The notes under the pieces were generated by a model. That model did no database searches and had not been told where the DNA came from. It saw only the letters and a list, made by a program, of their open reading frames with translations. DNA of 64,000 nucleotides, from contig NZ_CP030028.1 in the NCBI RefSeq assembly GCF_003586445.1, forward strand, positions 3,858,501-3,922,500, read 5' to 3'. The translations under genes and the position numbers were made by a program. Positions within the stretch are counted from its first letter, which is position 1, and each line of letters starts with the position of its first letter. Below, one piece after another: positions 1 through 64,000 of this stretch. Origin of the DNA: Bacillus sp. Y1 (lineage in GTDB: Bacteria; Bacillota; Bacilli; Bacillales; Cytobacillaceae).

Positions 1-1
1 A

Positions 2-2083
2 AGAATGTACGAAAATAACTCGATTACAAAAGATCAATATGACGAAGCATTAAGCTATGATGTGACAAAGGATCTTATCCCAGCTGGGACAAGTTCTATA
101 GAGCAATATCCATGGGTTACCTTTGAAATCGAAAAAAGAGCCATAGACATACTTGCTAAAATTCTTGCAGAAAAAGATGGTTATACAGAAGAAGACTTAC
201 AAAATGACAATGCTTTGTTTGAAGAATATCAAACATTAGCAGACAGAGATATCCGTCGTAACGGGTATGAAATTCACTCCACGATTGATAAGAACATTTA
301 CGACGCAATGGATAAGGTGAAAAATGAGTATCAAAACTATGGGCCGGACAAGCCAGAAACGGTGATAGACCCTGAAACAGGGGAAGAAGTGACCATTATG
401 GAACCTGTCCAAGTAGGTGCGATTCTTATTGAAAATAAAACCGGTAAAATTTTGAGTTTTGTAGGCGGTAGAGAGTATTCCGAAGACTCTCAGCTGAACC
501 ATGCTACGAATGCCATTCGTCAAAACGGGTCAACGATGAAGCCGCTGCTTGTATACGCTCCTGCTTTTGAGCTTGGAAAGGCTTCACCAGGTAGTATTTT
601 ACCTGATGTACCGTTACGATTAGCGCCAGGGATTAATCGCCCTTGGCCAACGAACTATGATAAGAGCTATAGTGGACTGGTTACTGCGAGATACGCTTTA
701 GCTAAATCATTTAACGTTCCTGCTGTTAAACTATACAAAGATATTATTGGTCAGAGACCAGCTGAATACTTAAAGAAGATGGGATTCTCTGCTTTAACTC
801 CTGGGGACTATGAACAATTGTCAACGGCTATTGGATCATTAGATAACGGAGTAACCGTTGAAGAAAACACAAATGCATTCGGTACTTTTGCAAATAGTGG
901 ACAGTTTATCGACGCATATATGATTGAAAAAATCGTTGATAAAGACGGGAATATTCTTTACCAGCATGAAGTAAAACCGGTAGAAGTATTTAGCCCACAA
1001 ACCGCTTACCTCACGATTGATATGATGCGTGATGTAATCAATATGGGGACAGCTACTTCCGTTAAAAGTAGACTAAAGTTTTCATCTGATTGGGCTGGAA
1101 AAACTGGAACAGGAACAGATTTCCATGATGCCTGGTTCGTGGCGGTAAATCCAAATGTCTCTTTTGGTATTTGGAACGGATATGATACACCAAAATCTCT
1201 AAAATCATCTGGCCTCAATTATAGCTTACGGAATAACTATTTATGGGCTGACTTGATGAATGCAGCTTATGATGTAAATCCTGCTTTAATTGACCCTGCT
1301 GAAAGCTTTAACATGCCTGGTGGAATTGTGAGACGTTCATTCTGTGGTATTTCTGGTTTGCTCCCTTCAGATGCATGTTCAAAGGCTGGACTAGTTCAAA
1401 CCGACTTATTTAATGCGAAATACGTACCGACGACTGTTGATGACAGCTTAGTCCAAGGAAAATATGTAACAATCGGAGATAAAAAGTATTTGGCACTAGA
1501 TTCAACCCCAGCAGAGTTTGCAGAAACAGGAATGATATTAAACCCTGATTATATTGAAAAACTCTTTGGAATTAAGACAGGAGTTCAAAACCTGATTCCG
1601 AAAAAGAACAATAGCAATTGGGCAAACATTCTTCTTCCGGATGATAAACTTTCAGATAATGGAAAGGCGCCATCTCCTTTATCAATAGGTGTAAATGGCA
1701 ATCAAATTACTTGGGGTTCTCACCCTGAAAATGATATTGTTGGATATCGTGTGTATTTGAATGGAAATAAAGTTGCTAGTATTAAGGTTGGCTCAGCACT
1801 TTCGTTTAGTGGTGGAAACGGCAAATATTATGTAACCGCGGTTGACATTGCTGGACAAGAATCAGCACCTTCGAATGAGGCATTAATCGGGCCAAAAGAA
1901 GAGGAAAAGCCTGCTGAACCACCAGTAACAGATCCTGGGACTGGAACAGGGACTGGAACAGGCACAGACCCTGGTACAGGAACAGGCACAGACCCTGGTA
2001 CAGGAGGAGAAACCGGTTCAGGAAACGGAAATGGAAACGGGACAAATCCTGGCAATAACGGTGGAAATGGTTCAAACGGATAA
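2..2083 (+). CDS. Class A penicillin-binding protein, 3' part (5' end outside window)
   Basis: The frame is open at the left edge, so the N-terminal membrane anchor and most of the glycosyltransferase (GT51) domain are missing. What remains is the transpeptidase domain that cross-links peptidoglycan outside the membrane. Counting from the ATG at position 5, the three penicillin-binding motifs are present: STMK (about 176-179, acyl-enzyme serine), SFN (about 235-237) and KTG (about 366-368). A fibronectin-III-like segment follows at about 555-630. The protein ends in a low-complexity Gly/Thr/Asp/Pro/Asn tail of about 55 residues, typical of Bacillus PBP1-type enzymes. The gene converges on acsA across a shared terminator. 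The exact paralogue (PonA-, PbpF- or PbpG-like) cannot be fixed without the N-terminus. Confidence 0.93.
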   Translation, partial: RMYENNSITKDQYDEALSYDVTKDLIPAGTSSIEQYPWVTFEIEKRAIDILAKILAEKDGYTEEDLQNDNALFEEYQTLADRDIRRNGYEIHSTIDKNIYDAMDKVKNEYQNYGPDKPETVIDPETGEEVTIMEPVQVGAILIENKTGKILSFVGGREYSEDSQLNHATNAIRQNGSTMKPLLVYAPAFELGKASPGSILPDVPLRLAPGINRPWPTNYDKSYSGLVTARYALAKSFNVPAVKLYKDIIGQRPAEYLKKMGFSALTPGDYEQLSTAIGSLDNGVTVEENTNAFGTFANSGQFIDAYMIEKIVDKDGNILYQHEVKPVEVFSPQTAYLTIDMMRDVINMGTATSVKSRLKFSSDWAGKTGTGTDFHDAWFVAVNPNVSFGIWNGYDTPKSLKSSGLNYSLRNNYLWADLMNAAYDVNPALIDPAESFNMPGGIVRRSFCGISGLLPSDACSKAGLVQTDLFNAKYVPTTVDDSLVQGKYVTIGDKKYLALDSTPAEFAETGMILNPDYIEKLFGIKTGVQNLIPKKNNSNWANILLPDDKLSDNGKAPSPLSIGVNGNQITWGSHPENDIVGYRVYLNGNKVASIKVGSALSFSGGNGKYYVTAVDIAGQESAPSNEALIGPKEEEKPAEPPVTDPGTGTGTGTGTDPGTGTGTDPGTGGETGSGNGNGNGTNPGNNGGNGSNG

Positions 2084-2085
2084 CC

Positions 2086-2126
2086 AAAAAAGCAATCCTC
2101 AATGAAAAGAGGATTGCTTTTTTTTC
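2086..2126. terminator. Bidirectional intrinsic terminator
   Basis: A perfect 10-bp stem (AGCAATCCTC with GAGGATTGCT) and an 8-nt loop are flanked by an A run on the left and a T run on the right. It can therefore serve both the PBP gene and the convergent acsA. Confidence 0.9.
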
Positions 2127-3845
2127 TTAATCTTCCATTGTAGAAAGATCACCTGTTGGTAAATCTAACTCCCACGCTTTTAAGACGCGTCGCATAATTT
2201 TACCACTTCTTGTTTTCGGAAGTTTATCTCGGAATTCAATTTCACGAGGCGCTGCATGAGCCGCTAACCCTTTTTTCACAAATTGACGGATATCCTCCTT
2301 TAACTCTTCCGTTACTTCGTATCCATCTCTTAATGCAACAAATGCCTTAATAATTTCCCCTCTTACTGGATCTGGCTTCCCAATGACACCTGCCTCAGCG
2401 ACTGCTGGATGTTCAACCAGTTTGCTTTCTACTTCGAAAGGTCCTACACGTTCACCAGATGTCATAATCACGTCGTCAATTCTTCCTTGGAACCAGAAGT
2501 AACCATCTTCATCCATATATGCAGAGTCACCAGACACATACCAACCACCCGGCATAAAATACGACTCGTATTTCTGCTCATTTTTCCAAATGGTATGCAT
2601 CATGGATGGCCAGCCTTTTTGAATGGCTAAATTACCCATTCTATATGGAGGCAGTTCATTTCCTTGGTCATCAACGATGGCTGCTTTTACTCCTGGGATT
2701 GGTTTACCCATAGAGCCTGGCTTAATTTCCATACAAGGATAATTACAAATTAATTGAGCACCCGTTTCTGTCATCCACCATGTATCATGAATTCTAAGCT
2801 GGAATACCTTCATTCCCCAACGAACGACCTCTGGATTTAATGGCTCACCCACACTTAAAATATGTCTTAAGCTACTTAAGTCAAAGCGCTTTACCACTTC
2901 ATCTCCCGCACCCATCAACATTCTAAAGGCGGTTGGAGCACTATACCAAACACTAACGCCGTATTCTTCAATCATTTTGTACCATGTTTCTGGATTAAAG
3001 CGGCCACCTACAACTACATTAGATGTCCCCGTAAGCCATGGACCAAAGATTCCATAGGAAGTTCCGGTTACCCAACCTGGATCAGCTGTACACCAGTACA
3101 CATCGTCATCCTTAAGGTCTAATACCCATTTTGCTGTTTGATAGTGTTGAATCATTGCATTATGTACATGCAGTACACCCTTTGGTTTTCCCGTTGACCC
3201 TGATGTATAGTGGAGAATGAGTCCGTCTCTTCGGTCTACCCATTCAATGTCTAGCTTGCTGCTTGACTCTTCAAATCTCTTCTTAAAATCAATAAACTTT
3301 CCTTCTTCTTTAATATTTTCTCCCACCAAGAAAATCGTTTTTAAAGCAGGAAGTTCATCTACTGGGACTCTCTCAAGAAGTTCCGGTGTTGTCACAAGAA
3401 CCTTTGCCTCACTGTCTTCCAAACGATCTCGAACAGCACCTTCCATAAATGCTTCAAATAATGGTCCAACAATGGCTCCTAGTTTGATTGCACCTAAAAC
3501 AGCAAAATACAATTCTGGTGATCTCGGCATAAAAATGAAGACACGGTCCCCTTTTTCCACATCTCCAAATGATTTTAATGCATTACCAGCTTTGTTTGAG
3601 AATTGCTTCATTTCTTTAAACGTATACTTTTCATTACGATCTGCATCTCTGTAATAAAGAGCAACCTTGTTTTTACGGTAGGATTCTGCATGTCGGTCAA
3701 TCGCTTCATACGCAAGGTTTACTCGACCTGTTTCAGACCATGAAAATTCCTTTTCCACTTCTCGCCAGTCGAATTGCTTGTACATTTCATCATAGTTTCC
3801 TAGATTAAATACCCCATTGACTACTGATAGCGCTTCCACTTTCAT
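2127..3845 (-). CDS. acsA: Acetyl-CoA synthetase (AMP-forming)
   Basis: Activates acetate to acetyl-CoA via acetyl-AMP in the cytoplasm. The product is 572 aa when started at the ATG at 3843-3845, which follows AAAGGGGGAT at good spacing; an in-frame upstream ATG lacks a ribosome site. The ANL-family signature YTSGSTGKPKG lies near residue 230, YVSGDSAYMDEDGYFWFQGR in the C-terminal third, and PKTRSGKIMRR near the end. The lysine in that last motif is the known target of AcuA acetylation and AcuC deacetylation in B. subtilis. The gene is divergent from acuABC, so enzyme and modification system share one control region containing a CcpA operator. Confidence 0.97.
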   Translation of the reverse strand: MKVEALSVVNGVFNLGNYDEMYKQFDWREVEKEFSWSETGRVNLAYEAIDRHAESYRKNKVALYYRDADRNEKYTFKEMKQFSNKAGNALKSFGDVEKGDRVFIFMPRSPELYFAVLGAIKLGAIVGPLFEAFMEGAVRDRLEDSEAKVLVTTPELLERVPVDELPALKTIFLVGENIKEEGKFIDFKKRFEESSSKLDIEWVDRRDGLILHYTSGSTGKPKGVLHVHNAMIQHYQTAKWVLDLKDDDVYWCTADPGWVTGTSYGIFGPWLTGTSNVVVGGRFNPETWYKMIEEYGVSVWYSAPTAFRMLMGAGDEVVKRFDLSSLRHILSVGEPLNPEVVRWGMKVFQLRIHDTWWMTETGAQLICNYPCMEIKPGSMGKPIPGVKAAIVDDQGNELPPYRMGNLAIQKGWPSMMHTIWKNEQKYESYFMPGGWYVSGDSAYMDEDGYFWFQGRIDDVIMTSGERVGPFEVESKLVEHPAVAEAGVIGKPDPVRGEIIKAFVALRDGYEVTEELKEDIRQFVKKGLAAHAAPREIEFRDKLPKTRSGKIMRRVLKAWELDLPTGDLSTMED

Positions 3846-3976
3846 CAAACCGTATCCCCCTTTGTTCATGCTTATTGTTATTATATAACAGAAAAATCTT
3901 TTTCTCAATTTTTAAAATATTTGTTCAGGAAAATATTTATGTCACAAAATCCTTTTAAATTTAACAGAAAATTTAA

Positions 3977-3990
3977 TGAAAGCGCTTAAA
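3977..3990. promoter_or_regulatory. CcpA operator (cre) between acsA and acuA
   Basis: TGAAAGCGCTTAAA matches the cre consensus TGWAARCGYTWNCW at 13 of 14 positions. Glucose repression of acsA and acuABC through CcpA is established in B. subtilis. The site overlaps the likely -35 of acuA, which fits direct blocking of initiation. CcpA is encoded 4.2 kb away in this window. Confidence 0.8.
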
Positions 3991-4012
3991 TTAAGTGATT
4001 TTCATGTATAAT
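3985..4012 (+). promoter_or_regulatory. Putative sigma-A promoter of acuABC
   Basis: A perfect TATAAT at 4007-4012 lies 41 bp before the acuA start. The -35 would be the weak CTTAAA at 3985-3990 (16-bp spacing), inside the cre. The -10 is clear and the -35 is inferred. Confidence 0.6.
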
Positions 4013-4053
4013 ATTGATTACAAAAGGTACGATTTTCATTGGGTGGTGTATAG

Positions 4054-4686
4054 ATGGAACATATTAAAATATATAATGCAAAAAAATTAAAAACTCCCCA
4101 TGGTGATTTAATTATTGAAGGTCCTATCTCTCCTGAAGCCTTATCAGGTTATGAATTTCATCATGACTTAGTTGCTTTTCGTCCCCCAGCGCAACAACAT
4201 CAAGCTTTAATTGAAATCGCAGCCCTGCCAGAAGGAAGGATTATTGTAGCGAGGGACCGTCATACAATTGTTGGTTATGTTACCTATTTATATCCAGATC
4301 CTCTCGAGCGCTGGTCTGAAGGGAAAATGGAAGATCTAATTGAATTAGGTGCCATCGAGGTTATTCCTAAATACCGAGGCTGCAGTGTAGGGAAAAACTT
4401 ACTTATCGTCTCCATGATGGATGATGCAATGGAAGATTTCATTACTATTACAACGGAATACTACTGGCACTGGGATTTGAAAGGTACTGGCTTGAATGTG
4501 TGGGATTATCGCAAAATAATGGAAAAAATGATGAATGCCGGCGGTTTAGAATATTTTGCAACTGATGACCCTGAAATTAGCTCTCATCCGGCTAACTGTC
4601 TTATGGCTAAGATCGGAAAACGTGTTCCCAATGAATCGATTGAAAAGTTTGATCGATTAAGATTCATGAATCGTTTCATGTACTAA
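4054..4686 (+). CDS. acuA: Acetoin utilization protein AcuA, GNAT protein acetyltransferase
   Basis: This 210-aa GNAT-family enzyme in B. subtilis acetylates the C-terminal catalytic lysine of AcsA and switches the synthetase off. The central region (about 65-150) shows the GNAT core, with VIPKYRGCSVGKNLL as the acetyl-CoA pyrophosphate loop (the R-G-x-G-like segment reads RGCSVGKN). The start ATG follows GGGTGGTG. It is the first gene of acuABC, 49 bp before acuB, and divergent from its substrate gene acsA. The old name acetoin utilization is historical. Confidence 0.95.
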   Translation: MEHIKIYNAKKLKTPHGDLIIEGPISPEALSGYEFHHDLVAFRPPAQQHQALIEIAALPEGRIIVARDRHTIVGYVTYLYPDPLERWSEGKMEDLIELGAIEVIPKYRGCSVGKNLLIVSMMDDAMEDFITITTEYYWHWDLKGTGLNVWDYRKIMEKMMNAGGLEYFATDDPEISSHPANCLMAKIGKRVPNESIEKFDRLRFMNRFMY

Positions 4687-4735
4687 CTTTGCTATTCTAA
4701 AAGAGTGATGTATTCATAGAAGGGGAGAATATAGT

Positions 4736-5383
4736 ATGATTGTCGAAGAGATTATGAAATCTGACGTCTCAACTTTAACCTCTGACAGCACGATAGCAGA
4801 CGCCATTCAAATGATGAAAACAAAGCGGATTAGACATCTTCCAGTAATAGATACTGACCATCAGATCATCGGATTAGTGACAGATCGTGATATTAAGGAT
4901 GCAACTCCGTCCATTTTTTATGCGTCCGAACACAGTGATGTGCTTCAAAAACCAGTAAAAAAAATTATGAGAACCAATATAATTACTGGACACCCTTTAG
5001 ACTTTGTAGAAGAAATTTCAGCTGTTTTTTATGAACACCATATAAGCTGTGTCCCTATCGTAAAAGACCAAAAACTTGTTGGAATCGTAACTGAAACTGA
5101 TCTGTTACATACTTTGGTTCAATTAACTGGAGCCCATCAACCTGGTTCTCAAATAGAAGTAAAAGTACCTAATCGAGCTGGAATGCTTTGTGAAATTACT
5201 GCAGTAATTAGTAAGCGGAAAGCCAATTTACTTAGCGTGCTTGTCTATCCAGACAAAAAGGATGAAAATTATAAAATTCTAGTATTGAGAGTACAAACGA
5301 TGAATCCGGTTACTCTCATTGACGAATTAAAAAAAGCAGGATATACGGTCCTATGGCCAAATCTGCCAGGGATTACGACATGA
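4736..5383 (+). CDS. acuB: AcuB, CBS-pair and ACT domain protein
   Basis: The 215-aa protein has two CBS motifs (about 1-55 and 75-130; the segments [11 protein letters not shown] and GIVTETDLL close each motif), followed by an ACT-like domain from about 137 to the end. CBS pairs usually bind adenine nucleotides and ACT domains small ligands, so it is probably an energy sensor of the AcsA modification system. Its exact biochemical role is not established. It has a strong GGGGAG ribosome site. The stop codon overlaps the acuC start as ATGA, so the two are translationally coupled. Confidence 0.93.
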
Positions 5384-6558
5384 TCCTTGATTCTGTTTTT
5401 ATCTTTTCTGAAGAACAACTAAAGTACAAATTCAACTCCAATCATCCTTTTAATCAGCTTCGCCTAAAAATTACTCTAGATTTATTAAAACAACTGAATG
5501 CACTATCTGATCATCAAATGATTCAACCTAGGAAAGCTAGCGATGAAGAATTACAGCTTATTCATGATCCTAGTTATATTAATGCAGTAAAGCTTGCCGG
5601 TCTCGGCCAACTCTCTGCCGAAAAAGCAGAAAATTATGGCCTTGGAACAGATGATACTCCAATCTTTCCCCATATGCATGATGCAAGCTCCTGGCTGGTT
5701 GGGGGAACATTGACCGCTGCTGACTATGTTATGACAGGGAAAGCCAAACATGCACTGAATCTTGGTGGTGGTTTACATCACGGTTTTAAAGGAAAGGCTT
5801 CTGGCTTTTGTGTCTATAATGATAGTTCCGTAGCTATAAAGTATCTTCAAGAAAAATACCATGCAAGAGTTCTTTATGTGGACACAGATGCTCACCATGG
5901 TGATGGGGTACAATGGTCCTTTTATGATGATCCGGATGTTTGTACATTGTCCATACATGAAACAGGGAGATATTTATTTCCTGGTACAGGGAATGTGAAC
6001 GAAAGAGGGCAGGGTAAAGGCTATGGTTTTTCCTTCAACATCCCTGTTGATGCCTTTACGGAAGATGAATCGTGGCTTGAGGCGTATACCACCTCTTTAA
6101 CAGAAGTTGCTGCTTTTTTCAAACCAGATGTGATCGTAACCCAGAATGGTGCTGATTCTCATTATTTGGACCCTTTAACCCATTTATCAGCTACCATGAA
6201 CATCTATCGTGAAATCCCTAAACTTGCCCATCGTATTGCCCATCAGTATTGTGAAGGTAGATGGATTGCTGTTGGTGGTGGGGGGTATGATATTTGGAGG
6301 GTTGTTCCTAGAGCTTGGTCATTACTCTGGCTAGAAATGACCAATAACTTAGAGCTTTTGAATCATCCATTGCCTACAGAGTGGATTCAAGCATGGCAGT
6401 CAAAAGCCTCTGTCTCACTACCAAAACACTGGGATGACCCAAGCGATTTATATCCACCCATTCCTCGGAAAGCTGAAATTACTGAAAAAAATGCACAAAC
6501 AGTCGAAAAAGCATTATATCCGATCCGTAACAATAAAAAGAGTATTGAAAAAGGCTGA
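5380..6558 (+). CDS. acuC: AcuC, class I-like lysine deacetylase
   Basis: Removes the acetyl group from AcsA and reactivates acetate assimilation (shown in B. subtilis). The 392-aa protein has the zinc-dependent histone-deacetylase fold. [10 protein letters not shown] carries the His-His active-site pair, [13 protein letters not shown] supplies zinc ligands and the second His pair, and GGGGYD lies near the C-terminus. The start is taken at the ATG at 5380 because it overlaps the acuB stop (ATGA) and gives the family N-terminus; the frame stays open nine codons further upstream. The gene ends in a terminator shared with motS. Confidence 0.94.
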
Positions 6559-6575
6559 AACTAATCAGCCTTTTT
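6548..6575. terminator. Bidirectional terminator acuC/motS
   Basis: An 8-bp stem AAGGCTGA/TCAGCCTT is flanked by A and T runs. It overlaps the acuC stop codon and touches the 3' end of motS. Confidence 0.85.
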
Positions 6576-6576
6576 C

Positions 6577-7308
6577 TCATTTATCCGCTATTTCATTAGC
6601 ATTGTATTTTGGATCAGAGATGACAATCTCGACCCTTCTATTTTTTTGCCAATTTTGCTCACTATTGTTGGGAACAATCGGCCTTGTCTCACCGTATCCA
6701 ACAGCAATAAACCTCGTTGAATCAAGCTGAAAGTTTTCAATTAAATATCTGATAACTGAACCAGCTCTAGCTGCAGAAAGCTCCCAATTGGATGGATACC
6801 GATCAGTCGTAATTGGTCGATTATCTGTATGTCCTTCGACCTTTACAAGATTCGGCATCTCCCCAAGCATCGCTCCCACTTTGTCCAAAAAGGCATTTGA
6901 TTCATTTAGAATCTCTGCTTCTCCTGACTGGAACAATGCTTGTTCTTGTAGAACTAACACCACGCCTCGCTCTGTTCGATTGGCAACGATGACGTTGTTT
7001 AGCCCATTATCATCTAAATAGGATTGGACCTCTGCCAAAAGATCATCTAAACTTTGAGCAGATTCATTATTCTCTTCTTGTTCCGACTCACCCTCCCCTT
7101 CTAGTGGTACAATAGAAGGATAAAAATCTAGGAATTGCTTATCTCTCATCGAATCAGCAAGTGCTTGGAACTTAATAAGATCGATTTGCGACATAGAAAA
7201 TAAAAGAATAAAAAAGACAAGTACAAGCGTTATTAAATCAGAAAAAGTTACCATCCAACGTGGTGCCCCTTTAGGAGGCTGCCGATGTTTTTTAGTAATT
7301 TTCATCAT
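6577..7308 (-). CDS. motS: Flagellar stator protein MotS (MotB family)
   Basis: Peptidoglycan-anchored subunit of the MotPS stator, which in Bacillus uses Na+ to drive flagellar rotation. The 243-aa protein has one N-terminal transmembrane helix with the ion-binding Asp in VTFSDLITLVL (about Asp24). A Glu/Ser-rich linker (about 70-90) follows, then an OmpA/MotB peptidoglycan-binding domain with EGHTDNRPI and the conserved NWELSAARA and NRRVEI segments. Its start overlaps motP by 17 bp with a GAGG ribosome site inside motP. Placement beside ccpA matches B. subtilis ytxE, and the MotS rather than MotB assignment rests mainly on that. Two adjacent ATGs are possible starts. Confidence 0.93.
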   Translation of the reverse strand: MMKITKKHRQPPKGAPRWMVTFSDLITLVLVFFILLFSMSQIDLIKFQALADSMRDKQFLDFYPSIVPLEGEGESEQEENNESAQSLDDLLAEVQSYLDDNGLNNVIVANRTERGVVLVLQEQALFQSGEAEILNESNAFLDKVGAMLGEMPNLVKVEGHTDNRPITTDRYPSNWELSAARAGSVIRYLIENFQLDSTRFIAVGYGETRPIVPNNSEQNWQKNRRVEIVISDPKYNANEIADK

Positions 7309-8110
7309 CTAAAGCCTCGCTATTTAACTCTTTTTCCTTGGCCTCACGTTCTTCTTCAGACAGAAATGCACTTAGCTTCTCTTGAAGAAGATTCGGATTT
7401 TGCCCTGATTGTACACCAATAACCCCTTCAACAATAACCTGTTTAATAAAAGCTTCTTTTTCTGTCTTCAACTCTAGTTTTGCTGCTATAGGAATAAAGA
7501 CCAGGTTCGCAAGCAAGGATCCATATAACGTTGTTAATAGAGCGATTGCCATATTAGGTCCTAGTGTTGATGGGTCATTTAAATTTTTGAGCATGAGAAC
7601 AAGCCCTATTAATGTCCCGATCATCCCCCAAGCTGGAGCATAATCACCAGCCTTTTCGAGAATCGCCCTTCCCTTTCTATGCCGTTCTTCCATCGCTGAA
7701 ATTTCAGCTAATAGAATATCTTGAATAACATCAGGATCCGTTCCATCAATAGCTAATAACATCCCTTTTCGTAAAAATCGATCTTCTACTTGATCAATCT
7801 CCATTTCAAGTGAAAGGAGACCTTCTCTTCTCGCTTTGCCCGATAAATGGACAAAGGTATCAATCAAATCTTGAAGCTTCCTTTCGTCAGAAGAAAATGA
7901 CTGTTTCATAACTTTGATCATCTGCTTTATATCTTTTAAAGAAAAGCTGACAAGTAAGCCTGAAAGTAGTCCCCCTATAACAATAAGCAATGATGCAGGG
8001 TCAACAAATGATAATAGTCCGCTTATTCCCCCGTTGTATACAATTCCAAATAACAGCATAATTACACCTATCGATAATCCGATAGGTGTTAGAACATCAA
8101 GCTTTTTCAT
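7292..8110 (-). CDS. motP: Flagellar stator protein MotP (MotA family)
   Basis: The 272-aa channel-forming partner of MotS has four predicted membrane helices: one near residues 5-25, one near 30-50, and a pair around 145-205 containing PAWGMIGTLIGLVLML and a proline-bearing GSLLANLVFIPIAAKL. A charged cytoplasmic loop lies between them. The start is the ATG at 8108-8110, preceded by GGGAGA; the ATG seven codons upstream has no ribosome site. It forms a two-gene operon with motS downstream of ccpA, as in B. subtilis (ytxD). Confidence 0.93.
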   Translation of the reverse strand: MKKLDVLTPIGLSIGVIMLLFGIVYNGGISGLLSFVDPASLLIVIGGLLSGLLVSFSLKDIKQMIKVMKQSFSSDERKLQDLIDTFVHLSGKARREGLLSLEMEIDQVEDRFLRKGMLLAIDGTDPDVIQDILLAEISAMEERHRKGRAILEKAGDYAPAWGMIGTLIGLVLMLKNLNDPSTLGPNMAIALLTTLYGSLLANLVFIPIAAKLELKTEKEAFIKQVIVEGVIGVQSGQNPNLLQEKLSAFLSEEEREAKEKELNSEALDDENY

Positions 8111-8170
8111 AGTTTCTCTCCCAACTATCATAAACGAATTTGTCCACTACCTTAGATATCGACAAACTGT

Positions 8171-9169
8171 TTACTTTGTTGAGCTTCTGAGCTCAATTCG
8201 GTGCGGAAGTACTACTGTATGTTCTGAGACTTTTTCCTTATTCATAAATTTCGTTAACAAACGCATCGCAACTGCACCGATATCATACAGAGGCTGAATA
8301 ACCGTTGTTAGTTGTGGTCTTACCATAAGAGAAATTCTTGTATTGTCTGAGCTGATCACTTCGAAGTCTTCTGGAACGCTGTACCCTTTATCTTGTGCTC
8401 CATGTACAACTCCGACGGCCATTTCATCAGAACCAACAAAGATAGCTGTTGGTTTTTCAGGAAGTTCGATTAACTTATCGAACGCTTCAATACCTGAATC
8501 GTACGTATAATCTCCCTCTACAATAAGAGCTTCATCAACTGGAATTCCAGCTGCCTCTAATGCCTTTTTGTAACCTACCAACTTCTTCTCTTTGTTAATC
8601 GGTTCATGGTAAGGACCGATAACCATCGCAATTTTTTTATGTCCTTTTTCAATAAAGGTATTTACAGCATCAAACGTAGCTTGCTCATAATCAATATTTA
8701 CAGAAGGTACTTGTTCAGAATCTTCCAAGGATCCAGCAAGAACAATTGGAGCTGGAGATCTTTTAAATTCTGCCACATGCTCCTCAGATATATTTCCACC
8801 CATAAATACAATTCCATCCACTTGTTTTCCAAGCATGGTGTTCAGTAAGTGTAACTCCTTGTCCTTATTTTGGTCTGAGTTACTTAAGATGATGTTGTAT
8901 TTGTACATGGTCGCAATATCTTCAATACCACGAGCAAGTTCTGCAAAAAATGGATTCGAGATATCTGGGATAATTACTCCAACCGTTGTTGTTTTTTTAC
9001 TAGCTAATCCTCTTGCTACGGCATTTGGACGATAGCCTAATCTTTCAATCACTTCTAAAACCTTTTTTCTTGTAGCTGGTTTTACATTTGGATTACCATT
9101 CACAACACGTGACACTGTAGCCATGGAAACATTTGCTTCACGTGCTACATCATAAATTGTTATGTTCAC
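8171..9169 (-). CDS. ccpA: Catabolite control protein A
   Basis: LacI-family master regulator of carbon catabolite repression, which binds cre sites with HPr-Ser-P. The 332-aa product has an N-terminal helix-turn-helix ([20 protein letters not shown]), a hinge helix ([11 protein letters not shown]) and a periplasmic-binding-protein-like core. It is nearly identical to B. subtilis CcpA in the DNA-binding half. The start is a GTG at 9167-9169, placed 8 nt after AAGGAG; a second GTG three codons upstream sits directly on the ribosome site and is unlikely. Candidate targets in this window are the cre sites at 3977 and 50393. Confidence 0.97.
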
Positions 9170-9355
9170 AATACCCACTCCTTCTATATACGTCCTAACT
9201 TTACGTTTATTTTACTGCAAGTCTGTCATTTTTAACCATTATATAAAAATCGAAACTTGTCTATTTATGTATCATTATCATACTTCACATAGTGAATTGT
9301 CGCAATGTAAAGGCTATCTATTTAACAAAAAAAACAATTTTACGGTGGAAAACGC

Positions 9356-9396
9356 AAAAAAACCGCCTATGATAAGCTCTCATAAGTCGGTTTTTT
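9356..9396. terminator. Terminator downstream of aroA
   Basis: An imperfect stem (ACCGCCTATGA against TCATAAGTCGGT) lies between A and T runs, 10 bp past the aroA stop on the minus strand. It separates aroA from ccpA, so ccpA probably has its own promoter in 9170-9350. Confidence 0.8.
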
Positions 9397-9406
9397 GTGT
9401 TATATC

Positions 9407-10486
9407 TTATACACGCACTAAGTTAGAAGCTTGAATTTCTTTGTAGAAAGCATTAAATTGATCAATGTTCATTTGTTGAGCCGAATCCGACAATGCAACT
9501 GCTGGATCTGGATGAACTTCTGCCATTACTCCATCTGCACCTACAGCAAGAGCTGCTTTTGCCATCGGAAGAAGTAGATCTCTACGACCAGTTGAGTGTG
9601 TTACGTCAACAAGAACAGGTAAATGTGTTTCTTGCTTTAAGATTGGAACAGCTGAAATGTCTAATGTATTTCTTGTTGCTCTTTCATACGTACGAATACC
9701 ACGCTCACAAAGGATAATTTGACCATTACCTTGAGACATAATGTATTCAGCTGCATTAATGAATTCTTCAATAGTTGCAGCAAGTCCACGCTTCAATAGA
9801 ACCGGCTTATTTACAGCACCTGCTGCTTTTAAAAGCTCAAAGTTCTGCATGTTACGCGCACCAATTTGGATGACATCAATATAGTCAACAGCTTTCTCTA
9901 TGTCAGCTGGGCTTACGATTTCACTAATTACAGCTAGATCGTACTCGTCAGCTACTCTTTTTAAAATTTTCAGCCCTTCTACACCAAGTCCTTGGAAATC
10001 ATAAGGTGAAGTTCTAGGCTTGTATGCTCCACCACGCATGAATTTTAATCCTTTTTCTTTGATTGAAGCAGCAACAGCAGCAACCTGCTCATATGACTCA
10101 ACTGCACATGGTCCGAAAATTAATTGTGGGATGCCATGGCCAACTTTTTCTCCCTTTACTTCAACAATTGTATCTTCAGCCTTCTTCTTACGAGACACAA
10201 GCAATGCTTTGCTATGATCATCCTTTTGAAGTTCTAATCCAGCCTTAAAGATTTCTTTGAAGATATGTTCAACCGTAGAATTTTGGAAAGGTCCATCGTT
10301 GTTTTCCTTAATTATATCAAGCATGCTTCTTTCACGAACTGGATCGTAACGGAATACCCCTTGTGTTTCCTTTACACGTCCAATTTCTTGAACAAGTCTA
10401 GCTCTTTCATTAATTAACTTTAAAAGCTCAACATTTAACTCGTCAACACGGTCCCTAAGCTGATCTAACTCAACATTACTCATCAT
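9407..10486 (-). CDS. aroA: Bifunctional chorismate mutase / DAHP synthase
   Basis: First enzyme of the shikimate pathway (phosphoenolpyruvate plus erythrose-4-phosphate) with an N-terminal AroQ-type chorismate mutase domain that also mediates feedback control. Residues about 1-90 are the mutase ([23 protein letters not shown]). Residues about 110-355 form the DAHP synthase barrel with [30 protein letters not shown] and [12 protein letters not shown]. The 359-aa length matches the Bacillus family. Two adjacent ATGs (10486, 10483) follow AAAGGGG, so the start is uncertain by one codon. The symbol aroA follows B. subtilis usage; aroG elsewhere. Confidence 0.96.
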
Positions 10487-10724
10487 TTCTCGCCCCTTTG
10501 AATAGTAGATTTGAAAACAATGCTTTATTACATGCGAAATGAAAAGCCTAAGAAGGATTGTTCTTTATCCGCTTCATAAAGTGTGTTACATTTCTATATA
10601 AGTTAGAGTAATTATATATGAAATATTTTCAAATGTCACGCAATTTTCTTTAATAATTAAACGCTTTTAAGTATTAAAGTAGATTCTTTATTATATGAAC
10701 CTAAGCTAGAAGGTGTGATTTTCT

Positions 10725-12896
10725 TTGTCAATGAAAAATAAATTATTTGCTTTAGATATAGGTACTCGCTCATGTGTTGGCATTATTCTTGAAGAAACGA
10801 ATGGTCAATATCATGTGGTTGATATGTTATCAATAGAACACTCGGAGCGCGCTATGCTAGATGGCCAAATTCATGATGTTATGGCTGTATCAAAGCTTAT
10901 TACCCAAATAAAAGAGAAACTTGAAATCAAACATGGCCCTCTTCAAAAGGTATGCGTCGCAGCTGCGGGAAGGGCTTTACGAACGGAACGCTCAAAGGTA
11001 TCACTCCCCATTAACGGCAAACCAATCATGCAAAAACAGGACATTCTTCATCTGGAGCTTTTAGCTGTTCAACACGTTCAAGCTGCAGTTGCAGAGAAAT
11101 ATAAAGAAGAGAAAAGTCATTATTATTATTGTGTCGGATATTCTGTCCTTTATTATCGTTTAGATGGAGAAGAGATCGGTAGCTTGATTGACCAACAAGG
11201 AGACGAGGCATCTGTAGAAATTATTGCAACTTTTTTACCGAAAGTTGTGGTTGAATCCCTATTAGCTGCCTTAACACGTTCAGGGTTAGAGATGGAAGCT
11301 TTAACACTAGAGCCAATAGCAGCCATCAATGTACTCATTCCCCCCTCCATGAGGCGGTTAAATGTAGCGTTAGTGGATATCGGTGCTGGAACGTCAGATA
11401 TTGCCTTAACCGATATGGGAACAGTTATTGCTTATGGAATGGTTCCTATCGCAGGAGATGAAATTACAGAAGCAATCAGTGATCAATACTTACTTGATTT
11501 CCCTTTAGCCGAAATGGCTAAAAGACAATTAAATACCCAAGAGTCCATAACAGTCACTGATATTTTGGGATTTGAGACAGAGGTTTCGAAGTGGGAGGCA
11601 ATTGAACAAATTTCTTATGCCATTGATCGCCTTGCTGGGTCAATTTGCAATGAGGTACTACAGCTTAACAATGACAAATCCCCAAAAGCAGTTATGCTAG
11701 TCGGCGGTGGAAGCTTAACACCTGAACTGGCAAAGAAAATTGCTGAGAGGCTTGAGCTTCCTCCAAATCGAGTCGCAATAAGAGGGATTGATGCCATTTC
11801 GTCCTTAACTATCTCAGAGAAGATCACAAAGGGACCAGAGCTTGTCACTCCCATTGGTATTGCTCTAGCTGCCAAACAATCACCGGTGCAATATATGACG
11901 GTTTACGTGAATGAACAACCCGTTAGACTATTCGAGGTGAAAAAATTAACAGTTGGAGATTGTTTATTAGCTGCGGGAATTAAAATGAATAAGCTATACG
12001 GTCGACCAGGACTAGCCATGATCGTTACTTTAAATGGAAAAAACATTACCATTCCTGGTCAATATGGTCTTCCTCCGACATTAATGAAAAATGGAGAAAG
12101 TTGTGCCCTAGATGATTCTATTGAAAACGGGGATGTCCTGTATGTTGAAAAAGGACAAGATGGAGATCGTACCACACTATCCATTGGTCAGTTACTTGAT
12201 GAAATCCCAACCAATGAAATAGAGATCAACGGAAAAACATACCAAATTGAACCAACATTTATATGCAATGGAGAAACGGTAGATACAAATTATCTCCTTA
12301 ATGATCGAGATGATATTCTATTTCAATTTCCGAAGACACTTGAAGATCTGTTTCATTATCTGAATCTGACAAATCTTAAAGAAGAACTTCGACCGTTTCA
12401 ACTAACCCTGAATGGTAAGGATACATTTTATCCCTCCTTTTCAGGTAAGCTCTACCGTAATGGGATGGAATCAAGACTTCAAAGTAGCTTTGAGAATTAT
12501 GATAAAATCACCGTACAAATGAGGGAAAATATTACTCTACTAGACCTTGCCGATGCAAATCAATATATACTTAATCAAACAATACCTGTTACATTCAATA
12601 ATAAAGAAATACTCTTAAAAAAGAGTATCACCGTTGTGAAACGAGGAGATCAAAAATTATATGAGGATAGCACCATCTATGATGGTGACACCTTAAACAT
12701 CTCCCATCAACGTTTACAGCCCTTTATCTTTCAAGACATTTTTAAAGAGGTGGATATTGACCTTCCAAAAGAAATGAATGGGTCATTCATACTTTTGAAG
12801 AATAACGAAGAAACAACGTTCTATGATAATCTTGAACCGTTCGACTCTTTACAGATCATTTTTCCAACTCAAAAAGGAAGCCAGGTTATCAAATGA
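10725..12896 (+). CDS. FtsA/PilM-like actin-family ATPase with long C-terminal extension
   Basis: The 723-aa protein has an N-terminal FtsA/PilM-type actin fold: phosphate-1 loop ALDIGTRSCVGIIL (about 9-22), phosphate-2 loop VALVDIGAGTSDIAL (about 214-228) and adenosine motif AVMLVGGGSLTPELA (about 322-336). Past about residue 390 come some 330 residues of repeated beta-rich segments of about 80-100 residues, each with a pattern like 'VTLNGKNITIPG', 'IEINGKTYQIEP' and 'LTLNGKDTFYPS', resembling ubiquitin/SLBB-like folds. FtsA and PilM proteins are normally 350-420 aa. The start is the TTG at 10725, 9 nt after AAGGTG; the ATG two codons later is too far from it. It stands alone without pilus or division genes, so its function is unknown. 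Confidence 0.85.
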   Translation: MSMKNKLFALDIGTRSCVGIILEETNGQYHVVDMLSIEHSERAMLDGQIHDVMAVSKLITQIKEKLEIKHGPLQKVCVAAAGRALRTERSKVSLPINGKPIMQKQDILHLELLAVQHVQAAVAEKYKEEKSHYYYCVGYSVLYYRLDGEEIGSLIDQQGDEASVEIIATFLPKVVVESLLAALTRSGLEMEALTLEPIAAINVLIPPSMRRLNVALVDIGAGTSDIALTDMGTVIAYGMVPIAGDEITEAISDQYLLDFPLAEMAKRQLNTQESITVTDILGFETEVSKWEAIEQISYAIDRLAGSICNEVLQLNNDKSPKAVMLVGGGSLTPELAKKIAERLELPPNRVAIRGIDAISSLTISEKITKGPELVTPIGIALAAKQSPVQYMTVYVNEQPVRLFEVKKLTVGDCLLAAGIKMNKLYGRPGLAMIVTLNGKNITIPGQYGLPPTLMKNGESCALDDSIENGDVLYVEKGQDGDRTTLSIGQLLDEIPTNEIEINGKTYQIEPTFICNGETVDTNYLLNDRDDILFQFPKTLEDLFHYLNLTNLKEELRPFQLTLNGKDTFYPSFSGKLYRNGMESRLQSSFENYDKITVQMRENITLLDLADANQYILNQTIPVTFNNKEILLKKSITVVKRGDQKLYEDSTIYDGDTLNISHQRLQPFIFQDIFKEVDIDLPKEMNGSFILLKNNEETTFYDNLEPFDSLQIIFPTQKGSQVIK

Positions 12897-12915
12897 TACC
12901 TAGCTTCCTTTTTTA
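12871..12915. terminator. Bidirectional terminator between PilM-like gene and ytxJ
   Basis: A long stem (AAGGAAGCCAGGT with ACCTAGCTTCCTT) lies between A and T runs and overlaps the last codons of the PilM-like gene. Confidence 0.85.
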
Positions 12916-13242
12916 TCATAATTGATTTTCTTGTGAAATGGTAGTTAACGCTTTGCTTGTAATCTTCCAATGAGATGCATGCCAAGCAACGTCCCCTTTT
13001 ACAAAAAGGATGGCTTGAGGTGACTCATGTTTAATGTGAAAGCGGTCTGCGATATAATTTGAAAGCTCTCTTGATGTTTGAACAATTAAGTAATAGCTTT
13101 TAACACTTGAGTTACTTGTAAATTCTTCGTATTCCTCATAAGCTGCTTGACTGATTGGACAAGTATTCGAATGCTTTAAAAGATAAAAATTCTCATTTTC
13201 AACAAGAGCATCAAATTGCTCTTTCGTTTGAATTTGTTCCAT
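12916..13242 (-). CDS. ytxJ: YtxJ, monothiol bacilliredoxin-type protein
   Basis: The 108-aa thioredoxin-fold protein has the motif TCPIS near residue 29, a single active-site cysteine as in YtxJ-type bacilliredoxins that act on bacillithiol-mixed disulfides. A cis-Pro-like ESPQAI follows near residue 75. The start ATG at 13240-13242 follows GGAGGGG; 26 further upstream codons are open but are not part of the family. In B. subtilis it sits in the ytxGHJ stress operon. Here a terminator separates it from ytxH. Confidence 0.9.
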   Translation of the reverse strand: MEQIQTKEQFDALVENENFYLLKHSNTCPISQAAYEEYEEFTSNSSVKSYYLIVQTSRELSNYIADRFHIKHESPQAILFVKGDVAWHASHWKITSKALTTISQENQL

Positions 13243-13291
13243 TTCTACCCCTCCTAAGGATATGTATAAGTTTATTTTACACAAATTGTAA

Positions 13292-13332
13292 TAAAAAACG
13301 CAGTGTAGATATAATATCATTACACTGCGCTT
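13292..13332 (-). terminator. Terminator between ytxH and ytxJ
   Basis: A perfect 9-bp stem (CGCAGTGTA/TACACTGCG) lies 20 bp past the ytxH stop. A run of six A on the plus strand reads as U on the minus strand. ytxJ would therefore depend on readthrough or its own promoter. Confidence 0.8.
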
Positions 13333-13351
13333 TTGAACATTTATCTGCTTA

Positions 13352-13813
13352 TTAATGATTTAACTGCGATTCCGTTTCATCAAAAGCTCTTTTTGTTTCC
13401 TCGAGCTTTTTTTGAAGTTCCTTATCATCACTTAACACGGGAGAAAAATCGTCTTCATACACGACGTCTGCCTCAGAATCATTAACAGGTTTGACTGACT
13501 TCACTTTACTCATAATGTCATTGGATTGCTTAGAAACAGCTTGTCCAATGGAAGAGGACTTTAGTTTAGCAACCTCGGCTAATTCAGTACTCTTTGTTTT
13601 TGCTACATCATAAAGCTGACTCGTCTTCCCTTTTAAATTTTCAGCTTGAGTGTTTATTTCCGTTCTCATTTCTTTTCCTGACTTTGGAGCGAGGAATAGT
13701 GCCGTTGCTGCTCCAACTAGCCCACCGATGATAGCACCCATTAAAAATTCCTTCGACCCTGATGTTTCATTTACGTTTTGTCGATCTTCCTTTTCAGTTT
13801 CGTGATTCACCAT
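13352..13813 (-). CDS. ytxH: YtxH family general stress protein
   Basis: The 153-aa protein has the YtxH signature: a glycine-rich membrane helix (FLMGAIIGGLVGAATALFLA, about 23-42) followed by PKSGKEMR and an amphipathic helical tail with LEA-like character. It is predicted to be membrane-anchored with a cytoplasmic coiled tail. The start follows AGGAGGAAT. It lies 14 bp after ytxG in one transcription unit behind a sigma-B promoter. The biochemical function is unknown, and sigma-B and sigma-H control is known in B. subtilis. Confidence 0.92.
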   Translation of the reverse strand: MVNHETEKEDRQNVNETSGSKEFLMGAIIGGLVGAATALFLAPKSGKEMRTEINTQAENLKGKTSQLYDVAKTKSTELAEVAKLKSSSIGQAVSKQSNDIMSKVKSVKPVNDSEADVVYEDDFSPVLSDDKELQKKLEETKRAFDETESQLNH

Positions 13814-13827
13814 ATGATATTCCTCCT

Positions 13828-14298
13828 CTAATAATAACTTCTTTCTCTTCCCTTCTCGCTAGGACCTTTTTCAACAACTGTCTTTTCTTTATTCCTATGA
13901 GTCCATCGATCCTTCATTTCAAGAAGGACATTGCCCCATTGGAGGACTTGACTAACCTTGTCCTTATTTTGCTCCACTGCAAGGTTCACAGAATTTGTGA
14001 TCGTTTGAAGTGATGAGTTAAACTTTTGTACCGTTACTCCTACATCCTTAACGGAATCAACGACACTTCCTAAGCTTTCTGATTTCTTTTGAATATCTTC
14101 CGCTAGGGCATTCGTTTTATGCAACAAGTCTGTTGTTTCCCTTGTAACGCCGTCAAGCTGACGCTCCAATCCATTTAATGTTTTTGAAATACTATCTAAG
14201 GTTACTTGAAGAGACTGTAACGCTTTCGATAGAAAAATGACTAAAATAAGAAAAGCAATTGCCGCAATCCCTGCACTGACATAAAGTATCCACTCCAA
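13828..14298 (-). CDS. ytxG: YtxG, DUF948 general stress protein
   Basis: The 156-aa protein has one N-terminal transmembrane helix (about 4-28) followed by a long heptad-rich region (LQVTLDSISKTLNGLERQL onward), the pattern of DUF948 proteins. The start chosen is the TTG at 14296-14298, 9 nt after a perfect GGAGGTG. An ATG six codons upstream would place that ribosome site inside the gene and has no site of its own. It is the first gene of the ytxGH unit. Confidence 0.88.
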   Translation of the reverse strand: MEWILYVSAGIAAIAFLILVIFLSKALQSLQVTLDSISKTLNGLERQLDGVTRETTDLLHKTNALAEDIQKKSESLGSVVDSVKDVGVTVQKFNSSLQTITNSVNLAVEQNKDKVSQVLQWGNVLLEMKDRWTHRNKEKTVVEKGPSEKGRERSYY

Positions 14299-14336
14299 AA
14301 TATCCTGCACCTCCATTGACGCTTACATTTCATTAC

Positions 14337-14361
14337 TTACCCTACTAAGAATTCATTAAAC
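14337..14361 (-). promoter_or_regulatory. Sigma-B promoter of ytxGH
   Basis: On the minus strand GTTTAA, a 13-bp spacer and GGGTAA match the sigma-B consensus (GTTTAA, 12-15 bp, GGGWAW) at every position. It lies 38 bp upstream of the ytxG TTG. Sigma-B control of ytxGHJ is established in B. subtilis. Confidence 0.88.
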
Positions 14362-14490
14362 ACCAATCGTAATAAATCAATACTAAAATTTTACCATAAA
14401 TAAAACAAAATTGTTATAAATGCGCCAACTTTCGCCCTTTAGGTTACAATAATAAATGTGTTAAAAGTTTTTTAAAAGGAAGGGAAAAAA

Positions 14491-15606
14491 ATGAAAGATT
14501 CACGCATTGAGCTTCTAGCAAAAAACCTTATTAATTACTCTGTTAAGCTACAACCTGGTGAAAAGGTGCTAATTGAAAATTTTGGTTTGCAGCGAGAGCT
14601 AGTAACAGCATTAGTAAAGGAAGCGTATGCTGCGGGAGGACATCCATTCGTACTTCTTAAAGATCAGCAAGTGGACCGAGCGTTACTTCTAGGTGCCCAA
14701 GAAGAACAATTTAACTTGATGGCAGATTTTGAAGCGAACGTTATGAGTCAAATGGATGCATACATAGGATTACGTTCCGGCGACAATATCAACGAGCATG
14801 CTGATGTTCCTGATGACAAGATGAAAATTCACGGATCAACGATCGGGAAGAAAGTACACCGTGATATCCGTGTTCCTAAAACCAAATGGGTCGTCCTGCG
14901 TTATCCAAATTCATCTATGGCGCAACTAGCAAAAATGAGCACAGAGGGCTTTGAAGATTTTTATTTTAATGTTTGTAATTTAGATTATGGGAAAATGGAT
15001 CAGGCAATGGATGCCTTAGTCGAATTGATGAACAAAACCGACAAAGTAAAAATCACTGGACCAGGAACTGACTTATCCTTCTCTATCAAAGATATTCCTG
15101 CCATAAAGTGCTCGGGACAAATGAATATTCCTGATGGAGAGGTATATACAGCTCCAGTACGTGATTCAGTCAATGGAGTCATCACTTACAATACTCCATC
15201 TCCATATCAAGGCTTTACATTTGAAAATGTAAAACTAACCTTTAAGGATGGAAAAATTGTTGAAGCAACTGCAAATGATACAGAGCGGATTAATAAAATA
15301 TTCGATACAGATGAAGGGGCACGCTTTGTTGGAGAATTTGCCATTGGTGTGAATCCTTATATCTTACATCCGATGCAAGATATATTATTTGATGAAAAGA
15401 TTGATGGAAGCTTCCATTTTACTCCTGGTCAATGTTATGATGACGCCTTTAATGGAAATCATTCCAACATTCACTGGGATATGGTCAATATTCAACGCAG
15501 CGACTACGGTGGCGGAGAAATGTACTTTGACGATGTGCTAGTTAGAAAGGATGGACGCTTCGTAATCAAAGAGCTCGAGGTATTAAATCCTGAGAATTTA
15601 AAATAA
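14491..15606 (+). CDS. M29-family aminopeptidase (AmpS/PepS type)
   Basis: The 371-aa metallo-exopeptidase removes N-terminal residues from cytoplasmic peptides. It has the M29 layout: an N-terminal half with an LQPGEKVLIE opening, and a C-terminal half holding the likely metal ligands in FVGEFAIGVNP, ILFDEKIDGSFHFTPG and NHSNIHWDMV (Glu, Glu, His and His-x-Asp). Length agrees with family members of about 370-410 aa. The start ATG follows AAGGAAGGG. It is a monocistronic gene between the divergent ytxG and a terminator shared with murC. M29 paralogues are hard to separate, so no symbol is given. Confidence 0.92.
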   Translation: MKDSRIELLAKNLINYSVKLQPGEKVLIENFGLQRELVTALVKEAYAAGGHPFVLLKDQQVDRALLLGAQEEQFNLMADFEANVMSQMDAYIGLRSGDNINEHADVPDDKMKIHGSTIGKKVHRDIRVPKTKWVVLRYPNSSMAQLAKMSTEGFEDFYFNVCNLDYGKMDQAMDALVELMNKTDKVKITGPGTDLSFSIKDIPAIKCSGQMNIPDGEVYTAPVRDSVNGVITYNTPSPYQGFTFENVKLTFKDGKIVEATANDTERINKIFDTDEGARFVGEFAIGVNPYILHPMQDILFDEKIDGSFHFTPGQCYDDAFNGNHSNIHWDMVNIQRSDYGGGEMYFDDVLVRKDGRFVIKELEVLNPENLK

Positions 15607-15643
15607 AAAAAAGATGCAGCCACTAAAGCTGCATCTTTTTTTT
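15605..15643. terminator. Bidirectional terminator M29 peptidase/murC
   Basis: A perfect 10-bp stem AAGATGCAGC/GCTGCATCTT is flanked by A and T runs. Confidence 0.9.
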
Positions 15644-16937
15644 ATAATTGGCGTTCGTAAGCTTCTTGGAATTTTTGAATATCTCCTGCTCCCATGAACA
15701 GGATGACACTGTTTTCATGTTTCTTTAGAGTTTCTGTATTTTCTTCGTTGATCATTTCAGCCGATTCGATTTTATTGCGTAAGTCCTCGATTGATAACTT
15801 TCCATGGTTCTCCCTGGCCGAACCGAAAATATCACATAAATATACTTTATCTGCTAATTGAAGACTATCAGCAAATTCCTCTAAAAATGTTTGTGTTCTT
15901 GTAAATGTATGAGGCTGGAATACAGCAACAATTTCACGATCTGGATACTTTTGTCTTGCTGCATCAACCGTCGCCTTAATCTCCGTTGGATGATGTGCAT
16001 AATCATCAATCAATACCTGAGAGCCGACGTGCTTTTCTGTAAATCTCCTCTTAACCCCTGTGAAGCTTAACAGCTGTTCCTTGACCTTGTCAGCTGACAG
16101 CTCCTCATAGTGACAAATGGCAATAACAGCAAGAGCATTTAATACATTGTGATCACCGAAGGTTGGTACCTGGAATGTATCATAAAAAGTGTTTCTAACA
16201 AATACATCGAAGGTCGTCCCTTCAGTAGTTTTTACAACATTTCTAGCCTGGAAGTCATTTTCTTCGCCAAAGCCATAAAAAACAACAGGTACTTTTGCTT
16301 GAATCTTTTGAAGCTGCTCATCATCGCCACAAGCAAAAATCCCTTTTTTCACCTGCCATGCCATCTCTTGAAATGCAGAAAATACATCATCAATATTAGC
16401 AAAATAGTCAGGGTGATCAAAATCAATATTCGTCATGATTGCATAATCTGGAAAATACGATAAGAAATGCCTTCTATATTCACAAGCTTCAAACACAAAA
16501 TACTCGGCATTTTCTTCCCCTTTACCCGTACCATCTCCGATTAAAAACGCAGTTGGTTTTGCACCTCTCATGACATGCGAAAGGAGCCCGGTTGTAGATG
16601 TCTTCCCGTGGGCACCAGTCACAGCAATACTAGTGAAATTTTGCATAAAATCACCTAAGAAACGGTGATATCGAATGACAGGTAAACCTAGTTTCATCGC
16701 TTCTTGAATTTCTTCATGTTCATCTTTATAGGCATTTCCAGCAATAACTGTTAATCCTGGTACAATATTTTCTTTTTGGAAAGGTAGGATCTTTATTCCT
16801 AAATGTTCAAGGGCCGTCTGTGTAAAGAAACGTTTCTCAATATCTGAACCCTGAACCTCAAAATTCATATCATGAAGAATTTGTGCTAGTGCACTCATTC
16901 CAGATCCTTTTATACCCACAAAATGGTAAATTGTCAT
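15642..16937 (-). CDS. murC: UDP-N-acetylmuramate--L-alanine ligase
   Basis: Adds L-alanine to UDP-MurNAc with ATP, the first amino-acid step of peptidoglycan precursor synthesis. The 431-aa product has the UDP-binding start [16 protein letters not shown], the ATP loop [14 protein letters not shown] (about 107-120), the Mur signature DYAHHPTEI (about 310-318) and FQPHTFTRT. The ATG at 16935-16937 lies 8 nt after GGAGG; an upstream ATG five codons earlier overlaps that site. The gene is intact and marks the left edge of the damaged region that follows. Confidence 0.97.
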
Positions 16938-17171
16938 ATAAAGAACCTCCAACCATCTTCTAACTGTATCACAGTATATGACATTTTCTTTTATTTGCTC
17001 ATTTTTGCATTACGTCCTCTTTGTTTGCAAATAGTGAACACGATTTTATCATATTGTGACATTATATCATTTATTAATTATAAAAACTATGCAACGTTTG
17101 GCCATAATACCTTTTCTTTCTATGTCTATTTTACTCCATAGTTTATGAAAAAAAGCCTAAAATAACCATAC

Positions 17172-19770
17172 TTACATTTCTTGTATACTTTGAAGATCAT
17201 CCTGATTAATTAATACATCACGCGGTTTACTGCCACGATTTTCAGAAATATACCCGTTTTTCTCCATCATATCAATTAATCTAGCTGCTCGATTATAACC
17301 AATCTTGAATCTTCTTTGAAGGCTCGAGGTGGAAGCAGAGCCTTGATCAACGACAAATTCACAAGCTTCAAAAAATAGTTCATCTTCTTCTTCAGTAACA
17401 GCAGCCCTCTTTAATAGCTCCTCTTGATGAAACAAGTAGTTTGGACTTTGTTCTCTTCGAACATGAGCTACTACTTGGTCAATTTCTTCATCTGATACAA
17501 ATGTACCTTGAAGACGAACAGGTTTTGAGGATCCATTTTCTAAAAATAGCATATCCCCACGACCTAGTAGACGTTCTGCTCCAGCGATATCAATAATCGT
17601 ACGAGAATCGATTTGACTTGATACAGAGAAGGCGATTCTTGTAGGAACATTTGCTTTAATTAATCCCGTAATAACATCAACAGACGGTCGTTGTGTTGCA
17701 ATAATTAAGTGAATCCCACATGCTCTAGCCTTTTGAGCGATACGACATATCGCTTCCTCGACATCTGCAGGGGCCATCATCATCAAGTCCGCTAATTCAT
17801 CTATAATAATGACAATGAACGGTAGCTTATCGGCATGTTGATTATGCTGTTCACATTGTTCATTAAAACGATTGATCTCACGTACTCCTGTATGTGCAAA
17901 TAATTCGTATCGTCTTTCCATTTCCTCAACAGCCCACTTAAGGGCAGCTGTTGCTGCTTTTACATCGGTAATCACAGGACTTACAAGATGCGGTATTTGA
18001 TTATAAGGCGCAAGCTCAACCATCTTCGGATCAATTAATAGAAGCTTTAATTCATCAGGCCTAGCTTTATAGAGAAGGCTGACTAAGATTGTATTTATGC
18101 ACACACTTTTCCCAGACCCAGTAGCTCCTGCAATTAAGCCATGCGGCATTTTTACGCAAATCAGTTACAATTGGCTTCCCGGATATATCTAGTCCGAGTA
18201 CAGCTGTTAAAGGTGACTTCGATTGTAGAAATTCTGTGCTGTTAATAATTTCCGAGAGTAAAACCGGTCTACTTACTTCATTCGGGACCTCAATCCCGAT
18301 CGTGTGTTTTCCTGGAATCGGTGCTTCAATCCGAATATCTTTTGCGGCAAGACTTAATTTTATATCATCTGCTAGATTAGTAATTTTGTTTACTTTTACA
18401 CCCGGCTCCGGTTGCACCTCAAACCTTGTAACCGATGGACCTTGTGTAACATTTACCACACTTGCTCGAACATTAAAACTTTCTAACGTGTCGTTTAGAA
18501 GCCTTTCCGCTCCTCAAGCCATTCTCCACTTGTATCATAAATAACGGGAGGTGACAGGAGATCGAGCTCAGGGAATACGTAGTACGGATTTTCCTCATCG
18601 ATCACTTCAGCTATCTCATTGACGCTAGCAGGCTGCTTATTTTCTTCGGCTTCCTTTTCAGGTATCAATGTTTTCGTTGGCTCAATAGTGGCTTACTCTT
18701 TATTGATTTTTTTTTCCTCTAATCTACGACGATCTTCTTTCAACATTAATACATTAAAAGGCAATTGCTTGCGTTTAGGCGCAGGTTCGACAGGAGGTTC
18801 TTCATGACCATCTAATCCTCCTGTTCGGTATTCTGTTGCATGCTTTCTTCGATTGTTTGCACCTCTACCTGTTCAAGTTCCTCTTCAGCTACGTTCAGTT
18901 CTTTCTATCTGAACACTCTGTTCAACTACGTTTAGTTCTTCTTCTATCTGGACACTTTGTTCAACTACGTTTAATTCTTCTATTTGTACACTTTGTTCAA
19001 CTTCTAGTTTTTTCCTCTTCCTCGGCGAAACTCTCAACTGCTACGGCAACCTCTAATTCCCCGGTAGGCTCCAATGGGACATAGTGCTCTAAAACTTCCT
19101 CTTCAACTGTCTCTATTTGATCTAGATGAGCATAATCCGGTTCTGCACCTGTTTCTATAGGAAGCGATTCCTCTGTAACATCCATGCTAATCAATTCAAT
19201 GGGATCCGTATTTATAACCGTTTCTTCTACTTGAACAACTTCTTCAATGGCCTGTTTCTCTATTCTATCTACCTGAACAGATGCTTCAGAATAACGCTCT
19301 ATGTACTCTTTCTTCAAAAAGGAGTTTAACTCGTATTCTAACCGGCTTCTCCTCCTGCGGTCTTACCCTTTCTCAAACCCATAGACTGGAGAAGGAATTT
19401 CTGTTGGTCGAAACGGTCTTCTTGATACATCTCTATTTTTTGTTTCACTTTTAGTAGGTGGACTTTCTTTGCTTTTTGTAAGAGAGCCGACTCTAGGTTT
19501 CGAACGAACCGCTTCACTTTTCATTACTGGTTCCGTTCGCTGATGGGAAGAAGTCCTTTCTTCTCTACTTTTTCTAGAAGCTTTCTGCATTTCTCGTTCA
19601 TCAGGTATTAACGGAAACTTAAATTTACCCTTCGGATACTGGTAGGCAATTCGAGCATCCATATCCTTTTGTTCTTTTCTTGTTTCTTTAAATGGTTCTA
19701 CCTTTTGTTCATATATTTCTTCCACTTCATCGTCACTTATTTTACTAAACAATTTCTTAAACCAATTCAA
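17172..19770 (-). pseudogene. sftA: DNA translocase SftA, interrupted by multiple frameshifts
   Basis: FtsK/SpoIIIE-family translocase that in B. subtilis is soluble, septum-associated and clears DNA from the division plane. The N-terminal piece (19770-19363) shows the SftA start and EIPSPVYGF. The C-terminal piece (17172-18149) has Walker A GATGSGKS, Walker [14 protein letters not shown] and a winged-helix gamma domain. Frame breaks occur near 18151 (extra A in a run of five), 18507, 18818, 18906, 19010 (extra A), 19322-19333 and 19370. There is also an in-frame TAA at 18693-18695. With frame restored the protein is about 865 aa and complete. The breaks at A/T runs suggest sequencing error rather than true inactivation. 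Confidence 0.9.
18901..19003 (-). repeat. Short direct repeats in the SftA acidic linker
   Basis: Three tandem copies encode VEQSVQIEELNV or VEQSVQIEEELNV (36-39 bp each) in the acidic linker between the N-terminal targeting region and the motor domain. A decayed fourth unit (LNVAEEELEQVEVQ) follows. Confidence 0.8.
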
Positions 19771-19937
19771 ACCTTATCACTCTTTCTTCTTTCTCATCAT
19801 GTCTTCTTATTTTATCATTGAATACAATAATATCGACAAGAAATAAAAGATTGCTAGTAATAATATAATTTTGAATCTTTTGACCTAACTAAATTTTAGC
19901 TTGTTGGTTTTCGCTCCAGAGACAACATAAAAAGGAA

Positions 19938-19962
19938 AAAAGGACCATCATTGGCCCTTTAG
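19938..19962 (-). terminator. Possible terminator after ytpQ
   Basis: A near-perfect stem (AAAGGACC with GGCCCTTT) is followed on the minus strand by a U-rich stretch at the end of ytpQ. The stem contains one mismatch. Confidence 0.5.
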
Positions 19963-20766
19963 TTTGGTTTTTTACTTCTGTTTTTTCCTAAAATAAAGAT
20001 CGGTTCTAATTCACCATTTTCATATAAAAAGGATAATGCCGTTATTGGCACTCGACCGCTGGCAAAGAAGCTCATGGTCATTTGTGCGAGAATATCATAA
20101 CCTGTCTCATTTTGAATATCTGCCAGAATTAATACATCCTGATGTGGAACCGCTACCGCCATATCTCCAGTAATTTTCGAACTCATTTCCTTTTAAAAAC
20201 GCATCGTTTAGGACACGGCTTGCATCATACCCGTCATTTGTATTGAGGAAATAAAAGATATTTCCTGCCACTTCATCACGTTTCATAGTTGTTTTTAGGC
20301 TTCTTACATTGAAAAGAGCTACTTCACGGATATAGTCTCTCGTCCAATTCTCCTTTGCCATTAATGCTTCATCAATAATTCGGTACGCATTTCCTAAATC
20401 TAGCGAATAAACCCTGGTTTCAGCCGTATGATCATCATATACTAAAGGAATTTCTTCACGCGATACAACAGGAGTAGACGTAGAGCGTTATGACAGGAAA
20501 AATCCGAGTCTTTTCACCCTCTTGAGTCGTTTTCTCATCCATTGCCTTAAGGCCTTCCTCAACATAGTATACGACTTCTTCGATGGCCTTTTCTTTGTCT
20601 ACTTCCCATTTTGCTATAATTCTAGGCAACTCAACGGAAATTCCTCTTCCACTTTCCTTGCTCTCTATACGTAATTGATCATTTTTGCGATCATAAGTTA
20701 TCGTACGGCTATCACTTTGAAGCGTTTTTCAAGCTCCGTCTTCATTTTTTTACTATCCATTTTCAT
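19959..20766 (-). pseudogene. ytpQ: YtpQ, DUF1444 protein, frameshifted
   Basis: The start ATG at 20764-20766 lies 9 nt after GGAGG. The product reads MKMDSKKMKTELEKRFK and then shifts frame near 20718, where one A seems missing. It continues through ESGRGISVELPRIIAKWEV, shifts near 20487 (extra A) and again near 20180 (A run). The tail [20 protein letters not shown]...[12 protein letters not shown] is the conserved C-terminus of the DUF1444/YtpQ family. Restored length is about 268 aa, matching the family. Function is unknown; in B. subtilis it lies beside ytpP and sftA as here. Confidence 0.85.
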
Positions 20767-20811
20767 AAATACTTGCCTCCTTATTGGAGAATTTCTCTTT
20801 TATCTACATGA

Positions 20812-20845
20812 AATAGCCCCAATCTCGGGAGGATTGGGAGCTATT
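20812..20845 (-). terminator. Terminator after ytpP
   Basis: A 13-14 bp imperfect stem (AATAGCCCCAATC with GATTGGGAGCTATT) lies just past the ytpP stop, before the ytpQ start. This gives the two genes separate transcription. Confidence 0.7.
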
Positions 20846-20851
20846 CCATTA

Positions 20852-21162
20852 TTATAGACCTTCGATAAATTGCTCAATTTCTTCTTGTGTTTTCCGGTCT
20901 TTGCTGACAAAACGGCCTAGCTCGTTTCCATCTGCAAACGCGATAAAGCTAGGGATTCCAAACACATCTAAGCTTATACACAAGTCATAAATTGATCACG
21001 ATCTACATGAACAAAATTGTATTCACTATATTTCTCTTCTATTTCTGGCAAGACCGGCTCAATCACTCGGCAGTCTGGACACCAATTTGCTGAAAACATA
21101 AATATATGTTTCCCATTGTTTTTCATCGTTTCAAACTGTTCTACACTCTCAAGCATTTTCAT
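20852..21162 (-). pseudogene. ytpP: YtpP thioredoxin-like protein, one frameshift
   Basis: About 103 aa when repaired. The thioredoxin fold has an active site FSANWCPDCRVIEP (CPDC, near residue 26), then after a break near 20985 the cis-Pro segment [13 protein letters not shown] and a C-terminal [13 protein letters not shown]. The break looks like the loss of one G in GG, giving a premature TAA. The start ATG at 21160-21162 follows GGGAGG. It is probably a thiol-disulfide reductase; its specific partner is unknown. Confidence 0.87.
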
Positions 21163-21263
21163 ATGATTACCTCCCATAACAGTTTATACATTACGTAAAT
21201 AGTTATTCAGACTACCATATTCTAAAACATTGTAGCCCCTCTGAAAAGAAATTAGACTTACAA

Positions 21264-21381
21264 GAAAAGCGCAAGCGCCTTGGTAAGCTCCGACAGGCAT
21301 AAGACGGAGACCTAAAGCGGTCCTGACCTCTGTAGGGCTTTGGCTTATGACCCCGAGGAGCTAGGCGCTGGAGCTAGACAC
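21264..21381. repeat. Dispersed GC-rich repeat, family A copy 1
   Basis: The element begins AAAAGCGCAAGCGCC and ends GGCGCTGGAGCTAGACA, with partly self-complementary interior. The same ends occur at 44836-44987. Such intergenic elements are common in Bacillus genomes. No coding potential was seen. Confidence 0.8.
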
Positions 21382-21417
21382 TGCTCAAAGTTCTAAAACA
21401 ATACATTATTTTATAAC

Positions 21418-21450
21418 AAAAAACGAAGGAATTCATCCTTCGTTTTCTTT
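21418..21450 (-). terminator. Terminator overlapping lipoprotein gene end
   Basis: A perfect 11-bp stem AAAACGAAGGA/TCCTTCGTTTT has a 5-nt loop; it includes the probable stop codon of the lipoprotein gene. Confidence 0.8.
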
Positions 21451-21953
21451 TAACTCTATGGAGTTAACGATATCAATCATCATATCTGCTTCGCTGCTAA
21501 GGGACCTTGTTTTTTGTTTCTGTGGTAATCTTCATACCACCGACCCCTATAGTTAGCTCATTCAGGTTATCTTCGAGCTTTTTTACTAATAGAAAGCCAT
21601 ATTTCCCATCCGTTTTGATCACTTTATCGGTATCGAATTTGTCTTGATCGACTGTTGCTTGGTAAACGACTTCACTATCTTGACCTTCTATTGGATTGTA
21701 AAACAATATATATGTTTTTGAACCATTCTTTAAAATAATATTATTGGGAGATTCTTCTTCCACTTCAAAACCAAAAGGTAAATAATATTCAATTTCCTCA
21801 GTTTTATTATTTGGTTCTTTAGCCTCTTCCTTAAATGCGTTCTCCACAACATCAACTGTTTCTGTTTCCTCTTCGTCAAAGGATGCAGAACATCCACTAA
21901 GGTAAAATAGAGCAGCTATACAGAGGAGAGATGCCTGTATATACTTTCCTCAT
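21433..21953 (-). pseudogene. Small lipoprotein of unknown function, frameshifted
   Basis: The start ATG at 21951-21953 has a good GGGAGGAAG site. The signal peptide begins MRKVYTGIS. After a break near 21925 it continues with IAALFYLSGC, a lipobox whose Cys would carry the lipid. The mature part is acidic (EEETETVDVVEN) and followed by YLPFGFEVEEESPNNIILKN. A second break near 21505 replaces the early stop with a C-terminus ending VNSIELKENEG. Repaired length is about 173 aa. It is a surface-exposed lipoprotein, and I do not recognise the family with certainty. Confidence 0.75.
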
Positions 21954-22034
21954 ACTTTCTTCCTCCCTACATAGGACTATTGTCTTCCTTTCTATCATAC
22001 CCGTCTCCCTATCCAATGACAAGCCTTCCAATTG

Positions 22035-22561
22035 TTACAATTGTGTTTCTAAACCGTTTATGTGCCTGTATTCATATTGACCGACGAGTAAAGTACTAAC
22101 GTGAAGAAACATTTCCTGCCTCGGGATGAGTCCATTCGTAAAAGATTCCTATTGCCCCTTCTTTGCTTCGAATATTTGTTTTTTCATGAAGTCATCCATA
22201 ATCGGACCCAATTCTTCCCCTACTAATAGCCTATGTTCAATTTCTTTTGGTAATAAGATTCTAGCTCCGCCGCTAATAATGGGGGTTTTTCCATGTTGAA
22301 CTAATGCACCCCAATTACATAACATCATACCTATTTCGTTTGATGTACTCCACCTTCAAGACCTATCCCTATTTCTGCATCACTGATTTCAAGGGCTGCT
22401 TGCGCTCGATTGGGCTCCTTGAATCGTCTCTTCATCTGAAAAGGGTTGTTCACTTACACCAGATGGGACTTCCATTCCTTAACCGTTGCATTATAGCTCT
22501 TAAAAGCCTCTTCAACAGCTTTTACTTTCGTTTGGTTTTTTGAACCTACTGCCACATGCAT
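22035..22561 (-). pseudogene. DUF84 inosine/xanthosine triphosphatase, frameshifted
   Basis: The restored frame starts MHVAVGSKNQTKVKAVEEAF (the NTP-binding start of the YjjX/DUF84 family). It continues through GVSEQPFSDEET, AQAALEISDAEIGIGLEGGV, ISGGARILLPKEI and GAIGIFTNGLIPRQEMF. Family members hydrolyse ITP/XTP to keep damaged purines out of nucleic acid. At least four indels occur, including an extra base in the A run at 22140-22143. The start at 22559-22561 follows GAGGTG. The true end is probably the TAA at 22035. Repaired length is about 175 aa. Confidence 0.82.
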
Positions 22562-22621
22562 ATAACTACACCTCAACTTCAATATAAAAGGAGGTTCCCA
22601 ATGGTTACCTCCCTACCGTTT

Positions 22622-23694
22622 TTAACTATTTTGTCTAATTGTATCTACTGTAGTCTGGTCACAAGCCTTTACAAGTCTTATTAAAAGCTCTTTTGCAGCA
22701 GCATAATCGTCAACATGAACAATCGAAGCAGCAGTATGGATGTATCGAGAGCAAATACCAACAACAGCACTTGGAACCTTCATTTGAAATATGCACTCGT
22801 CCAGCATCAGTACCACCTGGGAGACAAAGTATGATGATATGATATATTATGCGTTTCTGCTGTATCTAGAACAAACTCTCTCATCCCTCGATGGGTTACC
22901 ATTGATCGATCTAGAATTCTTAGCAGCGCTCCTTTTCCTAGTTGACCAAACTCATTTTTATCACCTGCAGCATCATTTGCAGGACTTGCATCAAGGGCAA
23001 AGAAGATATCTGGCTTAATTAATGCGGCTGCTGTTTGTGCACCTCTTAATCCAACTTCTTCCTGAACGGTTGCGCCAGAATATAAAAGTGTTTGGTAAAC
23101 TCTCTCCTTGTACTTCTTCTAATAATTCAATAGCTAGACCACAACGTACCGGTTATCCCAAGCCTTGGCCATTATTTTCTTTTCATTTGCCATTGGGGTA
23201 AACGGACAGATCGGAACAATTTGCTGTCCTGGTTTAATACCTAGTTCCTTCGCATGATCCCTGCTATCAGCCCCAATATCAATTAACATATTACTAATTT
23301 CCATCGGCTTACTTCTCTTACTTTCATCCAAAAGATGAGGAGGAATGGAAGCAATCACCCCAATAACAGGACCGTCATTTGTCATGACCTGTACACGCTG
23401 TGCTAGTAGAACTTGGCTCCACCAACCGCCTAATGGCTGAAAACGAATCATCCCATTATCTGTAATCGCCGTTACCATAAATCCAACTCGTCCATATGTC
23501 CCGCAACCATGACACGAGGGCCATTGGCATTTCCGTGCTTCACTCCAAAAAATACTTCCTAAATTATCTTGAATGATTTCATCAGAATACTGAGTTAATT
23601 GTTCACGCATAAACTTTCTAACTAAATGCTCATTTCCAGATGCACCCTGAAGTTCCGTTAGCGTTTTGAAAAGCTGTAATGTCTTCGAATTCAT
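22622..23694 (-). pseudogene. ytoP: M42 glutamyl aminopeptidase YtoP, frameshifted
   Basis: The M42 family is cobalt/zinc-dependent aminopeptidases with a tetrahedral shell. Pieces in three frames give [102 protein letters not shown], and the end [24 protein letters not shown]. These include the metal-binding and catalytic regions expected of YtoP/FrvX enzymes. Breaks occur near 23135, 23070 and 22800, and in 23470-23550. The start ATG follows GGAGG. Restored length is about 358 aa, as in B. subtilis. Confidence 0.88.
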
Positions 23695-23855
23695 GTATTA
23701 TGGCCTCCTAATATTCACATGACTCTTTATGTACAATCTTTATTTTACTTAACTTTCCGACATGTTACCACTTTATTGGTTGCTACTCTTAATTATGTAC
23801 GCAAAATTTGATATGATGGAAGGAGAATTAATTTGTATGAAAAAGGAGGGGCTTT

Positions 23856-24185
23856 ATGAACTGGAAATCATTTTTAACTGGTGTTTCTGTTGGAATCATT
23901 TCGGGCTTTATAGCTAGCGAATGGGTCTCCCAAACGGGCAAAGTGTCCCCAGAAAAAGCCCTTACACACGCAAAGGCAAAATTTAAAGAAAGAGAGGTCC
24001 GATTAGCGGCTCTTGGATTCAAATGACAACTGAACCTTTTGAAAAAAACAAACATCACCTATGATGTGTATAAAGGTGGAGTATCACGAACGGTAGATGA
24101 CACTTTAGAGCAATACGAATTTATTTCAGATGCAAAAACCGGATATTCTAGAAGTATATCCACTTTAAGAAAAGCTGCCAAATAA
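23856..24185 (+). pseudogene. ytzB: YtzB, PepSY-like small membrane-associated protein, frameshifted
   Basis: The ATG follows AAAGGAGGGG. MNWKSFLTGVSVGIISGFIA forms a single N-terminal membrane segment. After a break near 24000 the frame gives ISGSWIQMTTEPFE. After an extra A in the run near 24040 it gives NITYDVYKGGVSRTVDDTLEQYEF and DAKTGYS, a PepSY-like pattern. Repaired length is about 109 aa. In B. subtilis ytzB sits beside ytoP, as here (divergent). The function is not established. Confidence 0.8.
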
Positions 24186-24200
24186 GGCAGCTTTTCTTAT
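24168..24200 (+). terminator. Terminator after ytzB
   Basis: A 9-bp stem AAAGCTGCC/GGCAGCTTT spans the ytzB stop codon and is followed by a T-rich stretch. Confidence 0.8.
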
Positions 24201-24236
24201 ATAACTCTCTTCACTGACTCAACAATTCAATAGTGA

Positions 24237-25032
24237 TCATTCCACTTTATTGCCCGCGATAGAAGCATCATGATAAAAGGTAAACCAAGCATGATTCTCC
24301 ATCCCAAATTGGAGCCACTTTTGTTTTGCATCTATCGAATTCATTGGATAATCATCATATGCCATAACCCAAAGTGGATTTTGGTGGGCATGTGTTGGCA
24401 TGATATCTGCCATATATGAATAACCACTTCATTGTCATCCTCAACGATAAGAATGGAATGTCCATCACTATGTCCACCAGTATGAACCATTTTTATTTTC
24501 CCATTGACCCACTCTTGCTCAAAAGGAACAACCTGTGACTCTATGCTTTTTTCCCTTTCCAGTATGTTTTGAGATCGAATATTTGGTTTTCTCATTTCAT
24601 TCCACTCGACTGTGGAAACGATAATTTCTGCGTTAGGAAATGTGGATATATACTCGTTATTCACTATTTCTGTTAACCCACAAGCATGATCAAAGTGATG
24701 TGTCATTTAAAACATAATTAATATCTTTTTTTGTTAACCCTAGTACTTCTAAGGATTGTAGCAGTTCTGATTCCTCTGTTACACCGAAATTTTTTTTTCT
24801 GTTTGTCAGACATCTTTCCTTTCCCAATTCCAGTCTCAACTAAAAAGTTTTTCCCTTCTTGCTGGATTAAAATAGGGTCGTTCTAAGCTCAATTTGATTT
24901 TTGTCGTTATGAGGGTATTTCTTTGACCAAAGTGCTTTCGGAACGACACCAAACATGGCACCACCATCTAAGTGAGTAACTCCGCCTTTCAACCAAGTAA
25001 GCTTTACATGTTTTAACTGTAACGTTTTCCAT
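24237..25032 (-). pseudogene. ytnP: Metallo-beta-lactamase-fold hydrolase YtnP, frameshifted
   Basis: The restored sequence starts at the ATG at 25030-25032 (after AGGGGGGATGAG) and reads [22 protein letters not shown]. It then gives [46 protein letters not shown] (HxxDH zinc motif), [46 protein letters not shown] and [13 protein letters not shown]. subtilis YtnP is a quorum-quenching lactonase-type enzyme. Breaks include an extra A near 25024, a run near 24700 and one near 24420. Restored length is about 265 aa, slightly short of the family. It ends before the ytzB terminator. Confidence 0.87.
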
Positions 25033-25189
25033 CTCATCCCCCCTAGGTCTTATACCTGTATTGTACCACTCCTTCCTTTTTTAGGAATATAAAAAAGAGT
25101 CTATCACGACAATAGACTGAAAGAAAATTGAGTTTAAATACGGTCCTTATCTTTGACAATATCAATCTAGATAAAAACAGCTTAGTTAG

Positions 25190-25306
25190 ATTTCCGCTGC
25201 GGGTGGGCGCTTTCCTCGGGGGGGCCGAGCCGCTTCCTTCGCTCAGTCCAGGGTCTCGACTGTCCCGCTTTTCCCGCAGGAGTCGCCACCCTCCGCTCCA
25301 ATCAAT
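25190..25306. repeat. Dispersed GC-rich repeat, family B copy 1
   Basis: The element runs from GATTTCCGCTGCGGGTGG to CCTCCGCTCCAATCAAT, is markedly more GC-rich than its surroundings, and carries complementary ends (TTTCCGCT and AGCGGA-like). It is related in inverted orientation to 25619-25741. Confidence 0.75.
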
Positions 25307-25618
25307 ATTTAATTCATCTAAAAGATATTACATTCCGAGGTGATTTCTATAAGAGGAAGGGTACCAAAGACCATTAGTACGTAAGCATGAGTCAATCATT
25401 GATATTTCGTTCATCCTATCAATCAAGCGTGTGGCTTTTCTAATACGAAGGAAAAGCGTGGTATGCAATGCTCATCCTCTCAAGTCCTAACAATTGTGCA
25501 TGAATTGATGCTTACGTTTACTGTTTGAATGTAAAAAAAAAACTGGAACTTAACAAGTTACTTGACAATAACTTAGGAAAGAAAGTTTCCCTAGTTAATA
25601 TTTATAGTCGAAACCGCT
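25307..25618. other. Non-coding segment between two inverted repeats
   Basis: No supported gene. It holds a pair of inverted GTAAGCAT/ATGCTTAC sequences about 130 bp apart (near 25381 and 25508). Between them is a smaller hairpin-like pair (GGCTTTTC and GAAAAGC). The flanking family-B repeats face each other, so the whole 550-bp unit could be one mobile or expanded intergenic element. An open frame at 25525-25785 is mostly translated repeat and is not accepted as a gene. Confidence 0.5.
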
Positions 25619-25741
25619 CATTGGATCGGAAGGTGCTTGACTCCTGGGGGATCAGCGTGACAAGTGAGACCCCACAGGCGAATGCCGAGGAGGCTCACCG
25701 CCCGCCCCCCGGAAAGCAAGCACCTGGAGAGGAAATCAGCC
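25619..25741. repeat. Dispersed GC-rich repeat, family B copy 2 (inverted)
   Basis: Begins CATTGGATCGGAAGGTGC and ends ACCTGGAGAGGAAATCAG. Its reverse complement shares blocks such as CAGGAGTC and a GGTG-GCTTTCC pattern with copy 1 at 25190. Confidence 0.75.
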
Positions 25742-25760
25742 TTTTCTCTACCATTCCAAA

Positions 25761-26570
25761 TTACTGTAAAAAATTCTTCCCATAAAAAATTTCATCCATT
25801 TCAGTTGTTAAGCTTTCTGTAATTTCTTCCTGCTCATATATGTTTAATGAATCTTTGTGTATCCAAATAATAATTATTTAAATCAAAAATTTTTTCAGTT
25901 TGCACTTCGTATGAAAGATATTTTCTTGATACACGTTTACATCAATCATAATCATATTGATTCTTGATCTCGTCTGGAATAAAATTTTGTATCGATGTGA
26001 TATCATGATCGATAAAACAATTTTGGCCATGTTTATCCCTCGTAAACCCGCGTACCCGGTAATCAATGGTCATAATATCTGTATCAAATGAATGGATTAA
26101 GTAATGTAACGCTTTTAAAGGAGAAATTTCCCCACAGGTGGAGACATCGATGTCAGCACGGAAGGTACTTATTCCTTCGTATGGGTGGAACTCCGGGTAC
26201 GTATGAACTGTAATATGAACTTTTATCCAATTGCATAACCACTGAATCCGGAAGTGGCCCTGGAGATTCGTCATATGTAGATTCAGTCGGCACCTCAACA
26301 ACAGTCCTTCAGAAACGAGAATGGTCACGCTTGCTCCCTGTGGTACATAATCCTGCTGAGCGATATTTAAAACATGTGCACCAATAATATCGGATACATT
26401 TTTTAAAATTTTTGTTAACCGATCTGCATTATATTGTTCATCAATATATTCTAAGTAAGCTTCCCGCTCTTGCCTGGTTTTGTGTAACAAATATCATACA
26501 TATTAAAGCTAAGTGACTTTGTTAAGTTATTTAATCCATGCAACTCAATTCGCTGTTCTGGAGTGAGCAT
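25761..26570 (-). pseudogene. speD: S-adenosylmethionine decarboxylase, SpeD (E. coli-type), frameshifted
   Basis: Pyruvoyl enzyme making decarboxylated SAM for spermidine synthesis. The restored protein (about 269 aa) begins [20 protein letters not shown]. It contains [13 protein letters not shown], whose Lys-Ser pair is the self-cleavage site of class 1 SpeD, then [68 protein letters not shown], and ends near EIFYGKNF. Breaks include a missing A near 26488, paired indels around 26230-26310 (an extra T beside the cleavage serine), and one each near 26030, 25957 and 25890. The start follows AAGGGGGAAG. B. subtilis itself uses the shorter SpeH type. Confidence 0.9.
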
Positions 26571-26630
26571 TCATTCTTCCCCCTTCACCATAATCTCCGT
26601 AAATATTATTAACTTACCCAACTCCTTACG

Positions 26631-26660
26631 AAAAAACAGTCCTACAATAGTAGGACTGCT
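26631..26660 (-). terminator. Terminator after trmB
   Basis: A 9-bp stem CAGTCCTAC/GTAGGACTG with a 4-nt loop abuts the trmB stop. The run of A before it reads as U on the minus strand. Confidence 0.85.
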
Positions 26661-27301
26661 TATTTTTTCTGAAATTGAACTTCGCAACGATAGATACGAG
26701 AGCCTTTGGAGGAGAACTTCTCTTCGTATTCTGTCATAATATTTCCTTCATAAGGACTATTATGAAGATCTAAGCTTACATACTTTAAAAGCATTCCGTA
26801 CTCCGAAAAGCTTCTAAGAGAGAACTCAAATAAAACCTTGATTATCTGTTTAAAGTGAAATCTCACCGTTATCTACCAGAATATTTTCATAAATGGAAAG
26901 GAAAGTTTTGTATGTTAAACCGTCTCTTCTCATGGCGTGTTTTCGGCAAGGATCAGAGAAATTTAAATAACTTGATCAACATCACCCTTTGCAAAATAGT
27001 TCTAAGTTCGACAGCATTTACGTTCATCAGACGCAGATTAGGAAGGTCTTCTTCAATTAGGCGGTCGAGAGCAATAACAATAACACTTTTATATACCTCC
27101 AATACCAATATAATTAATATGTGGATTTGCTTTAGCCATTTCAGTATGAAACGACCTTTACCCGTTCAATTTCGATATGAATAGGCTGGTCATTCCCGAA
27201 TACTTCGTTCCAATTTCCTTGTAGCTTTCTGGAATTTGCTACAACATATTGCGGATAGGATTCGAGCCTATCCTTTGCCAAGGCTTATTTCTTAAACGCA
27301 T
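26660..27301 (-). pseudogene. trmB: tRNA (guanine-N7-)-methyltransferase TrmB, frameshifted
   Basis: Methylates G46 in tRNA variable loops. The restored protein (about 214 aa) begins MRLRNKPW, then KDRLESYPQYVVANSRKLQG, HIEIGTGKGRFI (SAM site), INYIGIE, LNFSDPWPKTRHEKRRLTY (family signature), DNGEISLKTDNQGLFEFSL, and [20 protein letters not shown] near the C-terminus. At least six indels interrupt it, including a missing G in the SDPWPK region (near 26953) and breaks near 27272, 27153 and 27110. The start follows AGGGGTG. It is the last damaged gene; everything to the right is intact. Confidence 0.88.
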
Positions 27302-27401
27302 GTTGACACCCCTAAAATAATCTATCGTTCAAACCATATCATGTGAGCAATTTTGTTGCAACCAACTAATACCTAATCCATATAAATTAATTTACGTAAA
27401 T

Positions 27402-27442
27402 AAAAAAAGGAATTCACAACATAAATGTGAAGTTCCTTTTTG
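27402..27442. terminator. Terminator-like hairpin upstream of ytzH
   Basis: Stem AAAAAGGAATTCACA against TGTGAAGTTCCTTTTT with a short loop and A/T-run flanks. It lies between the divergent trmB and ytzH, so it could end antisense transcripts running leftward from ytmP, or act as an attenuator for ytzH. Confidence 0.6.
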
Positions 27443-27476
27443 CGTATTTTCAAGCAACCTTGAAAGGGTGTATCGG

Positions 27477-27755
27477 ATGCCTTTAGAACAGAAAGATCAA
27501 ATGAATTTATTAAAAGATATATTAACGAATCATAGTACCGATTGTTGCGGGTCCGTATCTGAATGTGAACAATTAGAACGTTTGGTAAAATCACTAATGG
27601 TTAACACGGAACTCGATCATAATGTAAAAAATGTACTGGAACAAATTTATAGCTATTCTCAGCACGGTGCAAATACGAATGAGCTTGATCAACATATTGA
27701 GTCGCACCAAGAACAACTTGGACAGTGGGTATCAGAAATTGATCAATTTTCTTGA
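27477..27755 (+). CDS. ytzH: YtzH-like conserved protein
   Basis: The 92-aa acidic protein of the YtzH family has the signature DCCGSVSECEQLERLVKSL near the N-terminus and a helical C-terminus. The start ATG at 27477 follows AAAGGGTG at 6 nt; a GTG three codons earlier overlaps that site. It overlaps the convergent ytmP by 13 bp. No function is known. It is conserved beside trmB and ytmP in Bacillus. Confidence 0.85.
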   Translation: MPLEQKDQMNLLKDILTNHSTDCCGSVSECEQLERLVKSLMVNTELDHNVKNVLEQIYSYSQHGANTNELDQHIESHQEQLGQWVSEIDQFS

Positions 27756-28528
27756 CCAACCAGAGTAGACAAATAATTCACCCAGTAATTCATCTCTTCG
27801 TACCTATCCTTATTTTTATGCCATTGAATAGATGAGATGGTCTGTGCAATCGTATACCATTTCATTCGCAGCATCAGTTCGTCCGTAAGCTCTATTTCAT
27901 ACATGTCTAACCATTCGCTCCATTTGTCTTGCGGGAGATACCAATACAGCATCATTCCTAAGTCTATGGCAGGGTCGGCAATCATCGCACCATCCCAATC
28001 AATGAGGTACAACTGGTTGCTTTCTGTGAGCAACCAGTTATTGTGATTAACATCGCAATGACAAACAACTTTTTCCTCATAATGTATACTATCAAGCTCC
28101 TGATGCAAGAATAATAGAGCCTCTTGAATGGCCGCGTGAGATTTCACATCTTCATCTATCTCCTGCACTAAAATGGACAAAAGATGAACAGGCTCTAATG
28201 GAGTTTTCCCCATCCTTTTTAGCATGCCGAGTAAGGCTTCCGACTGGTGAATCTTCTTTAGGAGCTTTGCCACTCTCTTCGTATTCATATCTTGCGGCTT
28301 TAGCTCTCTTCCCTCTAACCATTGCTGAGCGGTGATTACATCCCCATTTTCAAGCCTTTTTGTCCAAATTAGCTTTGGAACAATACCCTCTGCTGATAAT
28401 ACGGCAAGGAATGGAGAGGAATTTCGTTTAAGAAAGAGCCTCTGATCTTCATGCTGTGCAATAAACGCTTCTCCTGTCGCTCCTCCTGCAGGAACGATTT
28501 CCCACTCTTGTCCAAATAAGTGTTCCAA
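27743..28528 (-). CDS. ytmP: YtmP, aminoglycoside/choline kinase-like phosphotransferase
   Basis: The 261-aa small-molecule kinase fold (APH family) has the catalytic loop VCHCDVNHNNWLLTESNQLYL (HxDxxxxN) and the metal-binding LIDWDGAMIADPAIDLGMML. The N-terminal lobe is short. The substrate is not established; family members phosphorylate choline, amino sugars or similar alcohols. It is separated from amyX by a terminator and overlaps ytzH tail-to-tail. Confidence 0.9.
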   Translation of the reverse strand: MEHLFGQEWEIVPAGGATGEAFIAQHEDQRLFLKRNSSPFLAVLSAEGIVPKLIWTKRLENGDVITAQQWLEGRELKPQDMNTKRVAKLLKKIHQSEALLGMLKRMGKTPLEPVHLLSILVQEIDEDVKSHAAIQEALLFLHQELDSIHYEEKVVCHCDVNHNNWLLTESNQLYLIDWDGAMIADPAIDLGMMLYWYLPQDKWSEWLDMYEIELTDELMLRMKWYTIAQTISSIQWHKNKDRYEEMNYWVNYLSTLVGQEN

Positions 28529-28626
28529 AATTGTTCACCTTCATTTTAACTGCGTCGTTAGTTTCTATAATAAGTACTTTTCTTTATTAAGTATTCACCA
28601 TGGTAAAGCACAAGTCTCTTACAAGT

Positions 28627-28672
28627 AAAAAAGACGGCTATTGTAAAGAAATTCGACAATAGCCATCTTTAT
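28627..28672 (-). terminator. Terminator after amyX
   Basis: A 13-bp stem AGACGGCTATTGT/ACAATAGCCATCT (one mismatch) lies between the amyX stop and the ytmP start, with an A run that becomes U on the minus strand. Confidence 0.85.
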
Positions 28673-28722
28673 AGATTTTATCTCCTAGTGTTTCCTTCGT
28701 CAAGTAGAGACATCATACTTTC

Positions 28723-30861
28723 TTACTTGACTAGTACATAAACACTAAGTGGAGGTAGACTAAATTCTTTTTCATGTATATGATAAATCCCATTCATTTC
28801 TACGATGTCTTGGTCTGCAATGACCTGCCAATCAACGGTAGGTAACGAAACATGACGTTCAGTTTTTAGAGGATTGAATAGAACGACGATTTCACTCCAT
28901 ATTCCAAATTTCCTAACATCACGAAGTGTGTATCCAATAACAGGCTTTACCACTGGTAAGAAAGACATATGCTTATTAATCAGTTCGGTTGAATGAAAAC
29001 GAAAGGCTTGATGTGACTTTCTTAATTTGATTAAACCCTTGATATAGTCTACATGATCTTTGTTTTCATATACTAGGTCCCAATCCACTTGATTAATGTC
29101 ATTAGGGGATCGATAACTATTTCCATTTCCTTTTTTTGTCCGAAAAAATTCTTGGCCACAATGTAAAAAGGGAACTCCTTGAGACAAGAGAACAAATGCA
29201 GTTGCTAATCTCTGCTGCTTTTTTCTAATCTCTTCAGGCTCCTCTTTTTCACATAAAAGGAGTTTATCCCAAAAGGTATGGTTGTCATGAGATTCGATGT
29301 AATTTACCGATTGAATGGGTTCTTGAAATAATCCCTTTTCCTTCAAACCTACACTACCTGCTAAAATTTTCTTTGCAGCCTCGTAGTATCTTTCATTTCC
29401 TAATGCGTAGCCTTTATCATGGAGATTGAATGTATTTCCCTTTACCGTATCCCTAAAGAAGTCATTGAATTGACCAACTCTTGGAAGTTTCTTCTGATTA
29501 CGAATACTCGCCTTTGTGTCAATGGCGATTGGAGTATTTAAATCCCATCCTTCCCCAATCATAATGGTCGAAGGATCCAATAAATCAAGCGCTTTTCTTA
29601 TTTCATTCATGGTTTCTATATCTAAGATCCCCATCAAATCAAAGCGAAACCCATCTATACCGTATTCTTTTTTCCAAAAGAGGACCGATTCGACGATAAA
29701 TTTCCTCACCATTTTTCGTTCAGAAGCAATATCATTTCCTACTCCTGTTCCATTAGAGGGCATTCCATTTTGATCATGTCGAAAAAAATAGCCTGGTACA
29801 ATTTTTTCAAAAGAAGATTCTTCTCTAATGTATACATGGTTGTATACAACATCCAATATGACTCGAAGTCCTTCATCATGAACAGCGCCAACTAACTTCT
29901 TTAATTCATTGATTCTGGCATACGGATCATGACAATTTGATGAATAACTTCCTTCAGGGGCATTGAAGTGTATTGGGTTATATCCCCAGTTATAATCTTC
30001 CTTATCCCCTAGCTCATCAACACCAGCAAAATCATGTAACGGGAGCAGCTCGATGTGTGTTACTCCTAAATCTTTTATATAGCTGAGTCCAGTAAGCTGA
30101 CCGTGGCTAGTAAATGTATCTCGTTCACTCGCACCTAAATACAAACCTTTATCTGTAACTCCACTATTTGGATGGATGGTTAAGTCTCTAATATGTGCTT
30201 CATAAATAATAGCGTCAGTAGGGGAATTAAATCCTGCTAGCGGTTTACTTACCACAGGTGTTCGATTTAGATCGATTATCACTCCTTTTTCCCCATTTGC
30301 TGTAACAGCAACAACATAAGGATCTACCGCTTCTCTCCATTGAAGATTCACACAAACGAGATAAGTATAGTGAAATCCTTCCAGATCTCCTTCTACCGTA
30401 GTGACCCATATCCCTTTTTCCATACGAGTCATTTCGTATTGACATGTTTTATCGTCAGCTGTCCGAGCAAGTTTTACCTGACATTGTGTTGCGGTAGGCG
30501 CCCAAAGTGTAAAGATGGTCCTTTCTGGTGAATATTGGATTCCCATAGGCCCGTCAAAGTAAAATTTTTCATCAAACTGAGGAGTTCGGATAACGGCTCC
30601 TATCTGGAGATCCGTCTCCCCTCCATATTCATCCATCACACAATAAGTCAATCCGATTTCCGGTTCTTTGTCGGTATGGCAAATATATTTAACGGAATCA
30701 TGTAATCGTATTTTCTCAATAATAGCTAACTTCTCAGTTTTATCACCAGCTCTGAGTGAAAAATCCTTTGACTCGCCATTATGATAACTCATAGGTAACA
30801 AGATCGTAATTATGTTCACATCATCTAAATAGGCATAAAAAAGTCTTTCAATAATAATCAT
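28723..30861 (-). CDS. amyX: Type I pullulanase
   Basis: Hydrolyses alpha-1,6 branch points of pullulan and glycogen-like polymers in the cytoplasm (no signal peptide). The 712-aa protein has an N-terminal CBM48-like region, the pullulanase motif YNWGYNPIHFNAPEGSY, and the GH13 catalytic set: RVILDVVYNHV, DGFRFDLMGILD (nucleophile Asp), IGEGWD (acid/base Glu) and ESHDNHTFWDK (transition-state Asp). The start overlaps the ytlR stop as ATGA. Length matches B. subtilis AmyX (718 aa). Confidence 0.96.
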   Translation of the reverse strand: MIIIERLFYAYLDDVNIITILLPMSYHNGESKDFSLRAGDKTEKLAIIEKIRLHDSVKYICHTDKEPEIGLTYCVMDEYGGETDLQIGAVIRTPQFDEKFYFDGPMGIQYSPERTIFTLWAPTATQCQVKLARTADDKTCQYEMTRMEKGIWVTTVEGDLEGFHYTYLVCVNLQWREAVDPYVVAVTANGEKGVIIDLNRTPVVSKPLAGFNSPTDAIIYEAHIRDLTIHPNSGVTDKGLYLGASERDTFTSHGQLTGLSYIKDLGVTHIELLPLHDFAGVDELGDKEDYNWGYNPIHFNAPEGSYSSNCHDPYARINELKKLVGAVHDEGLRVILDVVYNHVYIREESSFEKIVPGYFFRHDQNGMPSNGTGVGNDIASERKMVRKFIVESVLFWKKEYGIDGFRFDLMGILDIETMNEIRKALDLLDPSTIMIGEGWDLNTPIAIDTKASIRNQKKLPRVGQFNDFFRDTVKGNTFNLHDKGYALGNERYYEAAKKILAGSVGLKEKGLFQEPIQSVNYIESHDNHTFWDKLLLCEKEEPEEIRKKQQRLATAFVLLSQGVPFLHCGQEFFRTKKGNGNSYRSPNDINQVDWDLVYENKDHVDYIKGLIKLRKSHQAFRFHSTELINKHMSFLPVVKPVIGYTLRDVRKFGIWSEIVVLFNPLKTERHVSLPTVDWQVIADQDIVEMNGIYHIHEKEFSLPPLSVYVLVK

Positions 30862-31826
30862 GCATTTTTCAGCTCCTTCTGCCCCCTATCCTTCCTTATT
30901 CCCCTTGTGATAATTGGCAACACCTGCTGACAAGCCTGAATTTGTAAAGGCGTTTCAGCAAAATAATCACCGTCAGCATGCGCCATCATTGGGGTAGAAG
31001 AATATATTTGAATTTCTCGTCCAGTTAACATCTTCACTTCTTTGAAGGCGACATGACCACCCCAAAAAACGCTTACAAACACAGAAAGCATTTTTAGCCT
31101 TGATAAACGATGCACGATAACAATATTTAACAAGCCATCATCGGTTTTTGCATTCGGAGCAATTTGCATTCCTCCACCATAAAACGGCTGGTTGGCCACA
31201 GTCACAAACCAGGTAGCAGGAAAATCATGAGTGATACCATCCACAGTAAGTTGAACATCTGTTGGTTGATAAAATAGAATTTCCTTAATAAGCAAGTACA
31301 CGTATACTAGGCCACCCAAGGATAATTTATTTAGCCACTTTTTCATCTTTGATTGATTGGCGAGTTTGGAAATTAAGCCGTCGAGACCTGCTCCCATGTT
31401 ATTTATGAAGTACAGGTCCTCCGTACTGGACCTTGATATTCTACCAACGTCAGTTAACCTCGGTTCTTGCTTTCTTTCTCTTAACAATACGGATAATGCA
31501 TGAAGAGGATTTCTTGGTATTTGAAATCCTCTTGCAAAATCATTTCCAGAACCAGCAGGAATAAATCCAACCTTAACATGTGGAATAGAGATGACCCCAT
31601 TAACTACCTCATTTAATGTTCCATCTCCTCCAACAACAGTGATTGATACCTCTCCTTCTTGCCTAGCAAGAAGCATCGCTATTTCAGCACCATTCCCTTT
31701 ATAAGCGGTCAGAAACGCTTCGTAGGGAATTTGTTGTCTTTTTAATTCTTTTTCTACTTTAGCCCACACTTTTAAACTATAGCCATTTTTGGCGTTTGGA
31801 TTAATAATAAAGTATAATTTCCCCAT
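30858..31826 (-). CDS. ytlR: Diacylglycerol kinase-family lipid kinase YtlR
   Basis: The 322-aa DAGK-catalytic-domain protein has IINPNAKNGYSL at the N-terminus, the nucleotide-binding GGDGTLNEVVNG (about 72-83), PAGSGNDFARGF and a C-terminal half with DGLLNIVIVHRLSR. Family members phosphorylate diacylglycerol, sphingoid bases or undecaprenol; the substrate here is unknown. The start chosen is the second ATG (31824-31826), better spaced to GGGATGAG. It is coupled to amyX by a 4-bp overlap. Confidence 0.9.
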   Translation of the reverse strand: MGKLYFIINPNAKNGYSLKVWAKVEKELKRQQIPYEAFLTAYKGNGAEIAMLLARQEGEVSITVVGGDGTLNEVVNGVISIPHVKVGFIPAGSGNDFARGFQIPRNPLHALSVLLRERKQEPRLTDVGRISRSSTEDLYFINNMGAGLDGLISKLANQSKMKKWLNKLSLGGLVYVYLLIKEILFYQPTDVQLTVDGITHDFPATWFVTVANQPFYGGGMQIAPNAKTDDGLLNIVIVHRLSRLKMLSVFVSVFWGGHVAFKEVKMLTGREIQIYSSTPMMAHADGDYFAETPLQIQACQQVLPIITRGIRKDRGQKELKNA

Positions 31827-31846
31827 TTTTCTCATCCCATACGTGT

Positions 31847-32827
31847 CTAGAATTCTTTTTCTTCTTGTTCCCCTTTATTTAAAACATCCCATTCTAGTCG
31901 GCGCATACTCGTTGTTTGACTAAACTGAAGAAGCATTTGTGCTGCTTTAAGCTGAGCATGCTTCAGTGGAGTTTTATTGCTTCTCATCGTTTGAAACCAT
32001 TCTTCGTAATTTCTTTTTTCAATGAGCTGTAAACCATAGGGTGGAAAGGGATAATCAATATAGCCATTTCTACTTAATACTACTTTATGAATCGGCAACT
32101 CTATTTCATACAACTCAAATATTTTCTTTACAATTTTTTCTGTACGATTAAGCCCAATAAGTGGATTTAACACCTTTTGTTCCTGATCTTGATGACGCTT
32201 TACCCAAAACCTTTCTTTCGTTCCTTGAAATACGGTATGGTCCTCTTCCTCTAAGAAGCTGATACACCACACATCTGTTGGAGTGATCAAAATCGTCTCT
32301 ACTTCTACCGGAGCTTTTTTCAATAGAAAGATTGGCTCATACATCACGAGGGTTGTATCGGGAAAGCGTTGCAAAAAGTACTTAAGTCTGTGATCATACA
32401 AATACTTCTTACTGATATTTGATTGCTCTAACAAGGTTGTGCTCGCCCATTTCATTTGAAAACGAAATAATTGGTCGAGAAATTGATGCTTGAGCTCAAC
32501 TTCAGTAGCTGGTTTAAAGGTAAAAGAAGGGGAAAATGAAAGACCTGAAGACTCTTGTACCTCCGACTGTATCTCCTTCTCCACCACTTCTTCGTCTTTT
32601 CTTTCTCTTTTAAAAAATCCCTTCATACGATCAACTAAGGGATGTTTATCTTCTTCTAACCAATTCGTTGAGACCGGTTGAATGCTTTCAATGATAGAAT
32701 CTGACTCCCAGAGAGAGTAGATTTTTTCCCATTGCTGCTTTTTCAACCTCACATATCTAGTTGGATATTCGTAAATATTTTGTTCGTAACGTGAAACATA
32801 ATCTTGCAGTTTAATTAATTGTCCCAT
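31847..32827 (-). CDS. ytlQ: YtlQ, NERD-like conserved protein
   Basis: The 326-aa soluble protein starts MGQLIKLQDYVSRYEQNIYEYPTR; the ATG follows AAAGGAAA. A 55-codon open upstream extension overlaps thpR and is not part of the family. A charged, low-complexity stretch (about 80-105, ERKDEEVVEKEIQSEVQ) separates the N-terminal region from a beta-rich core resembling NERD-related nuclease domains (LITPTDVWCISFLEEED). No catalytic assignment is possible. It sits in the thpR-ytlQ-ytlR-amyX unit as in B. subtilis. Confidence 0.85.
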   Translation of the reverse strand: MGQLIKLQDYVSRYEQNIYEYPTRYVRLKKQQWEKIYSLWESDSIIESIQPVSTNWLEEDKHPLVDRMKGFFKRERKDEEVVEKEIQSEVQESSGLSFSPSFTFKPATEVELKHQFLDQLFRFQMKWASTTLLEQSNISKKYLYDHRLKYFLQRFPDTTLVMYEPIFLLKKAPVEVETILITPTDVWCISFLEEEDHTVFQGTKERFWVKRHQDQEQKVLNPLIGLNRTEKIVKKIFELYEIELPIHKVVLSRNGYIDYPFPPYGLQLIEKRNYEEWFQTMRSNKTPLKHAQLKAAQMLLQFSQTTSMRRLEWDVLNKGEQEEKEF

Positions 32828-32855
32828 ACGGGTTTCCTTTCTATAAACAAATGAT

Positions 32856-33419
32856 CTACAACTTAAAAGTTTGAACAACCTCGTATTTTGGTTCTCTTTC
32901 CAAATGTGTCTGGTACAACACAATTTCATTAGTAACAAACGAGATTGCGTCACGAACAAAAGGGTTCTTTTGTTGTAGTGATTCAGGCGCAAATAGGGTA
33001 TCTCCCTTCCACTTTCTTGCTACTGTTATATGTGGATGAAACGGTCTTTTCTCAAGGGAAAAACCAGCTAACTCACAAGCATGAAATACCTTTTTCCTTA
33101 CTTCGTATAAACAAATTTGTTCCATTAATCGCACCCAAAAGATTCTTGGAGAATCATTTCTGCCAAAAGTATCTAGGCCTTCAATATCTAGAGGAAAAGC
33201 ATTTTCTTTCTTAAGTGCATCTGATACAAGTTGAATCGACTTTTCCAACATGCCTGTTTCTGCGTTTCCTAAAAAGGCTAGAGTAATATGATAATCCTCA
33301 GGATGAACCCATTTTTGAAAAGGAAAGTCCTTTTGGAGTGGGAGTAGTTTATTATATACAAGTTTTTTTGTATCACTTGGTATTTTTACTGCATAAAAAA
33401 AATGAGTTTTTTTATCCAT
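32856..33419 (-). CDS. thpR: RNA 2',3'-cyclic phosphodiesterase (2'-5' RNA ligase family)
   Basis: The 187-aa LigT-type 2H phosphoesterase has both catalytic motifs: HITLAFLG (near 45) and HPHITVARKW (near 128), each supplying His-x-Thr. Bacterial ThpR opens 2',3'-cyclic phosphates at RNA or nucleotide ends. The ribosome site is weak. It is first in the leftward cluster with ytlQ, ytlR and amyX, and divergent from the cysteine synthase gene. Confidence 0.93.
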   Translation of the reverse strand: MDKKTHFFYAVKIPSDTKKLVYNKLLPLQKDFPFQKWVHPEDYHITLAFLGNAETGMLEKSIQLVSDALKKENAFPLDIEGLDTFGRNDSPRIFWVRLMEQICLYEVRKKVFHACELAGFSLEKRPFHPHITVARKWKGDTLFAPESLQQKNPFVRDAISFVTNEIVLYQTHLEREPKYEVVQTFKL

Positions 33420-33630
33420 TATAACTTTTCAAACCTTTCAAGCTTTCTTATATTTTAACAGAGATTGAAACTGAATCGAAAAAATGACGATTACACGAAG
33501 TACATATGTTTGAATACAATATACCTCTTTAGGTATAATAAAGTTATTCTCTTTTATATGTTACATTTCCCATTTTTGTAGTAAAAATTTCGAATTCCAA
33601 GGAAAATAATTGAAGTTAGGAGAACATTAG

Positions 33631-34557
33631 ATGAAAGTTGTTCAAAATATTGCGGAACTAATTGGGGAAACCCCTTTACTTAAATTAAATCGTCTGGCAC
33701 CCAAAAATGGTGCTTCCGTCTATTTAAAACTCGAATTTTTTAATCCTAGTAAAAGTGTAAAGGATCGTGCTGCATTCAACATGATTATTACAGCTGAACA
33801 GAAGGGATTATTAAAAAAAGGCGCGACTATTATTGAGCCGACAAGCGGGAACACAGGAATTGGACTAGCCATGAATGCTGCGGCCAGAGGATACCGTTCC
33901 ATATTAGTCATGCCTGATACCATGACAAAGGAACGCATCAATCTATTAAAGGCATACGGTGCTGAGGTTGTTTTAACACCAGGTGATGAAAAAATGCCTG
34001 GATCGATAAAAAAGGCACAAGAGCTAGCAAAACAAATACCAAATAGTTATTTACCTATGCAATTTGAAAACGAAGCAAATCCAGATGCACACAGACACTC
34101 TACTGCTCTTGAAATTGTTGAAGCTATGAAGGAAATAGGTAAGCCACTTTCCGCATTTGTCGCCACTGCGGGAACAGGAGGCACGATAACTGGAACGGGT
34201 GAAGTATTAAAAGAACATTATTCAAATTTGCAAGTTCATGTAGTGGAACCCGCAGGCTCACCGGTCCTTTCTGGGGGCAAGCCTGGGAAGCATAAACTAG
34301 TAGGAACGAGCCCAGGATTTATTCCTGATATACTAAACCAGGATGTATACGACCAGATTCATAAAATTACGGATGAAGATGCCTACACAATCACAAGAAG
34401 ATTGGCTAGTGAGGAAGGAATATTAGTTGGGCCATCCTCTGGTGCCGCCTGCTACGCTGCCATAGAAGTTGCTAAAACTCTTGGCCCTGATGACGTTGTT
34501 GTCTGCATCGCATGTGACACCGGTGAGAGATATCTTTCAAGTGATTTATTTTCTTAA
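33631..34557 (+). CDS. Cysteine synthase family protein (CysK/YtkP-like)
   Basis: The 308-aa PLP enzyme probably forms cysteine from O-acetylserine and sulfide. It has SVKDRAAFNM (Schiff-base Lys near 47), EPTSGNTGIGLAM (substrate loop), GTGGTITGTGEVLKE (phosphate-binding glycines) and VGPSSGAACYAA. B. subtilis has cysK plus the paralogues ytkP and mccA; position next to thpR and dat points to the YtkP group. It has a strong AGGAG site. No cysE or other sulfur gene is adjacent, so its exact substrate is uncertain. Confidence 0.92.
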   Translation: MKVVQNIAELIGETPLLKLNRLAPKNGASVYLKLEFFNPSKSVKDRAAFNMIITAEQKGLLKKGATIIEPTSGNTGIGLAMNAAARGYRSILVMPDTMTKERINLLKAYGAEVVLTPGDEKMPGSIKKAQELAKQIPNSYLPMQFENEANPDAHRHSTALEIVEAMKEIGKPLSAFVATAGTGGTITGTGEVLKEHYSNLQVHVVEPAGSPVLSGGKPGKHKLVGTSPGFIPDILNQDVYDQIHKITDEDAYTITRRLASEEGILVGPSSGAACYAAIEVAKTLGPDDVVVCIACDTGERYLSSDLFS

Positions 34558-34564
34558 GGTACTA

Positions 34565-34597
34565 GAGAAGGCTGCCATAGTAGGCAGCCTATTTTAG
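34565..34597 (+). terminator. Terminator after cysteine synthase gene
   Basis: A perfect 8-bp stem AGGCTGCC/GGCAGCCT with a short loop and a T-rich tail; it may serve dat on the other strand too. Confidence 0.8.
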
Positions 34598-35452
34598 TTA
34601 TTCTATGGTTCCGCATTCCTTCTCTATTTCGTCCTTTATCAACTGTTGAAGCTTTTTCGTAACTTCTCCTGGAGTTCCTCCAGAGATTTTTTTCTCCTCA
34701 ACTTCTACAATTGGCGTTACCTCCACAGTTGTTCCAGATAAAAATACTTCATCCGCACGTAAAACCTCTTCAACTGTGAACTCTTTTTCTTCAAAAGGAA
34801 TTTGATTTTGCTCACATACTTGCTTCACTTTTTGCCTTGTTATTCCGTTTAAAATCAAGTTGTTCGCTGGATGAGTGATGACCGTTCCATTTTTCACAAT
34901 GGCTACATTAGAGGAACTGCCTTCTGTTACGATATCACCTCGATGTTGTATGGCCTCAAAGCAACCAGCTTCTACTGCTTTTTGTTTGGCAAGGAGATTC
35001 CCTAGTAAATTCAGACTCTTAATATCACAGCGCAGCCAACGAATGTCATCAATAAATATAGCCTTTACACCTTCTTGCATACTGTTAACTGGACGATCAA
35101 CTTTTCTCGTATATGCAACAAAAGTAGTAGCTACGTTGTGAGGGAAGGCATGATTACGCGGAGACGCCCCCCTTGTAAATTGCATATAAATAATGCCATT
35201 TGTCAGCTCATTTTTCTCAATAAGACCTTTTAACAGTTCCTCTAGTTCAGACGGTTGATAAGGTATTTGAATGCTTATCTTTTCCGCACTTTCCTGCAAT
35301 CGATTCAAATGCTCCTTGGCGGTAAACATTTTTCGATTATACACCCGTATCACTTCATAGACACCATCGCCAAACTGATAGCCACGATCCTCAATATCGA
35401 CAGTTGCAAGTCCACGATCTACTATTTCTCCACCAACAATAACGTATTCCAT
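34598..35452 (-). CDS. dat: D-amino-acid aminotransferase
   Basis: PLP class IV transaminase producing D-glutamate and D-alanine for the cell wall and spore. The 284-aa protein has DRGYQFGDGVYEVIRVYN at the start, the PLP Lys in RWLRCDIKSLNLLGN (near 145), and EGSSSNVAIVKNG with EVFLSGTTVEVTPI in the C-terminal half. The start follows AAGGGAG. It forms a leftward cluster with pepV, probably one transcription unit (24-bp gap), fitting recycling of D-amino-acid-containing peptides. Confidence 0.95.
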   Translation of the reverse strand: MEYVIVGGEIVDRGLATVDIEDRGYQFGDGVYEVIRVYNRKMFTAKEHLNRLQESAEKISIQIPYQPSELEELLKGLIEKNELTNGIIYMQFTRGASPRNHAFPHNVATTFVAYTRKVDRPVNSMQEGVKAIFIDDIRWLRCDIKSLNLLGNLLAKQKAVEAGCFEAIQHRGDIVTEGSSSNVAIVKNGTVITHPANNLILNGITRQKVKQVCEQNQIPFEEKEFTVEEVLRADEVFLSGTTVEVTPIVEVEEKKISGGTPGEVTKKLQQLIKDEIEKECGTIE

Positions 35453-35476
35453 ACATACACTCCCTTTGTTCTCTAT

Positions 35477-36889
35477 TTATTTAGCTAATTCATATATGGC
35501 ATGAGCATAGATTGCTGTTGCTTTTAGCAAATCCTCTACAACCATATACTCATCCTTTTGGTGAGCCACGTCCGGTCGACCTGGAAATAATGGCCCAAAG
35601 GCAACTCCTGATTGCAGCGAACGTGCATAGGTGCCCCCACCAATCGCCAGCAATTCTGCCTTCTCACCCGTTTGTTCTTCATAAACCTTTTTTAGGGTTT
35701 GAATCAGAAAATCCTTTTCATCCACATGATGGGGTTTGGAGTCTGATACATTTTGAACCTCAAAACCTTGTTCATGTAAAACAGGAGCTAACTTTTCCTG
35801 TATTTGATCAAGTTCTGCTGTGACAGGGTAACGAAGATTGATTCCTAACATCCCGCCATTTTCTTTTGTAAAGGAAAGTTTTCCAACGTTTAACGTAAGA
35901 TCCCCAGAGATATCATCTGTATAAGCAATTCCCAATTGTTTTCCACGGCTATCATGATAGAAATATGTTTGAATAAAGGAGAAATATTGTTTGGCTAGAC
36001 CACTTAGCTGTAATTTATTTAGGAAAACAGCTAAAAGAATCCCGGCATTTTTCCCCAGATCAGGTTCCATCCCATGCACAGATACTCCTTCTAGCTCTAA
36101 AATAAGTTCTCCATTATCAACTAAGTATTTTCCATTCAGCTGTTGCTCATCAAGGAAGCTTTGAAACTCTTGAATAATATGTGTTTCTTCTTGATTGGTA
36201 TGTAAGGCCGCCTTGGCGAAATCAGGAACCATATTATAGCGTCTGCCTGCTTGAAAAGATAATACAGTAGTTCCAGTGTTATCCTCAGTATCGTATGTCC
36301 TTTGCACAATATCAAAATCTGAGATTCCTTTTTCTGCAAATATGATCGGGAAATCAGCATCTGGTGCAAATCCCATGGTTGGCATTTCTTCATGTTCAAA
36401 ATAATGATCCACACAGCGCCAGTTGCTTTCTTCATCTGTTCCGATGATCATTCTCACTCTTTTCGAAAGAGGCAATTGAAGTTCTTTTACAATTTTCATT
36501 GCATAATAAGCGGCCATTGTTGGTCCCTTATCATCAATAGCCCCACGAGCATAAATGTTCCCTTCACGAATTTCCGCTGCATACGGGTCACTCGACCATC
36601 CATCTCCTTCTGGGACCACATCAACGTGACAAAGAATGCCGACGCTTTCCTCTCCTTCACCGAATTCTACATGCCCTGCAAGATTTCCTACATTCTTGAT
36701 TGAAAACCCATCAGACTTTCCTAACTCAAGCATGTGGACAAGCGCATCCTTTACTCCCTGTCCGAGCGGCGCATCATCAGTGGCATTTTCTTCATCCAGG
36801 ACACTTTTAATTTGTAAAAGCTTTTGTGTATCTTCGATTAATGAATCCTTTCTTTTTTCAACTTCTGAAAACCAATTGATGTTTGTCAC
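35477..36889 (-). CDS. pepV: Dipeptidase PepV (M20 family)
   Basis: The 470-aa zinc dipeptidase of the M20A family has HVDVVPEGDGWSSDPY (first metal His), RGAIDDKGPTMAAYYAMK (bridging Asp), GTDEESNWRC (catalytic Glu pair) and a C-terminal IGGGTYARSL with HQKDEYM (metal His). The start is a GTG at 36887-36889 following GGAGG; no in-frame ATG fits. It lies between ythQ and dat on the same strand with short gaps. It hydrolyses short peptides in the cytoplasm. Confidence 0.95.
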   Translation of the reverse strand: MTNINWFSEVEKRKDSLIEDTQKLLQIKSVLDEENATDDAPLGQGVKDALVHMLELGKSDGFSIKNVGNLAGHVEFGEGEESVGILCHVDVVPEGDGWSSDPYAAEIREGNIYARGAIDDKGPTMAAYYAMKIVKELQLPLSKRVRMIIGTDEESNWRCVDHYFEHEEMPTMGFAPDADFPIIFAEKGISDFDIVQRTYDTEDNTGTTVLSFQAGRRYNMVPDFAKAALHTNQEETHIIQEFQSFLDEQQLNGKYLVDNGELILELEGVSVHGMEPDLGKNAGILLAVFLNKLQLSGLAKQYFSFIQTYFYHDSRGKQLGIAYTDDISGDLTLNVGKLSFTKENGGMLGINLRYPVTAELDQIQEKLAPVLHEQGFEVQNVSDSKPHHVDEKDFLIQTLKKVYEEQTGEKAELLAIGGGTYARSLQSGVAFGPLFPGRPDVAHQKDEYMVVEDLLKATAIYAHAIYELAK

Positions 36890-36899
36890 AATAAGCCTC

Positions 36900-38072
36900 C
36901 TAAAAAATCCATTCTACTTGACTTAAATAATATATCCCCATGCTAGAAAAGACAACCGCCATGATTATTCCTAGAAGAAACAAACTGTTCACCGCTTTCC
37001 TCTTGCCTTCGTAATAACCAGGAAGTTCTCTATATTTCTCTACGAGTGGATGTGAAGCAGTAATTTTCACCCAACACGCGTCAAGATACCAACGCATGAT
37101 AAATAGAAAAGCAACAAAAAATAAGCCGACTAGCCAAATCGTTGGTGACACAACCATCGCAGATATGGTTATACCTATCAACTGAAAATATGACAATACA
37201 TACGAGAAATTTCTTAGAAACACTTTAAAGAATAACTCGATAAATGCATGACTCGCCGTTCTCTTTTTAAATAATCGTTTTGAGTGGCGAAACAGTAACG
37301 GATTCTTCCGAATAACAGGAGTCGTCTTTTCAATGGAAAAAGAAAATTGATATATAAGTCCAACGTATCTTAACTTCTCTTCCCTTTCAGTCATAATTTC
37401 TTCATCAAAACCACTTAGTCTAAGAAGCTTTTTAATCGATAAATACATCCCAAACAAACTAGGAAGCCAAACGATAAACATTAGAAATAGGGCAAAGTTC
37501 GTAACAGCCCAAATAACTAATTGTGTCACCCAACTGCCTATCACAAACACGATAAATAAGAGTAGAAATCCTATGTATTTTTGCCTAATCCTACGCAATG
37601 GTTGTTTTATATACATAAGTAATATCTTAAGATGTAATAGGTAGAAAAAATATACTAAGATATTCTCTAGCTTCAGTTCATAATGAACAACTAAAAAAGG
37701 GAGTAATACACAAAGTAATAGAAGCAATGAAACTATTTGAGTAATAACAGTTGAAAAATAGCTCCATAGCTTCATTCGTAAGTATAGAGGCTTACTCTTT
37801 ATTAAAAAAACTTTATCAGCCTCTTCCACAAATGTACGGTAATTTCCAAACCAAGCGAATACATAACCAATCAATAAAACAAGTTCAACAGGAATAGGTA
37901 ATATCCAGTGTGGAACCTCCATCCACCAGGAACGATATATACCAATACCAATGGCTACTGATGGGAGGATAATATAAAGGAGAATGGTCCAATCTGCTAC
38001 ACTTTTTACTACACCGTATTGAAATTTCCATTCTCTTAGCAGTCTTGTATAGAATAAAGAAATTCCATTCAT
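36900..38072 (-). CDS. ythQ: EcsB-family ABC transporter permease (YthQ)
   Basis: The 390-aa integral membrane protein has about eight hydrophobic segments arranged in pairs and a cytoplasmic middle part rich in basic residues (RHSKRLFKKR). It resembles EcsB, the permease partner of a protease-linked ABC exporter. It overlaps ythP by 4 bp, so ATPase and permease are co-translated. Substrate unknown. It is followed 10 bp later by pepV, suggesting one operon. Confidence 0.88.
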   Translation of the reverse strand: MNGISLFYTRLLREWKFQYGVVKSVADWTILLYIILPSVAIGIGIYRSWWMEVPHWILPIPVELVLLIGYVFAWFGNYRTFVEEADKVFLIKSKPLYLRMKLWSYFSTVITQIVSLLLLLCVLLPFLVVHYELKLENILVYFFYLLHLKILLMYIKQPLRRIRQKYIGFLLLFIVFVIGSWVTQLVIWAVTNFALFLMFIVWLPSLFGMYLSIKKLLRLSGFDEEIMTEREEKLRYVGLIYQFSFSIEKTTPVIRKNPLLFRHSKRLFKKRTASHAFIELFFKVFLRNFSYVLSYFQLIGITISAMVVSPTIWLVGLFFVAFLFIMRWYLDACWVKITASHPLVEKYRELPGYYEGKRKAVNSLFLLGIIMAVVFSSMGIYYLSQVEWIF

Positions 38073-38779
38073 TGCACTTGTTCCTCAGCAATGTAATGAA
38101 AGCAATCAAATAACGATCCATTAGGAAGTTTACATATCTCCCTAATTTCATCGAGTGTACCGCATGCAGCTAAGCGTCCCTTGTGTACCAATAAGAAGCG
38201 ATCACATACCTTTTCTGCTGTATCAAGCACATGCGTCGACATGAGGATTCCTGCTCCTTTAGAACGTTCTTCCTCTATTGACGTAAGAAAGAGTTTCATC
38301 GCCATCGGATCTAATCCAATAAAAGGTTCATCGATAATATAGATATCTGGATTAGTAATTAATGCTAAAATTAACATCGCTTTTTGCTGCATTCCTTTTG
38401 AGTAGGTTGCCGGTAATGTATGGGCAACTTCGGCAAGTTTATATTGCTTGAGCAACTGTTCTGCTTGTTGTTGATATTTGGTTTGATCAAGCCCCTCTAC
38501 AGCTGCGATAAAATCCAAATGTTCCCATAAGGTTAATTCATCATAAAATAGGGGTCTTTCAGGTAAGTAGGAGTAACTACTGTCCTGAGCAAACTTAATT
38601 GTCCCCTCCATATTTTTCATTAAGCCTAAAATGGATTTAATCGTTGTGCTTTTTCCTGCACCGTTTGGTCCAATAAGGCCAATCAATTCTCCACTATTCA
38701 AAGAAAAGTGAATATCTTCAATAATGGAAGTGCCTATTTCATATTGTGCTCGATTAATATTTACTTTTAGTAATTCCAT
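38069..38779 (-). CDS. ythP: ABC transporter ATP-binding protein (YthP/EcsA-like)
   Basis: The 236-aa nucleotide-binding domain has Walker A GPNGAGKSTT (near 37), Q/lid region SYLPERPLFYDELT, ABC signature YSKGMQQKAML (variant of LSGGQ, as in EcsA-type proteins), Walker B IYIIDEPFIGLD and an H-loop STHVLD. Two ATGs follow GGAGG; the second (38779) has the better spacing. It is co-translated with ythQ. Confidence 0.92.
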   Translation of the reverse strand: MELLKVNINRAQYEIGTSIIEDIHFSLNSGELIGLIGPNGAGKSTTIKSILGLMKNMEGTIKFAQDSSYSYLPERPLFYDELTLWEHLDFIAAVEGLDQTKYQQQAEQLLKQYKLAEVAHTLPATYSKGMQQKAMLILALITNPDIYIIDEPFIGLDPMAMKLFLTSIEEERSKGAGILMSTHVLDTAEKVCDRFLLVHKGRLAACGTLDEIREICKLPNGSLFDCFHYIAEEQVQ

Positions 38780-38831
38780 CATCCACCTCCTATCATTGAT
38801 TACGATTGATTGCTGGAAGAAGTTTCAAATT

Positions 38832-38865
38832 AAAAAATGCTGTCCTAATGTGGACAGCATTTTTG
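38832..38865 (-). terminator. Terminator after the M48-ankyrin gene
   Basis: A perfect 13-bp stem AAAAATGCTGTCC/GGACAGCATTTTT directly after the stop codon on the minus strand. Confidence 0.9.
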
Positions 38866-40134
38866 TTATGGGCCAAGCAGCTCTTGTAATTCAGCATTTT
38901 CGTAATCTAATGAGTAATCATATGCGGTGTAGCCAGAGGCATCGACATAGTTTGCATCTGCTCCGTATTCTAACAACAGCTTTACTAATTCTACGTCTTC
39001 AGCAAAAACAGCGCTAATGAGTGGGGTTGCATCGTATATATCAACCGTATTGGCGTCTGCTCCATTTTCAAGTAATAAAGCTGCAGCATCATAGTAACCC
39101 GAGTAAACCGCCCAATGTAGAGCAGTTGAGCCTTCACTATCTGTTTCATTTATATCAGCACCTTCATCTAAAAGAGTGGATATGGCATCCGTATCGTTCT
39201 CACTTGCCGCTTCCATTAGGGGTGTCATGCCCTCGATTTCAAAAGCTTCAGAGAATACATTGAACTTCTCTAGTGCCTTGTAGGTAATATACACGCCGCC
39301 AGCAAATACAAGTGATAGCAATAAGGCTACGATTACTCCAATTACGATTCCTCTTTTTGGTTCCTTTAACGTCTCCACTTCTGTTTCTGAAAAGAATTTA
39401 TCAACTTCATATAATCTTTTTGGCAGATGAGGATGTGTAGAGAGCTTTTCATTTAACCAAACAAAGAAGCCTGCTTCAGATTCAATTTGTCTCATATATG
39501 ACTCTTTGTTGACCTTTTTATAAAGCTCCTTCCCAATTGCTAGAATGGTCAAAGCATTTTTCGATGCTGTAAGTGACCCACAGTAATAGGTTGCATAACG
39601 GTCGCATGTATATTCACATGCTCGTAAGTATGCATCTCCTAAAAAAGGAACCCACATGGCTGGCAATAGAAGGAAATTCACCGTTACATGCTTCCTTTTT
39701 AAATGAGCAAACTCATGAGCAAGAACAAATAGCACCTCATCTTCTGCATCCCTTTCAATCAGTTCAAATATCTCCGAATAAAGGACCACCATATTTCTCC
39801 CGAAAAATCTGGTCGCAAATGCATTTAATGTTCCTTGTGATTCAATCACATACATTTGTGGCATCTTTTCTAAGCCCATTTGTGCGGCCATTTCCTGTGA
39901 CTTTTGATAAAGGGTAGGAAATTGTTCTTCACTTATACGAACACCATTTCTTCTAATGCCTCCGACCATTAATCCATGAAAAAATACGGATAAGAGGACC
40001 ATTACGATAATAATTCCGATACCTAGAATAGAAAAAACTAAAAAAAGATAGGTTAAAATACTAAAAGTTAAAACAAGTGCAAAATAGATATTCTCTTTGC
40101 GATGGACAAGCTGTGAGGGTAAATATGAATTCAA
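38866..40134 (-). CDS. M48-family membrane metallopeptidase fused to ankyrin repeats
   Basis: The 422-aa protein has two N-terminal helices (about 17-60), then an M48 protease domain with the zinc motif HEFAH (near 143) and the downstream Glu in CEYTCDRYA. A hydrophobic hairpin lies between these. A further transmembrane helix (about 265-290) is preceded by the basic KEPKRG. The last 115 residues are three to four ankyrin repeats (GMTPLMEAASENDTDAIS, GSTALHWAVYSGYYDAAALL, DATPLISAVFAEDVELVKLL, GYTAYDYSLDYENAELQELL). By the positive-inside rule the repeats would lie outside the membrane while the protease site faces in. It has its own terminator. Substrate unknown. Confidence 0.9.
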   Translation of the reverse strand: MNSYLPSQLVHRKENIYFALVLTFSILTYLFLVFSILGIGIIIVMVLLSVFFHGLMVGGIRRNGVRISEEQFPTLYQKSQEMAAQMGLEKMPQMYVIESQGTLNAFATRFFGRNMVVLYSEIFELIERDAEDEVLFVLAHEFAHLKRKHVTVNFLLLPAMWVPFLGDAYLRACEYTCDRYATYYCGSLTASKNALTILAIGKELYKKVNKESYMRQIESEAGFFVWLNEKLSTHPHLPKRLYEVDKFFSETEVETLKEPKRGIVIGVIVALLLSLVFAGGVYITYKALEKFNVFSEAFEIEGMTPLMEAASENDTDAISTLLDEGADINETDSEGSTALHWAVYSGYYDAAALLLENGADANTVDIYDATPLISAVFAEDVELVKLLLEYGADANYVDASGYTAYDYSLDYENAELQELLGP

Positions 40135-40484
40135 TCTGTGTCATTCCTTTCAAATTATTATTGTCCTATTTTTTCAAAAATCAAATTTCTTATCATAACT
40201 TATATGACTTAAGTAATAGAATGTAACAGCAGCAAGAAAAAGGAGGGATATTTTAAAGAAAAGATTACCGTTTTATTAAATTATTATGTAAAAGTAGAAA
40301 TTATCTGTAAATAAGAGTACAATAATCTACAAGAAAAGACATTTTCATTTAGTCAGCTTATAATTCACTTGTAAAGGGGTTGTCTAGGGAAAAGAAGCTT
40401 ACATACATTTGGAGAGTCATCTTCAAGAAGTCGTCCGTTGTAGCTATTTGCCAAAGGTTTGAAAAAAGGATAGGGAGTGGTTTT
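40135..40484. other. Intergenic region between M48-ankyrin gene and ytzE
   Basis: A 350-bp AT-rich stretch without a supported gene. It holds a likely ytzE promoter on the plus strand, with TATAAT at 40359-40364 and a weak AAGACA 17 bp upstream. An open frame from 40380 runs into ytzE but lacks a ribosome site. Confidence 0.5.
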
Positions 40485-40706
40485 TTGAAACCTTCGACTA
40501 ACCGGATGTTAAACCGTATCAAATCCATCTACATGTTTATTAATAACCATGGAATTGTCACGACGCAAGAGCTTGTGGAGGAATTTGGTATCACTCCTCG
40601 AACGATCCAGAGAGATCTAAATGTTTTAGCTTATAATGACCTAGTCGAAAGTCCAAGTCGTGGAAAATGGACAACAACCGAAAAAAAGGTAAAAATATCA
40701 TCTTAA
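40485..40706 (+). CDS. ytzE: YtzE, DeoR-type helix-turn-helix protein
   Basis: The 73-aa protein consists only of the DeoR N-terminal winged helix: IKSIYMFINNHGIVTTQELV and EFGITPRTIQRDLNVLAYNDLV. It has no sugar-phosphate sensor domain, so it is a minimal DNA-binding protein rather than a truncated gene; B. subtilis YtzE has the same size. The start is a TTG at 40485 that follows AGGGAG by about 7 nt and gives the family N-terminus KPSTNRML. Confidence 0.87.
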   Translation: MKPSTNRMLNRIKSIYMFINNHGIVTTQELVEEFGITPRTIQRDLNVLAYNDLVESPSRGKWTTTEKKVKISS

Positions 40707-40712
40707 ATGACG

Positions 40713-40748
40713 GTTCGCCCTTCCCTCATCGGAAGGGCGAACTCTTTA
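40713..40748. terminator. Bidirectional terminator ytzE/rsuA-type gene
   Basis: A perfect 12-bp stem GTTCGCCCTTCC/GGAAGGGCGAAC between convergent genes. Confidence 0.9.
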
Positions 40749-41465
40749 TTTCACTTCGTAATTGATTAACTCTTCTAATTCCTCGTCCGTTAATTCTCGA
40801 TACTCCCCTAATTCTAGAGTCTCATCAAGCTTTAGTGGCCCCATTGATAATCTTTTTAAATAAATGACTCTTTTTCCTACGGCTTCAAACATTCGTTTTA
40901 CTTGATGGAATTTTCCTTCTGTAATCGTTAGCTCGATATCTGATGTTACTCCAGATTTCAAAATCGTTAAATGTGCAGGCTTCGTCACATACCCATCATC
41001 GAGTGTGACTCCCTTTTGAAAAGCTTCCCCATCATCGTTAGTGACCATTCCTTCAATAACTGCGAAGTATGTTTTAGGTACGTGCTTCTTAGGAGATAAC
41101 AAACGATGAGATAGTTGACCATCGTTTGTTATCAGTAAGAGTCCTTCCGTATCTTTGTCAAGTCGACCAACAGGAAACGGTTCAAACACTTGATCCTCAT
41201 ATTCAAGCAAATCAATCACTGTCTCATCGTGATTATCTTCAGTAGCTGATATGACACCAGGCGGTTTGTTCATCATTAAATAAACAAATTCCTTGTACTC
41301 GACTACTTCTCCATTTAAGGTAACCATGTCATTGTCTGGATCAATATGTTGTTTTGAATCTTTTATTACTTTATCGTTCACGACTACTGCGCCGTCTTTT
41401 AAAAGTTTTTTTACATCTTTTCTACTTCCATAGCCTAAATTAGCGAGCATTTTATCAATACGCAA
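40746..41465 (-). CDS. RsuA-type rRNA pseudouridine synthase
   Basis: The 239-aa enzyme converts a specific uridine in rRNA (16S U516 for RsuA) to pseudouridine. An S4 RNA-binding domain occupies residues 1-55 (RIDKMLANLGYGSRKDVKKL). The catalytic domain has VGRLDKDTEGLLLITNDG with the active Asp near 104, and SPKKHVPKTYFAVIEG. It lies 22 bp downstream of murJ and probably shares its transcript. RsuA and RluB/RluE are hard to tell apart, but the length and motif favour RsuA. Confidence 0.92.
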   Translation of the reverse strand: MRIDKMLANLGYGSRKDVKKLLKDGAVVVNDKVIKDSKQHIDPDNDMVTLNGEVVEYKEFVYLMMNKPPGVISATEDNHDETVIDLLEYEDQVFEPFPVGRLDKDTEGLLLITNDGQLSHRLLSPKKHVPKTYFAVIEGMVTNDDGEAFQKGVTLDDGYVTKPAHLTILKSGVTSDIELTITEGKFHQVKRMFEAVGKRVIYLKRLSMGPLKLDETLELGEYRELTDEELEELINYEVK

Positions 41466-41487
41466 TTGTTTCCCTCCTAGTGGAGTC

Positions 41488-43104
41488 TTACCCTCTTAGT
41501 TTTACCTTCTTCATGATTCTTTCCACACGTTCACCAAATAAAAAGTAGATGAGACGAGTTTTAAAGCTTAAATATATATAAATTCCTGCTCCAGCTGCTC
41601 CTGAGACGAGGATGATAATAATAGACTCCATCTCAGATTTTGGAGATAAAACCAGTGTTGCTAAATAGTAGACAAGTGCTGCTACGAGTATCATAAAAAT
41701 ATTAAAAATAACAATTAGCAATCCTCTCCGCAAAACGAGGCGGAAGCGATATCCAGAGAATATTTTAATAACCACCAAATTAATTCCAATGGCAACTCCG
41801 TAACCAAGTGCCGTTGCGTAAATCGCTCCGTCTGTCTCAAACATCTTGATGAATGGAATATTTAGAGAGAGCTTCACCAAAATTCCTACTAACAGACTTA
41901 AAATGGTGAACTTTTGCTCATCAATTCCTTGTAATATCGCTGCTGTCACTGAGTAAAGGGCAAACAAGACCGCAACTGGTGCATATAATTGCAGGATGTC
42001 AGTCCCAGATGCATTAGGTCCGTAAAAAACCGTATACGCAGGTTCAGCAAGTAATGATAACCCAAGTGCAGCAGGCAATGTGATGAACATCAGTACCTGG
42101 AAGGTTTGATTCAGCTGCTTGTTCACAGCCTTTTGGTCCTTCGAAATAAAGGCTTGAGTAATACTAGGAACTAGCGTTAACGAAAAAGCGGTTGCCAACG
42201 ATACTGGAATGATCACTAACTTATGTGTATTAAAACTTAATTTAGCTAGTTCTCTTTCCGAAATACTGCCTAGTCCAATAGAAGTCATTGCCCGGTTAAA
42301 GGTCATCGTATCAATCCATTGAAATAAAGGATTTGCAATTCCAACAAGAATAAATGGAATCGAATAAATCAGAATTTCCTTGTACATATCTTTTAATGAT
42401 ACTTGAACGGTTCCCTTATCTTGTAGAAGTAATTCATCAAGATGGGGCTTTCTCTTATACCAATACCAAAAGAGAACAAATAAACTACCCAGACCTCCAA
42501 CGAAGGCTGAGAACGTTGCAATACTAATCGCAGTAACAATTTCACCATTCATTACTTTAAGAACGACAAACGCTCCAGCTAATAAAAAGGCAATACGAAC
42601 AATTTGTTCAACCACCTGTGACACAGCCGAAGGTCCCATCGATTGATGTCCTTGGAAAAACCCGCGAATTAAACTCATAAAAGGAATAATGATAAGAGCA
42701 AAACTCACTGCTCTAATGACAGTAACTATTTCGCTTGGATTCGTTTGCTTTTCATTGTCAGCAATGATAATGTCCGCAACAATTGGTGCTGATAAATAGA
42801 GGATCAAGAAGGCCGCAACCCCTGTCCCAAGCATGACTAGCAATCCTGACTTAAAGAGCCTCCTGCCAACCGCGTATTCTTCCATGGCATTATATTTAGA
42901 AATAAACTTAGCTACAGCTAGAGGTACTCCAGCAGTTGCAAGACTGATAAATATGGTATAAGGAACATAGGAATATTGATACAGTACGGTTCCTGTTTCT
43001 CCTACAATCCTTGCAAACGGTATTACATAAAAAAGACCTAATAATTTTGAAATAAATGTTCCTAAAGTTAGAATAAATGTTCCTCGTAATAACTTAGATT
43101 GCAT
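41488..43104 (-). CDS. murJ: Lipid II flippase, MurJ/YtgP (MOP superfamily)
   Basis: The 538-aa polytopic protein has about 14 membrane segments and belongs to the polysaccharide-transporter branch shared with SpoVB. The first segment LLRGTFILTLGTFISKLLG and FVIPFARIVGETGTVLYQYSY are typical of YtgP. In B. subtilis YtgP (MurJ) flips lipid II across the membrane, redundantly with Amj. The gene is divergent from ytfP and upstream of the pseudouridine synthase gene. Confidence 0.9.
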   Translation of the reverse strand: MQSKLLRGTFILTLGTFISKLLGLFYVIPFARIVGETGTVLYQYSYVPYTIFISLATAGVPLAVAKFISKYNAMEEYAVGRRLFKSGLLVMLGTGVAAFLILYLSAPIVADIIIADNEKQTNPSEIVTVIRAVSFALIIIPFMSLIRGFFQGHQSMGPSAVSQVVEQIVRIAFLLAGAFVVLKVMNGEIVTAISIATFSAFVGGLGSLFVLFWYWYKRKPHLDELLLQDKGTVQVSLKDMYKEILIYSIPFILVGIANPLFQWIDTMTFNRAMTSIGLGSISERELAKLSFNTHKLVIIPVSLATAFSLTLVPSITQAFISKDQKAVNKQLNQTFQVLMFITLPAALGLSLLAEPAYTVFYGPNASGTDILQLYAPVAVLFALYSVTAAILQGIDEQKFTILSLLVGILVKLSLNIPFIKMFETDGAIYATALGYGVAIGINLVVIKIFSGYRFRLVLRRGLLIVIFNIFMILVAALVYYLATLVLSPKSEMESIIIILVSGAAGAGIYIYLSFKTRLIYFLFGERVERIMKKVKLRG

Positions 43105-43306
43105 GTGATCCCTTCCTATGTAGAAATGCCGAAAATTATTTCAAACGCCAAATTCATATTTTATCATAAAGTTTGAAAAAAACTGTGTTTTTTGTGTGAA
43201 CCTAATCTGAGTGTACACAACTCCGTGCTTTGATGCTACTTTTTGTGGAAAAGTTTTCTTTCTTTACAAGCTGACTTATAATGGTGATGGAAAGTTGGTG
43301 AAAGAT

Positions 43307-44578
43307 ATGAACTATGACGTAATCGTCATTGGTGGAGGGCCTTCTGGGCTGATGGCTTCCATAGCTGCAGGTGAAAAGGGAGCTAAAGTACTTTTAATTG
43401 ATAAAGGAGACAAGCTAGGTCGAAAGCTTGCCATATCTGGAGGTGGTCGCTGTAATGTGACGAATCGACTTCCAGTGGACGAAATAATCAAGCATATCCC
43501 AGGTAACGGTCGCTTTTTATATAGTGCGTTTTCCATATTCAATAACGAGGACATTATTTCTTTTTTTGAAAAGCTTGGAATTCAACTAAAAGAGGAAGAC
43601 CATGGACGGATGTTTCCTGTTTCAGATAAAGCACAATCTGTTGTTGATGCAATGATCAGAAGGATGAAAGAGCTTAAGGTGGATATGCTTACAAACTCCC
43701 CAGTCGAAACAGTGGAATATGAAGATGGGAAAGCATCCGCTGTACGATTAAAAAACAATGAGAGATACTCTGCCTCTGCGATTATTTTGGCAGTTGGAGG
43801 CAAATCGGTCCCTCATACCGGATCAACAGGAGATGGGTATGCTTGGGCGGAAAAGGCAGGACACACAATCACTGACCTATTTCCAACCGAAGTTCCTATT
43901 ACTTCAAATGAACCTTTTATTCAGTCAAAGGAGCTTCAAGGATTGTCATTACGTGGAGTCGGCCTTAGTGTGTTAAATCCAAAGGGCAAGCCTCTCATCA
44001 CCCATGAGATGGATATGATTTTCACTCACTTTGGGATTAGTGGCCCGGCAGTTCTTCGTTGCAGCCAGTATGTGGTGAAGGCGATGAAAAAATGGGATCT
44101 AAAGGAAGTGGTAATGAGTATTGATGCACTTCCTGGTAAAAAAGAGGAACCACTATTCCAGGAAATCATTGCGATGGTAAAAGCCGACCCAAAGAAAAGT
44201 GTAAAAAATATACTTAAGGGGTATTTGCCCGAACGCTATTTATTGTTTCTATTACAGGTTGCTGACATCGATGCAAACGAACAGGGTGGTGTCATTTCCC
44301 ATGATAAGCTTCGAAACTTTGTAAAAGCTTGCAAACAGTTTCAGTTTAAGGTGAATGGAACTCTTTCCCTTGAAAAAGCTTTCGTTACAGGTGGCGGAGT
44401 GTCTGTGAAAGAGGTTGAACCGCAAACAATGGCATCCAAGCTTGTTGATGGGTTGTATTTTTGTGGGGAGATACTGGATATCCACGGATATACTGGTGGG
44501 TATAATATTACTTCTGCCCTCGTAACGGGACGATTAGCTGGAGTAAATAGTGCTGAATATGCTTTAAGTCAAGCCTGA
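43307..44578 (+). CDS. ytfP: YtfP, HI0933-family flavoprotein
   Basis: The 423-aa FAD-binding oxidoreductase has Rossmann motif [20 protein letters not shown] at the N-terminus, [33 protein letters not shown] and a C-terminal second FAD contact [18 protein letters not shown]. The start is put at the ATG at 43307, giving the family N-terminus; 32 open upstream codons have no support, and the ribosome site is weak (GGTGAAAG). The reaction is unknown. It ends in its own terminator. Confidence 0.91.
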
Positions 44579-44606
44579 GGATGTTTTCTTCCTCAGGCTT
44601 TATATA
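44569..44606. terminator. Bidirectional terminator ytfP/cse60
   Basis: A perfect 10-bp stem AAGCCTGAGG/CCTCAGGCTT spans the ytfP stop and lies near the cse60 stop. Confidence 0.88.
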
Positions 44607-44775
44607 TAATCATGGCTGTAAAACAATAAATTTGCTCATCCACGTCTTCTGGTAAGGCAGCAATATTGTATTTAATATCAACTAGCTTTTGTTCATCCAC
44701 CTTTTCGAGAAAACGATTCATTTTCTTTTCAAGGTCTTTTTCATGCTCCTCATCAAACAGTTTTACTTGAATCAT
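44593..44775 (-). CDS. cse60: Cse60, small sporulation-associated protein
   Basis: The 60-aa protein beginning MIQVKLFDEEHEKDLEKKMN matches the Cse60 family, known from a sigma-E-controlled gene of B. subtilis. The start ATG at 44773-44775 lies 8 nt after AAAAGGAG; an upstream GTG overlaps that site. A possible sigma-E-like pair (AATATCT and CATAATA about 15 bp apart on the minus strand) precedes it but is weak. Function unknown. It implies a spore former. Confidence 0.85.
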   Translation of the reverse strand: MIQVKLFDEEHEKDLEKKMNRFLEKVDEQKLVDIKYNIAALPEDVDEQIYCFTAMIIYKA

Positions 44776-44835
44776 TGATCTCACTCCTTTTTATTATGGA
44801 GTATTAACAAAATTCAGATATTTTAAAAGCATATT

Positions 44836-44987
44836 AGAAAAGCGCAAGCGCCCTGGTCAGCGCCGTATGGCCTGGAGCGCTCCAACTGAGATAAAGGAAA
44901 CACGAAGAGCCAGAGGCGCATTCGTGCTTGACTTATCATAAGGCGGAGAGCGAAGGACACTAGGCGCTAGGGTGCTGGAGCTAGACA
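44836..44987. repeat. Dispersed GC-rich repeat, family A copy 2
   Basis: Begins AAAAGCGCAAGCGCC and ends GTGCTGGAGCTAGACA, matching the ends of the element at 21264-21381. The interior is longer (about 150 against 118 bp) and diverged. It fills most of the gap between cse60 and the rhodanese gene. Confidence 0.8.
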
Positions 44988-45057
44988 ATTTTCAAAGTTG
45001 AAAATCTTATACTTTCTTGTCTTTAAAAAAAAGCCTAGTTTCCTAGGCCCCTCTACA

Positions 45058-45357
45058 TTATTCTACTTTTCCAGTCCATTTCATCATGCCACCGACCATA
45101 TTTACTACATTATAGCCGTGATCATGCAAGAAATAGCACACATTTTCACTTCTTCCACCTGAGCGACAAATGAATATGTACTCCGTATCTTGATCTAATT
45201 CGTCTAAACGCATAGGGATTTCGCCCATTTTAATATGCTTTGCACCAGGAATCATTCCAGCAGCTACTTCTTCATCCTCACGCACGTCGATCAGTTCTAG
45301 CTTTTCCCCTTTTTCTAGCTTTTCTTGTAACTCTGCAGTTGTAATTTCTTTTACCAT
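45058..45357 (-). CDS. ytwF: Single-domain rhodanese (YtwF-like)
   Basis: The 99-aa rhodanese homology domain has LIDVREDEEVAAGMIPGAKHI and the active-site loop ICRSGGRSENV with catalytic Cys (near 69). Rhodaneses move sulfane sulfur between donors and acceptors. It is a stand-alone gene between a family-A repeat and leuS. The start follows AAGGGG. The exact acceptor is unknown. Confidence 0.88.
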   Translation of the reverse strand: MVKEITTAELQEKLEKGEKLELIDVREDEEVAAGMIPGAKHIKMGEIPMRLDELDQDTEYIFICRSGGRSENVCYFLHDHGYNVVNMVGGMMKWTGKVE

Positions 45358-45428
45358 CCAACATTACCCCTTTTAATTTTCTTCTATCGTACACGACTTG
45401 CTCGGTACATTTCAATCTTTCTATTTTA

Positions 45429-45464
45429 GAAAAAGAGCCCCCTAGTGATTGGGGAGCTCCTATC
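45429..45464 (-). terminator. Terminator after leuS
   Basis: GAGCCCCCTAG with GGGGAGCTC stem and an A run before it (U on the minus strand), a few bases past the leuS stop. Confidence 0.8.
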
Positions 45465-45469
45465 ATAAA

Positions 45470-47884
45470 CTAATTTGCTACAATATTAACTAATTTTCCT
45501 GGAACAGCAATCACTTTGCGGACAGTTTTTCCATCAATTTGCTCTTTAACTGTTGTATCATCCATAGCTATTTGCTCAAGTGCTTCTTTATTTGCATCAG
45601 ATGGCACCATAAGCTTCGCCTTCACCTTGCCGTTAATTTGAACAACGATTTCTACTTCATCATCAACTAGCTTCGCTTCATCAAATGCTGGCCAAGCTTC
45701 ATAGGAGATGCTTTCGCTATGACCTAACTTTGACCAAAGCTCTTCAGCTATATGTGGACAAATCGGAGCAAGCAATTTCACAAAGCCCTCCACATAGTCT
45801 TTTGGAAGCACTGGCGTTTTATAAGCTTCGTTAATAAATACCATTAACTGAGAAATAGCCGTATTAAAGCGTAATCCTTCAAAGTCCTCTGTCACCTTTT
45901 TCACGGTTTGGTGATAGACCTTTTCAAGACTAGAAGAATCAGCAGATTGAACCTTCTCTGCGATTTCACCATTTTCATCCACTAACAAACGCCAAATACG
46001 GTCTAGGAAGCGGCGTGAACCGTCTAACCCTTGTGTAGACCATGCGATAGAAGCTTCAAGTGGCCCCATGAACATTTCGTATAAACGAAGGGTATCAGCA
46101 CCATGGGTTCCAACGATTTCGTCAGGGTTTACGACATTCCCTTTTGATTTACTCATTTTTTCATTGTTTTCTCCAAGAATCATTCCTTGGTTAAACAATT
46201 TTTGGAATGGTTCTTTTGTGCTTACTACGCCGATATCATACAAAAATTTATGCCAGAATCGAGCATAAAGTAAGTGAAGAACCGCATGCTCTGCCCCACC
46301 TATATAAATATCAACTGGAAGCCACTCTTTTAATTTTTCTGGATCTGCTAACGCTTGATCATTCTTCGGATCAATATAACGTAAGTAGTACCAGCAGCTT
46401 CCTGCCCATTGCGGCATGGTATTTGTTTCACGACGTCCTTTTTTCCCTGTTACAGGGTCAACTACGTTTACCCAGTCTTCGATATTCGCAAGTGGCGATT
46501 CGCCTGTTCCAGACGGACGAATTTCTGTCGTTTTTGGCAACATCAATGGAAGCTCTGAATCAGGAACAGCTGTCATTGTTCCGTCTTCCCAGTGAATGAC
46601 TGGAATTGGCTCTCCCCAATAGCGTTGACGGCTAAATAACCAATCGCGTAGACGGTACGTAACCTTCTTCGTTCCAATTTCTTTTTCCTCTAACCAAGCA
46701 ATCATTCGAGAAATGGCTTCTTCTTTGTTCATTCCATTTAAGAAGTCAGAGTTTACATGCTCACCATCACCTGTGTAAGCTTCCTTAGAAACATCTCCAC
46801 CTGCAACGACTTCGACAATTGGCAATTCGAATTTCTTAGCAAATTCGTAGTCTCGCTCATCGTGACCTGGTACGGCCATGATCGCTCCTGTTCCATAGCT
46901 GACAAGTACATAATCAGCAATCCAGATTGGCATTTTCGCTCCGTTAACTGGATTAATTGCATAAGCACCTGTAAACACACCTGTTTTGTCTTTAGCTAAA
47001 TCGGTACGCTCCAAATCACTCTTACTTTTGATCTGTTCAATATAGGATTGAACCGCATCACGCTGGTCATCTGTCGTAATACTCTCAACCAATGCATGCT
47101 CTGGTGCTAATACCGCATAGGTGGCACCGAATAATGTATCAGGTCTTGTTGTAAAAACCGTGAACTGACCATCGTTACCCTCAATGTTAAAAGTAATCTC
47201 GGCTCCTTCAGAGCGACCGATCCAGTTGCGTTGCATATCCTTTAAGCTTTCTGGCCAGTCAAGTTCTTCCAAGTCCTCTAATAAACGATCCGCATACGCA
47301 GTAATTTTTAATACCCACTGCTTCATTGGACGGCGTTCAACGGGATGACCACCACGTTCACTTTTTCCATCAATGACTTCTTCATTTGATAATACCGTTC
47401 CAAGAGCTGGACACCAGTTTACGGCTACCTCATCAATATAGGCTAGGCCTTTTTCAAACAATTTTAAGAAAATCCATTGTGTCCATTTATAATATTCAGG
47501 ATCTGTAGTGTTCACTTCGCGATCCCAATCGTATGAGAAACCTAAAGCCTTGATTTGGCGCTTAAATGTTGCAATATTTAATGCTGTAAATTCAGCAGGA
47601 TCATTCCCTGTGTCTAATGCATATTGCTCAGCTGGAAGACCAAACGCATCCCATCCCATTGGGTGTAACACGTTATAGCCTTGCGCACGCTTCATACGTG
47701 ATAAAATATCTGTTGCAGTGTAACCTTCTGGATGTCCTACATGCAGTCCTGCTCCAGATGGATACGGAAACATATCTAACGCATAAAATTTGCGCTTTCC
47801 TTTTTCTTCACTTGTTTGAAACGTCTTATTAGCATCCCAAAAGCTCTGCCACTTTTTTTCAATTTCTTGATGATTAAAGCTCAC
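45470..47884 (-). CDS. leuS: Leucyl-tRNA synthetase
   Basis: The 804-aa class I aminoacyl-tRNA synthetase has a HIGH-type [12 protein letters not shown] (near 47), a CP1 editing domain with [14 protein letters not shown] (near 225), the zinc/leucine-specific region, and KMSKS in [14 protein letters not shown] (near 580). Length equals B. subtilis LeuS (804). The start is a GTG at 47882-47884 after AGGAGG. Expression is preceded by a T-box leader that senses uncharged tRNA-Leu. Confidence 0.98.
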
Positions 47885-47920
47885 TTCTAATTCCTCCTAA
47901 AAATACTTGTTTAAACGCAA

Positions 47921-48169
47921 AAAATCCCGTCCCTATAAAAAGGGACGAGAGGATTATGTAGAATCTCCCGCGGTACCACCCACATTAGTGCACAAGTCAC
48001 TCGCTTCATTATCCTTAACGCGGAATACGGCAAGCATTACTTTCCTTTCACACTTGCGACTCAAAGGCGAGTTCATGGACACCTGGTTGACTTTCACCAT
48101 CCGTCAACTCTCTACTTTCAGGTATTTCTCACTACTACTCCTTATCATGGTCACCACATATTTAAGTAT
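47921..48169 (-). promoter_or_regulatory. T-box riboswitch leader of leuS
   Basis: The minus strand carries the T-box consensus GGGTGGTACCGCGG (47968-47981) followed by a terminator stem (47925-47950: TCCCGTCCCT/AGGGACGAGA) and a U run. The upstream 170 nt can form the stem I region (AGAGAGTTGACGG and GTCAAC nearby). A CUC in GAACTCGCC near 48068 would be the leucine specifier, though this was not folded. Uncharged tRNA-Leu would stabilise the antiterminator and allow leuS transcription. Confidence 0.93.
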
Positions 48170-48175
48170 GATGCT

Positions 48176-48204
48176 ATTGTAGTGTATTTTCTAGCTCGAT
48201 GCAA
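48176..48204 (-). promoter_or_regulatory. Sigma-A promoter of leuS leader
   Basis: Minus-strand TTGCAT and TACAAT are separated by exactly 17 bp, about 7 bp before the T-box leader begins. Confidence 0.75.
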
Positions 48205-48253
48205 GTTGTGTTTTGTAGCATATGAAGATATGGAGTAGAGTGTGTGTATTTTT

Positions 48254-49030
48254 TTATTGAACCGTATAGCCTGCGTCAATAACAACCGCTTGACCGGTAA
48301 TCCCTTTCGCCGCTTCACTGGACAGAAAAATCGCATAACTCGCAATCTCGTCAACAGTTAACAAGCGTTTTTGTGGGACGAGTGGGTAGAGAACGTCCTC
48401 GAGAACTCTTTCTAGCTCCACTCCTCTTGTCTTGGCTAGATCTGCTAACTGGTTACGTACCAGCGGAGTGTCTACATAACCTGGGCAAAGAGCGTTCACC
48501 GTAATCCCAGAGGTTGCTGCTTCCAGGGCTGTTACTTTCGTTAGCCCAATGACTCCATGCTTCGCGCTATTGTAAGCGGCTTTACCAGCGAACCCAACTA
48601 ACCCATTGATAGATGCCATATTAATGATTCGCCCGAAGCCCTGTTTTTTCATATGAGGCAACACATGCTTTGTTAACATGAACGGTGCCGTTAACATGAC
48701 TTTTATCAACAGCTCAAACCTTTCTGTAGGGAAATCCTCAATATATGATACATGTTGAAGTCCTGCATTATTGATTAACACATCAATTGATCCTAAATGA
48801 GAAATCACATGGTCAATCGCTGCAATAACTTCTTCTTCCTTTGTTACATCGCATTTGATTCCTATTGCCTCAAAACCTAACCCTCGAAGCTCGTTTGCTG
48901 AAGCGACAACCGCCTCTTCATTGACATCCGTTAAGATAATCTTTGCACCTTGCTCAGCAAACTTTCTACTAATCTCATACCCTATCCCCTGGGCTGCCCC
49001 CGTAACAAAAACAATCGATTGGTCCTTCAT
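48254..49030 (-). CDS. bdhA: 3-hydroxybutyrate dehydrogenase
   Basis: Oxidises D-3-hydroxybutyrate to acetoacetate with NAD+. The 258-aa short-chain dehydrogenase has TGAAQGIG (cofactor loop, about 10-17), NNAG, the catalytic Ser in NMASINGLVG and YNSAK (Tyr-x3-Lys), plus SSEAAKGITGQAVVIDAGYTVQ at the end. The sequence looks like the 3-hydroxybutyrate dehydrogenase branch (LQHVSYIEDFP after the NNAG). It is 13 bp downstream of the GntP permease gene and transcribed with it from the sigma-54 promoter. The assignment to 3-hydroxybutyrate rests on family resemblance and the adjacent permease. Confidence 0.9.
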   Translation of the reverse strand: MKDQSIVFVTGAAQGIGYEISRKFAEQGAKIILTDVNEEAVVASANELRGLGFEAIGIKCDVTKEEEVIAAIDHVISHLGSIDVLINNAGLQHVSYIEDFPTERFELLIKVMLTAPFMLTKHVLPHMKKQGFGRIINMASINGLVGFAGKAAYNSAKHGVIGLTKVTALEAATSGITVNALCPGYVDTPLVRNQLADLAKTRGVELERVLEDVLYPLVPQKRLLTVDEIASYAIFLSSEAAKGITGQAVVIDAGYTVQ

Positions 49031-49043
49031 AAGAAACTCCTTT

Positions 49044-50363
49044 CTAAATTCCTACACCTAAAGAGAACAAAATAATCGCCAGAATCACACCTAGTGCAGG
49101 TACGATGACGGTTACTGCACCAACTGGATTGTATGCATCCTTATGACTTTCTCCACAAATGGCCCGAACAGTGGTGACCACATATCCGTTATGCGGGAGA
49201 GAGTCCAATGCTCCAGATGAAATAGCCACGACTCTGTGGAGCGCTTCCGGATTGACTCCCATATCCATGTAGTGAGGCGCAAGTAATGGCAATGCAATCG
49301 CTTGACCACCAGAGGCTGAACCTGTCATACCAGCAATGACACTAACTGCTATCGCACCTCCAATAAGAGGGCTTCCCGGAATGCTCGTCATAAAGTCAAC
49401 AGCCACTCCAAATGCAGGAACTGCCTTCGCTACACCACCAAATCCAACAACAGCAGCTGTATTTCCTATGGCAATTAACGCTCCAAGAGTTCCTTCTGAA
49501 ACAGCACTCCAAAAGTTTTTAAAATATTTACGGTTAAGGGCATACGTCGTGATAACACCGCCCAAAAGTGCAATGATAAGTGCCGATTGCTTTAAGGAAT
49601 CATGGAAAATAAATGAAATCGCAAGAACCACGACTAACGGCAAAATACCCATTAAAGGATTTGGTAGTTCTCTTTCTTCATTGACCGGATCACCATCTCG
49701 TTCAACAAAGCGCTCCCCTTTTTCTACCGCTTTTGAAATCATGCGCTTTAGCCACCAATAACCAAAAATCATCATAAATACTGCAACAATTAAGCTAACT
49801 TCCCATCCCGCATAAGGAGAAGTATTCAAATAATCGATTGGAATCCAGTTTTGAATTTCAGGTGAGCCAGCAGAGGTCATCGTAAAGGTAACCGATCCGA
49901 AGGCTAATGCTGCAGGTATGAAACGTCGTGGTAAGTTCGCTTGTTTAAACAAACTAAGTGCCATCGGATAGACAGAAAAGGCCACAACGAACAAACTGAC
50001 TCCTCCATACGTTAACACCGCACAGGCAGCAACAATGGCAAGAATGGCATACTTCATTCCAAGCTTCTCAACAATCAACCTAGAAACTGAATCAGCTGCA
50101 CCGCTATCTTCCATAACCTTTCCAAAGATAGCCCCTAAAAGGAACATTAAATACCATGCCGTAACAAAGCTAGAAAAACCAGACATATAGTTTCCAACAA
50201 GGTTCGCTTCCCCTTCTGCTACAAGTTGTGGAAACAATGGCATTCCATTCAGAACAGCAACAAACAATGCTGATAATGGACCTGCGACAAGTAAATTCAT
50301 TCCTCGCATCGTTAAGAAAATTAATAAGGCCAAACCCCCAATTAAACCAATCATACTTAGCAT
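49044..50363 (-). CDS. GntP-family permease, probable 3-hydroxybutyrate transporter
   Basis: The 439-aa protein has about 12 membrane segments and the GntP/citrate-anion family features, including VAVFSVYPMAL-like VVAFSVYPMALSLFKQ and SGALDSLPHNGYVVTTV near the C-terminus. The start ATG follows AAGGGGGAAA. It is the first gene of a two-gene operon with bdhA. The operon sits behind a -24/-12 promoter with the activator gene upstream. The substrate is inferred from the partner gene; gluconate and other carboxylates are also imported by this family. Confidence 0.87.
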   Translation of the reverse strand: MLSMIGLIGGLALLIFLTMRGMNLLVAGPLSALFVAVLNGMPLFPQLVAEGEANLVGNYMSGFSSFVTAWYLMFLLGAIFGKVMEDSGAADSVSRLIVEKLGMKYAILAIVAACAVLTYGGVSLFVVAFSVYPMALSLFKQANLPRRFIPAALAFGSVTFTMTSAGSPEIQNWIPIDYLNTSPYAGWEVSLIVAVFMMIFGYWWLKRMISKAVEKGERFVERDGDPVNEERELPNPLMGILPLVVVLAISFIFHDSLKQSALIIALLGGVITTYALNRKYFKNFWSAVSEGTLGALIAIGNTAAVVGFGGVAKAVPAFGVAVDFMTSIPGSPLIGGAIAVSVIAGMTGSASGGQAIALPLLAPHYMDMGVNPEALHRVVAISSGALDSLPHNGYVVTTVRAICGESHKDAYNPVGAVTVIVPALGVILAIILFSLGVGI

Positions 50364-50392
50364 CTTATTTCCCCCTTTGTTGTCAAACTAAA

Positions 50393-50408
50393 TTGCAAGC
50401 GGTTACAT
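50393..50408. promoter_or_regulatory. CcpA operator (cre) upstream of permease-bdhA
   Basis: TTGCAAGCGGTTACAT matches WTGNAANCGNWWNCAW at all positions. It lies between the sigma-54 promoter and the permease start, where bound CcpA would block elongation (a roadblock). Confidence 0.75.
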
Positions 50409-50441
50409 TTTTCTTTTACATCCTCCTTTCCCTTTTATTTA

Positions 50442-50457
50442 TGCAAGGATCGTGCCA
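50442..50457 (-). promoter_or_regulatory. Sigma-54 (-24/-12) promoter of permease-bdhA
   Basis: Minus strand TGGCAC-GATCC-TTGCA is a full match to the consensus TGGCAC-N5-TTGCW. It lies 79 bp before the permease ATG. The upstream gene encodes a sigma-54 activator. Confidence 0.93.
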
Positions 50458-50511
50458 AACTGTTAATCCTTATTGTGATGTGATTTTTATGACTATTTGT
50501 TGAACATTCAT

Positions 50512-50525
50512 TCCGGATTTCCGGA
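50512..50525. promoter_or_regulatory. Activator site UAS1
   Basis: TCCGGATTTCCGGA has perfect 6-bp inverted arms around TT, about 55 bp upstream of the -24 element. It shares the pattern TCCRGA-WW-TCYGGA with UAS2 and UAS3. Confidence 0.7.
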
Positions 50526-50624
50526 CTGAACAGTCTATTAGATCTCAAAAATCATAGAATAGATTTCCCAAAAAAACATGTCCTTTCCCTGAATGGGTTT
50601 AATAAAATCATAGACAGAAAGAAG

Positions 50625-50638
50625 TCCAGAAATCTGGA
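50625..50638. promoter_or_regulatory. Activator site UAS2
   Basis: TCCAGAAATCTGGA has perfect 6-bp arms around AA. Its centre is exactly 20 bp from that of UAS3, two helical turns, so two dimers could bind the same face. Confidence 0.78.
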
Positions 50639-50644
50639 ACATAT

Positions 50645-50658
50645 TCCGGATTTCTGGA
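50645..50658. promoter_or_regulatory. Activator site UAS3
   Basis: TCCGGATTTCTGGA abuts the stop codon of the activator gene (stop at 50659-50661). Together with UAS2 it lies about 170-205 bp upstream of the -24 element, a typical enhancer distance. Confidence 0.78.
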
Positions 50659-52020
50659 CTACTCAAGCCCATATTTTTTTAATTTATCATACATAGTTGA
50701 TTTACTAATTCCTAGTGCTTTAGCTGCCAAAAGTTTATCATGATTATACTTTACTAAGCTTTGCTGAAGAACTCTTCGCTCGGTTTCGTCCATTATTTCC
50801 TTTAGCTTCCTTTTTCCAAGTGGGTAAACAGACGAGTCATGAATATAATCCGGTAAGGACTCCACTGTGATAATTTCTCCATTTGATAAGTGAATGGCCG
50901 CCTCCATCACATTTTCTAGCTCACGGATATTTCCTGGCCAACTATACGTTTGAAGCAATTCAGAGACTTCTTCACTCACTCCATGTATTCTTTTCCCACT
51001 TTTTCTTGTAATCTTATTAATAAAGTAATCTAGTAAGATAGGGATATCTTCCATTCTTTCACGTAATGAGGGGACTTGAAAGGGAACGACATTAATCCGA
51101 TAAAAAAGATCTTCCCGAAATCGTTTTTCCTCCATCATTTTTTCTAAAGGACGGTTAGTCGCAGCAATAATCCGAACATCTACATTCATTGGCTTTAGTG
51201 CCCCAACACTTTCAATTTCTCCTTCCTGAAGTGCACGCAGCAACTTCACCTGCATATTTAATGGCATGTCGCCCACTTCGTCTAAGAAGAGAGTTCCTCC
51301 ATCCGCTAGATGAAACTTTCCTTTTTTTCCACCTTTCTTTGCCCCTGTAAACGCACCCTCCTCATAACCAAAAAGTTCAGATTCTAATAGATGCTCTGGG
51401 ATGGCTGCACAATTTATCTTAACGAATGGCTGATGACTTCGATTGCTTAGCTGATGAATGCTGTGCGCAAAAAGCTCTTTTCCCGTACCGCTTTCTCCCC
51501 GAATTAGTATCGATATATCACTCGCTGCAATCATCTTGACCTTTTCTTTTAAGCTGACAATTTGTTTTGAAGTCCCTAGAATATCCTCTAATGAGTATTT
51601 CACACTTCGATCAAGATCTTGTATGTAACTTTGCATCTTTGAAAGCAAGCTCTTTACATGTGAGTTCATCTTCATCCATTCTTGTGTATCTCGAAAAAAA
51701 ACGGTTCCAAATGCCCCAATTACTTCCCCTTTTGAAAAAATAGGAATACGATTCGCAATCATATAATTGCCTTTAATATACTGGAGATCTGCAATTTCTT
51801 CCTTTCCTGTGCTCGCTACAATATGCATTCTTGAATTCTCTATTACCTTTGAAACATGAACCCCAATTACTTCATCTCTCTTCACGTCAAGAAACTCACA
51901 ATAATTTTTATTTATATAAGTGATTAAGCCTTCCCTATCAACAACAACTAGCCACTCAAATGCATTTTCAACAATTGTTTCAATCGTATCCACTGAAAGC
52001 TTTGACAAGGCATGAATCAT
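50659..52020 (-). CDS. Sigma-54-dependent transcriptional activator (PAS, AAA+, Fis)
   Basis: The 453-aa bacterial enhancer-binding protein has a PAS-type sensor (about 10-110: VENAFEWLVVVDREGLITYIN), an AAA+ domain with Walker A GESGTGKE (175-182), the sigma-54 contact motif GAFTGA (222-227) and GGTLFLDEVGDMP, and a C-terminal Fis-type helix-turn-helix ending LAAKALGISKSTMYDKLKKYG. It lies immediately upstream of the -24/-12 operon and its UAS palindromes, so it is the likely activator of the permease and bdhA. The PAS ligand is unknown; a 3-hydroxybutyrate-related signal is plausible. Confidence 0.94.
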   Translation of the reverse strand: MIHALSKLSVDTIETIVENAFEWLVVVDREGLITYINKNYCEFLDVKRDEVIGVHVSKVIENSRMHIVASTGKEEIADLQYIKGNYMIANRIPIFSKGEVIGAFGTVFFRDTQEWMKMNSHVKSLLSKMQSYIQDLDRSVKYSLEDILGTSKQIVSLKEKVKMIAASDISILIRGESGTGKELFAHSIHQLSNRSHQPFVKINCAAIPEHLLESELFGYEEGAFTGAKKGGKKGKFHLADGGTLFLDEVGDMPLNMQVKLLRALQEGEIESVGALKPMNVDVRIIAATNRPLEKMMEEKRFREDLFYRINVVPFQVPSLRERMEDIPILLDYFINKITRKSGKRIHGVSEEVSELLQTYSWPGNIRELENVMEAAIHLSNGEIITVESLPDYIHDSSVYPLGKRKLKEIMDETERRVLQQSLVKYNHDKLLAAKALGISKSTMYDKLKKYGLE

Positions 52021-52174
52021 TAGATGGCTCCTCCCGCTTTTTATTCCATTATCATATTTTTCAGATAATGGTGTAAAGCAAAAAAAACTGATCGATTATC
52101 TCAATCAGTTCCGATTCCCAACAAAAATTATCGAGACCACTCTCGATTCCTTTTATTTTGTTGCTCTTAAGCCT
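52021..52174. other. Non-coding region upstream of activator gene
   Basis: Contains a hairpin-forming AACTGATCGATTATCTCAATCAGTT segment split by a short loop near 52087-52112 and AT-rich sequence that probably holds the activator promoter. No gene is seen between the activator start and the tandem array. Confidence 0.4.
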
Positions 52175-52500
52175 AATGAAGTTCATTTCCGTTGAAAGGA
52201 GAGCACCTTTTGATGTTCATAACCCCAATGAAATTCGTTTCCGTTGAAAGGAGAGCATCTTTTGATGTTCATAACCCCAATGAAATTCGTTTCCGTTGAA
52301 AGGAGAGCATCTTTTGATGTTCATAACCCCAATGAAATTCGTTTCCGTTGAAAGGAGAGCATCTTTTGATGTTCATAACCCCAATGAAATTCGTTTCCGT
52401 TGAAAGGAGAGCATCTTTTGATGTTCATAACCCCGATGAGGTTCATATCCGTTAAAATCGAAGCACCTTTTTGTCCTTCAGCACCCAATGAAGGGCGTTT
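52175..52500. repeat. 52-bp tandem repeat array
   Basis: Six direct copies of a 52-bp unit plus a 14-bp start of a seventh. The four inner copies (52227-52278, 52279-52330, 52331-52382, 52383-52434) are identical; the first (52175-52226) and sixth (52435-52486) are diverged. Each unit holds a small hairpin (AGCATC-TTTT-GATGTT) and an AAAGGAG block. There are no spacers, so this is not a CRISPR array. The array lies between a lipoprotein gene end and the activator start, in no supported gene; a unit of 52 is not a multiple of 3. Confidence 0.95.
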
Positions 52501-52621
52501 TAATTATTGCTTCGCTGATTTGATCGGAGGGATATGACTCCTCGAAAATGCATAGGCATTTCCTTCGTGCAACGTTGACGTCAGGACGTTAATTCAAAGT
52601 CACCCGGGAATAACAGAGTGA

Positions 52622-53341
52622 CTACTCCTCTTTAATCTCAAACTCCCCAATTCCTAGATCCGCATTCACCGTTATTGTGACGTCACTTTTGCCAAGCTTG
52701 TCATTTACGTAGACTCCATCTCCCTCTAACGATAATCCTTCCACTGATCTTACTCCTAAACCTTTTTCCGAAATAACCTTTACCCCAACATCTTTAGGTA
52801 AAATCAATGTTGTTACTCCTACCCCCATATCCATATTTACATCAAAACTATTGTTCCAGTCTCCGCTTAAATCAACAGTAAGATCTCCAACACCGGCGTT
52901 AATTTGAAGGTCTTGAAGCTTTAATCCTGATAAGTTCAATGTACTAGCGGAAGCACCAGAGTTCACAATCAATTCCATTGGAACTTTATTCGTTGCCTGT
53001 AGATTCCATTCATTTTTTAGGCCGCCTTTATTTACATTGATATCTTCGCTCTTTGATTGGTCAATAGTTATTTCCCCTGTATCTCCGGTTAATTTATAGG
53101 TAACCTCAGGCTCTAACTCTTTATTGTTGTACTTCGCCACTCCAGTTACCCACTCCTTTGTTCCTTGTTCCAATGTTAATTCTCCCGCTCCCATGTTTAC
53201 CTCAAGCTCTAGCTCTTCTGCTTTATCACTTTCAACCAATAGACTTTTTTCATATGCATCATTCCCGACTTCCAAGATATTGCACCCTGCAAGCATAAGT
53301 GCTCCCGTAGCTATCACAACTCCATATATTAATTTTTTCAT
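52622..53341 (-). CDS. Toast-rack/DUF4097-like lipoprotein
   Basis: The 239-aa protein has a type II signal peptide (MKKLIYGVVIATGALMLAGC; lipobox LAGC, Cys20) followed by beta-helix-like repeats with alternating acidic and Gly-rich turns (MGAGELTLEQG, INAGVGDLTVDLSG, MDMGVGVTTLILP, ADLGIGEFEI). This is the pattern of toast-rack/LiaF-C-like domains. It is predicted to be anchored outside the membrane. The start follows AAGGAGGAAG. Role unknown; related domains occur in cell-envelope stress proteins. Confidence 0.83.
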   Translation of the reverse strand: MKKLIYGVVIATGALMLAGCNILEVGNDAYEKSLLVESDKAEELELEVNMGAGELTLEQGTKEWVTGVAKYNNKELEPEVTYKLTGDTGEITIDQSKSEDINVNKGGLKNEWNLQATNKVPMELIVNSGASASTLNLSGLKLQDLQINAGVGDLTVDLSGDWNNSFDVNMDMGVGVTTLILPKDVGVKVISEKGLGVRSVEGLSLEGDGVYVNDKLGKSDVTITVNADLGIGEFEIKEE

Positions 53342-53482
53342 TTTTCTTCCTCCTTGAATTCTATACCTTGATTATAGAAGGACTTTGAAAAAAAGTAGCG
53401 AGGCGCAAGCTTTAACTTCTCCTCGGACTTCAGACTTAGAAACATCTGAGTAAAATAAAAGATAGTTAAGACAGTGTGGTTG

Positions 53483-53510
53483 GATTTCCGCTGCGCCTGG
53501 AGCGGAAATC
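53483..53510. repeat. Remnant of family-B repeat (termini only)
   Basis: GATTTCCGCT, an 8-nt spacer and AGCGGAAATC form a perfect 10-bp inverted repeat. These equal the outer ends of the family-B elements near 25.2 and 25.7 kb, as if the middle had been deleted. Confidence 0.65.
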
Positions 53511-53542
53511 AACCTCTTTTTCCTGCAATTCGTATTGAAAAA

Positions 53543-53582
53543 TGAAAAAAATCCCGAGAGAGTTGCTCTCGAGACCTTTTGT
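53543..53582 (-). terminator. Terminator after MFS gene
   Basis: A CGAGAG/CTCTCG stem with extra pairs around it, with an A run at 53544-53550 that reads as U on the minus strand. Confidence 0.75.
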
Positions 53583-53610
53583 TTAAATTCTGAAAATATT
53601 CAGTTCAAAG

Positions 53611-54810
53611 CTAGTTCATTACGCTTGTTTGTATTGCCTCAGTTCTGGTTTGAAGATTTCGATCATATATGAATGTGGTTACAATGGAGATCACAAATAA
53701 TGTGATTAAGATTAACAACATCATCTGATGTCCATAAAAGTCTACGAGTATTCCTCCCAATAGTGGACCAATCATTCTGCCACCTGTTGCCGTACTATTG
53801 ACGATTCCCTGATAAAATCCTTCTCTTCCCTTAGGAGCTAACTTATCAGCAATGGTTGGTACCGCCGGCCAGACAAGCATTTCACCAATCGTTAGAATGA
53901 CCATTGCTGTTAGGAATCCAGAAAATTCATTTGCTACAGAAGCAACGACAAATGAAAGAATAAATATAAGAATACCTGTGATAATTTGCCCTTTTATTTG
54001 ATGAGCAAATGGTTTCAACAATTTATTAATGATGGGCTGAGCAACAACAATCAACGCACCGTTTATGGTCCATAAAACACTGTATTGCTTTAATGAAATC
54101 CCAAGCTCCTGTGTGTGTGAAGCAATGGTAGACTGCCACTGTACATAACCAACCCAGCATAACAAATACCCGATACATAAAATCAAAAGTGCATATAGCT
54201 TTGCATGACTTTTCACTGAAATAGATTGTTCTAAAATATTAGTCTGCTTACCACCACTATTACTTGATTGTATTCCACGATAACCAAACACAGCTATGAA
54301 TAAAAAGAGAATATACATTAGTGTATTGGCGACAAAAATCCACTGAAAGGAATACGATGCAACAAGACCGCCAAGAGCAGCCCCAATAGCTACCCCTAAA
54401 TTTTGGGCAACATAAATAGCATTAAATGCACTTCTTCCTCCTTCCTTCCATACGGTTCCTGCCATTGCGTACATAGAAGGAAAAACGATTCCAGAACCAA
54501 AACCAATGATCGTTAAAAAGACAACATACATGGGCCACCCATGCCAAAAGGTAAGGCCTATAAGTGCGGCCACAGTAATTCCGATGCCAAGTAAAATGGC
54601 TTTATAACCACCAATTTTATCAAACAAAGCTCCACCAAATAAATTACCCGCTACACTTGCACCAGCGTTTAACATAAGAACAAACCCAGCCACCGTCAAT
54701 GATTTCCCTAAGTGCTCATGGATGTAAATCGTGTTTAAAGGCCATAAAAAAGAAGAGCCGGTCACATTCACCGCCATCCCTATAATTAGTAACCATAGAG
54801 CTCTAGGCAT
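53611..54810 (-). CDS. yttB: MFS transporter (YttB-like)
   Basis: The 399-aa protein has about 12 membrane helices and the MFS motif A-like GGALFDKIGGYKAIL between helices 2 and 3. It resembles the drug-efflux branch represented by YttB. The start at the ATG at 54808-54810 follows AAAGGGG; 28 upstream codons are open but do not look like protein. Substrate unknown. It is transcribed away from the small genes to its right. Confidence 0.85.
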   Translation of the reverse strand: MPRALWLLIIGMAVNVTGSSFLWPLNTIYIHEHLGKSLTVAGFVLMLNAGASVAGNLFGGALFDKIGGYKAILLGIGITVAALIGLTFWHGWPMYVVFLTIIGFGSGIVFPSMYAMAGTVWKEGGRSAFNAIYVAQNLGVAIGAALGGLVASYSFQWIFVANTLMYILFLFIAVFGYRGIQSSNSGGKQTNILEQSISVKSHAKLYALLILCIGYLLCWVGYVQWQSTIASHTQELGISLKQYSVLWTINGALIVVAQPIINKLLKPFAHQIKGQIITGILIFILSFVVASVANEFSGFLTAMVILTIGEMLVWPAVPTIADKLAPKGREGFYQGIVNSTATGGRMIGPLLGGILVDFYGHQMMLLILITLFVISIVTTFIYDRNLQTRTEAIQTSVMN

Positions 54811-54943
54811 GAAAAAACGCCCCTTTTCTTTGTTAGAAGTATTTACAATTTCGAGTCTAGAAATAATTTTAGTTGGTTCGTAAGGAAACATCAATCATTT
54901 TCTATTGACAAAAAGAGAGTAAAAATATTCAATCAATTCTTAC

Positions 54944-54980
54944 AAAAAATAAGAGTCCCAACGACTGTGGGACTCTTACC
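54944..54980 (-). terminator. Terminator after the 59-aa gene
   Basis: A perfect 10-bp stem AAGAGTCCCA/TGGGACTCTT with a 7-nt loop and an A-rich flank on the left, directly after the small gene. Confidence 0.85.
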
Positions 54981-54983
54981 TTA

Positions 54984-55163
54984 TTAAGAGCTTTGCTCTG
55001 GTTCTGGATGAAATTTAGATTTCACAGGCTGGCCGCCTCTGTTTTCATACTTCTTTTTTGATGCTTTTACCTGATCGAAATCAGATCCAAGCTCTACGTC
55101 TTGATTGTTGATTCCGTTTCTTGTTTTTTGTTCAGGGTTGTTTTGTTTTGAACGCTTTTTCAT
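54984..55163 (-). CDS. Small hydrophilic protein, 59 aa
   Basis: Reading frame MKKRSKQNNPEQKTRNGINN then DVELGSDFDQVKASKKKYENRGG and PVKSKFHPEPEQSS; start ATG at 55161-55163 preceded by GGGGAGAAGG, stop at 54984. The protein is very polar, rich in Lys, Gln and Asn, with no membrane segment, resembling small spore or stress proteins of Bacillus, but I cannot name the family. It lies 9 bp downstream of ytzC and is followed at once by a terminator, which supports a real gene. Confidence 0.75.
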   Translation of the reverse strand: MKKRSKQNNPEQKTRNGINNQDVELGSDFDQVKASKKKYENRGGQPVKSKFHPEPEQSS

Positions 55164-55172
55164 CCTTCTCCC

Positions 55173-55436
55173 CTATCGATCAAGTAACGTCATTTGGTTT
55201 TGGAGCTGCTGAATTTGCAGCCTCATACGGTGTAAATCTTCTCGTTGTACCTCATTTGCACTTAATGCCATTTTTGCGACATCATTGTATGCATCCTCAA
55301 GCTCTCTCATAGCAATATCAAGGTTCTCATCGTTATAATGATCCTGTTTACTGCTTACGATATACTGCGTCTCTGCATTTCGTAGAACCGCATTACATTT
55401 CTCAAAGAGGTTATTCATGGATTCATGAGTTGCCAT
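55173..55436 (-). CDS. ytzC: YtzC family small protein
   Basis: The 87-aa helical protein contains YIVSSKQDHYNDENLDIAMR and QREDLHRMRLQIQQLQNQMT, typical of YtzC. The start is the ATG at 55434-55436 after GGGGGGC; 20 upstream codons are not part of the family. It is probably co-transcribed with the 59-aa gene downstream. Function unknown. Confidence 0.82.
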   Translation of the reverse strand: MATHESMNNLFEKCNAVLRNAETQYIVSSKQDHYNDENLDIAMRELEDAYNDVAKMALSANEVQREDLHRMRLQIQQLQNQMTLLDR

Positions 55437-55614
55437 TCTTAAAGCCCCCCTATTCTTCTGACAAGAAGCAATATGCTTCATATGTAGTTTGTGCAAATAC
55501 CCCTTTTCTTACAACTTCTCTCTAGTGGCAGAACTCACCAATCATTTATTCAGTTGGTTGTCCACCCTTTTTCTGATAAAATGAGAATACTTTGATTGTA
55601 AGGAGATTACGTAG

Positions 55615-56577
55615 GTGAGTAAGTTACATCCTTTTTTATATGCATCAGATAATAAGCGATATCATACATGGAATTACCACTTAAGAAAAACCTTTGGACA
55701 TAAAGTTTTTAAAGTAGCACTTGATGGAGGCTTTGATTGTCCAAACCGAGACGGCACTGTTGCTTATGGGGGCTGTACCTTTTGTAGCGCAGCAGGCTCA
55801 GGAGACTTCGCAGGAAATAGAGTAGATGATTTAATGACACAGTTCCAACATATAAAAGAGAAAATGCACTCAAAATGGAAAGATGGCAAGTATATGGCTT
55901 ATTTTCAAGCCTATACGAACACACATGGGCCAATTGAGGAATTAAAAGAAAAATTCGAAAGTGTCCTTTCACAAGAAGGCGTTGTAGGTATATCTATAGC
56001 TACAAGACCTGATTGTCTACCTGACGAAGTGGTTGAGTATTTAGCAGAACTCAATAAGAGAACCTACTTATGGGTAGAGTTAGGTCTTCAAACCGTTCAT
56101 GAACGAACAGCATTATTGATAAATAGAGCTCATGATTACCAATGTTACGTGGAGGGAGTAAACAAGCTTCGCAAGCATAATATTCGAATTTGCTCACATA
56201 TTATTAATGGGTTGCCACTTGAGTCATATGACATGATGATGACAACTGCAAAAGAAGTGGCAAAGCTGGACGTACAAGGAATTAAGATTCATTTATTACA
56301 CCTTTTAAAGGGAACACCTATGGTAAAGCAATATGAAAAGGGAATGCTTGAGTTTCTTCCTTTTGAAAACTACGTAAGCTTAGTATGTGACCAATTAGAA
56401 ATTTTACCACCTGAAATGATTGTCCATCGAATTACGGGGGATGGACCGATTGATTTAATGATTGGACCCATGTGGAGCGTGAATAAATGGGAAGTATTAA
56501 ATGCGATTGACGCTGAACTCAAAAGACGAGACAGCTGGCAAGGGAAGTTCTATCGTGTGGAGGCCACCAGCTTATGA
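55615..56577 (+). CDS. ytqA: Radical SAM protein YtqA (TIGR01212 type)
   Basis: The 320-aa radical SAM enzyme has the family cysteine pattern in GGFDCPNRDGTVAYGGCTFC (C-x12-C-x2-C) that binds a 4Fe-4S cluster. SIATRPDCLPDEVV and LWVELGLQTVHERT follow, with the C-terminal VHRITGDGPIDLMIGPMWS. In B. subtilis YtqA works with YtqB in tRNA thiomethyl/hypermodification. The start is the GTG at 55615, 9 nt after AAGGAG. It overlaps ytqB by 4 bp (ATGA). Confidence 0.92.
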   Translation: MSKLHPFLYASDNKRYHTWNYHLRKTFGHKVFKVALDGGFDCPNRDGTVAYGGCTFCSAAGSGDFAGNRVDDLMTQFQHIKEKMHSKWKDGKYMAYFQAYTNTHGPIEELKEKFESVLSQEGVVGISIATRPDCLPDEVVEYLAELNKRTYLWVELGLQTVHERTALLINRAHDYQCYVEGVNKLRKHNIRICSHIINGLPLESYDMMMTTAKEVAKLDVQGIKIHLLHLLKGTPMVKQYEKGMLEFLPFENYVSLVCDQLEILPPEMIVHRITGDGPIDLMIGPMWSVNKWEVLNAIDAELKRRDSWQGKFYRVEATSL

Positions 56578-57149
56578 AGCTAGAGAGAATTTTGCCCTTT
56601 GCGAGAAGCTTGCTAGAAAAGGCATTTATCCCGGATACCGTAGCAGTAGATGCTACTTTAGGAAATGGACATGATACTTATTTTTTAGCAAAGCTCGCAA
56701 GCGCTTGCGGACATGTGTATGGTTTTGATATTCAAGAACAAGCCATTCAAGCGACTAAAGAGCGCCTAGCGGAGGAAAACCTTTCAGATCGCGTCACCCT
56801 AATCCATCGTGGACATGAAGAGTTGAAAGCCTTCATTCCCGAATCAGCAAAAGGAAGAATAACAGCAGCGATCTTCAACTTAGGATATCTTCCCGGAGGA
56901 GACAAGAGCATTGTTACAAAACCTGAAACTACTATTTCCGCCATTGAGCAGCTTTTGGAACTTTTAGCTGTCGAAGGAATCATTGTCCTTGTCATTTACC
57001 ATGGCCACGACGAAGGTGCGATTGAACGGGATAAACTTTTGCAATATGTGAAAGAGTTAGACCAGCAAAAAGCGCATGTCCTTCGTTATCAGTTTGAAAA
57101 TCAGAAAAACAATGCCCCATTTATCATTGCTATTGAAAAACGATCATAA
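56574..57149 (+). CDS. ytqB: Class I SAM-dependent methyltransferase YtqB
   Basis: The 191-aa Rossmann-fold methyltransferase has VAVDATLGNGHDTYFLAKL (SAM loop, about 22-40), VYGFDIQEQAIQATKERL and GGDKSIVTKPETTISAIEQLL, characteristic of the rRNA/tRNA small methyltransferase family of YtqB. It is translationally coupled to ytqA and probably methylates a tRNA precursor made by its partner. It ends in a terminator shared with ytpB. Confidence 0.9.
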   Translation: MKLERILPFARSLLEKAFIPDTVAVDATLGNGHDTYFLAKLASACGHVYGFDIQEQAIQATKERLAEENLSDRVTLIHRGHEELKAFIPESAKGRITAAIFNLGYLPGGDKSIVTKPETTISAIEQLLELLAVEGIIVLVIYHGHDEGAIERDKLLQYVKELDQQKAHVLRYQFENQKNNAPFIIAIEKRS

Positions 57150-57186
57150 AAAAACAGTCTGAAATTTGATTTCAGACTGTTTTTAA
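57150..57186. terminator. Bidirectional terminator ytqB/ytpB
   Basis: A perfect 16-bp stem AAAAACAGTCTGAAAT/ATTTCAGACTGTTTTT with a 3-nt loop lies between convergent genes. Confidence 0.92.
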
Positions 57187-58268
57187 TGTGTACGCGTTCG
57201 AAAGATATTCCATTTTTGCACGGAGCGATACAAACGCCCATTAATATAGAAAAATAAACCGACGGGACCTGAATTCCAGATCATTGTTCGAGAAAGCTTT
57301 CTTACTCCTCTTTGATTACGTACTTTATCATCTGATAAATATATACCTAATAAGCCTCGGTTAATCAACTGATGAAATCTTTTATACGGCAGATTTTCAA
57401 TGTGGCGATCTGCTTCATTTACAAAATGATTGAGTCGTTCAAAAAGCGCTTTTTCATCTTTATAGTAAAAACAAAAATTAAGATCTCCACCATCTAAATC
57501 CTCTTCTTGGTCAATAAAGTAATCCAGAAGAATATGTAATCCTTGCACATAAGGGAAATAACCTTCACGAATAGAATCCGCATGGTGATGAGTAAATCCT
57601 TCACTCATAGCAAATGAAACAAGGCAGAAAATTCCTAATGTTGAACCAGAGCAAGCAGAAAATTCATACCACTCCATTTCAGGTATTTTGCTTCTATGCT
57701 TACCAAACCAATCTTTGAGCCGGGGAATTCGTTCTTCGTGTTGAACATGCTTATGTATTTGTAAATCGCAATAATAACGGCATAACTCAAGCAAATGCTC
57801 CCGAATCATTTCGTACTTATCTAACCCTGCAAGGACCTCCTGACAGGTTGCCACTAGATCATGTAAATACCCTCCATCATCTTGGTCTTCGCGATGCTCA
57901 TAATAATTTTTCTGCTCTTTCCCAACGGTGAGAGCATGTTCCATTGATTCATGCAACGTCGCAAAATCGATCGGGTCAAGAGAAGTACTCCGGTCACATA
58001 AATTGTCTAAATAATCACTAATTGTCTGATAAGCAACGATAAAGCGAATCGCTTCTTCATAGCGGTCCATTCCCATTAAAGAAAGAATTCCACCGCCTTC
58101 ACAATGAAACGCTTTGTGTTCAATGCTAGCTAGCGCTTGCTTCCGAAGTTCTAGATTCGGTATTTCTTCCGCTCGCGCCTTCCAACCCCTCAGTTCTCTA
58201 TGAACAGCAGGTAGAACCTTCCTATACACTTCCGTCATTAAGCTGATGGGCATTGTTGGAACACTCAT
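57183..58268 (-). CDS. ytpB: Tetraprenyl-beta-curcumene synthase YtpB (DUF2600)
   Basis: The 361-aa large-terpene synthase makes tetraprenyl-beta-curcumene from heptaprenyl diphosphate, feeding C35 sesquarterpenes of the Bacillus membrane. It is all-helical without the classical DDxxD motif, as expected for DUF2600: the aspartate-rich candidates are DYLDNLCD (near 86) and DYFIDQEEDLDGGDLNFC (near 249). It lies 14 bp after ytpA in one operon. Confidence 0.92.
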   Translation of the reverse strand: MSVPTMPISLMTEVYRKVLPAVHRELRGWKARAEEIPNLELRKQALASIEHKAFHCEGGGILSLMGMDRYEEAIRFIVAYQTISDYLDNLCDRSTSLDPIDFATLHESMEHALTVGKEQKNYYEHREDQDDGGYLHDLVATCQEVLAGLDKYEMIREHLLELCRYYCDLQIHKHVQHEERIPRLKDWFGKHRSKIPEMEWYEFSACSGSTLGIFCLVSFAMSEGFTHHHADSIREGYFPYVQGLHILLDYFIDQEEDLDGGDLNFCFYYKDEKALFERLNHFVNEADRHIENLPYKRFHQLINRGLLGIYLSDDKVRNQRGVRKLSRTMIWNSGPVGLFFYINGRLYRSVQKWNIFRTRTH

Positions 58269-58282
58269 TCATTTCACCTCAC

Positions 58283-59086
58283 TCACACAATATATCCTAG
58301 TCCTTTTAATTGACCTTCCACGAAATCTTTAACATATATAAATACTTCTTCCCGTTCTGGTTCATTAAACACTTCATGATAGCATTTTGGCCATTCCTTG
58401 AAACGTTTTTCCGATAAAGGGACAGAGTTGAACCAATTTCTTACTTTCTCTTTATCTACGACCCTGTCATCCCCACTTTGAACGACCAATAATGGTGTGT
58501 CCTGAGTTCTTTTAATCATTGCGAATGCATTCTTCATCGCTTCTTCTAGCTCACGATACCAGCGTACAGATATCTTTTTTACATATAAAGTGTCTTTAAG
58601 GTCCAACTCTCTTACATCTTCATTTCTCGTCACCATGTCTAAAGAAATTCCTGAAGATACTCGTAAGGCTGGGAACACTTTATTTAAAATAAAGGTTGCC
58701 GCGTGTAAGATTGGAGAAGGCTTGTTCACTAAACCTAAGCAAGGAGATGAAAGAATGACACCAGCTACATTTAATCTCTCTTTTTGTAGAAGTCTTAGTG
58801 TAATCAGTCCTCCCATGCTGTGACCAATTAAGAATACAGGCAAATCAAATTGATACGATGCATCAATCCACTTTTTTACTTCATCCACGTATTCTTCAAA
58901 TGAATCGATATGCCCTCTTCTTGATCTTGTCGTTAATCCATGACCAGGCAAATCACCCATGACGACATGAAAGCCCGAATTTCTCCACTGCTCAATAAGC
59001 CAACCGTATCTTCTATGATGCTCCATCGCCCCATGAACGATAACAATAACTGCTCTAGCATTCCCTTCTGCTTCCCATTTCCACAT
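58283..59086 (-). CDS. ytpA: Alpha/beta hydrolase, lysophospholipase YtpA
   Basis: The 267-aa hydrolase has VIVHGAMEHHRRYGW (oxyanion region), VVMGDLPGHGLTTRSRRG, the nucleophile elbow GHSMGG (near 91), the acid in VVQSGDDRVVD and the catalytic His in KCYHEVFNEPERE. B. subtilis YtpA makes the lysophospholipid antibiotic bacilysocin, and it is co-operonic with ytpB as here. The start ATG follows AAGGGGC. The active triad is complete. Confidence 0.93.
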   Translation of the reverse strand: MWKWEAEGNARAVIVIVHGAMEHHRRYGWLIEQWRNSGFHVVMGDLPGHGLTTRSRRGHIDSFEEYVDEVKKWIDASYQFDLPVFLIGHSMGGLITLRLLQKERLNVAGVILSSPCLGLVNKPSPILHAATFILNKVFPALRVSSGISLDMVTRNEDVRELDLKDTLYVKKISVRWYRELEEAMKNAFAMIKRTQDTPLLVVQSGDDRVVDKEKVRNWFNSVPLSEKRFKEWPKCYHEVFNEPEREEVFIYVKDFVEGQLKGLGYIV

Positions 59087-59178
59087 ATGTATTGCCCCTT
59101 CTAAAAAAGTATAAGAAAATATTATGTAAATTCGTTATAGTAAATATATATGATTACATTACATAAAGGAGGATGTTT

Positions 59179-59691
59179 ATGATTTATCCTTATCATGATA
59201 AAACCCCGAGAATTGCCGAAACTGCGTACCTTGCCGAATATACGACGGTAACCGGAGATGTTGTCATTGGTGAACAAACAAGCATATGGTTCGGTACTGT
59301 TATCCGCGGAGATGTTGCCCCAACAATAATAGGGGACCGCGTGAACATTCAGGATAACTCTATTTTACACCAAAGTCCAAATAATCCGCTCATAATTGAA
59401 AACGAAGTCACCATCGGTCACCAAGTTATTTTGCATAGCTGCGTCATCCGAAAGAAAGCTTTAGTTGGAATGGGTTCTATTATACTAGATCAGGCAGAAA
59501 TTGGCGAAGGTGCATTCATTGGTGCCGGAAGTTTAGTTCCTCAAGGAAAGAAAATCCCACCGAACACGCTTGCGTTTGGTCGCCCTGCCAAGGTGATTCG
59601 TGAGTTAACTGAGGAAGATATTAAGGATCGTGACAGAATCATGAACCAGTACGTAGAAAAAGGACAATACTACAAATCGATACAAAAATAA
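59179..59691 (+). CDS. ytoA: Gamma-carbonic anhydrase-like protein YtoA
   Basis: The 170-aa left-handed beta-helix protein has hexapeptide repeats (VTGDVVIGEQTSIWFGTVIRGD, ILHQSPNNP, VTIGHQVILHSCVI) carrying the zinc His residues near 64, 81 and 86. The family contains gamma carbonic anhydrases and related acetyltransferase folds; activity is not shown for YtoA. The second ATG (59179) is chosen, 6 nt after AAAGGAGG; the first ATG overlaps that site. Confidence 0.9.
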   Translation: MIYPYHDKTPRIAETAYLAEYTTVTGDVVIGEQTSIWFGTVIRGDVAPTIIGDRVNIQDNSILHQSPNNPLIIENEVTIGHQVILHSCVIRKKALVGMGSIILDQAEIGEGAFIGAGSLVPQGKKIPPNTLAFGRPAKVIRELTEEDIKDRDRIMNQYVEKGQYYKSIQK

Positions 59692-59773
59692 GAATTCTTA
59701 GAAAAATATCTTGAAACTAGAAGAAATATGCCGATATAACTAGAAATAGAATGCTTAACTACATGTTGTATCG

Positions 59774-60649
59774 GTGGTGCCCATGACTACACTAATCATA
59801 TTAATAGGGATTTTAACCATCCTACTATTTATTTTCACACGTCTTATAAAGAAAAGTCCATCTCTTAAAACCTCGTTTTCAATTATTGGAATGGTTTTAA
59901 TAGGGTTCTTCATCTTATTTATTGCACAAACCCCACATATTGCGGAAGCAGTAGGTCGAATGAAGACCTGGGTACAAGCCCCTTTACGTTCGACGAACAC
60001 TTTTATTGATGATAAGGTTGACCTTACGATTATTCCGTTAGAACAAACCGTTCTCTTAGATGCACCGGTCATCAACCAACTACCTGAACTTCCACGTGGT
60101 TGTGAAGTTACGAGTTTAGCCATGTTATTACAATACGCAAATATTTCAGTAGATAAGATGACTCTTGCTAAAGAAATCAAAAAAGACACTACAGCCTACA
60201 AGGTCTCTGGTGGAAAAGTTTACTACGGTCATCCTAATGATGGATTTGTAGGGAGCATGTATACAAAAGAACTACCTGGTTTAGGCGTGTACCATAAACC
60301 CATTAAAGAACTAGCTGAAAAATATCTACCTGGACAAATTAAAGATTTAACCGGTTCACCTTTTAATGAATTAAAGATACACCTTTCTGACAAACGTACA
60401 GTCTGGGTGATCACCAACACCTCTTATAAAAAGCTATCATCCAACCAATTTGTGACCTGGCACACTCCAAGTGGTATTATTGATATTACCTACAAAGAAC
60501 ACTCTGTTTTATTAACAGGCTTTGATAAGGATTTTGTATACTTTAACGACCCATTAACAGGGGAAAAAAATAAAAAAGCACCCATAATGGATTTTGAAGA
60601 ATCCTGGGTGCAAATGGGGAGTCAGGCAATTACCTACCTCCCTCGCTAA
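59774..60649 (+). CDS. C39-like peptidase domain membrane protein
   Basis: The product is 288-291 aa, with two N-terminal membrane helices (about 5-22 and 35-53) and then a C39-like peptidase domain. The catalytic Cys is in RGCEVTSLAMLLQYA, His in EHSVLLTGFD and Asp/Asn in VYFNDPLTGE. The domain would lie outside the membrane. The start is uncertain between a GTG at 59774 and the ATG at 59783, and the ribosome site is weak. Its stop codon touches that of the convergent asnB with no gap. No bacteriocin cluster is nearby, so it is unlikely to be a leader peptidase. Confidence 0.8.
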   Translation: MVPMTTLIILIGILTILLFIFTRLIKKSPSLKTSFSIIGMVLIGFFILFIAQTPHIAEAVGRMKTWVQAPLRSTNTFIDDKVDLTIIPLEQTVLLDAPVINQLPELPRGCEVTSLAMLLQYANISVDKMTLAKEIKKDTTAYKVSGGKVYYGHPNDGFVGSMYTKELPGLGVYHKPIKELAEKYLPGQIKDLTGSPFNELKIHLSDKRTVWVITNTSYKKLSSNQFVTWHTPSGIIDITYKEHSVLLTGFDKDFVYFNDPLTGEKNKKAPIMDFEESWVQMGSQAITYLPR

Positions 60650-62545
60650 TTAGCTTTGTAATACTTTTTCCGCTAGGTATTCCTTCTCGAAGGAATACTT
60701 TTTTTCTACATACACCTGATGCCATACCATAAACATGAGCACCGTCCAGATCTTTCTGCTATTATCAGCTTTCCCTTGGCAGTGGTCCTCAAGCAATTGA
60801 AGCACATACGTCTTATTTAATAAATAATCTGTATCACTTTCTCTTATAATTGTCTTCGCCCACTCATTCATCTCAGCCTTTAACCAGTGACGAATTGGAA
60901 CAGGGAAGCCAAGTTTTTTACGATTAAGAACATGTTCTGGTACAATTCCTTCTGCTGCTTTTCTAAGAACGTACTTCGTTGTTCCATTCGCTGTTTTTAA
61001 ACTCGTTGGAATTTTAGAAGCAAGCTCAAAAACAGCTTTATCTAAAAATGGGACACGAAGCTCTAACGAATGAGCCATCGTCATTTTGTCAGCCTTTAAT
61101 AAAATATCTCCACGCATCCATGTGTGAATATCAATATACTGCATACGGTCAACTGGGTCGTAGCCTTCACTTTCTTTATATAGAGGCTTTGTGATATTGG
61201 TGAAATCTAAACCTTTGTTATACGTATTTAGTAGATCGCTCTTTTCAAGCTCACTAAACATCTTTGCATTTCCGATATAACGTTCTTCTAAAGGAGTCAA
61301 ACCACGTTCAATAAAGCTCTTCCCACGCATACCTTCTGGCATGATTTTCGCTAGTAAACGTAAAAATGCTTTTCCAACCTGTGGAATTTTATTAAACACA
61401 TCTAGACTCTGAGGCTCTCTATAAATATTGTAGCCACCAAATAGCTCATCTGCACCTTCTCCAGATAGAACCACCGTAACGTGCTTACGTGCTTCACGTG
61501 CCACAAAATATAAAGGTACACATGCAGGGTCTGCAAGCGGATCGTCCATATGCCACATAATCTTCGGTACTTCATTCATATACTCTTCTGGAGTAATGAT
61601 ATAGCTAATATTTTCTACTCCAAGCTTATCAGCCGTTTCCTTAGCAACATCAATCTCACTAAACCCATTATGATCAAAACCTACAGAAAATGTCTTAATC
61701 GCCGGATGGAATTCTTTTGCAATGGAAGCAATGATCGAAGAGTCAATTCCACCAGAAAGGAACGAACCGACAGGCACATCACTTCTCATATGAATTTTGA
61801 CAGAATCAAAAAGAACATCTTTAATTTCCTTTACAAAATCACTCTCTGATTTTCTTACTGGGTGGAAATGAGCCTTCCAATAACGCTTAATTTCCATTTC
61901 AGATCCGATTTTCTTTGTAAAGTAGTGCCCTGGTTCTAATTTTGAAATACCTTCTGACATCGTATAAGGCTCAGGAACAAACTGATACGTTAAGAAATAC
62001 TGCAAAGAATCATAGTTTAATACATCGTTCTGCAGTGCGAGTAAAATACTCTTTTTCTCAGATGCAAAGAATGTCTTTTCCCCGTCATCAAAATAGAAGA
62101 AAGGCTTAATGCCGAATGGATCACGTGCTCCATAAAGCGTCTTTTCAACCTTATCCCAAATAACAAAAGCAAACATTCCACGAAGCTTCTCCACCGCTTT
62201 TTCCTTCAGATGGCTATATAGGGCAATAATTACTTCTGTATCGGAGCTTGTTGCAAAGGTTATTCCTTCTGCCAATAGTTCTTCTCTCAACTCAACATAG
62301 TTATAGATTTCACCGTTAAAAATAATCCAGTATCTTTCGTTTTCAAAATGAAGGGGTTGATGCCCACTTTCTATATCAATGATACTTAAACGACGAAACC
62401 CAAATTGAACATGAGAATCATAAAAATATCCGTCATCATCAGGTCCGCGATGTGTAATCACATTATTCATATTTTCAAATTGTTGTTTTTGTCCATCACT
62501 AAACACTTGCGATTTGTCATGAACACATCCAATAAAACCACACAT
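60650..62545 (-). CDS. asnB: Asparagine synthetase (glutamine-hydrolysing)
   Basis: Transfers glutamine-derived ammonia to aspartate through a tunnel. The 631-aa protein starts MCGFIGCVHD, where Cys2 is the glutaminase nucleophile. RGPDDDGYF and NGEIYNY follow in the amidotransferase half. The synthetase half has FLSGGIDSS (ATP pyrophosphatase loop, near 263) and LSGEGADELFGGYNIY. Length equals B. subtilis AsnB (632). Position next to metK is also conserved; in B. subtilis asnB also amidates cell-wall meso-DAP. Confidence 0.96.
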   Translation of the reverse strand: MCGFIGCVHDKSQVFSDGQKQQFENMNNVITHRGPDDDGYFYDSHVQFGFRRLSIIDIESGHQPLHFENERYWIIFNGEIYNYVELREELLAEGITFATSSDTEVIIALYSHLKEKAVEKLRGMFAFVIWDKVEKTLYGARDPFGIKPFFYFDDGEKTFFASEKKSILLALQNDVLNYDSLQYFLTYQFVPEPYTMSEGISKLEPGHYFTKKIGSEMEIKRYWKAHFHPVRKSESDFVKEIKDVLFDSVKIHMRSDVPVGSFLSGGIDSSIIASIAKEFHPAIKTFSVGFDHNGFSEIDVAKETADKLGVENISYIITPEEYMNEVPKIMWHMDDPLADPACVPLYFVAREARKHVTVVLSGEGADELFGGYNIYREPQSLDVFNKIPQVGKAFLRLLAKIMPEGMRGKSFIERGLTPLEERYIGNAKMFSELEKSDLLNTYNKGLDFTNITKPLYKESEGYDPVDRMQYIDIHTWMRGDILLKADKMTMAHSLELRVPFLDKAVFELASKIPTSLKTANGTTKYVLRKAAEGIVPEHVLNRKKLGFPVPIRHWLKAEMNEWAKTIIRESDTDYLLNKTYVLQLLEDHCQGKADNSRKIWTVLMFMVWHQVYVEKKYSFEKEYLAEKVLQS

Positions 62546-62731
62546 GTATGTAACTCACCTACTCCGTTCTTACGAGTTTAATCTTCCATTCAGAAAGAAT
62601 ACCTATTAATACTACCATTAAAATTATCGAATCGCACTGTCTAATTGACCATTTCCTAAAAATTCAAGCTTACTACCCATTGTTTACATTCATTTTTGCT
62701 TCTAAACCACCATACCCTTATAGACGTAAAG

Positions 62732-62767
62732 AAAAACCGGGAGTTACAAATTTTCTGTAACTCCCGG
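62732..62767 (-). terminator. Terminator after metK
   Basis: A perfect 12-bp stem CCGGGAGTTACA/TGTAACTCCCGG with an A run that reads as U on the minus strand, between metK and asnB. Confidence 0.93.
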
Positions 62768-62785
62768 CTGATTTATTCTATTGAA

Positions 62786-63988
62786 TTATCTTTCAAGAGC
62801 TTCCTTACGAAGCGTGTCAGCTTTATCTGTACGCTCCCATGGAAGATCTACATCTGTACGACCAAAGTGACCATAAGCAGCAGTTTGCTTATAGATAGGA
62901 CGTCTTAAATCAAGCATTTTAATGATTCCAGCTGGACGAAGATCGAAGTTATTACGTACAACTTCAATAAGAACTTCTTCACTTACTTCGCTAGTACCAA
63001 ATGTATCAATAGAGATAGATACTGGATGTGCAACACCGATTGCGTATGCAAGCTGTACTTCCACTTTATCTGCTAAACCTGCAGCAACAAGATTCTTTGC
63101 TACATAACGAGCAGCGTACGCAGCTGAACGGTCAACCTTTGTAGGATCCTTACCAGAGAATGCACCGCCACCGTGACGAGCATAACCACCGTACGTATCT
63201 ACAATAATCTTACGTCCTGTTAATCCAGCGTCACCTTGTGGTCCACCGATAACGAAACGACCAGTTGGGTTAATGAAATACTTTGTATTTTCATCAATTA
63301 ACTCTTCTGGTACAACAGGGTTAATAACATACTCTTTAAGATTACGTTGAATTTGCTCCAAAGTTACTTCAGGATGGTGCTGTGTTGAAATAACAATTGT
63401 ATCAATACGAACTGGCTTATTATTTTCATCGTATTCAACTGTAACCTGAGTTTTTCCATCAGGACGAAGGTAAGGAAGAATATCCTCCTTACGAACTTCA
63501 GTTAGTCTGCGAGCTAGTTTATGTGCTAAAGAAATCGGAAGAGGCATAAGCTCTTTTGTCTCGTTACAAGCAAAACCAAACATTAACCCTTGGTCTCCTG
63601 CTCCAATTGCATCGATTTCTTCATCAGACATAGATCCTTCACGTGCTTCTAATGCTTGGTCAACCCCCATTGCAATATCAGCTGATTGCTCATCAATAGA
63701 AGTTAAAACCGCACATGTTTCTGAATCGAAACCATATTTTGCACGAGTGTACCCAATTTCCTTAATTGTTTCACGAACAATCTTTGGAATATCTACGTAT
63801 GTAGAGGTTGTAATTTCCCCAGCAACTAATACTAAACCTGTTGTTACTGACGTTTCTGCAGCAACACGAGCATTTGCGTCTTTTGCTAAAATAGCATCTA
63901 AAATTGAGTCTGAAATTTGGTCACTGATTTTATCTGGATGACCTTCAGTAACTGACTCGGATGTAAATAAACGACGTTTTTTTGACAT
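62786..63988 (-). CDS. metK: S-adenosylmethionine synthetase
   Basis: Makes SAM from methionine and ATP. The 400-aa protein has [20 protein letters not shown] (start), [12 protein letters not shown] (ATP-binding loop), [20 protein letters not shown] and the P-loop-like [19 protein letters not shown]. Start at 63988 with GGAGGT seven bases upstream. A SAM riboswitch is expected further upstream, outside the window. SAM made here would supply the speD, trmB and ytqAB reactions encoded in this region. Confidence 0.97.
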
Positions 63989-64000
63989 CTCCTGACCTCC

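Follow-up and report, generated by a model that had tools for sequence, protein, structure and literature searches.

Do ten consecutive broken genes in the chromosome of Bacillus sp. Y1 record a real loss of function, or do they reflect the way in which the sequence was assembled? The question arises in a window of 64,000 nucleotides, the whole stretch of DNA analyzed here, which corresponds to positions 3858501-3922500 of a genome of 5.03 Mb that consists of one contig and is rated 100% complete; coordinates below are those of the window. In its list of open reading frames (ORFs), long genes stop at 18149 and resume at about 27468, with fragments alone between them, and none of the ORFs of at least 200 aa covers 18150-27396. 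Our analysis indicates that this block is very probably a local low-quality consensus patch of the assembly.

To place the breaks, window positions 10008-36057 were compared with three congeners, G004, G001, and G003, in a four-way MAFFT alignment. All three are collinear with the window, with aligned pieces that are 92-94% identical in G004, 92-94% in G001, and 81-90% in G003. A further congener (G002), which is only 66% complete, was left out of the alignment and gave no match to the window stretch searched. Indels of 5 bases or less were counted as small, and events were termed private when present in the window against all three congeners. For four indels in ytnP the comparison rests on G004 and G003 only, since G001 lacks ytnP at this location. 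Two large private inserts (138 and 634 bases), both containing repeats of this genome, were removed ahead of the indel count.

Apart from the missing ytnP of G001, the frames of all three congeners are full-length across the region. The products of G004 belong to the expected Pfam families in nine of ten cases, the lipoprotein-like one having no Pfam match. Five of the seven window fragments scanned against Pfam match a family (two FtsK/SpoIIIE pieces, DUF1444, M42 peptidase, and AdoMet decarboxylase) and two match none. The gene names, listed in Table 1, are presumptive: they are those of the earlier note, and the Pfam matches back the families, not the names.

Table 1. The indel block and the ten broken genes in window coordinates, with the small private indels assigned to each and the length of the G004 product.
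Feature	Coordinates	Strand	Private indels	G004 product	Remark
Indel block	18149..27396		62 small, ~7.4 per aligned kb		
sftA (FtsK/SpoIIIE family)	17172..19770	-	9 frameshifting	858 aa	no indel before 18149
ytpQ (DUF1444)	19959..20766	-	4, of which 3 frameshifting	269 aa	
ytpP (thioredoxin-like)	20852..21177	-	1 frameshifting	108 aa	
Lipoprotein-like gene	21433..21953	-	2 frameshifting	172 aa	no Pfam family
DUF84 gene	22035..22601	-	5 frameshifting	190 aa	
ytoP (M42 aminopeptidase)	22622..23694	-	7 frameshifting	357 aa	
ytzB (PepSY domain)	23856..24168	+	3 frameshifting	103 aa	opposite strand
ytnP (metallo-beta-lactamase fold)	24197..25032	-	9, of which 8 frameshifting	279 aa	absent here in G001
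speD (S-adenosylmethionine decarboxylase)	25761..26570	-	7 frameshifting	269 aa	
trmB (putative methyltransferase family PF02390)	26660..27301	-	9 frameshifting	214 aa	

Each of the ten genes that the earlier note named as split bears at least one private indel in this alignment, and the neighbors that it described as intact are so: murC (15642-16952, 436 aa) on the left and the ytzH ORF (27468-27755, 95 aa, the same length as in G004) on the right. A kinase-like gene at 27743-28528 (261 aa) is also intact. The 62 small private indels, 58 against all three congeners plus the four in ytnP, comprise 35 deletions and 27 insertions, and the length is not a multiple of three in 60 of them. Genes hold 56 of these events, 54 of them frameshifting, and intergenic DNA holds the other six. 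The flanks, with 16.8 kb aligned in total, contain none on the left and two on the right, both intergenic; with events taken as independent, the binomial probability of such clustering is about 2e-27.

The position of the cluster had been judged roughly well, although its limits had been given as 17172-27301 and the lesions run from 18149 to 27396. The left edge lies inside sftA and the right edge in the gap before ytzH, so that the limits of the block are unrelated to those of genes, and genes of either strand fall within it. Noncoding and coding DNA are affected alike, with 6.4 indels per kb in intergenic and 7.5 per kb in coding sequence. Within intergenic DNA, the block holds six indels in 901 aligned bases vs two in 2158 in the flanks (p = 0.010), where intergenic means outside the ten genes in the block and outside all ORFs of at least 75 aa in the flanks. 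Spacing between indels averages 137 aligned bases (sd 125), and their positions depart slightly from uniform, being denser rightward (KS p = 0.02). When private indels of all sizes are counted in the left flank, block, and right flank, the window has 0/60/2, G004 2/7/1, G001 3/19/2, and G003 10/14/10. The block counts of G004 and G001 exceed those of their own flanks, which implies a modest enrichment of indels here in two congeners as well, most of all in G001; these counts are far below that of the window, and the genes there are full-length.

Several other features were observed in the window. A repeat of about 120-160 bases at 21262-21420, mostly an insert absent from the three congeners at the same site, has 49 matches in its own genome (E up to 1e-3), four of them in tandem near 1.072 Mb. 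The 634-base intergenic insert at 25121-25755 is likewise absent from the congeners at this location, and parts of it recur, some in opposite orientation, among 26 own-genome matches. Farther right, the segment 36964-38808 is common to the window and G003 and missing at the same place in G004 and G001, and a T-box leader (47938-48157, minus strand) lies directly upstream of an 804-aa ORF (45470-47884) that is presumably leuS.

The remainder of the chromosome was sampled by ORF cover in 741 overlapping 4-kb bins from 41 pieces, namely the window plus 40 further stretches of 20 kb each, which together make up about 17% of the genome; the scan is blind to isolated single errors. The lowest cover is that of the block (0.00), the next lowest is 0.14, and none of the 40 other 20-kb stretches shows comparable ORF loss. 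Bins with a cover of 0.20 or less occur in four of these stretches (bins of 0.20-0.40 were inspected in part): two contain rRNA (L126 and L143), one contains prophage-like short genes (L141), and one contains packed short ORFs, as judged by ORF layout only (L162). No Rfam match was obtained in seven further stretches. The short-gene run of L141 (10913-16058 of that stretch), a few kb to the left of the window, appears prophage-like, with Pfam matches for 4 of 10 products (YopX, IstB-like, DUF1642, and a weak NfeD).

We also sought an intact same-species copy of the broken genes by protein search with the lipoprotein and SpeD fragments, and none was found. The top match of the lipoprotein fragment is 89% identical over a protein of 172 aa (108 hits at E up to 1e-10). 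The top foreign match of the SpeD fragment is 82% identical, with 269 aa (among the best 120 of 7893 listed), in a search that scored only the 7999 candidates with most words in common. Named proteins among the matches of both fragments come from Robertmurraya, Neobacillus, Cytobacillus, Mesobacillus, Paenibacillus, Bacillus, and others. The broken SpeD piece itself (25942-26490, 182 aa) has its own entry, P0109, in the searched protein set, under a contig of 5028825 bases.

The breaks had been labeled homopolymer indels, and the three run sites singled out (18149, 19008, and 22140) are each a window-private one-base insertion. As a description of the block, the label does not hold: runs of at least four bases contain 8 of the 48 one-base events against a background of 9.5% of bases (p = 0.13), runs of at least three contain 17 of 48 against 22% (p = 0.035), and five insertions have no identical neighboring base. 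Homopolymers account for a minority of events, and on the first of these counts homopolymer errors were rejected as the main class.

Substitutions provide a further line of evidence. In gap-masked columns, private substitutions number 83 in 7949 for the left flank, 92 in 6572 for the block, and 80 in 8388 for the right flank, which corresponds to 10.4, 14.0, and 9.5 per kb, respectively; relative to the private substitutions of G004, the block is not significantly raised (p = 0.33). With ytzB excluded, third codon positions stay favored (50 of 83 in the block, 93 of 146 in the flanks), and the ratio of nonsynonymous to synonymous private substitutions (N:S) is, for the window, 39:44 (block) and 56:90 (flanks), compared with 41:106 and 99:213 for G004. 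For the window's block, the difference is significant against the block of G004 (p = 0.004) and falls short of significance against the window's own flanks (p = 0.21). The contrast with G004 persists with gap masks of 3 to 30 columns and is stronger when ytzB is included and the variable N-terminal part of sftA excluded (30:40 vs 16:95). Raised nonsynonymous change, which the earlier note had named as a sign of relaxed selection and one part of a case against poor sequence, is therefore present relative to G004 and not significant relative to the window's own flanks; it could reflect either substitution errors or relaxed selection. Nonsense changes are uninformative as a separate sign because private substitutions involving a stop in the block number three in the window, two in G004, two in G001, and one in G003.

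How many substitutions accompanied the indels can be estimated in two ways. Total rates give about 14 extra substitutions in masked columns, or 18 over the block, and an N:S mixture gives up to about 34 in 4896 sites, or near 60 over the block, the upper estimate being set by the higher figure obtained without the variable part of sftA. Either base errors or a slight relaxation of selection could account for these extra substitutions. For comparison, Table 1 of PMC4978911 gives 3.35 substitutions to 1.20 indels in Bacillus subtilis mutation accumulation; at this ratio, about 170 substitutions would be expected alongside 62 natural indels. The indels of the block thus outweigh its extra substitutions (62 vs 18-60), by a wide margin if the lower estimate holds and only just if the upper one does, and the natural ratio is not attained.

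This shortage weighs against natural decay, in which the ten genes would have become nonfunctional in this lineage, with relaxed selection allowing indels and substitutions to accumulate. Such a history would account for the nonsynonymous share, raised in the block relative to G004, and by simple arithmetic about 7 indels per kb would be attainable if decay had lasted most of the window's own branch. Frameshifts that interrupt consecutive genes are also what a pseudogene cluster would present. Unlike such a cluster, this block affects intergenic DNA about as heavily as coding DNA, carries few extra substitutions, and has one edge in the middle of a gene. It further takes in ten unrelated genes on both strands, keeps its third-position bias, and is bordered by aligned genes that bear no private indels. 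Despite the raised nonsynonymous share, natural decay is disfavored by the substitution shortage, and we regard it as very unlikely.

A real event of another kind would be a mutation shower, a single episode of error-prone repair synthesis laying dozens of indels over about 9 kb. Sharp edges, a single block in the sampled genome, and near-random spacing would all fit it. However, we know of no bacterial process that produces 62 nearly balanced indels of 1-3 bases, many of them outside repeats, within 9 kb, and an extraordinary event would be needed where a common artefact suffices, which leaves this account extremely improbable.

The origin of the block in another organism or in a duplicate copy, the chimeric patch that the earlier note had offered as one option, would likewise explain the sharp edges, but its probability is close to negligible, and it was rejected on the own-genome search and the substitution rates: identity to G004 and G001 is 90-94% for matching pieces of 16900-27900, comparable to the 92-94% of the window elsewhere, private substitution rates lie near those of the flanks, repeats of the same genome sit inside the block, and no second copy was seen among the four of nine own-genome matches listed. 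One of those four is the full-length match of the block to itself, and the others are short repeats and a distant gene of the FtsK/SpoIIIE type that matches at 66%; the remaining five are weaker than 217 bits.

The low-quality assembly patch remains, and the earlier reading of poor local sequence or low coverage is supported by the sharp edges of the block, its disregard of genes and strand, the intergenic indels, and the few extra substitutions. The patch looks native rather than chimeric: about 9.25 kb of the organism's own sequence would have been written out with about 0.7% residual indel error, in a chromosome that appears clean in the flanks and in the other parts sampled. The errors presumably arose in sequencing or consensus calling. 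A likely route would be a gap or contig join spanned by a few uncorrected long reads and missed by polishing, and the length of the block is about that of one long read.

Two published accounts offer parallels. PMC12007338 describes long-read errors as mainly short indels that are largely tied to homopolymers and fragment genes, and it also reports insertion errors tied to no particular homopolymer. The present case resembles those assembly errors in that short, mostly one-base frameshifting indels mimic pseudogenes while relatives are intact; it differs in forming one 9-kb block, with the sampled rest clean and most events outside homopolymers. Since the errors described there are mostly homopolymer-tied, the low homopolymer share found here fits only in part. 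PMC4699355 (Circlator) describes poor-quality contig ends before circularization and rotation to dnaA, and the block is comparable as a poor stretch in a seemingly closed chromosome rotated towards dnaA. The record starts at an internal methionine codon of dnaA, with the N-terminal part at the record's end (positions 1-3000 of stretches L152 and L153). Beginning inside dnaA, it was probably rotated, with the original contig ends elsewhere, and the block may represent an old circular join.

Were the indels genuine, the block would stand as an unusual mutation cluster. Scattered sequencing errors are the most likely source of the breaks, and living cells probably carry all ten genes intact. The case is an ordinary one that reveals nothing biologically new, and its value lies in a warning against pseudogene calls: despite the one-contig, 100%-complete rating of the genome, an annotation would count ten genes, sftA, speD, and trmB among them, as lost.
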